Below are positions 1 to 33,833 of a stretch of 33,833 bases of DNA, piece by piece (position 1 is the stretch's first letter; each line of letters begins with the position of its first letter). The notes beneath the pieces were generated by a model. That model saw only the letters and a program-made list of their open reading frames with translations. It searched no databases and was not told the DNA's origin. Origin of the DNA: a virus; IMG/VR virus record IMGVR_UViG_3300008111_000139, positions 1 through 33,833 of that record; one strand, given 5' to 3'. Made by a program: the position numbers and the translations under genes.

Positions 1-239
1 CATTCGATGAAAAGCGGGCCTTTTTAGCCGATGTTGTCAGGGCTAAAGCCGGAATCGTCGATGGTACCGATGCCGTGGTTCAAGAGTTTAAAGTTAACTC
101 GGATGGAACTACAACGGTAAAATTACCCTCAAAACTACAAGCACTCGAAATTGATTCACGGTTGATGGGAGAGTTCAAAGATTCAGTTCAACTTGAAGTC
201 TCCGAGAAAGTTTTAGAGTTCAGCAAAAGTTTCATCTGA
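1..239 (+). CDS. Terminase small subunit, C-terminal part (5' end outside window)
   Basis: The reading frame enters the window open (first full codon at base 3) and stops at TGA 237-239, giving 78 residues. It contains the stretch LQALEIDSRLMGEF, which resembles the C-terminal segment of many phage small terminases (Lys-Leu-x-Ala-Leu-Glu followed by a short acidic/hydrophobic helix). The protein would bind the packaging site on phage DNA and hand it to the large subunit. The large terminase follows after two bases, which is the classic order and supports the call. The DNA-binding N-terminal domain is outside the window, so it cannot be checked. Confidence 0.7.
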   Translation, partial: FDEKRAFLADVVRAKAGIVDGTDAVVQEFKVNSDGTTTVKLPSKLQALEIDSRLMGEFKDSVQLEVSEKVLEFSKSFI

Positions 240-241
240 CT

Positions 242-2173
242 ATGGTAAAAAAAGGCGCGAAGATGTCTTATCATAAGTCGGGCGTACGCAAAAAGTCAAA
301 ATCAGAACACATTGAATCTCCATCGGCAATCTCGGAAGCCGAGTACCTAGACCACGCGTATGCATTACGCGAAGTCCATAAGCGAACGGACGACCTATTC
401 GGTCCTGCCGAATATCTTCTACGGAATTGCGTCAAAACAAAAATAGACGACTCGTTAACTTTAGGAGTCCAAGACTGCGAGTTTTTAATCTGGCGATTTA
501 TCCAAAGATTGCTTTCGCTAGAGCAGTACAAAGCCGCGGCTATTGTGTCTTGGGGTCCTGATCTGTTTACTCCAGAACCGCATTGTACGCAGCTTGTTTG
601 GGAAAGCCTACGAACACACGCTAAAAACTTGATTCAAGGCGGCGGTTCATTGTCAAAGTCGTACTCGGGCGCCGTATTCTTTGGCCTCGATTACATGCGA
701 GACCCCGAATGGACATGCGTTAAAGTTCTATCGGTAACTCGGCAACACGCGGTCACGAACGTTTTCGCCCATCTAAAGAACTTGTTGCAGAGTACAATCG
801 TCCCAATTCCGAACTTAATCCTTAAATCAGATTCAATCCGCGTCAACAACGACGATAAGCAAGGGATTCATCTGACATCGATCCCTCAAGGCGATGACGG
901 CAAAGGTCGGTTACGAGGTTTCCATCCTGTACCCAGACCTGAAGAGCATCCGCAATTCGGCAAGTTGAGTCGCATCTCCTTAATCCTTGATGAAGCCGAG
1001 GAAATACCTGAAGGCGTGTGGGAAGATGTCAACAACATCCTGCTAACTGAAGAATCTCAAGGCGATCGAGTTAAAGTCTTTGCCGCTACTAACCCTAAAG
1101 ATCGTAACAGCAAATTCGGTATCTTAGCCGAACCCAAGAACGGTTGGTCTTCGATTGACATTGACGAACACGAAACCTGGACCTCGGCTAAAGGTTGGAA
1201 TGTTGTCCGTCTTGATGGAGCTAGGTGCGAAAACGTCGAGCAAAAGAAGATTGTCTTTCCTGGGTTGCAAACATGGGAAGGTTTCGAGAGGTTACTAAAA
1301 CTCGGTACCGACAATCCCGAGTATTTCACCATGGCGAGAGGTTGGTTCCCAGAGTCATCGGCTCAAGTCGTCATCGTCAATGAACAACTATTTTCCAACT
1401 CAAAAGGACTGTACACATTTAGCGGACCGACTGTAGCCGCCGCCGGAGTAGACATGGCTTTTGACGGCAATGATAGCGTGATCTATACGCTATTGCGTCA
1501 CGGCTCGGCAATCGGATGGACCGACATACGAGGCGAATTCCATAAGTTCAAAACAGAACGCCGAGTAATTCAAGTTGAGCAACAGTTTGTGCTCGGCAAA
1601 TGCGATACAATCGAGCAATCTAAAGCCATCATGAAGTTAAGCAATGAGTTATTCGTCAAACCTCAATGGTTATCAACGGATCGTACGGGTAACGGCACTG
1701 GAGTTCATGATGCGCTATGCTCAATGTTTGGTCCAGAAGTGTTTGGCATTATGTTTGGTTGGGCTGCAACGGATACCCGCATCTTAGACGACGACTCGCA
1801 TCAATGCTCCGAGATCTATCACGACATCGTTACGGAAATGGCATTCGCGGTGCGTAGATTCATGGAAACCGACTTAATTAAACTGAACCCTGGTATCAGT
1901 TGGAACCAACTAGAAAAGGAAACGGTTCCTCGCCGGTATTCTCAACAAGGTCGTGGTATTCTGCGCATCGAGAGTAAAAAAGACTTCAAGAAACGCAACT
2001 CAAACAATTCGCCCGATAGGTTCGACTCCCTGATCATAGCCGTTCATGGAGTGCGTATGAACGCCGGCATGTCGGGATTAATGGTAGAAAACCCGGCGCA
2101 AACAAAACAACCCGCGCATAAACAACAACACGGCGTCGTTGATGTGCTGGAATTCTTGGATATGTCAACATGA
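242..2173 (+). CDS. Terminase large subunit (packaging ATPase and nuclease)
   Basis: This is a 643-aa DNA-packaging motor that would pump DNA into proheads and cut concatemers. The N-terminal ATPase shows a variant Walker A (GGGSLSKS, residues 133-140), a clear Walker B (LILDEAEE, 247-254) and the coupling motif ATNP (282-285). The C-terminal RNase H-like nuclease shows three acidic sites: GVDMAFDG (D404), STDRTG (D480) and SPDRFDS (D592/D595). The Walker A is unusual because it has Ser-Leu where Gly-x-Gly is common. Translation may start at ATG 242, two bases after the small subunit stop, or at the in-frame ATG 263; neither has a strong Shine-Dalgarno. The stop overlaps the next start (ATGA). 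Family assignment is firm; the exact start is not. Confidence 0.95.
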   Translation: MVKKGAKMSYHKSGVRKKSKSEHIESPSAISEAEYLDHAYALREVHKRTDDLFGPAEYLLRNCVKTKIDDSLTLGVQDCEFLIWRFIQRLLSLEQYKAAAIVSWGPDLFTPEPHCTQLVWESLRTHAKNLIQGGGSLSKSYSGAVFFGLDYMRDPEWTCVKVLSVTRQHAVTNVFAHLKNLLQSTIVPIPNLILKSDSIRVNNDDKQGIHLTSIPQGDDGKGRLRGFHPVPRPEEHPQFGKLSRISLILDEAEEIPEGVWEDVNNILLTEESQGDRVKVFAATNPKDRNSKFGILAEPKNGWSSIDIDEHETWTSAKGWNVVRLDGARCENVEQKKIVFPGLQTWEGFERLLKLGTDNPEYFTMARGWFPESSAQVVIVNEQLFSNSKGLYTFSGPTVAAAGVDMAFDGNDSVIYTLLRHGSAIGWTDIRGEFHKFKTERRVIQVEQQFVLGKCDTIEQSKAIMKLSNELFVKPQWLSTDRTGNGTGVHDALCSMFGPEVFGIMFGWAATDTRILDDDSHQCSEIYHDIVTEMAFAVRRFMETDLIKLNPGISWNQLEKETVPRRYSQQGRGILRIESKKDFKKRNSNNSPDRFDSLIIAVHGVRMNAGMSGLMVENPAQTKQPAHKQQHGVVDVLEFLDMST

Positions 2174-2772
2174 GAGAAGTAATTGAATCAGTCGTAATGC
2201 CAGGAGGTTGGCACAAACCCGAAAAGAACCGAGCCGGCATGGACATGCCAGCGCCTATACGAGCCGACACCTATCGGCAATTAATTGAAGCTGTAATCAA
2301 GTTCCGCGCTGACAATGTTATCCCGATTGGCGACGTCAAAGCCGATGTTGATGAGTATATTTGCGCAAACTTTCCGCACATGTGCCATCCTGAGTTGCCA
2401 TATACGGTTGAAGTCTACGTGGATAATAACTCAAACGAGATCAAAACATTAACCGATCACATGATTCAGTGGCTTAATCGGTCAATCGATCACCACTCGA
2501 TCGAGAATCTCGAGATCAACACCGAAGCCAAACGACGAGCAGACATTTGTCTTGATTGCCGTTACAATACTAAGTGGAATTCAAATTGTGGTTCTTGTTC
2601 AGAAGCCGTAAGTCGCATGAGCAATGTGTTAAGACTTGGTAATGATGTTCCGCGCGGCCACAAACTAAAAGCTTGTCAAATCCTTAAGCACGAAAATCGA
2701 TCTGCAGTATGGCTTAAAAAAGAAAAAATAATGAGGAGTAACGACGTCCCGTCTCACTGTTGGGCAAAATGA
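2170..2772 (+). CDS. Cys-rich zinc-ribbon-like phage protein of unknown role
   Basis: This 200-aa protein starts in an ATGA overlap with the large terminase. The N-terminal 115 residues match no family I know. The C-terminal part holds CLDC (127-130) and CGSC (140-143), spaced like a zinc ribbon, then a lone Cys169 and a final HCW. The core pattern (Arg-x2-Asp-Ile-Cys-x2-Cys, Asn, then Cys-x2-Cys) reappears in the next gene, so the two look like tandem relatives. Genes of this kind are often seen between terminase and portal genes, but the role is unknown to me; metal binding is an inference from Cys spacing. Coding status is firm from length, packing and codon use. Confidence 0.75.
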   Translation: MREVIESVVMPGGWHKPEKNRAGMDMPAPIRADTYRQLIEAVIKFRADNVIPIGDVKADVDEYICANFPHMCHPELPYTVEVYVDNNSNEIKTLTDHMIQWLNRSIDHHSIENLEINTEAKRRADICLDCRYNTKWNSNCGSCSEAVSRMSNVLRLGNDVPRGHKLKACQILKHENRSAVWLKKEKIMRSNDVPSHCWAK

Positions 2773-2999
2773 AACTGACCAAACACGGCATATCTAACTT
2801 TGTCGGCGCCGTAGGCAGAGTTGCCTCCGCAACGATCAATCGGGATCCAGTACTTGTAGACTCTTCGATAAAACGCAAAAGACTAGACATTTGCGAAGTA
2901 TGCGAGCACAATGTTACTAATCAGTGTAATATTTGCGAGTGTTTAGTTATAGCAAAAGCAATTCTCGCTACAGAAAATTGTCCGAAAGGAAAATGGTAA
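2769..2999 (+). CDS. Small Cys-rich zinc-ribbon-like protein ending CPKGKW
   Basis: I chose ATG 2769, which overlaps the previous stop as ATGA, giving 76 residues; an in-frame TTG at 2760 would add three residues. The C-terminal half has CEVC (42-45) and CNIC (53-56), then Cys58, and ends CPKGKW with Cys71. The layout CxxC-x7-CxxC followed by a terminal Cys-Pro-x-Gly-Lys-Trp recurs in small phage proteins and probably binds zinc. Role unknown; it may be a structural or regulatory partner of the packaging machinery given its position between terminase and portal. No signal peptide or membrane segment is present. Confidence 0.75.
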   Translation: MKLTKHGISNFVGAVGRVASATINRDPVLVDSSIKRKRLDICEVCEHNVTNQCNICECLVIAKAILATENCPKGKW

Positions 3000-5270
3000 A
3001 TGAATGACGCAACAATGAATGACATCGTGGACCCTTCAAGTGGTGAAGTGGTTCCGGCAACAATAACATTTCAGCAAGCCTATCAAACGTATAAGAATTT
3101 CGTTAGCGATAATCGCGAACGTAATTCTAAAAATTCGGCTATTGCTAGGAAACTTAACGGTGAACAACCGTGGAGTCCGAAAAAACTTAAAGCTTCTGGC
3201 CAAGCATGGCGCAGCAATCGGCCGACTGGCTTTATGTCGTCGCTGATGAAGCGACTGACGCCGCCATATAAACAAATGGTTGACCAATTGCCGTTGTTGA
3301 CGTATAGTCGTTTCCCTGAAAAGTCTCTTGGGTCCGAAGCTCAACAAGACATCTTCCGCAAAAGCATCACCGATTGTATCCGTAATTGGTCTGGTTGGTC
3401 TGATTTTGTGACGCAGTTGATTGACGAGGATATCGGCTACGGTTATGCGGCTGTCGGCCGTGAAGACGAGTTTAGTTGGAAGCCAAAGCTTCATCGCTCC
3501 GATGAGGCTATGTTTTACGTAGGTTGTCCGCAACAAGCCGAAAAAGTAAAAATATGGGGACTCAAACAAGATTACTTTGTCGACGAGATTACCGCCATTT
3601 TACAAAACATAGAAGCCGCTCAATCAGCCGGTTGGAGAGTCGACAACCTCATTAAGAAACTAAACACCGCAGGAAAGCAGTTCGATGACCGCGCTGATGA
3701 AGCTAATAGCCGAGTCTACGAAGATCTGATTCGTGAGAACAACCTCGCTAGTTCGTTCACATCCAGTATCCGCGTCGTCAAAGCCGGGCATATTTTTGCT
3801 TTAAACCCCGCTGGCGGTATTGACCATTATATTTTCGACCGCGACGACGGCACGGCGCTTTTCTTTCGCCGAGCCCGCTATTCAAAAATGACCGAATGTT
3901 TAACGCTGTTCAGCGCAGAAATTGGCGACCGCACATTACACGGCAGCCGTGGAGCGGGCCGAGCATTATACAATACGCACGTCTCGGTTGAGCAGGCGCG
4001 TAACTTAATTCAAGATGCGCTGCACTTAAACGGTTTGTTGCTGATGAAGCGGACAACAAAGGTCGGCGCGGGAGTGCTTGAAACGCCGGGTTTAACGGTT
4101 ATGCATCCGTTTGCGGTTGTCGGAGAAGGATTCGAGGTACTTGAAAAAGTACGCTTTGAAATCGACGCCGATGCTTTCTTCGCTCTTGATCGACACGCAA
4201 CAGGCCTTGCGGAAGTTCAAGTTGGCGCATTCATGCCCGGACAATTAGCCAATGCACAAGGTGGTGGCCAAACTCGTACAGCATCAGAAGTTAATTATGT
4301 TGCCAGTATTGACGCGCAGATCCGCGCTGGGGTATTAGCTCGTTTTGCCGATCAGATGTTTGAGTTAATTGACCAAATCCAGCGCCGCATTTGCAATCCT
4401 GAGACCGTCGAGTACGCTGCGACGGTAGCAGAGCAAATTAAAAACATGGGCAAAGTGCCGATTTATGACCTAGATTTATTTAATCAAATGACGTCGCTGG
4501 GCATCGACCAAGATTTCGTGTACATTGAATTGCCCGAGTACATTGAATCCGATGCTTTTGATTGCGTCCTTAAAATGACCAACGAAGGATTAACTCCTTC
4601 TCAGATTGTAATTCTAGCAAATTCCAAATCCCGTTCAAACGTGGATGATGCTATTGCGTCTCAATCTGGATTAATCGACAACGTAATCGCCCGCTATGGC
4701 GCTGACCCGATTATCGACACTGTCGAACTCAAACGGCGTGATATTTCTTCAAAACTAGGTGCAGATGCCGCAAATCGCTTGATGAACGTCGACCTTAGCC
4801 CGATGTCTCAAGTCAAACAACAGCGCCAACAAATTCTTGAACTATCTTCGATAATGGACGGCCAAGAAGTCCCTATCGACGTATCAGACGACGATATGAT
4901 CCATCTCAAAACAATCATGGATCGAATGGCGCCGTTCTTACAAGCCGGACAAATTCCTTACGAACTGAGTCAAGGTTTCATGACTGGCGCGCTTACGCAT
5001 GCCCAACAGCATATTCAGTCGGCTACTCAAAAAGGGGTTAAACCTGGCGATCTTAAACAATTTCAAGATATGATTGCACAAGCTATGCAAATGGTCCAAC
5101 AACCGACGTTAGAATCTGCGGCTATGCAAGCGGCGCAACCCGCAATTTCAGGAGGAGCTATTCCCGCAACGGAATTAGCTGTAGATACGGTCAATGCTGC
5201 GGCGACTCCGCAAACAATTATAGGATCTGTTGCTAATCCAACTCGTCCGCAACCTCCACGCAATTTATGA
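3000..5270 (+). CDS. Portal protein
   Basis: This 756-aa protein would form the dodecameric ring at the capsid vertex through which DNA passes. The length fits the large portals of short-tailed phages (P22 type, about 725 aa). The telling segment is around residues 415-470, with GAFMPGQLANAQGG, RTASEVNY and a long helix ending in DQIQRRI, the shape seen in the portal stem/crown region. The C-terminus is Gln/Ala/Met-rich. Start ATG 3000 follows the previous stop directly and has AAAGGA at 2985-2990, about nine bases upstream. Position after terminase and before scaffold and capsid supports the call. No Walker or nuclease motifs are present. Confidence 0.88.
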   Translation: MNDATMNDIVDPSSGEVVPATITFQQAYQTYKNFVSDNRERNSKNSAIARKLNGEQPWSPKKLKASGQAWRSNRPTGFMSSLMKRLTPPYKQMVDQLPLLTYSRFPEKSLGSEAQQDIFRKSITDCIRNWSGWSDFVTQLIDEDIGYGYAAVGREDEFSWKPKLHRSDEAMFYVGCPQQAEKVKIWGLKQDYFVDEITAILQNIEAAQSAGWRVDNLIKKLNTAGKQFDDRADEANSRVYEDLIRENNLASSFTSSIRVVKAGHIFALNPAGGIDHYIFDRDDGTALFFRRARYSKMTECLTLFSAEIGDRTLHGSRGAGRALYNTHVSVEQARNLIQDALHLNGLLLMKRTTKVGAGVLETPGLTVMHPFAVVGEGFEVLEKVRFEIDADAFFALDRHATGLAEVQVGAFMPGQLANAQGGGQTRTASEVNYVASIDAQIRAGVLARFADQMFELIDQIQRRICNPETVEYAATVAEQIKNMGKVPIYDLDLFNQMTSLGIDQDFVYIELPEYIESDAFDCVLKMTNEGLTPSQIVILANSKSRSNVDDAIASQSGLIDNVIARYGADPIIDTVELKRRDISSKLGADAANRLMNVDLSPMSQVKQQRQQILELSSIMDGQEVPIDVSDDDMIHLKTIMDRMAPFLQAGQIPYELSQGFMTGALTHAQQHIQSATQKGVKPGDLKQFQDMIAQAMQMVQQPTLESAAMQAAQPAISGGAIPATELAVDTVNAAATPQTIIGSVANPTRPQPPRNL

Positions 5271-5527
5271 TAAACTGGGAAAATGAAGACGGGGTAGCGC
5301 TTAGAGAATTCTTTGTTCGCGTACCGGCACAAAAAATCGAGAATATTTTAAATGAAATGTGTCCGGCAAAAATTACGTCCGACATTATTCTCAATAATGA
5401 TGCCGAAGCTATCGCCCGCGCCGCGGCAATGCAAGCCGGGTGGACTGGATGCGTAAAAGCATTTCTTGGGTTGGCGAGTGTCAACCGTAAGAATCAGCAA
5501 GAAGCCGGTTACCGCGACATGTCGTAG
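5267..5527 (+). CDS. Small hypothetical protein between portal and scaffold
   Basis: This 86-aa protein starts in an ATGA overlap with the portal gene, implying translational coupling. It is soluble, mixed helical, with an Ala-rich centre (DAEAIARAAAMQAGW). I see no recognised domain, signal peptide or membrane segment. Its place between portal and scaffold is typical of small head-assembly accessories, but no function can be assigned. About 32 bases of A/T-rich DNA separate it from the scaffold gene. Confidence 0.7.
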   Translation: MINWENEDGVALREFFVRVPAQKIENILNEMCPAKITSDIILNNDAEAIARAAAMQAGWTGCVKAFLGLASVNRKNQQEAGYRDMS

Positions 5528-5559
5528 TAGCCAAAATAAAACCAGTAAAATAAAATAAT

Positions 5560-6825
5560 ATGGAAAAATCAGTAACTGACGAAGGAGTTCCCAGTGAACT
5601 CGACCTTGGTAATGTTGAAACCCCTAGCACCGAAGATTTAAATAGCTTGGATAAAGCGCTAGACGCAGCAGGCGTTTTTAATCAAGATGACTCAGTTCAA
5701 CCTACCGCAGATGAAACCACGCCGACACAGCCCGAAGATCCTGCGCAACCCGATGAAAGTCAAGCGACTCCTGACAACCAACCGGCAGATGGACAACCTG
5801 CGGACCAAAAAGACAGTCAGAAAACTGAAGATCCGTCGAATCTCGATCTCGATAAAATCCAGCCGCCTGCCGATATTAGTCCAAGGAATCTTGTCAACTT
5901 TAATAAGCTACGCGAAGTCGCTAAGCATTATAAAGAACAAGCGGAAGCAATCCCGAAATACGAGCAATACATCGAGCATCTTAAAAACCAAGTTTCGCAA
6001 CCTCCGCAAGAGTTATTAGCCGAACTAGAAGATCATCGCCGATTCCGCAAAATTTTCGATGCCGAAAACGATCCTGAATTCCAAAAGCAGTTTAACGAGC
6101 GCATTACTACGTTAGATTCGGATGTTCTCGGTATCCTTAAAAAGAATGGATTGCCTGAAGAGACTGAGAATAAACTCAAATCTCTTGGTTTAGATAAAAT
6201 TCCGGCGTCGTGGTGGGAAGAAAGCATACTTCCAAAATTAAATTTCTTAGAACGCGAACGCGTCCAGAAAAAACTTGCCGAGCGCGCGGATGTCGTCGAC
6301 GCCAAGCACAAAGAAATAGAAAAGTTCAGTTCACGTAAAGAAGAATTTTTTGCCGAACAACAGCAGAAAATGCAGCAGTTCTACGAGCAAGAACAGAATA
6401 CAATCCACACGCATCTTGATGAAATGACTAAAGAGCTTCCGCAAGCTCGCTACATGGAAATTCCAAGAAATGCAACTCCAGATCAAGTTGCGCAGATACA
6501 GAACCACAACAATACCGTGGCAGAAATGGAAAATCATTTTCAAGAAGCTTTAAATGCGCGCGATCCGCAAGCTCGGACTGAAGTTGCCATGGCCGCGGTA
6601 GCAAGTATTTACTTCGCGAAAGAAATCGAGCATCTTCAATCTCAACTCCAAACAGCAACTAGTCAATCCGCTAAATTTGCTAAAGAACTTGAAGCCATTC
6701 GAGCAGCAGGCCGCGCTCCCGCTCCAAGAAACGGCATGCGTAAAGCTAGCGACGTATTTGATCCGATGAAACTATCCGACGAAGATGCTATCGAACAAGG
6801 TCTTTTAGCCGCTGAAGGAGTTTAA
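5560..6825 (+). CDS. Putative head scaffolding protein
   Basis: This 421-aa protein has the build of a phage scaffold: an acidic, disordered N-terminus rich in Asp, Glu, Pro, Gln and Thr (to about residue 95), then a long Glu/Lys/Gln helical and coiled-coil region (about 110-380) and a short C-terminal segment with NGMRKASDVFDPMKLSDED. It would direct coat-protein assembly inside the prohead and then leave. It lies between portal and coat genes, as expected, though a sugar cassette separates it from the coat gene. ATG 5560 follows an A/T-rich leader (AAAATAAT) with no Shine-Dalgarno. I see no protease motif. The call rests on composition and position, not on a sequence motif. Confidence 0.7.
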   Translation: MEKSVTDEGVPSELDLGNVETPSTEDLNSLDKALDAAGVFNQDDSVQPTADETTPTQPEDPAQPDESQATPDNQPADGQPADQKDSQKTEDPSNLDLDKIQPPADISPRNLVNFNKLREVAKHYKEQAEAIPKYEQYIEHLKNQVSQPPQELLAELEDHRRFRKIFDAENDPEFQKQFNERITTLDSDVLGILKKNGLPEETENKLKSLGLDKIPASWWEESILPKLNFLERERVQKKLAERADVVDAKHKEIEKFSSRKEEFFAEQQQKMQQFYEQEQNTIHTHLDEMTKELPQARYMEIPRNATPDQVAQIQNHNNTVAEMENHFQEALNARDPQARTEVAMAAVASIYFAKEIEHLQSQLQTATSQSAKFAKELEAIRAAGRAPAPRNGMRKASDVFDPMKLSDEDAIEQGLLAAEGV

Positions 6826-7598
6826 TGAGACAACCTAGAAAAAAGAAAGAACAACTTGTAGAAAGTTGCTCCGCTGAATGGCTTGGCCGCGACTTATTTG
6901 TCGGGTTTCCTTGCTATAAGCAAACTAATCCGGTAACGGCTTGGTGTTTATTGGCAATGGCTCTTGATATCGGCAAAGATAAAATTCGTTTCGACATGGA
7001 AATTGGCGATGCGATGATTTATCATGCGCGTAATAATCTTGCCGCAAAGTTCCTCAAGACAGAAGCAAAATGGCTTTTGTTTATTGACGATGATATGATA
7101 TTGCCAATTGGCCGTCCACAATTCATGCGCCAGATGTGCAGATTGCCAAACGATTATCCTGATTCAGCACTAGCACTTGATACAATCCATAGATTGATAG
7201 GGCACGATAAGCCAATTGTCGGTGCTACATATTTTGGCCGCCACAAGGATGGCCGTGCTATAAATAGTTTGCATAATGATTCCGAATACCGAGAGCGCGT
7301 AAATTCTTTCACGGATTCTGTCATGCCATGCAACTGGTTAGGAACTGGGTGCATGCTTATAAAGCGCGAAGTTTTTGAGACGATGATGATTCAGTTTCCT
7401 GATTTAGCACCTGGAAATGACGAATTGCCGTGGAACTTTTTTCAACCCGATACTGACGGCGCAGGAGAGGATATTGCGTTTTGCCGCAGAGCTCGCGAGT
7501 GCGGTTTCCAACCGTACGTTGATACAAAACTACAGGCTATCCACGTAGGTTACGGAACATACGGCGTTCACACGTCAAACTTGAGTAAGATACTGTGA
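6825..7598 (+). CDS. GT-A-fold glycosyltransferase
   Basis: This 257-aa enzyme is predicted to transfer a sugar from a nucleotide-sugar donor. The metal-binding DxD is FIDDDM (D88-D90), preceded by a Rossmann-like start (LFVGFPCY, 24-31). GTGCMLIKREVF near 172-183 and GEDIAFCRRARE near 212-223 match the acceptor/catalytic acid region of family 2-like transferases. ATG 6825 overlaps the scaffold stop by one base (TAATG) and has GAAGGAG at 6814-6820, so it is coupled to head genes. There is no membrane segment, so it acts in the cytoplasm, perhaps on a phage or host surface component. It is the first of four sugar-related genes. Donor and acceptor are unknown. Confidence 0.85.
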   Translation: MRQPRKKKEQLVESCSAEWLGRDLFVGFPCYKQTNPVTAWCLLAMALDIGKDKIRFDMEIGDAMIYHARNNLAAKFLKTEAKWLLFIDDDMILPIGRPQFMRQMCRLPNDYPDSALALDTIHRLIGHDKPIVGATYFGRHKDGRAINSLHNDSEYRERVNSFTDSVMPCNWLGTGCMLIKREVFETMMIQFPDLAPGNDELPWNFFQPDTDGAGEDIAFCRRARECGFQPYVDTKLQAIHVGYGTYGVHTSNLSKIL

Positions 7599-8239
7599 AA
7601 ATTATTCACGGTAATGTTGCCGTCATAGACGGCGACACGCACATCTCAAAATGGGTTGAGGAATCTGGACGACTTGACCATGATCAGTACGCATTGCCGA
7701 TAATTCTTGAGCATATAAAACCTGGCGATACCGTTATTGATGCAGGCGCTTTTATTGGCGACCACACGATTGCGTATTTGAATAGAGTTGGAAAAACTGG
7801 CCATGTTTACGCATTCGAACCTAACAAAGAGGCATTTGATTGTTTATGCCACAATTGTCCTGGCGCGCTCGTATTTAACGCCGGTATATCTGACAAAGAA
7901 GAAACGTTATCCTACGAAACTAACCCAAATGCCGGCGCTAGTAGAATAAAGTTATCGGGAAAAACAAAAATTCAAACCGTATTGTTAGATTCACTGAAAA
8001 TCCAAAACGTCAAGTTTATAAAAATCGATGTCGAAGGATTTGAGTTGAATGCTTTACGCGGCGCGCTAAAAACAGTCCAAGAGTTTAAACCAACTATGTG
8101 GATTGAAATAAACCGAGGCGCGCTTGAAGCTAACGGTACAAGTCCATACGAAGTCGAAAGTTTTTTAGAAAAACTAGGCTATAAAATAACACCGTTTCCA
8201 GAAAAAGGCGAGCAATATGACATCCTCTGTAAAAGTTGA
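7595..8239 (+). CDS. FkbM-family SAM-dependent methyltransferase
   Basis: This 214-aa protein carries the SAM-binding motif VIDAGAFIGDHT (47-58), the acidic loop AFEPN (73-77) and the FkbM hallmark IKIDVEGFEL (142-151). FkbM enzymes typically O-methylate sugars or polyketides, so here it may cap a glycan made by its neighbours. It starts with GTG at 7595 in a GTGA overlap with the glycosyltransferase, and its 3' end overlaps the next gene by 23 bases, so the cassette is translated as a unit. There is no signal peptide. The family call is strong; the substrate is unknown. Confidence 0.9.
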   Translation: MKIIHGNVAVIDGDTHISKWVEESGRLDHDQYALPIILEHIKPGDTVIDAGAFIGDHTIAYLNRVGKTGHVYAFEPNKEAFDCLCHNCPGALVFNAGISDKEETLSYETNPNAGASRIKLSGKTKIQTVLLDSLKIQNVKFIKIDVEGFELNALRGALKTVQEFKPTMWIEINRGALEANGTSPYEVESFLEKLGYKITPFPEKGEQYDILCKS

Positions 8240-8942
8240 CATCTTTATCCGTTCATACAAAAATGACTTTGAGTGGTTAAAATATTGTTTAAGAAGCATA
8301 AAGAAATTCTGCAAAGGATTTAATGATGTCCATGTTGCAGTGCCAAATGAAGACGTTTCTGCATTGGATTTTTTAGACGGAGAAATTGCCCATGGAGTTT
8401 GTGATAAGTGCGAAGGGTATTTAGCTCAACAAGTGACAAAGATGTATGCAGATAATTTCTGCAATGCGGATTATATCTTGCACGTCGACAGCGATTGTAT
8501 ATTTTTTAAAGAAACACATCCTGAAGATTTTTTCGAGCACGAAAAACCTATAGTTCTATACGACGAAAATGTGATGGCGGTCTGCCCAATTTATTCGACA
8601 ATAAGACCGACTCCTTGGCCAGAAATTGCAAAACTAACTCTTGGTTGGTTTGATGAAAAAGAATACATGCGGAGACTTCCAATAATTTATCCTCGTTGGA
8701 TTTATCCTGAGTTTAGAAAATTCGTTCAACAAGTTCAAAAGCACGATCTGGAAACATGGATATGTGCTCAACCATACAGGCAGTTCAGCGAATTCAATAC
8801 ACTTGGCCAATGGGCAAACAGATTCCACAACGACAAATTCACATGGCTAAAATCAGGAGAAAAAGAAACATGCGCAACACAGCATTGGTCGTGGGGCGGA
8901 GTTGAACAACACATGCAAAAAATAGAACAAATACTAAAATGA
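8217..8942 (+). CDS. DUF6492-like glycosyltransferase-type protein
   Basis: This 241-aa protein opens with a glycosyltransferase A-like strand (VDIFIRSYKNDFEWLKYCL, 7-25) and has a DxD-type motif in LHVDSDCIFF (D91, D93). The N-terminal pattern resembles the DUF6492 family as I recall it. A late, Trp- and His-rich segment (QHWSWGGVEQH) may line the active site. It overlaps the FkbM gene by 23 bases and the next gene by an ATGA, so all four cassette genes are coupled. The gene looks more A/T-rich than the head genes around it, which fits separate acquisition. Substrate unknown. Confidence 0.7.
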   Translation: MTSSVKVDIFIRSYKNDFEWLKYCLRSIKKFCKGFNDVHVAVPNEDVSALDFLDGEIAHGVCDKCEGYLAQQVTKMYADNFCNADYILHVDSDCIFFKETHPEDFFEHEKPIVLYDENVMAVCPIYSTIRPTPWPEIAKLTLGWFDEKEYMRRLPIIYPRWIYPEFRKFVQQVQKHDLETWICAQPYRQFSEFNTLGQWANRFHNDKFTWLKSGEKETCATQHWSWGGVEQHMQKIEQILK

Positions 8943-9649
8943 AAACATTCCTATACGCACTGCAAGTTTACAATGAAGAAATACCACAAGCCATAAAGAT
9001 AGCGAGATTGCTTGCTGACATGGCAGGAGATCAGCACTTCGATCATGCGGATTGCTGTGTCGTTTACCGTCGAGATTGCCCAGAAAGTAAAAAGTTAGAA
9101 AACATACTCGCAGAAAGTTTTGAAACAGTGCACATTCATAGGTCTTCACGTCGTGAGGTTGGCTTTCCTGGTGGGTCTAACGGAGTTTGGTGCGATCTTG
9201 TCGACCACGTAGCGAATCAACACTCGAAGAAAAAATGGAATTACAAATTTGTTTTAACTACGGAAGTCGATGCCTTGCCGATTGCTAAAGATTGGCAAGA
9301 AAAGTTAATCGCCGAATGGGATAAGGAATACGCGGTCGTGGGTTGCTGGCACAATAACGGAGAGCATGAGGTTGGGCATATTAATGGTAACGCTATGTTT
9401 CACCCAATGATTTCTAGAATGCATAGTAAATTTATTGGATGCTCAGAAAATCGGGCTTGGGATACGTGGTTTGCCGACGAGTTTGAAAAACTAGGTTGGA
9501 AAAAATCCAAAGCCATTCAAAATCTTTATCGCAAAAAAGAACTTTCCGAAAAAGAATTTGACCATCTCGTAAAGTCCGGTTGCGTTTGGTTGCACGGGGT
9601 AAAAGACGACACGGCTATAAATTTAGTTAAGAATAAAATTATAACCTAA
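8939..9649 (+). CDS. Putative glycosyltransferase, last gene of the sugar cassette
   Basis: This 236-aa protein resembles family 2-type transferases in layout: an N-terminal strand with YNEE (11-14), a likely metal site in TTEVDALP (107-114, Glu-Val-Asp where DxD is usual) and GHINGNAMF (146-154), which matches the acceptor-binding segment of such enzymes. It starts in an ATGA overlap with the previous gene. No membrane segment is seen. The altered DxD means activity is less certain than for the first cassette enzyme. It could also be a binding-only paralogue. It ends 222 bases before the coat gene. Confidence 0.6.
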   Translation: MKTFLYALQVYNEEIPQAIKIARLLADMAGDQHFDHADCCVVYRRDCPESKKLENILAESFETVHIHRSSRREVGFPGGSNGVWCDLVDHVANQHSKKKWNYKFVLTTEVDALPIAKDWQEKLIAEWDKEYAVVGCWHNNGEHEVGHINGNAMFHPMISRMHSKFIGCSENRAWDTWFADEFEKLGWKKSKAIQNLYRKKELSEKEFDHLVKSGCVWLHGVKDDTAINLVKNKIIT

Positions 9650-9687
9650 GTAGTAAATTTAGTTGTCTAAAAAAATAGTTTAGTCGT

Positions 9688-9834
9688 ATGGATTTCTCAC
9701 GAGCGATTGCCGATAGCAATTGGGGAGCATCAGACCTACTGCTGCAGACTGGCCGCAACAAAGTCCTAGCGTGCCGAGGACGAAAAATAGCGATGGCAAT
9801 TACGCCACCGAAATTCAACCTCAACGATGTCTAA
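9688..9834 (+). CDS. Possible small protein (48 aa) ahead of the coat gene
   Basis: The only sizeable gap in this half of the window (9650-9870) holds one forward reading frame from ATG 9688 to TAA 9832-9834. The product (MDFSRAIADSNWGASDLLLQ at its start) is basic in its middle and has no recognised domain. No Shine-Dalgarno precedes it. It may be a real small gene, the remnant of something displaced by the sugar cassette, or chance. The 37 bases following it hold a candidate promoter for the coat gene. Confidence 0.35.
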   Translation: MDFSRAIADSNWGASDLLLQTGRNKVLACRGRKIAMAITPPKFNLNDV

Positions 9835-9862
9835 TGACATCACAAAGCACAACAACTAAAAT
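9834..9862 (+). promoter_or_regulatory. Candidate sigma-70-type promoter for the coat gene
   Basis: ATGACA (9834-9839) and TAAAAT (9857-9862) are each one base from the consensus -35 and -10 boxes and are 17 bases apart, the ideal spacing. A start site about seven bases downstream would fall almost on the coat gene ATG at 9871, giving a nearly leaderless message. The region is A/T-rich, so chance matches are likely. Support comes only from position before a high-demand gene and from the terminator just after that gene. Confidence 0.22.
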
Positions 9863-9870
9863 ATACTATT

Positions 9871-11082
9871 ATGGCAAACGATTGTATTGACTTGTCGGCG
9901 GTTCAAGATTTCGCCGCAAAAGACAAAAACCGTATTGTAGGTCAGATTGGCAAGGTTCTTGCCCGTAAATCTCCCTATATGAACATCCTCAAGGGTGGAA
10001 CTATTCCGAACGTTTCGGATGTCGTCCGCTCTGTTGTCCAAGAACGCGCAGTTCTTCAGTCCAGTTTAGCGAATCCGACATTCAGCGATGACGTAACGCT
10101 TTGCGGAACTGGCGCCGATGCCGACGAAGTTGGCTCTACCGAGTACACCTACCAACTGCAGTCTCTGCGTGGTCGCGGTCCTCGCGTTTGCGTCAAGACT
10201 TCTCGCACGGCTTTTAAAGGTGCTTATCTCCAAGCCCAAATGGCTTTGGAAAAAGGCATCCTCCAAATCATGAATTCTGACATCCGCGCGACTCTTTTGA
10301 ATCGTTCCGGTGTAAAATTCTTGGCCAAAAAAGGACTTTCCTTTGATACCCTTGTCACTGGCGAGTCCCAAGCTATTGATACGAAATTCTATAATGCGCT
10401 CCCTGACGCGCAGATGAATTTCAAAACCCTCTATAAGCTTGGATCGCTTCTGCGTGAAGATCTTCTCGTTGAACCTTTTGGTACGGCAAATGGAGATTAC
10501 TTTATGGTAATCGCTTCAATTGACCAAATCGAGGCCTTCCGTAATGACGCGGACGTCAAAGAAGATCTTAACTACGTGACTGCAGGTTCGTTTAAACTCG
10601 GCAACGATTCTTTGACGGGTTACCAGTTCCAAGGTTATCGCGGTTTCGCTTTCGGTGTCGATTCCCAACCTCTCCGTTTTAATACCTTTGACAGTCAAGG
10701 TCGCCCGGTTCTTATTGAACCTGAAATTGGCGTTACCGTTTCGAATGGTCGTGGAGCCCGACGCAACCCTGCGTGGATCAACGCTAACTACGAAATCGGT
10801 TTCGTTGTCGGTGGCGAGAGTTTCTCGCGTTTGACTCCTGAGCGTTATTCTGGTGAGGGAACTTTCAAGTTTGCTCCTCAGCTCGCCATGGGTGAACTCG
10901 AGTGGGTTGCTCAACGCGATAACGATTGCAACTTGTTCCTTGATTACGGACAGCACATCTATCAAATCTCGCGTGCTTATCAGCCGCTCCGTCCCCACGC
11001 GGTTGTCCCGTTTGCTTACAAGCGTTGCACTTTCAATACAGGTCTTGAAACCTGCGTTGGAAGTTCTTCAACGGGTCTGTAA
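9871..11082 (+). CDS. Major capsid (coat) protein
   Basis: This 403-aa protein is the best candidate for the shell subunit. The size is typical, it follows the scaffold and portal, it is soluble without signal or membrane segments, and it is closed by a strong terminator as coat genes often are. The N-terminal region has an extended loop-like part (ERAVLQSSLANPTF), and the C-terminal half is beta-rich with many Arg and Phe (NGRGARRNPAWINANYEIGF). I recognise no exact family motif, so an HK97-type fold is an inference. Codon use is visibly more C-ending than in the fibre genes downstream, consistent with high expression. ATG 9871 has an A/T-rich leader and no Shine-Dalgarno. Confidence 0.8.
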   Translation: MANDCIDLSAVQDFAAKDKNRIVGQIGKVLARKSPYMNILKGGTIPNVSDVVRSVVQERAVLQSSLANPTFSDDVTLCGTGADADEVGSTEYTYQLQSLRGRGPRVCVKTSRTAFKGAYLQAQMALEKGILQIMNSDIRATLLNRSGVKFLAKKGLSFDTLVTGESQAIDTKFYNALPDAQMNFKTLYKLGSLLREDLLVEPFGTANGDYFMVIASIDQIEAFRNDADVKEDLNYVTAGSFKLGNDSLTGYQFQGYRGFAFGVDSQPLRFNTFDSQGRPVLIEPEIGVTVSNGRGARRNPAWINANYEIGFVVGGESFSRLTPERYSGEGTFKFAPQLAMGELEWVAQRDNDCNLFLDYGQHIYQISRAYQPLRPHAVVPFAYKRCTFNTGLETCVGSSSTGL

Positions 11083-11094
11083 GTTAAACTAAAA

Positions 11095-11134
11095 TAGCCA
11101 CAGGGAGTTACAATCTCCCTGTGGCTAAATTTTT
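11095..11134 (+). terminator. Factor-independent terminator after the coat gene
   Basis: A perfect 13-bp inverted repeat (left arm TAGCCACAGGGAG at 11095-11107, right arm 11115-11127) with a 7-base loop is followed by AATTTTTAT. The stem is G/C-rich and the T run follows at once, as in an intrinsic terminator. It begins 12 bases after the coat stop codon and ends just before the next ATG. It should punctuate head from fibre transcription or set a high coat-to-fibre ratio. Confidence 0.9.
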
Positions 11135-11141
11135 ATACAAA

Positions 11142-11543
11142 ATGAGCGATATCGATACTGCGGAATTCCGTAAACTTACACTACTTGCTGCAGGAATCGA
11201 TCCGTCTGAAATCCCTCCGATTCTCGATACTGCCGAATGGCGAAGATTACTTATCGTTGCGATAAATAATGCTTCTTCTGGAGGAGGAACCGCCGGAGTT
11301 TCTTCAATACGTGTAAACGGCGGAGGTCTTCAAACCGGATCTGTTTCTCTAACAATTCCAGCGGCACAAGTCAATTCAAACTGGAATTCTTCGACTGGTT
11401 TATCTCAAATTCTCAATAAGCCGGATGTTGTTCTGAAAAATACGACAGATGCGACTCCAGTAAATACAATCCGTGCTTTAACGCAAACTGCTTACGACGC
11501 TATTCCTGTAAAAGACAATTTTACGATCTATTTTATAAAATAA
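11142..11543 (+). CDS. Small tail-fibre-associated protein
   Basis: I place the start at ATG 11142, because the upstream in-frame GTG 11121 lies inside the terminator stem. The product has 133 residues. The N-terminus has two similar segments, DTAEFRKLTLLA and DTAEWRRLLIVA. The middle has VNGGGLQTGSVSLTIP and NWNSSTGLSQILNKPD, and the end has LTQTAYDAIPVKDNFTIYFI. Segments of the type trimeric-linker plus Asn-Lys-Pro-Asp plus Ala-Tyr-Asp-Ala-Ile are common in phage tail-fibre and fibre-attachment proteins. It sits first in the fibre cassette, one base before the next gene, so an adaptor role is plausible. That role is an inference. Confidence 0.65.
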   Translation: MSDIDTAEFRKLTLLAAGIDPSEIPPILDTAEWRRLLIVAINNASSGGGTAGVSSIRVNGGGLQTGSVSLTIPAAQVNSNWNSSTGLSQILNKPDVVLKNTTDATPVNTIRALTQTAYDAIPVKDNFTIYFIK

Positions 11544-11544
11544 A

Positions 11545-12864
11545 ATGGCTACATATGTAAAAGCATACTTAGGCTCAAGCCCTTTGTTCCAGGTTGATGC
11601 ATTAACATGGACTCGTCCTTCAGATTGGCTGAATTTGCCGACTGCAGGAGCCAACACAGTTAGAGGACTGCATGCGGTGTTTAACAATACAACGAATTTC
11701 GCCACAATCCGCATGCAGACATCGAATAGTGCGGCTTATACGATTGATTGGGGTGATGGCATTGTCGAGTCCGCTGCAAGTAATACGGTAATGCAGCACA
11801 ATTATGCGTGGGACAATGTTTCTTCCGCAACGATTACCTCTGGCGGATATCGTCAAGCACTTGTAACTATCACTCCTCCGTCTGGAGCAACATTCAGCTA
11901 CGCTAACTTCAGTGATAAATATTCATCTGGAGTCACAATCCCGTCAGGCACACGATATTCTTCTGGTTGGCTAGATATGAATATTAACCTCCCAAATTTG
12001 ATTTCTGGCCAAAGACTATTAATTGGTGGAAGTTCAATAAGACATTCTTTACTTGAACGAGTAAATATTACTTCATGGGGAGCGATCACTAACGCCAGTT
12101 CTATGTTTTATGGATGCACAGGATTGCGTGAAATAAACTCGGCACAATGGAATACATCAGCAATTACAGATATGAATACGATGTTCTTTGAGTGCTTTTC
12201 AATTCAAACAATCGATGCAAGTACGTGGAACACTTCATTAGTGACATCATTTAGTGCAATGATTCGCAGTTGTTCTGCGCTAGTCGAGCTTAAGTGTGCT
12301 GGTTGGAATACTGGATCACTACAAAACATGTCAAATTTTGCACTTGGTTGCTCCTCACTTTACAGCATAGATGTTAGTAATTGGTCTATGAACAATGTGA
12401 CAACGCTGGCAAATGCTTTTAATAGTTGTCTAGCACTACCAAAACTTTCAATTGGCAATTGGATCCTTACGAATTGTTCGAATTTTTCTGGAATGTTTTC
12501 TGGATGCTGGAATCTGCGCGATTTAAATATTATAACTCTATCTCTTCCTGCTGCAACAAACATGAATCAAATGTTTGAGAATTGCTATAGCCTTCAATTG
12601 ATCGGAACTATAAATGTTCCGTCAACAGCAACAGTTACTAGTCTCTGCGCGAATGCCTCGTCTCTAAAATCTGCTGGATTTATAGGAATTAATAACTCGA
12701 CGAGTTTTTTAAATTGCATGCTTTCCGGTACACAACTTAATGCTATCTATACAGGTCTTTCTTCGTCTGGAGCTGGAAAAACAATTACAGTTACAGGTAA
12801 TTTTGGAACAGCAACACATACTACAACTATTGCAACTGCTAAAGGATGGACTGTGACCGTTTAA
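11545..12864 (+). CDS. BspA/DUF285-type repeat fibre or adhesin protein
   Basis: This 439-aa protein starts with an N-terminal beta domain of the type WxRPSDWLxLP (about 26-36) and DWGDG (68-72), a PKD-like signature seen in phage fibres. Residues about 185-385 form BspA-like (DUF285) repeats of about 23 residues, with recurring patterns such as MFYGCTGLREI, MNTMFFECFSI, ANAFNSCLAL and MNQMFENCYSL. The C-terminus ends in a compact beta segment (TTTIATAKGWTVTV). BspA-type repeats in cellular proteins mediate binding to surfaces. There is no signal peptide, which fits assembly inside the cell into a virion. I infer a receptor-binding fibre. The N-terminal DWGDG segment recurs in a truncated protein at 26152-26673. 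Confidence 0.78.
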   Translation: MATYVKAYLGSSPLFQVDALTWTRPSDWLNLPTAGANTVRGLHAVFNNTTNFATIRMQTSNSAAYTIDWGDGIVESAASNTVMQHNYAWDNVSSATITSGGYRQALVTITPPSGATFSYANFSDKYSSGVTIPSGTRYSSGWLDMNINLPNLISGQRLLIGGSSIRHSLLERVNITSWGAITNASSMFYGCTGLREINSAQWNTSAITDMNTMFFECFSIQTIDASTWNTSLVTSFSAMIRSCSALVELKCAGWNTGSLQNMSNFALGCSSLYSIDVSNWSMNNVTTLANAFNSCLALPKLSIGNWILTNCSNFSGMFSGCWNLRDLNIITLSLPAATNMNQMFENCYSLQLIGTINVPSTATVTSLCANASSLKSAGFIGINNSTSFLNCMLSGTQLNAIYTGLSSSGAGKTITVTGNFGTATHTTTIATAKGWTVTV

Positions 12865-12889
12865 TTTTATGTAAGAAAAAATTAAAGTG

Positions 12890-14356
12890 ATGCCAATTAA
12901 AATCGGAACCTCTTCACTTTCTCCAGTTGTATCAGACATCAATCAATATGCGGCTGATCGACTTCCAATTTCAGCTGATAACGGAGAAATTATTTATTGC
13001 CCAGACGGAAATGGCTATACCATCCCCAATTCATCTTTAATTGCTGGAGCGTATGGTTTCAGGAAAGATAATAATTGGAAAAATATTGACAATTCAGATC
13101 TGGTTGCTAACTCCGCAGCGTTATGGAGTGGAGCCTTCGCGCAATTTGATCCTACTGCTGCTGGAAACGGGCCATTCAACCCGCAGATCATTGATGACAT
13201 TACTTCAGGTGGAGTTCGCAAGCGCAGGCTTTACATCGACATTACTTTTGCTGGTCTAACATTCCGAATTTTCTGTCTTTACTGCGTCCCGACTAGCACT
13301 CCTCCTGCTGGTGGATTCCCATGTTTATTTATCGCGCAAGGATGGACTGGGTATCCATCAGAGTATCCATCCTACAACTCGGCTGGGTGGGCCACTTTTG
13401 GATTTGATTATGCTGGCGCAAGACCAGATGCGCTGCCTGTAACAGAGTATCCAGTTCCTCAATTAGCTTACGGTATTCACAGAACTGATGAAGGTGGATA
13501 TACAATAAATACAACGCTACAAGATGGTAGTCAGATCAGCAATCCTCGCCAGACGAGTGAATACCTATGGGAAGCAATCATGCGCCGATCTTTTGAATAT
13601 CTCCTAACCCAATCAGAGATAAATGTTAATAAAATCGGTATGCGTGGACATAGCTACGGAGGCACTATTGCGTGGAATATGTCGATGGACACTCGCATAA
13701 AAGCTATTGTGTCTTGGTTTGGTAATGGGTGGAATGTTTATTACCGAGACAAAAGTCTTTGGAAATATAAACTGCCAGCAACAGTATATCCCACTTTTAC
13801 GACTGGTGAAAAAATTTATCTGAATGCACCTACGGCAGAAGCAACGGCAAAGTATACAAGGGTTCCAATTCTTCTTATCAACGGATCAGCGGATCATCAC
13901 GGAGGACACGATAGAGTAGACGATACTTTCGATAAGATACCAGTAGGCATTCCTTGGGACTTCTCGCATGATGCGAATAAGAACCACGATGTGTCTCTAA
14001 ATGTAGGCAACGAACTCCTTTGGCTTAACAAGTATGTTCTTGGTTCTGCAATTACTTGGCCGAAACGACCCGCATCATGGTTGTCCAAAGTATCGGGAAC
14101 TTGTCAATTCAATGTCCAGCCAGACACATCGCTGACAATTTCTTCTGTTGTGTTCTGGAAAGCTGAAGTGGAGCCATTCAATGTTAGCCGTGTTTGGTCT
14201 AGCGTAACAACGACGAATGATGGACGAACTTGGATTGGCTCAATGCCAGTAGCGGATAATGCTAAATATCTCTTTGCTTATGCAAATATTATCTATGCAA
14301 ATGGAGTTGTTACATCCACGAGATTCAATGCTGTGATACCATCAAAACTAACATAA
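12890..14356 (+). CDS. Alpha/beta-hydrolase, likely tail-associated esterase
   Basis: The start is set at ATG 12890 (a GTG lies one codon upstream), giving 488 residues. The first 110 residues look like an attachment domain. The remainder is an alpha/beta-hydrolase of the acetyl-esterase / dienelactone-hydrolase type with nucleophile elbow GHSYGG (Ser255), acid NGSAD (Asp335) and base NKNHD (His366) in canonical order. A C-terminal beta domain follows from about 405. It would remove ester groups such as acetyl from surface polysaccharide, as some tail-fibre esterases do. It is placed between two repeat fibres and has no signal peptide, supporting virion location. The substrate is unknown, and a peptidase activity is not excluded. 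Confidence 0.8.
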   Translation: MPIKIGTSSLSPVVSDINQYAADRLPISADNGEIIYCPDGNGYTIPNSSLIAGAYGFRKDNNWKNIDNSDLVANSAALWSGAFAQFDPTAAGNGPFNPQIIDDITSGGVRKRRLYIDITFAGLTFRIFCLYCVPTSTPPAGGFPCLFIAQGWTGYPSEYPSYNSAGWATFGFDYAGARPDALPVTEYPVPQLAYGIHRTDEGGYTINTTLQDGSQISNPRQTSEYLWEAIMRRSFEYLLTQSEINVNKIGMRGHSYGGTIAWNMSMDTRIKAIVSWFGNGWNVYYRDKSLWKYKLPATVYPTFTTGEKIYLNAPTAEATAKYTRVPILLINGSADHHGGHDRVDDTFDKIPVGIPWDFSHDANKNHDVSLNVGNELLWLNKYVLGSAITWPKRPASWLSKVSGTCQFNVQPDTSLTISSVVFWKAEVEPFNVSRVWSSVTTTNDGRTWIGSMPVADNAKYLFAYANIIYANGVVTSTRFNAVIPSKLT

Positions 14357-14357
14357 G

Positions 14358-17300
14358 ATGCCATTTTCTGCTTCATTAACCCCGACAGAAAATATACAGA
14401 AAATAGACTTCGGTACTTTTTCGCAGTCTATAAGTAGTTTTTTAGATCTGTCCGTTTTTAAAAATTTAATTGAAGTAACGATAAGGAATCCAAATCTTAT
14501 AACATTCATCGATGGGTTTGCAGGGAATTCAGTTGATTTAACTAACCCAAGTGGACAAGCAATTCTTTTTATTTCTGGACAATCTGCTGACGGCACAATA
14601 AATCAAAAAATAATTGGAATTGGATCGCTCAGGAAAATTGGAACTGGAAAATTGTCGCTGAAAGGAATAAACACTTATTCTGGAAATACAGAAATAACTG
14701 ATGGTGTTTTAGAAATTCAAACAGGAGTTCTTGGGAATGGGAATTATTCTGGGGCAATATCAAACGCCACTCAATTTTCAATAATAACGCCAACTCAACA
14801 GACACTTTCCGGAATAATTTCTGGTATTGGAACGCTAACATCCGGCGGAGACGTTGTACTTACGAACAATAACACTTATACTGGCGCGACAATAGTACTC
14901 TCTGCCGCAAAATTGACAATATCCCGTCAAACAAGCGGACAACTAACGAGTTCTTCGTTTACAAACGCCGGAACTATTGTTTTCACCGGCAGCAACAATA
15001 TAATTGTAGCTTCTCCAATTTCCGGATCCGGTCAAATAGATAAATCCGGCACATCTACCGTCGCGTTTAACGCGACAAACACAAACACCGGAATAGTAAA
15101 TATTTTATCCGGCACTCTACAGTTTGAAAAAATCGCATCTCTTTACAACGGTCAGTCTGCAAGTTGGACAAAAGATAAGATAATTGTCAATTCAAATGGA
15201 ATATTCGCCATCAATGTCGGCGGAACTGGAGAATTTGCATCTTCAGACATAACGAGTCTGTTGCTTTTAGCATCATCGATATCAAATAATGGTTTCAAAG
15301 CCGGATCATTTTTCGGATTCAACACGACAAATGCCGCTGGCGGAACATTTACGCTATCAAATATTATAGCAGACTCCACAGGAACAGGTTCTGGAAGCAT
15401 TGGAATTGCAAAATTTGGTTCAAACATACTGGTAATTTCCGGAACAAACACATTTACAGGACAAGTTTTGATACACGGAGGCACAGTTTCTGTTTCAAAT
15501 TTCAATTTTGATAACGTTCCTGGCCCATTTGGTGCAGGAACACTTCCGATTAAAGCAGGAATCAACTCTCTATCTAAAATACTTTATACTGGAACGGCGA
15601 CTACAACGGATAAAAAGATATTAATAGATCAGTTCGGGTGTGAATTGGAAACAGCAGTAGCACTAACATTGACTGGAGTTATTTCTGGCACAGGAACTTT
15701 TAATAAACTTGGCTCTGGGACACTGCAACTCGATGGAGCAAACACATTTTCAGGAGCAATTAATGTAAATGCAGGTGTTTTGCGTGCTACAAATTCTTTG
15801 TCTTTTGGGAGTTCTTCTTCACAATTAACAATTTTATCAGGAACAGCGTTTAATTTAGGAAATAATATCGTTATATCTAGGCCAATCACAATAAATTCTT
15901 TTGGTCCTGACAACAGTGGGGCAATAAAAAATTTAAGTGGGTCGAATGAGATTTCTGGGACAATAACTTTAAATTCAACAGCAAGAATTGGTTGTGAATC
16001 TGGCACATTAGTTTTATCAAACAATATAAATCCTTCTGGCAACCTTTTAACTTTTGTATCTAACTCTTCTGGATCGATTGTTTCTTCTGGAATTATTTCT
16101 GGAACTGGCGGCGTTGTAGTTAATATGGTGTTAGGTCAGTGCTCAATTTTTGGAGCGAATACGTTTATTAACGGATTTCACGTTTTTTCTGGAACAACAA
16201 ATGTAAATTCCATAAAAAATTTTTCAACACCATCGAGTCTTGGTGCTGATTCTTCAAATCCTGTCCAATTTGGTGGTTTTGGGACAACTGGGACTTTAAA
16301 TTATCAAGGATCTGGAGACACATCGAATAGAACAATAAGAGTTGGAATAAATGCAGCAACTCCTGCAGCAACTGACATTGGCGGGGCAATAATACTTTCA
16401 AACGGAACAGGAACGATAATTTTTTCTGCAGCAATTTTCAATATTCAGACAAATGCAACAACTGGAGTTGGTGCTGGAAGGACTCTGACACTTGGCGGTA
16501 GCTCTGATGGTCAAATTTCTGGAACAATTCGTGATAATTTAGTGACTTCTCCAGCCACAGGAACAGCCTTTATATCGCTTGTAAAATCTGGAACAGGAAA
16601 ATGGACTCTAGCTGGAGCAAACACATATAGCGGTACTACTACAATCAATGCCGGGTACCTTATAGTCGCCAATGCTTCAGCTCTCGGCACAATTGCAACA
16701 GCAACAACTGTAAATTCAGGAGCATCTCTTCAAGTTAGCGGAGGAATAACTCTTGTTGCAGAGCCATTGACAATTTCTGGCGATGGAGCAGCATTTGACG
16801 GAGCAATTGCCAACCTTTCTGGAACAAATTCGATGTCCGGGGCTATAACAATGGCGGCTAATGCCCGAATTCATAGCATTGCCGGATCTTTGACGATTTC
16901 TGGAGCCATAAGTGGAGCAACAAGGACTTTAACTCTTGGCGGCGCTGGAACACTTACACTTTCTGGAATAATAACTTTAACTACTGGCGGAATAATTTGT
17001 GCGGGAACAGGAACGATAATTTTATCTGCGGCTAATTCGTATACAGGAGCCACGGCGATCAATTCTGGAGCAGTTAGAATTTCCAATGCTTCAGCTCTTG
17101 GAACCGCCGGAACAATAACTGCCGCAACAAACGCATCTCTTGAAATTTCAGGAGCAATAACATTTGCCAGAGCCGTCACAATTAGCGGAATTGGAGCAAC
17201 ATCTGAAGGATCATTGATGAATCGCTCTGGAAATAATACTTTTTCAGGAGCAATAACACTTGGCGCAGATTCAACAATTGGATCTTCTGCTGGAATTTTT

Positions 17301-18170
17301 ACAATTTCAGGAACAATCACTGGAGCAACAAGGAATTTAATTTTTACAACCGCGGCAGGAGCAGAAATTGTTGCCAGCAATCAAATAGCTCTGACAACTG
17401 GAACTCTCCAAAAGACCGGTTCAGGAACTTTGACTCTTTCTGGAACAACAAGCACCTACACAGGCACAACATCTGTCCTGCAAGGAATTTTAAGAATTAC
17501 GTCTTTTTCTTCCTTTGGAACATCATCTGAAGTTATTGTTAACGATGGAGCAACTCTTCAAATTCAACCTACAGTTGCAGGAACATTTTCAAAATTAACA
17601 ACAATTTCTGGCAATGGTGTTTCTTCTCAAGGTGCTTTGAACAACACGGCATTGAACAACACGATAGGGTCTGGAGTTCTTAAAGTTGGCGGCTCTGCAG
17701 TAAACAGAATAGCGAGTGCAGCAGGATTAACTTTAACAATAAATGGCATAACCAGAAATGACTCTCTTCTTGGCGTATGGCCAGCACCACTAGCATTTGA
17801 TGGTGCAGGAACAATAACACTTTCTGGTGCCATTTCAACAGCAGGACCATCTAACGCTTCTACTCTAACAAAAGTTGGTACAGGAACGCTAAACCTTGGC
17901 AACCATGCGCACAACTACGATGGCTCTACAACGATAAGCGCAGGAACGCTGACAAGATCTGTTGTAAGCGGCACAACAACTGCAACAGGAAGTTTTACGG
18001 CAGGAACCACACTCAATGTAACTTTCACAGGACCAGTTCCTGCAGTTGGGTCAACCTGGAAATTTTTCCCTGCAGATACAACAAATACGTATTCGGCTGT
18101 TGCTTTGACTGGTGCTACAGGAAGGACTGGAACTTACAACAAAACAACATCAACTTTAACAATTAGCTAA
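14358..18170 (+). CDS. Giant beta-helical fibre with autotransporter-type (PATR) repeats
   Basis: This 1270-aa protein is built of autotransporter-associated beta-strand repeats (PATR/TIGR02601 type), with the core K-x-G-x-GT-L-x-L-x-G-x-NTYSG-x-T-x-I-x-x-G-x-L. I count about nine such units between residues 90 and 1200, plus three copies of a second unit (NLSG-x-N-x-x-SG-x-IT-x-x-x-x-A-x-I) near 520, 813 and 949. The C-terminal domain (VGSTWKFF to TLTIS) is like the capping domain of such passengers. There is no signal peptide, autotransporter barrel or sorting signal, so secretion by that route is unlikely; a virion fibre or spike is the better reading. It starts two bases after the esterase stop. 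Codons are ACA/GGA/TCT-rich, unlike the head genes. Confidence 0.82.
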   Translation: MPFSASLTPTENIQKIDFGTFSQSISSFLDLSVFKNLIEVTIRNPNLITFIDGFAGNSVDLTNPSGQAILFISGQSADGTINQKIIGIGSLRKIGTGKLSLKGINTYSGNTEITDGVLEIQTGVLGNGNYSGAISNATQFSIITPTQQTLSGIISGIGTLTSGGDVVLTNNNTYTGATIVLSAAKLTISRQTSGQLTSSSFTNAGTIVFTGSNNIIVASPISGSGQIDKSGTSTVAFNATNTNTGIVNILSGTLQFEKIASLYNGQSASWTKDKIIVNSNGIFAINVGGTGEFASSDITSLLLLASSISNNGFKAGSFFGFNTTNAAGGTFTLSNIIADSTGTGSGSIGIAKFGSNILVISGTNTFTGQVLIHGGTVSVSNFNFDNVPGPFGAGTLPIKAGINSLSKILYTGTATTTDKKILIDQFGCELETAVALTLTGVISGTGTFNKLGSGTLQLDGANTFSGAINVNAGVLRATNSLSFGSSSSQLTILSGTAFNLGNNIVISRPITINSFGPDNSGAIKNLSGSNEISGTITLNSTARIGCESGTLVLSNNINPSGNLLTFVSNSSGSIVSSGIISGTGGVVVNMVLGQCSIFGANTFINGFHVFSGTTNVNSIKNFSTPSSLGADSSNPVQFGGFGTTGTLNYQGSGDTSNRTIRVGINAATPAATDIGGAIILSNGTGTIIFSAAIFNIQTNATTGVGAGRTLTLGGSSDGQISGTIRDNLVTSPATGTAFISLVKSGTGKWTLAGANTYSGTTTINAGYLIVANASALGTIATATTVNSGASLQVSGGITLVAEPLTISGDGAAFDGAIANLSGTNSMSGAITMAANARIHSIAGSLTISGAISGATRTLTLGGAGTLTLSGIITLTTGGIICAGTGTIILSAANSYTGATAINSGAVRISNASALGTAGTITAATNASLEISGAITFARAVTISGIGATSEGSLMNRSGNNTFSGAITLGADSTIGSSAGIFTISGTITGATRNLIFTTAAGAEIVASNQIALTTGTLQKTGSGTLTLSGTTSTYTGTTSVLQGILRITSFSSFGTSSEVIVNDGATLQIQPTVAGTFSKLTTISGNGVSSQGALNNTALNNTIGSGVLKVGGSAVNRIASAAGLTLTINGITRNDSLLGVWPAPLAFDGAGTITLSGAISTAGPSNASTLTKVGTGTLNLGNHAHNYDGSTTISAGTLTRSVVSGTTTATGSFTAGTTLNVTFTGPVPAVGSTWKFFPADTTNTYSAVALTGATGRTGTYNKTTSTLTIS
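14631..17960 (+). repeat. Coding array of autotransporter-associated beta-strand repeats
   Basis: About nine degenerate units occur inside the giant fibre gene. Recurring codon strings such as those for Gly-Ala-Asn-Thr-Tyr-Ser-Gly and Leu-Ser-Gly-Thr mark each unit. Spacing is irregular (roughly 60-160 codons), so this is a diverged protein-level array and not a fresh tandem duplication. A second alternating unit type appears three times near 15920, 16798 and 17206. Confidence 0.75.
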
Positions 18171-18171
18171 T

Positions 18172-18444
18172 ATGCCCGAAGAAAACCCATACCGACGAAA
18201 AAGCGACGAAGTTATGCGTTATTTTGATAACGCGTTAAAGTTAGGAACATTTGCGGCCCTCGTGGGTGTAGCTTTGTTAGGAACAAAATTTGCGACCCGA
18301 GAAGAGTTCGCCATGGTTAATCAAAGGATTGAAAAAATTGAAGCCGTTTTAATTCGTATGGAAGCAAACGCTGAAACCGATAAACGACACGACCTCGCTA
18401 TTCTCGACCACGAGCAACGTCTGCGTCGATTGGAACAAAAATAA
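18172..18444 (+). CDS. TM plus coiled-coil lysis protein (i-spanin or holin-like)
   Basis: This 90-aa protein has a charged N-terminus, one hydrophobic span (about 22-40, LKLGTFAALVGVALLGTKF) and a heptad-rich coiled coil (45-90) with Arg-Ile-Glu-Lys-Ile-Glu repeats. One TM followed by a coiled coil is the architecture of an inner-membrane spanin; some holin accessory proteins look alike. A small lipoprotein, a holin-like protein and an endolysin follow directly, which makes a lysis role likely. ATG 18172 is one base after the fibre stop in an A/T-rich context without Shine-Dalgarno. The i-spanin name is an inference. Confidence 0.6.
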   Translation: MPEENPYRRKSDEVMRYFDNALKLGTFAALVGVALLGTKFATREEFAMVNQRIEKIEAVLIRMEANAETDKRHDLAILDHEQRLRRLEQK

Positions 18445-18448
18445 ACTT

Positions 18449-18604
18449 ATGAGTAAAAAAATATCTTTAAATATCATCGTAATTTTGTTTATTGCATTCG
18501 GAGCAATTTTTTTAGCCGGCTGTACAACGCTAGGAATCTCTTTCGAAACAGAATACGGAAAGTTCACATACGAACTTCCAGAACCAAAAGGAACCAAAAA
18601 ATGA
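18449..18604 (+). CDS. Small outer-membrane lipoprotein (possible o-spanin)
   Basis: ATG 18449 to TGA 18602-18604 encodes 51 residues. The N-terminus is a lipoprotein signal: a Lys-Lys-x-x pair, a hydrophobic span, then the lipobox LAGC with Cys25 as the predicted lipidated residue. Only 26 residues follow, ending Pro-Glu-Pro-Lys-Gly-Thr-Lys-Lys. A tiny lipoprotein after a TM coiled-coil protein in a lysis cassette matches the o-spanin pattern, which joins inner and outer membranes at the end of lysis. It indicates a Gram-negative host. It overlaps the next gene by four bases. Confidence 0.65.
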   Translation: MSKKISLNIIVILFIAFGAIFLAGCTTLGISFETEYGKFTYELPEPKGTKK

Positions 18605-18777
18605 AAAACGTAATCAACGTACTGATCGACAAACTAAGCGAAAACTCCACTTGGCGTGGGTTAATTCTGATTGCTACGGCAGTTGGAGTAAAAATTGAAC
18701 CGCAACTTCAAGAAGCAATTCTTGTTGCCGGATTAGGTTTAGTCGGACTAATTAACGTAATCCGCAAAGGAAAATGA
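18601..18777 (+). CDS. Holin-like small membrane protein
   Basis: This 58-aa protein has a polar N-terminus with Trp18, then two short hydrophobic spans (about 20-31 and 38-54) separated by KIEPQLQE, and a basic tail (RKGK). This is the build of small class II-type holins that hole the inner membrane. ATG 18601 has AAAGGA at 18587-18592 and overlaps the lipoprotein stop; its own stop overlaps the endolysin start (ATGA). The neighbouring endolysin supports the call. No family-specific motif is visible. Confidence 0.65.
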   Translation: MKNVINVLIDKLSENSTWRGLILIATAVGVKIEPQLQEAILVAGLGLVGLINVIRKGK

Positions 18778-19316
18778 TCCCAAATTCCCGACCGCAACAA
18801 GCAAAAGAAAAAACCTTGGCTATGGTTATCAAAGCCGGGATTGAAGACGTTGTTTCGTTGGTCGGGATTCGCGGATATTATCTGGATAGCATGGGAGAAA
18901 AAGGAAAAAACGATAGAGGCATCTACGACGATGCCATAATTTTAATTTCTCCGTCAGTCCATGCTACTTTTAATGCTAACACGGATCCTTCGGTTTACAA
19001 AAAAGGCATCGCGGTTCTTAAAACGGGCGTTCACAGATACCGCAAAGGTAATCACGGTATCTCTAAACCCGGAGGCGGCTACCCGGCATTGCGACCTGCT
19101 AACCCAAAAGAAGAACTTCCGGTTACGCGGGATGTTACCGGAGACGACATGGGCATTGCCATTAATATCCATCGCGGAGGTTATCGAACGACTTCATCTG
19201 AGGGTTGCCAAACAATTTACCCGCCGCAATGGGACGGATTCATCAATCTCGTCTACTCAGAAATGAATAGATACCACCAAAAAACAATTCCGTATCTTCT
19301 ACTAGAAGGTAAATAA
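18774..19316 (+). CDS. Endolysin, L,D-transpeptidase-like peptidoglycan hydrolase
   Basis: This 180-aa protein directly follows the holin-like gene in an ATGA overlap. The C-terminal part has NIHRGGYRTTSSEGCQT (131-147), which resembles the YkuD-type active site His-x-Gly ... Ser-x-Gly-Cys, with His133 and Cys145 as the predicted catalytic pair. Related phage proteins are annotated as L,D-transpeptidase-like or carboxypeptidase-like lysins. A central basic region (TGVHRYRKGNHGISKPGG) may bind the wall. There is no signal peptide, so export would depend on the holin. The fold assignment is from motif only; direct cleavage activity is an inference. Confidence 0.7.
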   Translation: MIPNSRPQQAKEKTLAMVIKAGIEDVVSLVGIRGYYLDSMGEKGKNDRGIYDDAIILISPSVHATFNANTDPSVYKKGIAVLKTGVHRYRKGNHGISKPGGGYPALRPANPKEELPVTRDVTGDDMGIAINIHRGGYRTTSSEGCQTIYPPQWDGFINLVYSEMNRYHQKTIPYLLLEGK

Positions 19317-19352
19317 TATTCTCATAACCCACAAAACGATAATAATACTACT

Positions 19353-19718
19353 ATGGTCGATCTTGGAAAAAAACGTAACTCAGAAATGGACGTCGTTGAA
19401 CTTGTTTCTGACGAAAATATGGACGAAGTCGTGCATTACCCGACTTTATATTTAAGCGGGATTGAAGATCTAGAAACTCCGGATGTTGGAGTCGAAGGAA
19501 CTGCTACTATTAAATTTCGCGTAGTTTCTAAACACGAAACTGAACGCAAAAATGACGACGGTAGCGTTAAAGAAATGAAATCCGTGGACATCGACGTCAT
19601 GGGAATTGACTTTAATTCGGGAAGCAAAAGCTCTTCGGACGAAGATGAAATTGAAAAAGGTTTATCCGAATCAGAAGACGAAACAGAAGATAAAGCAGAA
19701 AACGAAAAGGAAGACTAA
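19353..19718 (+). CDS. Acidic-tailed small virion-type protein, unknown function
   Basis: This 121-aa protein has a beta-like core (YPTLYLSGIEDLETPDVG, then EGTATIKFRVVSKHETER) and a C-terminal tail of about 35 residues that is mostly Asp, Glu, Ser and Lys. No family is recognised with confidence. The position between lysis and tail genes and the small beta core are compatible with a head-decoration or head-tail joining role. The leader (GATAATAATACTACT) has no Shine-Dalgarno. The acidic tail could mimic DNA or hold cations, but that is speculation. Confidence 0.65.
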   Translation: MVDLGKKRNSEMDVVELVSDENMDEVVHYPTLYLSGIEDLETPDVGVEGTATIKFRVVSKHETERKNDDGSVKEMKSVDIDVMGIDFNSGSKSSSDEDEIEKGLSESEDETEDKAENEKED

Positions 19719-19719
19719 T

Positions 19720-19953
19720 ATGGAAGAAGAAATTACAATCACAATGCCAATGACCACGTTTCAAATGGCAAAAGAATTCATTGCTCAATTAGGTTCAGCG
19801 CTTGACGGCGCAGAAGCAAAAATCAAAGCCGACATGAAAGGCGCAAAAGCCGCTGAAAAGATGAAAGGCCTTGGCCTTGGCGCAGAAGCTCCCGGCCTTG
19901 AAGGATTCGGCCAAGAGCTTTCTGGGATGTCTGATTCGCGTCTTGGAATTTAA
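19720..19953 (+). CDS. Small hypothetical protein, Gly/Ala/Lys-rich
   Basis: I chose ATG 19720 because it follows the previous stop by one base and has AAGGAA (19707-19712) seven bases upstream; longer in-frame starts would overlap the previous gene heavily. The product is 77 residues with an initial MEEEITITMPMTTFQMAKEF, a helix with Lys-Ala repeats and a Gly-Leu-rich end. No domain is recognised. It sits 9 bases before the tail-adaptor gene, so a virion or assembly role is likely but unproved. Confidence 0.65.
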   Translation: MEEEITITMPMTTFQMAKEFIAQLGSALDGAEAKIKADMKGAKAAEKMKGLGLGAEAPGLEGFGQELSGMSDSRLGI

Positions 19954-19962
19954 CTACGCAAA

Positions 19963-20934
19963 ATGTTCGTCTCTGAGATCCTCGACGATGTCGTAGAAAT
20001 TCTTGGAAGATGCGATCGCGAAAAAGCGCTTAAACGCCTTACCGACGCAGTAAGAGCCCTCCAAGACGAAGGCGACTGGAATGCCAACATTGGCGTCCTT
20101 GATATAAGGACTTTCAATGACGGAAATACCGTAACTTTGCCGCGAGAGGTCGAAACTCCGTTGGCTGTCACAATCGATGGTATCCCGGTATTTGGTAGAG
20201 ATGAATTTTCTAGATTTCATTTAAATGGTGACGGATTAACCGACGAAAGAGTTGTTCCTTGGGTTTGGGACGACGTCGGAATTGTCCCGACAACCATGGA
20301 TATAAAAGTTCCGGGTCCTGTTATAGCCAGATGCGATCTTAGGTCTGATGAAGGATTGCAGACCCGAATAATGGGAATTGACGAATTTGGGAATACACTT
20401 AGACAACAAACCGAAGACGGTCTGTGGTTAGATGGGATATTCTTGCCATTTGAATTTTCTGCTTTAATACCAACTGCAAAACCTTTAACTAGAACTCAAA
20501 AAAGAATATTCACTACTTCGGTAATGAAGTTTTTTAGTTCATCTACAGACCATAAGCTGATAACGGGCGTTAGAATGCAGGCCTTGGCCAATACCGGATT
20601 ATTTCCGCAACCTCTCAATAATGGTTTTTATTATTACGTACGGGCGGTCGATTTAAACACGGTTACCATTCACGCAACAAGACTTGACGCGCAATTAAAT
20701 CAAAGTCCGATTCAAGTAACAAAATTGTCGTCTAACTCTTCAATTTCGCTTATCGACGAAAGAAGTACGACGGCTCGGACGATGGTAAAAACTTTTGGAG
20801 CTAACGGGCTAAATGATTTAGATATAGTTGCGTTTGGCGCAACGACGTATCCGCCTGAAATAAAAGCCGACAACATATTCTACGTTAAAACTGCTGGAAC
20901 CGAGAAAACTTTTCTGTCTTTCATAACTTTATAA
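19963..20934 (+). CDS. Tail adaptor / tail-tube protein, N-terminal part (frame broken)
   Basis: This 323-aa part starts with a helix-rich domain (ILDDVVEILGRCDREKALKR) followed by LPREVETPLAVTIDG and FHLNGDG, a combination I associate with head-tail adaptor / tail tubular A-like proteins of short-tailed phages. From about residue 165 it has beta modules with Tyr-Tyr-Val-Arg-Ala-Val. The frame stops at TAA 20932-20934 in the middle of a beta module, while the -1 frame continues the same type of module. This strongly suggests one gene of about 950 residues broken by a single-base change or by frameshifting between 20889 and 20931. The other half is the next entry. Confidence 0.7.
   Translation: MFVSEILDDVVEILGRCDREKALKRLTDAVRALQDEGDWNANIGVLDIRTFNDGNTVTLPREVETPLAVTIDGIPVFGRDEFSRFHLNGDGLTDERVVPWVWDDVGIVPTTMDIKVPGPVIARCDLRSDEGLQTRIMGIDEFGNTLRQQTEDGLWLDGIFLPFEFSALIPTAKPLTRTQKRIFTTSVMKFFSSSTDHKLITGVRMQALANTGLFPQPLNNGFYYYVRAVDLNTVTIHATRLDAQLNQSPIQVTKLSSNSSISLIDERSTTARTMVKTFGANGLNDLDIVAFGATTYPPEIKADNIFYVKTAGTEKTFLSFITL
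20889..20931 (+). other. Frameshift zone joining the two adaptor parts
   Basis: Both frames are open only here: the downstream frame has a stop at 20886-20888 and the upstream frame stops at 20932-20934. The zone includes GAGAAAACTTTTCTG (20902-20916), with homopolymer runs of A and T where an insertion or deletion is easy. No canonical X-XXY-YYZ slippery heptamer is in phase, so an indel or a sequencing error is as likely as programmed frameshifting. Confidence 0.7.
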
Positions 20935-20972
20935 CCGGAGACAGTGTCACCGTCAAAAATTCTGGCGGAGAT

Positions 20973-22826
20973 ATGCCGGAACCTCTTGTCGAAAATACGA
21001 CTTATTTTGTACGGAAAATAGACGACACCCGAATAACGTTGCATAATACATCGGCCGATGCAACTGGAAATTTAAATTCAATAGTTTTTACGTCATTAGG
21101 TTCTGGCATAAGTGTCGTACAAAAAATAATCCCAATTTCTACGGTAACTACGGGTGCTTCGGCAAATATAACGACTAGTGTTCCGCACAATTTAAATAAC
21201 CCTTCTGGAAGTGGAGCAACGGGGACTTCAGTCATAACAAATGGTACCGTCACCTCGTTAAATATAACGGCCGCCGGAACCGGTTATAATGTTTCTCCTG
21301 TTATCAAACTAACCGGAGGCGGGGGAACTGGTGCAACAGCCGTCGCTACGGTATCCGGCGGAAAAGTGGTCGCAGTTTCTGTAATCACTGGAGGTACAGG
21401 ATATACAACCGCTCCGGCAGTACAGTTTGTTCCGGCTTCTGGAAGTTTTATTCAATTCCAGACAACTGGAACGCTTCCAGCACCGTTAACTGCGGAAGCT
21501 GTTTATCGAGCAGAAGGCACCGATTTAAATCCGATGGGACTTACGAGTTTTACGGTAAGCTCGGCAATCCCTGAACCTATAAATATCACGTCTACAGGAA
21601 GTGGTTCGCTTTTCTTAGTTATTAATAGGACTTTTTCAGTCGGATTTTCGCAAGACTGGCAACTAAGTGCGACTTCATTTGTAACTGGATCTGCGGTTAG
21701 AGTATTTACGACAGGAGCCGTTCCGGTTACGTCTCCTCAAATAGACACGCAAAATCCATTTTACATACGAAAACTCGGCGATACACGAATTCAACTGTAC
21801 GGCCAGTATCAACAGGCGATAAACACGGCGACTACGACTGGGATAATTTCGGCAATTTCTTTGGGAATAGGAAAACTTTACGGTTTTACTGAAAGATCCG
21901 CGCAAATAGTTCCTAGAGACAATCAATTGGATATTGAGTTTTCGGCGTTTCTCGGAAATTTAGTTCCGGCAACATTTACGACAACCGGGACGCTTCCCCA
22001 ACCTCTTATTTCTGGTTCTCCGTATTTAGTTTCTGTAGTTAACGACCAAATTGAAGTTTATACGACATCTAATGTCCTCGTTTCTTTTACCGGAATTGGG
22101 TCAGGAACGCATAAACTAAAAATTGCAAGAGCATTAACTGTCGATGCCGCGACAAGCTTAGACGTCTCAAATCAAGCATTTTCCACAGGAACTGAAGTCA
22201 GCGTTGAGGCCGAGTTGGATTTTCCGGATCCGCTTTTACCTAATACGACATATTTTGTAAGATCACTAACGCAAGATACCGTTGAACTATACGGAAGTAA
22301 AGCCGAAGCCGAAAATACAACCTCTATTACTGGAAGACTGACGTTTTTTTCTACAGGATCCGGCGTACAAAAATTGGTTTTTTCCGTTCCAGAAATTAAC
22401 ATCGCCGAAATTCATAACATACAGCATCCGATTACAGATGGTTTTAAAAGACTTTACGCTTGGGATACCGGCAGAGATCAGAACATCGCGTTTTTAGGAA
22501 ATTCTCCTTTTTTTGAAACCAATCCGGCTTACAGGCGGATAAAAATACGAGATAACGCAAAATGGATCAGAATGAAATACCGCCGTCGTAGTTATGACTT
22601 AATGACGGAATATGATTTCATCAATCTCGATTCCAAGATGGCAATACTCATGATGGTTCAATCTCAAGAACTTCTGATGCGAAAATTTGCCGATGAATCC
22701 GAACGCTATAGAGCCATCGCCGTCGAATACTTAAATAAGCGGAATCGCGCAATTGACGGTGCAAGAATTACCCCTATACAAGTCAACGCCGACATAATGT
22801 CAAACCCTGACGATTGGTTGGATTAA
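20973..22826 (+). CDS. Tail adaptor / tail-tube protein, C-terminal part (continues the split gene)
   Basis: The first ATG is 20973, but the frame is already open from 20889 and codes for module residues before it (FITGDSVTVKNSGG), so the ATG is probably not the true start. The protein is an array of beta modules with recurring TTGTLPxPL and YFVRxxxDTxIxL segments, plus a Gly-rich stretch with GTGYNVSP and GTGYTTAP. The last 140 residues (NIAEIHNIQHPITDGF onward, then YRRRSYDLMTEYDFINL and a long helix) look like the closing helical domain of an adaptor protein. Together with the previous part it would join portal and tail. If the frame break is real, the two pieces might be made separately. 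Confidence 0.7.
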   Translation: MPEPLVENTTYFVRKIDDTRITLHNTSADATGNLNSIVFTSLGSGISVVQKIIPISTVTTGASANITTSVPHNLNNPSGSGATGTSVITNGTVTSLNITAAGTGYNVSPVIKLTGGGGTGATAVATVSGGKVVAVSVITGGTGYTTAPAVQFVPASGSFIQFQTTGTLPAPLTAEAVYRAEGTDLNPMGLTSFTVSSAIPEPINITSTGSGSLFLVINRTFSVGFSQDWQLSATSFVTGSAVRVFTTGAVPVTSPQIDTQNPFYIRKLGDTRIQLYGQYQQAINTATTTGIISAISLGIGKLYGFTERSAQIVPRDNQLDIEFSAFLGNLVPATFTTTGTLPQPLISGSPYLVSVVNDQIEVYTTSNVLVSFTGIGSGTHKLKIARALTVDAATSLDVSNQAFSTGTEVSVEAELDFPDPLLPNTTYFVRSLTQDTVELYGSKAEAENTTSITGRLTFFSTGSGVQKLVFSVPEINIAEIHNIQHPITDGFKRLYAWDTGRDQNIAFLGNSPFFETNPAYRRIKIRDNAKWIRMKYRRRSYDLMTEYDFINLDSKMAILMMVQSQELLMRKFADESERYRAIAVEYLNKRNRAIDGARITPIQVNADIMSNPDDWLD

Positions 22827-22829
22827 TTT

Positions 22830-25800
22830 ATGCAGGCACCAAATATCGCGGCTGGAAGACTAGTGAGCGTGGATGCCGGATGGACGGCTGGCATGAATAC
22901 TATTCGTCATCCTTGGCTTTTAAGGCCAGACCAATACCGAAGGGCTGTAAATATAGTCAATCGTGGCGGAATTGCCCAGACAAGACCCGGATTTGCGCAT
23001 CAACTGACTCTTCCTGCAGGAAATTTGCAGGGAATGGCACATTTTGTATCCACAAAAAACTCTGAAGCCGAAACCGATTATCTTGTTTTTGCCGTAGACG
23101 GTTCAATTTACGCAGCTCCTTTTCCTTTAGCCCAGCCAAAAGATTGGGATTTTTTTAAAATTCCGAATTTAAAATTCGATTCCGCGGCTAGCATGGTTCA
23201 TTTTTGCGTTGCGGAAAAAACTGTAACGACTCTTTCAAATCAAGCTATACAACTCGTTCCTAGTTACAATATACTCATAATCCAAGACGGTGTCAGCGAA
23301 GCCGGGTTTTGGGACGGATTTGATTCCGGACATTTAAAAGAAGCTGAACCTGGTCTTCAAACTCCTAGAGGTACCTGGATGGCTTTTTCAGGAGGAAGAC
23401 TTTGGGTTGCACGAGGAAAAGTTGTCGTGGCTTCCGATCTCTTTGATCCTCTAAGATTCTCAGAACGAATAAACGGGTCGAGTCGCGGCGACTTTCTTTT
23501 TTCGAAAGATATAACAGGTCTTGTAGGGTTTTTAGGCGACAATCGAGCCGAAATTTTAACCGTTTTTACAGAAAATAGAAGCGAAGTTATTCAATCTGGA
23601 ATAAGAGATCGGACAAAATGGGCTACCACTCCAAACTTTCAGTCAATACTTTTTCCTAGTACTGGATGCATTGCCGGAAGGAGCATCACATTCCAATCTG
23701 GATTAATGTGGTGGTATAGCGCTGGCGGTCTTGTTTCTTCGGATGCCGCGGCATCTTCAAACTTAACTAGCCAAATTAATTTTAGAGATGCGGAAATGGC
23801 TTTTAGTAAGCAATCGCTAGCTTCCGACCAATCCGGAATTTGTACTTTAAGTTTTGAAAACTATCTGCTCGTTTCTGCGCCAATTAGCGAAAATTTAAAT
23901 TCAGAAACTTTCGTTCTTGATTACGCTACCATGAGCGAAGCTTCTGCGGAAAAAATTCCGGCTTGGTCTAGCGTATGGACTGGAATACGACCTGTACAAT
24001 GGGTCGCTGCCAACATCGGTAGTCGCCGCCGAGCATTTGCTGCTTCGGTAGACTATAATGCGCTATCAGACGGAAGCCACAACCATATTTGGGAAGCGTT
24101 TATGCCAGAACGCGAAGACTCATTTTTTGAACTCGGCGCCGATAATGAAATAGAAATTTTTCGCCGCCCGATTTATTGCGAATTTGAAACGAGATTGATG
24201 GGTGATGGTCACGACTTGAAAGTATTCTTGTACGCGGACGTAAATCTTATCGAAATTTCAGGCGACGTCTCTTTGAGAGTCGACTACAAAGGGATGCGCG
24301 GTAGCTATAAGAATGTTTTATGCAAAGAAATTATCGCGCCAATCGCGATTGACGACGCCGGAGCAAATATTCCTGATGACGCGTCTGAAGACTTAGGAGT
24401 GCTAAGAAAACAAAGTCGTCGGGTCATCACCGAATACGGAAATCTAGATACTGGTTGTCCGACATGCGAAAGCGAAAACGTAGAGAGTATAGACAAAGCT
24501 TTCAGTCTTTTAATACGGTGGTGCGGCCAATTAGCCGTCGAATCGGTAAGAATGTTCATGGAACCGCATCCAGAACGGTCAGATGGAAGATGCGAAGAAG
24601 ATGAAACTAAAGTCTGCATCGTCGACGAACAAGGAAAAAATCATTCGTACGGCAGAGCCAAAGATTTCATAAAAATAAGCGATCGCTACGAAAATTCGGT
24701 GGCTTCAATTTTCATATCGACTCAATCGTATAAAGCGGAAAGACTTTGTCCTTCGCCTTCGGTAACCGGTCCTGTGGCGGTTACGGCCGTGGCAACATAC
24801 CGATCGAAAGTTTCTCAAGCCGATGCCGATATTCAAGCTTTAGCTGTGGCCCAAAAAGCCGCCGAAGATCAACTCGCGGTTGTTGTCCAAGGGTATCCGT
24901 GCTACTACGACTCGGTAAAATTTGCTCCTGGAACATGTTCTAGCGTATTGAATGACGAAGTAAACGCGATCACCGCGTTACCGGATAAGTTTGCTTTAGT
25001 TGGAAATTTCTGGTTTGACAACACAAGACTTCAAGGCAAAATAACGGCAAAAGAGTTAATTAATGGCGGAAGACTGACAAACTACACGCCAGTAAATATT
25101 GCCTCAAACGGATTCGTAAATACGCCATTCAACCCATTAGATCCTTCGGTAAGTTACAATGTGTATTCAATTGCCAATTATTCCGACGGGTCCGCAATAT
25201 GCGTAGGCGATTTTCAAAAATACTCCGGTGAAAATAGAATCGGAATAACAAAATTATCTTCAAGCGGAACTTTAGCTCAAACCCCAACTTTTGGAGCGGG
25301 ATTTCCTTCCGGAACCGCCAGAAAAGTAAAGATCGCCAACGACGGCCAATCAATTTTTGTTTCTGGAACATTTACGAGCTACAATGGAAATTCAGGAATA
25401 TCGCCAATTATAAAATTGAATGCCAATGGGACAGTTGCCAAAACATATAGCGTGCCATTTGATTCTATTAGAGATTTTATTGAACAACCTGATGGGAAAC
25501 TGATAATTGCAGGTTTTGGGACAAATTCGAAAATTGCTGTTAATCGTTTGAATGTAGACGGAACAGACGACACTTCATTTACACACTACGAGCACAATGC
25601 TTCAGATAATTTATTTTACGCTTTGGCACTTCAATCCGATGGGAAAATAATATTTTCATCCATAGGAATAAATTCAAACAAAAATATAGTCAGGCTACTT
25701 GCCAATGGCACTGTCGACTCTTCATTCAATGTTGGATCTGGATTTGGCAATGGTTTTGCTGCAAAATCTATTGTAATTGACGCAACCGGTAACGTATATG

Positions 25801-26150
25801 CCGCGGGTTCATTCACGTCATACAACGGAAGTCCAAGAAACCGAATCGTTAAAATTCTTTCAACCGGAACGATCGATTCTTCATTTATTGTGGGTTCTGG
25901 GTTTAATGATGTCGCAAATCAAATTATCATAAATGACAACAAGTTGATTGTCGTCGGAAAATTTACCGAATACGACGGAGAAACTGCTAGTCGATTTGCC
26001 CGACTAGATTTTAACGGCACTTTTATTAACTCGTTTTTGGCTTACTCAATTGGCGGTGTTTATAGGAGCCAAATAAGTCAAACTGATGCGGATATTAACG
26101 CGCTGACCATCGCTCAAGATTACGTAAATTCTGGAGTAACTTGCCAATAG
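22830..26150 (+). CDS. Large tail protein (tail-tube B-like) with delta-60 repeat block
   Basis: This is a 1106-aa protein. Residues 1-600 form a beta-rich body starting DAGWTAGMNTIRHPWLLRPD and ARPGF-like QTRPGF, a layout seen in tail tubular B / tail stabilisation proteins of short-tailed phages. Residues about 715-1072 are delta-60-type beta-propeller repeats (GSFTSYNG, IVKILSTGTIDSSF, VGKFTEYDG). The block is flanked by two copies of a DUF5977-like motif: TYRSKVSQADADIQAL near 654 and VYRSQISQTDADINAL near 1075. It starts three bases after the adaptor stop. I infer a tail nozzle with a receptor-binding propeller added at its end. The body assignment is moderate; the repeats are clear. Confidence 0.75.
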   Translation: MQAPNIAAGRLVSVDAGWTAGMNTIRHPWLLRPDQYRRAVNIVNRGGIAQTRPGFAHQLTLPAGNLQGMAHFVSTKNSEAETDYLVFAVDGSIYAAPFPLAQPKDWDFFKIPNLKFDSAASMVHFCVAEKTVTTLSNQAIQLVPSYNILIIQDGVSEAGFWDGFDSGHLKEAEPGLQTPRGTWMAFSGGRLWVARGKVVVASDLFDPLRFSERINGSSRGDFLFSKDITGLVGFLGDNRAEILTVFTENRSEVIQSGIRDRTKWATTPNFQSILFPSTGCIAGRSITFQSGLMWWYSAGGLVSSDAAASSNLTSQINFRDAEMAFSKQSLASDQSGICTLSFENYLLVSAPISENLNSETFVLDYATMSEASAEKIPAWSSVWTGIRPVQWVAANIGSRRRAFAASVDYNALSDGSHNHIWEAFMPEREDSFFELGADNEIEIFRRPIYCEFETRLMGDGHDLKVFLYADVNLIEISGDVSLRVDYKGMRGSYKNVLCKEIIAPIAIDDAGANIPDDASEDLGVLRKQSRRVITEYGNLDTGCPTCESENVESIDKAFSLLIRWCGQLAVESVRMFMEPHPERSDGRCEEDETKVCIVDEQGKNHSYGRAKDFIKISDRYENSVASIFISTQSYKAERLCPSPSVTGPVAVTAVATYRSKVSQADADIQALAVAQKAAEDQLAVVVQGYPCYYDSVKFAPGTCSSVLNDEVNAITALPDKFALVGNFWFDNTRLQGKITAKELINGGRLTNYTPVNIASNGFVNTPFNPLDPSVSYNVYSIANYSDGSAICVGDFQKYSGENRIGITKLSSSGTLAQTPTFGAGFPSGTARKVKIANDGQSIFVSGTFTSYNGNSGISPIIKLNANGTVAKTYSVPFDSIRDFIEQPDGKLIIAGFGTNSKIAVNRLNVDGTDDTSFTHYEHNASDNLFYALALQSDGKIIFSSIGINSNKNIVRLLANGTVDSSFNVGSGFGNGFAAKSIVIDATGNVYAAGSFTSYNGSPRNRIVKILSTGTIDSSFIVGSGFNDVANQIIINDNKLIVVGKFTEYDGETASRFARLDFNGTFINSFLAYSIGGVYRSQISQTDADINALTIAQDYVNSGVTCQ
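24975..26045 (+). repeat. Delta-60-like propeller repeats within the large tail protein
   Basis: Several degenerate units of about 50-55 codons recur with the pattern Asp-Gly-Lys-x-Ile-x-x-x-Gly-x-Phe-x-x-Tyr-Asn-Gly, then Arg-Leu/Ile-x-x-Asn/Thr-Gly-Thr-x-Asp-x-Ser-Phe. The clearest are around residues 905-1065 of the host protein. Delta-60 repeats fold as beta-propeller-like blades in known extracellular proteins. Confidence 0.7.
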
Positions 26151-26151
26151 T

Positions 26152-26673
26152 ATGCCTTCTGCAATTGACATAAAAAATTTCAAAAAAACTTCTCCTAGCG
26201 CGTTTATAAGTCCATTTTCAGATAAACCGCCTATTGCGCTATACTCTTCAATAGCTATTAAAGGTACTAATGACGACGACTGTCTTCCTTGCTCGTTAAC
26301 ATCTTTAAATTCGAATAAACTACTTAGGTTTATAATCCAACTCGCCGAAGAAAAAGTAATACTTCCGCAAAATTCTATTTCGACTTCTTCTGAGACCCCG
26401 ACTATACCGCCTCTTCCTTCAGGTTCACTTGAAAGCGTTACCGTGGATTTCGAAGGAGAAATTAATAGTTTTGCATTACTGCAACAAATAACTTGGGAGC
26501 GGTTTGACTTTACGTCGTCTCCAATATTCTGGACACTTGATGCACCGACGGGGACTTTAATCTCCAATATGATTATCACGACTAATGGGCAACCAACTTT
26601 GATAGACTGGGGAGATGGCACGACTCCTTCGGCAGTAACGTCTGGAGTTTCTTTCTCAAAAACAATCTTATAA
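26152..26673 (+). CDS. Short fibre-like protein ending in a DWGDG segment (possibly truncated)
   Basis: This 173-aa protein starts one base after the large tail protein. Its N-terminal 75 residues (IDIKNFKKTSPSAFISPF onward) look like a virion-attachment region, then Pro/Ser/Thr-rich linkers. The end has TLIDWGDGTTPSAV with DWGDG at 152-156, the same signature as residues 68-72 of the DUF285 fibre at 11545-12864. In that fibre the segment is followed by a long receptor-binding region; here it stops 17 residues later. The gene may be a broken relative of a longer fibre, or a short fibre base whose distal part has been lost. No stop-codon read-through is evident. Confidence 0.6.
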   Translation: MPSAIDIKNFKKTSPSAFISPFSDKPPIALYSSIAIKGTNDDDCLPCSLTSLNSNKLLRFIIQLAEEKVILPQNSISTSSETPTIPPLPSGSLESVTVDFEGEINSFALLQQITWERFDFTSSPIFWTLDAPTGTLISNMIITTNGQPTLIDWGDGTTPSAVTSGVSFSKTIL

Positions 26674-26716
26674 TTCTATTTTCTTTTTAAAATGCACAGT
26701 GAATTATTAAACTAGT

Positions 26717-27979
26717 ATGGCTCTAAACTTCGTAATCACAAACGTTGGCAAAGCGGCAATTGCACAAGCCGGAACACTTGGGCCAGTTGTTCTTTCTACG
26801 ATTCAAGTTGGAAATGCCGGATACACGCCGTCACCTACGCAAACGGCACTTCAAGCTCCGATTAAATCGCTAACTCCTTCAGGATTTTCGAACCCTTCTT
26901 CGGATACAATCCATTTTACAGTCTCGGACGAAACAACCGACACTTATACTTGCCAGGAAATCGGTATTATTACAAGCACGGGTATCCTTTTTGCTGTTTA
27001 TTCTCAAGCAAGTCCGATCGTGGTTAAAGTTAGTACTACGGCGGCATTTTTTGCCATTGATCTTGCCATTACGGGTATTCCTCCAGGATCGTACACGCTA
27101 GGCGGAACTGGGTTTTCGTATCCTCCGGCTTCTGAAACTGTAAAAGGCGTTGCTTTTTTAGCAACTCAATCTGATGTAGACACGGGTACTGATGCTTTAA
27201 AAATTATTACTCCTGCTCGTCTTAGAGCAACAGTTTTTACGACTTCCCAAATGCCTGTAGCTGGTATAGAATATCCGAGCTTAAGCGACAATTCTGACTA
27301 TACAAAAAATACTAAAAGACGCGTAAATTCAGCTTCAATAAATTTTGACCCGGCATTTTTGGAAGCCACAGGAGGATCACTAGTTTGCACGGCAGGAGCA
27401 ATTCCTGCAAATGGAACAATTGCCGCAGCAACTGGATCGACACTTGCGGTAACGGCGTTGAGTGATCTCGGAACTTGGACGATGACAAATGCCACGACGT
27501 TTGAAGGAGATCGTTTTGTGGGTATGATTTTTAAAATAGTCAGCATTAGCGGTACCGCAAATGCAACGCTTGGCGGAGCAAACGTTTCTACGCTTGGAGT
27601 TCGAATAACGCGCGCAATTTCAGCGACGCAACTTGAATTCAAAATGCTTTCTGGTGCCGCGACCACGACTCAAAACGGCGTGACGACATTTACCGTCACA
27701 TCCGATGGAGTTAGGTCAAGTTACGGTTGCTCGTTAACAAGATTAGCCGCTTTTGACTACCGATTAACATTTACAACTCCGTTTACGGACACATCGTATT
27801 CTTGGACTGGTTCGGTAGGAACCGCGTCAACGGGTTCTTTGTGGATCGGAAGTCCCGCGCTTCCATATAATCAATGGAAAACGCCGGCGTCTCTTAGGTT
27901 TAGAGCGGTATCCGCGACAGGAACTGTGGCAACAAATATTATGAATGACATTTCGATTGTGGTTACGGCAACCCGATGA
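26717..27979 (+). CDS. Collar-type tail fibre protein
   Basis: This 420-aa protein starts with VITNVGKAAIAQAGTLGPV and IQVGNAGYTPSPTQTAL, the N-terminal pattern of phage tail-collar fibre proteins (DUF3751-like), followed by FTVSDETTDTYTCQEIGI. The segment QSDVDTGTDALKIITPARL (about 153-171) is the fibre linker motif common before receptor-binding parts. The C-terminal half (about 205-420) is Thr/Ala/Gly-rich and beta, with a final domain around WTGSVGTAS and SLRFRAVSAT. It would bind host receptors. It is preceded by a 43-base A/T-rich gap and overlaps the next gene by ATGA. N-terminal identification is good; the receptor is unknown. Confidence 0.8.
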   Translation: MALNFVITNVGKAAIAQAGTLGPVVLSTIQVGNAGYTPSPTQTALQAPIKSLTPSGFSNPSSDTIHFTVSDETTDTYTCQEIGIITSTGILFAVYSQASPIVVKVSTTAAFFAIDLAITGIPPGSYTLGGTGFSYPPASETVKGVAFLATQSDVDTGTDALKIITPARLRATVFTTSQMPVAGIEYPSLSDNSDYTKNTKRRVNSASINFDPAFLEATGGSLVCTAGAIPANGTIAAATGSTLAVTALSDLGTWTMTNATTFEGDRFVGMIFKIVSISGTANATLGGANVSTLGVRITRAISATQLEFKMLSGAATTTQNGVTTFTVTSDGVRSSYGCSLTRLAAFDYRLTFTTPFTDTSYSWTGSVGTASTGSLWIGSPALPYNQWKTPASLRFRAVSATGTVATNIMNDISIVVTATR

Positions 27980-28359
27980 AAACAAAATTTGTAGAAGTAT
28001 CTCCATTTAGTGATGACTTTGTGAAGATGCAGCAATTTGCTGCTAGTTTCGATCATTTGATCGTGCCGCAACGCAATGCTAAATTATTTGCTTTTGAACG
28101 TGACGACAAAACGTTTGGATACGCCGACATATTTTATCTACCGGTAGCTTTTCCAGCTTTCCATCCTGAAGTCACAACGCCAAGATCCGTCATCGAAGTT
28201 GTCCAAGGATTTAAAGCTCATTGTCAATTCGTAAGTGCCGGTGAAGGATTTATTGGTGTGCCATTAGACGCTACAAGAAGTACATTCCCGCAGGCCATGA
28301 TCGAGGGACAAGGATTTGAAAAAATGCAACGAGAAATATACGTAACTACCGGAGAATAA
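27976..28359 (+). CDS. Hypothetical protein between tail fibre and ejection genes
   Basis: This 127-aa protein starts in an ATGA overlap with the fibre gene. It shows alternating strands and helices (KLFAFERDDKTFGYADIFY, then GFIGVPLDATRSTFPQ). A small GNAT-like or virion-maturation protein is possible on shape, but I see no convincing acetyl-CoA-binding motif. Its position before internal virion proteins suggests a morphogenesis role. No signal or membrane segment is present. Confidence 0.6.
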   Translation: MKTKFVEVSPFSDDFVKMQQFAASFDHLIVPQRNAKLFAFERDDKTFGYADIFYLPVAFPAFHPEVTTPRSVIEVVQGFKAHCQFVSAGEGFIGVPLDATRSTFPQAMIEGQGFEKMQREIYVTTGE

Positions 28360-28361
28360 TT

Positions 28362-29120
28362 ATGGGAGGAGGAACGCCAAAAGTAAAAACAGATCCAGGG
28401 AACCCGCTTCTAGCCCCGACTATGATTTCTGGGTTAGGTTTAGGAACGGGTATTCTTGAGTCGTCTATTAAGATGTCGCCAGAAATGCGGGCACAAAAAG
28501 TCGACGCACTTCAAAAATCTGCAGCCCGAGAATCCGAAATAAATGCTCTTAAATCGCGCGGTCTTGAAGAACGGATGGATCCGCGTTTAGCTGAAATACG
28601 AAAAGGATTGACCAGGCAAACAGCAGAAGATCTTGAAGGAGGTCCAAGTAAAGAACTTTCCAATATGTGGCTCAAACAGGGATTGGCCGATGTCATATCG
28701 ACGGGCGCTAATCTCCGGTCTGGATTTGCCCGCTCTGCGCTTGCGGATAAGACCCGCGAAGATTATTATATGAACCGGGCATTAGCCCAGGACCGCGCTG
28801 CCCGTCATTTGGCGGCAAATCCAATGGCAATGGTTGGATTAGATCCTGGCGCAATTGCCAGTTATGAGACGCAGATGGCTGCTGAAAACGCAAATGCGCG
28901 AGATGCTTATAAAACAAGAAATTTGGGATTGATGTCAAACAACGCCGAAAACATCATGGGCGGTTTTCAACAGTTTGCTCAAATGGACGCGCAAAGGAGA
29001 TCTCAAAATCTTCAAGCAAAAAATGCGGCGGCCGCTGCCGGAGAAGGAAATAAAACGGCGCTTATGGGAGCAGGAATTGGTGCCGCCGGCGCTTTGGCTG
29101 GCGCAGCTATTATTTTCTAA
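28362..29120 (+). CDS. Putative internal virion / DNA-ejection protein
   Basis: This 252-aa protein starts MGGGTPKV and ends in a small-residue hydrophobic stretch (ALMGAGIGAAGALAGAAIIF, 233-252) that could insert into membrane. The middle is helical with many Arg/Ala/Glu (RGLEERMDPRLAEIRKGL). This resembles T7 gp14- or P22-type ejection proteins in composition, which leave the virion to form a channel. ATG 28362 has GGAG at 28351-28354, seven bases upstream. The MGG start is shared with two other genes nearby (29975 and 30338). Assignment is by composition and place. Confidence 0.6.
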   Translation: MGGGTPKVKTDPGNPLLAPTMISGLGLGTGILESSIKMSPEMRAQKVDALQKSAARESEINALKSRGLEERMDPRLAEIRKGLTRQTAEDLEGGPSKELSNMWLKQGLADVISTGANLRSGFARSALADKTREDYYMNRALAQDRAARHLAANPMAMVGLDPGAIASYETQMAAENANARDAYKTRNLGLMSNNAENIMGGFQQFAQMDAQRRSQNLQAKNAAAAAGEGNKTALMGAGIGAAGALAGAAIIF

Positions 29121-29921
29121 ATGGAACTCATAGACAAAACGGTAGAAAAAATTCACTTAGTTTTCGAGAAATCGAAAAGACCCGCGCTACTTTGGTCTGG
29201 TGGAAAAGATAGTACCGTCCTTCTTTTTCTGATAAAAGAAGTGATGAAGAAAGACATTGACTGCATTCAATGGACTCTTCCTTGGATGAAAGCAAAGTGG
29301 TCGTTCCACAATAAACTATCGCAAGATTTAAATCTTTCGGTTTATGACTCGATGCCTAAGTCTATCGCGCTTTGTTATGGAAACGATAGGATTGATTTTA
29401 TGGAATCCTATTCCATCGGCCAGGAAAGTTTAATCATCGCCAGAGGAACCGAACCGTACGAGCCAAATAAAAAATTTGTATGCGGAGTTGAGTGGCTTTT
29501 AAGACCCAAAATTGACAAAACCGAGTTTGTTTGGGACAGTCTTATTTGCGGGCACAAAAGTTGCGACGTAGATCCTTTAAGCGGACCAATTCCGCTTCAA
29601 TTGGACATTCAAAAAATCCCGAATTCTGCGGATATTTGGTTTCCTTTAAAAGATTGGTCTGAAAAAGACGTGTCCGATTACACGCTAAACAATAATATTC
29701 CTTTTGACGAAAACCGTTATGAAGTGGTGGATGGAATTATCAAAACCAAATCCGATAAACATCTAAATAGCGACTATTACCACGCTTGCACAAATTGCAT
29801 AAATAAAAATTCCCCTGAGTATGTTAAGTGCCCGAAACTAAACGACATGGTCATTCCAAATGTATCGGAGTCGGTTCAAATATGCGAACCTAAAATCCCG
29901 TATTGCGGGTTAAGGAACTAA
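29121..29921 (+). CDS. PAPS-reductase-like PP-loop enzyme
   Basis: This 266-aa protein carries the ATP/adenylyl-binding PP-loop SGGKDS (26-31) after a hydrophobic strand, and a C-terminal Cys cluster (HACTNCINK and YVKCPKL). It resembles phage phosphoadenosine phosphosulfate reductase / ATP-pyrophosphatase family proteins; these often act on sulfur transfer or nucleotide modification instead of sulfate assimilation. The family's usual reductase Cys motif is not clear, so a true PAPS reductase is unproved. It sits directly after an ejection protein with no gap, which is an unexpected place for an enzyme. A 53-base gap separates it from the next gene. Confidence 0.78.
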   Translation: MELIDKTVEKIHLVFEKSKRPALLWSGGKDSTVLLFLIKEVMKKDIDCIQWTLPWMKAKWSFHNKLSQDLNLSVYDSMPKSIALCYGNDRIDFMESYSIGQESLIIARGTEPYEPNKKFVCGVEWLLRPKIDKTEFVWDSLICGHKSCDVDPLSGPIPLQLDIQKIPNSADIWFPLKDWSEKDVSDYTLNNNIPFDENRYEVVDGIIKTKSDKHLNSDYYHACTNCINKNSPEYVKCPKLNDMVIPNVSESVQICEPKIPYCGLRN

Positions 29922-29974
29922 AGCAAAAAAAGGACTTTCTACAAAATAACAACAAACCAGAAAGAAATAAAAAT

Positions 29975-30304
29975 ATGGGAGGAGCAGCATCAGCGGGAGC
30001 CGGAGCCGCGTCATCAGCCGCCGCGTCATCGGCAACTTCGGCCGCAACACAACAAGCAACACAGCAAGCCGCACAGCAATTAGCACAACGGCAAGCTCTT
30101 GCTTCAGGAGTCACGGACGCGTTTAGCAAGTTTGGAGACGCGTATGCTAACCAAAAAACTGGATATTCTCCTGAAATGAATAAACCAGTCTTTGCGAATT
30201 ATAAGTATAACTTTGGGTCGGGCGTTACGTCGGACGCAGATCTTCGCAATGGCGGAATGTACTCGGGAACTAATTTTTCGAATCCCGCACGACGCGGGTT
30301 TTGA
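29975..30304 (+). CDS. Small Ala/Ser/Gln-rich virion protein
   Basis: I chose ATG 29975, because the upstream in-frame TTG 29903 would lie within the previous gene. The product has 109 residues, begins MGGAASAGAG with long Ala/Ser and Ala/Gln runs, then FSKFGDAYANQ and ends FSNPARRGF. The MGG start and the terminal Asn-Pro-Ala-Arg-Arg-Gly recall the neighbours. The composition is that of an ejection-type or internal virion protein that may be helical and membrane-active. No enzymatic motif is present. Confidence 0.6.
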   Translation: MGGAASAGAGAASSAAASSATSAATQQATQQAAQQLAQRQALASGVTDAFSKFGDAYANQKTGYSPEMNKPVFANYKYNFGSGVTSDADLRNGGMYSGTNFSNPARRGF

Positions 30305-30323
30305 TATAACACAAAAATAAAAT

Positions 30324-30331
30324 AAGGAGGA
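30324..30331 (+). promoter_or_regulatory. Strong Shine-Dalgarno (AAGGAGGA) before ATG 30338
   Basis: AAGGAGGA ends seven bases before ATG 30338. This is the best ribosome binding site in the window and contrasts with the A/T-rich leaders of scaffold, coat and fibre genes. It fixes the start of the 153-aa gene and shows that the host ribosome uses anti-SD pairing at least here. Confidence 0.85.
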
Positions 30332-30337
30332 AATAAT

Positions 30338-30799
30338 ATGGGTGGAGGACGTCGTCGTAGTAGTAGTAGCAGTAAACCTGCTCCAGACAACTCAATGCAG
30401 ATTTGGGCTGCAGAAATGGACAAACAACGTCAAATGCAACAAAAGCAATATGACGATATGATTAAGCAATACGAAAAGCAAAAAGCCGACGAGGATGCGA
30501 GAATTGCCGCCGATAATGCTAAGCGCGAACAAGCATTATGGGATGAAAAACAAATGGCTAAAGACGCGGATGCTTTACAAAAATATAAAACAGAAACCGA
30601 AACTTTTGCGCAGCAAGCAGGAGGCGCGCCAGAAGATAGCACAATTGCCGATTCGACAACTTCTGCAATGAACAAAAAAATTGGCGACCAGTCTAAATCT
30701 TCACTTCCAGCGCCAGGTTTAACGCCGTTCGGAACAGCCATTGTCAAACCAGCCAACATGATTTACCAAACATCTGGCGCTCGTATGGGAGGACTATAA
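30338..30799 (+). CDS. Virion protein with coiled coil and conserved C-terminal signature
   Basis: This 153-aa protein begins MGGGRRRSSSSSK and has a Gln/Lys/Glu/Ala coiled coil (about 25-90). Residues 131-153 follow the pattern F-G-x2-I-x-K-x-A-N-x2-Y-x4-A-R-x-G-G-L, shared in exact register with the C-terminus of the next gene's product. The last codons (ATG GGA GGA) also make GGGAGGA, which is the ribosome binding site of the next gene seven bases downstream. I recognise no known family. The position and composition suggest an ejected or internal virion protein. Confidence 0.7.
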   Translation: MGGGRRRSSSSSKPAPDNSMQIWAAEMDKQRQMQQKQYDDMIKQYEKQKADEDARIAADNAKREQALWDEKQMAKDADALQKYKTETETFAQQAGGAPEDSTIADSTTSAMNKKIGDQSKSSLPAPGLTPFGTAIVKPANMIYQTSGARMGGL

Positions 30800-30800
30800 T

Positions 30801-31583
30801 ATGGAAAATACTCCCGATAACGGAATGGAAGAAATTTTCAAAGAAATTGAAAATTCCGGAAGATCCACGGACAATATTGTCGGGCACTTAACGGCCGGCG
30901 AAATTGTCATTCCTACTAGTTTAGCCGAAATCCCGGAAATTAAAGCTACTATCGAGGAGGTTTTCGCTTCTTATGGCGTGGATATTAACGAATTTACCGT
31001 CGGTAATGAAGCAAATAAAATAAATCCGACGACGGGTTATCCGGAATTCTTCTTTGGTAAAGTATTTAAAGCCGTTAAAAACTTTTTTTCTCCGCCAAAA
31101 AAAGAAGAGCCTAAACCACAACCGCGACCGCAATCACAACCGCAACAACAGCCGCAAAACAAACCGGCTACGCCTTCTGGAGGAACCCCGGCTCAGGCTA
31201 ATAAACAAATTGCGGATGATCAAGCCGCGCGGACGGCAGCCGCTTCCGAAGACGCGCGTAAAAAAGCAGAGCAAACGCGATTTGAGCAAGTTAGTAAAGC
31301 CGAAGGTGAAAAACGACGCAAAGAATACGAGTCAAAGGCCGGTTCTGCAGCTACAAAAGTCACTGGCGGAGAAACGTTTCTTAAGAAAGAAAAAGGTGCG
31401 GACACAGGAGTAGCAAGAACCACTAGACCCGCCGCGGTAAGTGTTATGTCTCCGGCAACAGTCCAAAATACAATATTAGGATTGCCGGCAAACTCTCAGG
31501 TGTTTACGAAGTTCGGCGAGTCTATTAATAAGGCTGCCAATTTGACTTATTCAAATCCGCAAGCCCGAGTTGGAGGAATGTAA
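30801..31583 (+). CDS. Virion protein with HLTAGE module, Pro/Gln linker and conserved C-terminal signature
   Basis: This is a 260-aa protein. Residues about 20-83 hold GRSTDNIVGHLTAGEIVIP and INPTTGYPEFF, a module I have seen in phage tail/ejection-region proteins (pattern Asp-x-x-x-x-His-Leu-Thr-x-Gly-Glu-x-x-x-Pro). A Pro/Gln-rich linker (about 98-130) and a basic, Ala-rich coiled coil follow. Residues 238-260 match the C-terminal signature of the previous product (F-G ... A-N ... Y ... A-R-x-G-G-M). The terminal GGA GGA codons make GGAGGA (31572-31577), nine bases before the next start. Role inferred as internal virion. Confidence 0.7.
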   Translation: MENTPDNGMEEIFKEIENSGRSTDNIVGHLTAGEIVIPTSLAEIPEIKATIEEVFASYGVDINEFTVGNEANKINPTTGYPEFFFGKVFKAVKNFFSPPKKEEPKPQPRPQSQPQQQPQNKPATPSGGTPAQANKQIADDQAARTAAASEDARKKAEQTRFEQVSKAEGEKRRKEYESKAGSAATKVTGGETFLKKEKGADTGVARTTRPAAVSVMSPATVQNTILGLPANSQVFTKFGESINKAANLTYSNPQARVGGM

Positions 31584-31586
31584 GTT

Positions 31587-32930
31587 ATGCAAACAGGAGG
31601 ATTTCAGTTTAACGCCCCGGCGGCAGCAAGACTTGAAAACGTTCAAGGTCCAAGTTTTGGATTTGCGAGCGGCGAAAGTCTTGTCGCTGACCCGGGAATC
31701 GACTTGTGGTTAAAAGGCCAACAACAAGCATCTGAAAATCTCTTGTCAGGCATTACCATTGGCGTTAAAGGCGTAACCGAAGGCATATCTGAAAGATTCA
31801 AGCAAGAACACGAAAAAGAACTATTAAAAGAAAAAGCCGCGCTAGAGGAAGAGGAAGATCTCAACAAGTTTTTACAAAATGTCTATCTCGCCGACTTAAA
31901 GTCCGAAGACAACGTACTCAAAGATACGCTAACGCAACTCCAAATAGACAAAGAACGGCGCGAACAAGCTGCGGCAAATTACTACAGTCCTTTACCGCCA
32001 GAAGCTTTGCCTACCGAAACTACACCATTAGGCGATGTAGATGCTTCACTATTTCCGCAAGATATTCCATCTGACAGCAAATTTGGATTCGGTTTTACAG
32101 AAAAACCTGGAAAAGGAGTCGAACAATTTTCGTACGACAATCGACAATCGGGAGCGCCTGCAAGTGCCGCACCATTGGCGCGATCCAAACCACCATCGCC
32201 ATTTGTAGAAATGCCTATAGAAGGAACAAGCAAAGTTATACTCGTGGATCGGATAACTGGCAAACGTGTAGGTGATCCTTACGAGAAAAGTGATTCTCCT
32301 TTAGGCGCAGTAAACATACCCGAGGGATCCGAAATTACGTCGCAAACTTATAAAACTCCAACTGGAACCGTAACGGTAAAGCCAAAAGGCGAAGGGAGAC
32401 CGGTAACTGACACTTTTGTGACAAGAATGGCTCAGTATGACGAGTTAGGCGCATCGCTGGAAGATATTAAGGCTCAGATGAAAAATGTGACCCGCGGACC
32501 GTTATTTGGTATTTTTAAGGAAAAAAATCCTTACGACGTCGCGGCGCAAAGACTCAATAAACTTGTTGAAAGCATTGTCCCAGGATTAGCTAGATCCGTC
32601 TTTGGCGAAGTTGGCGTTTTAACAAATGAAGACGTGGCGCGCTACAAATCGATGGTGCCGAATGTAAGAACAGAGCAGGAGCTTGCTGATGGTTTAATGG
32701 CGCAACTTGAAAAGAAACTTGAGTCTTCAAGAAGCAAATATTTAGAGTCGGCCAAAAACGGCGGTTACGACGTTTCCGGATACTTCAAAGCCATAGAAGC
32801 AAAAAACAGTTTGCAAGACCAAATTAACGAACTTGACCGGAAAATCGAGAAAGTAGATCCTGCTTCAAAAGAGTATTCAGAGTTGTATAAAAAATTAGAA
32901 GAACTGATAATTCAGCAACAAGGCAAATAA
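31587..32930 (+). CDS. Internal virion / ejection-like structural protein
   Basis: This 447-aa protein has a helical N-terminal region with a Glu/Lys coiled coil (about 60-110), a Pro/Ser/Thr-rich central part (to about 200), a small beta-like insert with VILVDRITGKRVGDPY and a C-terminal helical domain (about 275-447) that ends in a coiled coil (ELDRKIEKVDPASKEYSEL). No enzymatic motif is recognised. Its size and location before another long, helical gene fit ejection proteins of short-tailed phages. The ribosome binding site GGAGGA (31572-31577) lies in the end of the previous gene. Confidence 0.65.
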   Translation: MQTGGFQFNAPAAARLENVQGPSFGFASGESLVADPGIDLWLKGQQQASENLLSGITIGVKGVTEGISERFKQEHEKELLKEKAALEEEEDLNKFLQNVYLADLKSEDNVLKDTLTQLQIDKERREQAAANYYSPLPPEALPTETTPLGDVDASLFPQDIPSDSKFGFGFTEKPGKGVEQFSYDNRQSGAPASAAPLARSKPPSPFVEMPIEGTSKVILVDRITGKRVGDPYEKSDSPLGAVNIPEGSEITSQTYKTPTGTVTVKPKGEGRPVTDTFVTRMAQYDELGASLEDIKAQMKNVTRGPLFGIFKEKNPYDVAAQRLNKLVESIVPGLARSVFGEVGVLTNEDVARYKSMVPNVRTEQELADGLMAQLEKKLESSRSKYLESAKNGGYDVSGYFKAIEAKNSLQDQINELDRKIEKVDPASKEYSELYKKLEELIIQQQGK

Positions 32931-32935
32931 GAATA

Positions 32936-33833
32936 ATGTCCGCTTCTGAAGAAATCCGAAAACGTCTGAGAGAAGGAGGCCAACAGCCTCCTTCGTCAGT
33001 TAGTGCATCCGAACAAATACGCGAAAAACTGAAATCTAAAGTTCCGACTTCAGAAATCATACGCCGCAAAAAAGACAAAGATCCCGATTCGCTATACGAA
33101 CGTTACAATGAAGGCGACCCAGAACTCGATCAAGAGCAATTAAAAATTGTATTTGAAAAACAGCGAGAACAACCTTTAGTAGACCAAGCTACTGAAGTTG
33201 CTACGAATTTTCTTCCTAGGGTGGCCGAAATGGCGGTAGATACCGGAATAGGACTTGGTAAATTTACGAAAGAAGCCGCCGTCGATCAAGTCGTAGCAAA
33301 TCCTGCCGGAGCACTATCAGATATCGTGGGTTTGCCTGTTGACGCAGCATCCGAAGTAATCAATAAAGTTTCTACGGCGTTAGGCGGAGAACGTCTTTAT
33401 GCTACACAATTCGGTCCAGGCGCAAATATTCCTACTGCCGGTAGTAAGTTCTTGCATCCTTGGGATAGAAACGCGCAACAAGTTAAAGAAGCGGCGGATG
33501 CTGAACTTGCTCTACGTTCTGTAGCTTCTGGTATGGCTAATGATCTAGAGGAAACCGCTGGATCCGCCACTAAATTTTACAACTTCGGAAGTTCCTTTAC
33601 CGACCGAGTTCAAGAAGCTTTAGGTACAAAGACCGAAAAAGAATCCTTTAAAGACTTCGTAGATCGGACTTACATGACGCGCGAAGCCGCGGCAAAAGCT
33701 AATGAAAATCCGGATCGCGCGGCAGCGCTATTAGCTGAAAACCCGCTAGTTCGACCGATTATAGCCACAACTTCGGCATTGCAGGGCGTTGAACTGACTC
33801 CAGAACAACTAGACGTTGCGCAAGAAGATTACC
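32936..33833 (+). CDS. Large virion/ejection protein, N-terminal part (3' end outside window)
   Basis: ATG 32936 opens a frame that stays open to the window end (299 residues seen). The N-terminus carries three short repeats of the type Ser-Glu-x-Ile-Arg-x-x-(Leu/Lys): SASEEIRKRL, SASEQIREKL and TSEIIRRKK. A hydrophobic and Gly-containing helical region follows (about 90-135, with FLPRVAEMAVDTGIGLG). The rest is Ala/Glu helical, ending near LENP-like AENPLVRPIIATTSALQG. No lysozyme or other catalytic motif has appeared by the cut. The large helical, repeat-started design resembles very long ejection proteins of short-tailed phages. Confident as coding, weak on role. Confidence 0.6.
   Translation, partial: MSASEEIRKRLREGGQQPPSSVSASEQIREKLKSKVPTSEIIRRKKDKDPDSLYERYNEGDPELDQEQLKIVFEKQREQPLVDQATEVATNFLPRVAEMAVDTGIGLGKFTKEAAVDQVVANPAGALSDIVGLPVDAASEVINKVSTALGGERLYATQFGPGANIPTAGSKFLHPWDRNAQQVKEAADAELALRSVASGMANDLEETAGSATKFYNFGSSFTDRVQEALGTKTEKESFKDFVDRTYMTREAAAKANENPDRAAALLAENPLVRPIIATTSALQGVELTPEQLDVAQEDY

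Follow-up and report, generated by a model that had tools for sequence, protein, structure and literature searches.

The window considered here, meaning the whole stretch of 33,833 nucleotides that was analysed, is a virus record, and it can be called a phage because it carries a terminase-like gene, which has weak matches to five phage records. Two adjacent genes encode protein A (153 aa; 30338..30799, plus strand), for which a long helix (residues 18-94), a linker and a 27-residue tail are predicted, and protein B (260 aa; 30801..31583, plus strand), which consists of an N-terminal module, a Pro/Gln linker, a charged stretch and a 27-residue tail. Upstream of them lie a gene called tail fibre from its PHROG matches, the gene of a 252-aa protein (28362..29120, plus strand), a PAPS-reductase-like gene and the gene of protein C (109 aa; 29975..30304, plus strand), which has an Ala-rich body and an end, ..SGTNFSNPARRGF, that is kept in relatives. 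The 252-aa protein has a hydrophobic C-terminus and an MGGG start as in A, and it is helical in a low-confidence model (mean pLDDT of 46.7, too poor for fold comparison). Downstream of B, the gene of a 447-aa protein (31587..32930, plus strand) is followed by that of a 3874-aa protein with GNAT domains and an HExxH motif. Only the start of the latter lies in the window (32936..33833, plus strand); the gene is complete in a 48-kb IMG/VR contig (G001), whose A, B, 252-aa and 447-aa proteins do not differ from those of the window.

The portal, nozzle, adaptor, capsid and scaffold of this phage are names given from position and size, and the position-named structural genes tried in family searches had no convincing family. 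The position of A and B among late structural and internal genes is a feature of internal and ejection virion proteins. This position suggests the label "virion-type", which the earlier note gave to A and B, and the two are probably small internal or ejection-type virion proteins. The late-gene position and the very large protein downstream are both shared with podophage ejection and cargo genes, such as those of T7 gp14/15/16, N4 gp50/51/52 and the crAss cargo proteins (PMC8954989, PMC10172136, PMC12633501; PMC13320782 is a further paper on precedents). In contrast to these families, A, B, C, the 252-aa protein and the 447-aa protein had no family match at a curated cut-off or with a convincing E-value. 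The weak matches linked A to phrog_3394 (E 0.0065), C to phrog_26308 (E 0.021) and phrog_458 (E 0.068), and the 447-aa protein to two PHROGs (E 0.034 and 0.068) and to a Pfam hairpin below the family cut-off (E 0.0022). No match was obtained when A and B were compared with phage records by tblastn, and profile scans of genome contigs with the 252-aa and 447-aa proteins returned no relative. In a sequence search of the PDB, the best matches were likewise weak (A, E 1.9; charged stretch of B, E 0.03, Par; 252-aa protein, E 0.32). Proteins of this small, internal kind change too quickly for homology to give them names.

The feature that sets A and B apart is their common C-terminus. The tail of A (GLTPFG...GARMGGL; 30716..30796, plus strand) and that of B (VFTKFGESINKAAN...ARVGGM; 31500..31580, plus strand) were followed by pattern scan, profile comparison, shuffling and codon comparison. 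The open reading frames and the shared signature are as the earlier note had described them: over the last 23 residues, 11 of 23 are identical without a gap, and the BLOSUM62 score of 56 was reached by none of 200,000 shuffles (shuffle maximum of 41). The next-best of the 465 end-anchored pairs of window proteins scored 23, and the highest score elsewhere in the 10,192 windows of 23 residues taken from 32 window proteins was 22 for the tail of A and 25 for that of B. The window holds two copies of the tail in its IUPAC form, whereas none of 100 shuffles has one. When 2.9 million viral contigs were scanned with this form, nine matches were reported on five contigs, all of the same lineage and all in A and B; a tenth copy of the tail lies in 3300036985_009087 (L036), close to the point at which the stretch returned for that contig ends. 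A profile of six tails, compared with 5,861 open frames of the window and 29 loci, gave 16 hits at 62-67 bits, all of them A or B and including its own training sequences and duplicates, and nothing besides A and B above 6.5 bits. Thus, the tail is a true C-terminal module on two tandem proteins and is lineage-restricted within the collections searched. The earlier note had proposed looking for the pattern on unrelated phage proteins; in these searches, A and B of one lineage were its only carriers. The profile rules out the tail in other genes of the window and the 29 loci, and the contig scan, with its single lineage, rules out a wide phage tag.

The five contigs with the A/B region represent three genome types: 3300005527 (type 1, the window type), 3300044530 and 3300043539 (type 2), and 3300037493 and 3300036985 (type 3, in which A and B are identical between 3300036985_009087 and 3300037493_007244). 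The A proteins of the relatives are 61-69% identical to that of the window and the B proteins 44-48%, and both tails are present in all three types. A scan of viral contigs with an A-family profile returned the same five contigs and no others. Relatives of the portal-position gene were found in 21 records, and B matched nothing in 19 of them. This does not show that B is absent there: G009, G016, G017, G018, G020 and G021, which were read whole, stop 5' of the A/B region or have nothing homologous to the window past it, and most of the other records are shorter than 15 kb. As a separate observation, the 447-aa-type gene of 3300036985_009087 is 84% identical overall to that of the window and, by eye, window-like beyond approximately 60 residues, a switch that looks like a recombination point just behind B.

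Conservation is distributed differently in the two proteins. In B, 20 of the 27 tail columns are identical, compared with 34 of the 128 columns of the body that have no gap (Fisher P 5.5e-6; a further 127 body columns carry gaps), and among 256 windows with 27 columns each, the tail ranks first. The tail of A is not clearly above the body of A (18 of 27 columns against 63 of 126, P 0.086), and 28 of 141 windows are equally good. Codon comparison of the window with each other type gave 12-13 synonymous and 4-6 non-synonymous changes among 27 tail codons, which points to selection on the protein. Between the other two types the excess is smaller or missing: in B, 8 changes are synonymous and 5 are not, and in A, which here tells against such selection, there are 7 of each. 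Overall, both tails are kept at the protein level in the three genome types. The N-terminal half of B is different in each of them. Its LTAGEIVIP...INPTTGYPEFF module (30801-31100) was present in the window type only among the loci searched and is missing from the other two types; used alone as a query, it gave six records with a best E of 0.1. Modules similar to it occur in other phage proteins, although this search did not find them. The tails of relatives are thus conserved beyond the GGAGGA letters, contrary to what the earlier note had named as a refutation, while the front half of B has been exchanged.

The earlier note had also seen a weaker version of the tail in protein C, with FSKFG inside and a related end, and this claim held up poorly. 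Relatives have not retained the FSKFG, and when its region was compared with the tail of B, 22, 256 and 251 of 1000 shuffles did as well, one count for each genome type; a second copy of the tail at this place is rejected on the loss in relatives and on shuffle counts of up to 256 of 1000. The end of C, with FSNPxxR, resembles the tail of B, but profile comparison by hhalign gave P 0.084 over 8 columns, and a second hhalign comparison of C gave P 0.33. This end is more conserved than the body of C (7 of 11 columns against 23 of 95, P 0.011). Its score was reached by 99, 8 and 184 of 1000 shuffles against B and by 344, 38 and 11 against A. The relation of C to the tails is therefore a hint at most, weak and inconsistent between relatives. 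In L033, the Ala-rich part of the relative of C weakly matches a PHROG called DNA ejection (E 0.0029).

The reading that we favour, at a probability of about one half and built on three genome types, is that the tail is a docking peptide that tethers A and B to one virion ring. The last ~27 residues of each protein would fold upon binding to the same conserved ring-shaped partner, for which the nozzle, the adaptor, the portal or the inner core are candidates, and the helical or flexible bodies would reach into the channel or the head. Both tails may go back to a single ancestral sequence that was copied in a tandem duplication or passed on by tail transfer. Selection would preserve this part even as related phages exchange the front half of B, and GGAGG in the Gly-Gly codons would also serve the next gene as its ribosome-binding site, presumably supporting strong expression. 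In an AlphaFold2 model of A based on a six-sequence alignment, the helix at residues 18-94 is confident (means of 73-95 for the blocks from residue 21 to 90), and residues 132-153 have a pLDDT below 50. Low confidence after a confident helix fits a peptide that is ordered only on its partner, and it may also stem from the thin alignment; conservation combined with a predicted lack of structure in isolation would be expected of a docking peptide. Of the roles proposed earlier, targeting is partly supported: a targeting or docking role would fit tails that are kept while the front half of B changes. A tail that stays with an exchanged body offers a handle on the part that binds the particle.

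The closest parallel in the way of working is T7 gp7.3. In the excerpts of PMC11784390, the modelled part of gp7.3 in the T7 virion is the C-terminal loop (residues 84-98 of 99), six copies of which are anchored on the nozzle, and density surrounding the DNA is assigned to the front of the protein, which is not resolved. Relatives of gp7.3 match it mostly through the C-terminal half: among the best 40 of 668 records, 29 matches start at residue 47 or later (seven of the 40 are T7 itself, and many have E-values of up to 0.9), and the conserved end is visible in five chosen relatives. Like A and B, gp7.3 is a small protein. Its C-terminal end is conserved above a drifting body, a contrast that is clear in B and weak in A, and this end has, by eye, Ala-Arg, Gly-rich and hydrophobic elements in the same order as in A and B. 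However, an hhalign comparison of six A/B rows with six gp7.3 rows gave P 0.15 over one column, that is, no detectable homology. The front of gp7.3 is Lys-rich, whereas the body of A is near neutral (net charge of -1, +1 and +1 in the three types), and A and B lack the Lys clusters of gp7.3; the bodies of B have net charges of -1, +9 and +8, so two of the three are mildly basic. The gp7.3 gene adjoins gene 8 or lies one gene away, whereas A and B form a tandem pair 5' of the 447-aa and 3874-aa genes. gp7.3 is thus a parallel in mode of action and not a family to which A and B belong. The A/B tail would then be unusual but of a known kind, probably acting as the C-terminal loop of gp7.3 does on the nozzle.

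Second in rank is a pure packaging tag, in which a capsid-targeting signal brings cargo into the head at assembly and has no lasting docking role. In the excerpted account of T4 (PMC9026906), the capsid targeting sequence is one short peptide on IPI, IPII and IPIII, whose bodies vary among relatives, and the A/B tail is similarly a short peptide common to different proteins, with an exchanged front half in B. According to the same source, however, the T4 signal is N-terminal, about 10 residues long and processed, whereas the A/B tail is C-terminal, about 27 residues long and limited to one lineage. Moreover, two carriers, without a wider cargo set, were found in the window and 29 loci. We regard a C-terminal counterpart of the T4 signal as an unlikely explanation. 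A broader form of the idea, which we regard as rather doubtful, joins docking to translation: the C-terminal cargo tag would carry its own ribosome-binding site, such that genes ending in the docking tail and GGAGG could take up new bodies in tandem, with strong translation and delivery to one virion site. The front half of B, directly behind the tail of A, would be one such slot. Among the open-access papers listed in literature searches, none describes a C-terminal virion tag like the A/B tail, judging by titles and the openings of abstracts. If the tail is truly a recruitment signal, short-tailed phages would have a way of taking up proteins by their C-termini.

A and B might instead be plain tandem paralogues, that is, whole-protein duplicates with diverged bodies in which the tail is merely the slowest-changing part and has no function of its own. 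The two genes adjoin, their layout is alike by eye (charged stretch, linker, tail), and the tail of A is no more conserved than other blocks of A. BLASTP of A against B gave a match over 115 residues (E 1e-7 for a single pair), and tblastn within their own record gave E 6.7e-4. With the tails removed, the score of the bodies was reached by 29, 25 and 73 of 1000 plain shuffles in the three types, which is a small fraction, but by 249, 87 and 383 of 1000 shuffles that keep the local composition. In the profile comparison by hhalign, only the last 27 residues align (P 2.4e-6), and the N-terminal half of B differs in all three types. The tail is taken as the common part because the profile alignment is confined to it and the bodies fall within the shuffles of kept local composition. 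The earlier description of the two proteins as otherwise unlike and not simple paralogues is supported by the profiles and weakened by the BLASTP match, whose length keeps an older whole-protein paralogy as a candidate. As a full explanation, we consider it improbable.

The shared end could also be driven by translation, with selection acting on the embedded ribosome-binding and start-stop signals rather than on the peptide. The Gly-Gly codons of A (GGAGGA; 30788..30793, plus strand) and of B (GGAGGA; 31572..31577, plus strand) form Shine-Dalgarno-like sites for B and for the 447-aa gene, with 8 and 10 nt, respectively, between GGAGG and the next ATG. GGAGG lies in these codons at 8-10 nt from the next ATG in six of six junctions of the three genome types, as expected from the earlier claim that they serve the following gene. 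GGA followed by GGR in six of six tails would have a probability of 1.7e-4 if the tails were independent, which they are not. Among the 32 listed window genes, GGAGG occurs within 18 nt upstream of A, B and the 447-aa gene only; one further gene (6825) has AGGAG, and a core of at least four bases is present in eight of the 32, the foregoing included. The site upstream of A is an intergenic AGGAGGA (30325..30331, plus strand), of which AGGAGG is kept in both other genome types. The double use of Gly-Gly, as protein and as predicted ribosome-binding site, is real and uncommon in this genome. Nevertheless, it accounts for two of the 27 residues, in agreement with the earlier remark that the site covers Gly-Gly and not the rest. 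Without this pair, the tails still score 44, a value beyond all of 200,000 shuffles, and at the remaining positions the codons change synonymously but the residues stay, so a purely translational origin is very unlikely. Removal of the tail by a protease at head maturation, for which there is the general precedent of cleaved T4 propeptides in the excerpts of PMC9026906, is similarly remote; no cleavage site or protease came to light in the comparisons made here.

Several observations concern other genes. In the 447-aa protein, residues 270-398 have a relative at 31% identity, the last domain of a 960-aa protein in a phage contig (L083:2652-9747) whose late genes, like those of L082, are open only with TGA read as a residue. 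A 1396-aa protein comes next, and no A/B-like neighbour was seen by eye upstream of this domain in L083. The complete gene of the 3874-aa protein (L066) has two GNAT regions and HExxH at 781, as well as eight [FY]MP motifs compared with 0.3 expected; seven of them lie beyond residue 2680, placed as if they were inter-domain linkers. Four consecutive genes 5' of the capsid-position gene (6825-9649) resemble, by eye and by motifs, what we take to be glycosyltransferases and an FkbM-type methyltransferase. Finally, the slot 5' of C, which holds no gene in the window (29922-29974), is occupied by an 80-aa Lys-rich gene in one of the other types (L033:6764-7006) and by a different 95-aa gene in another (L034:6679-6966).
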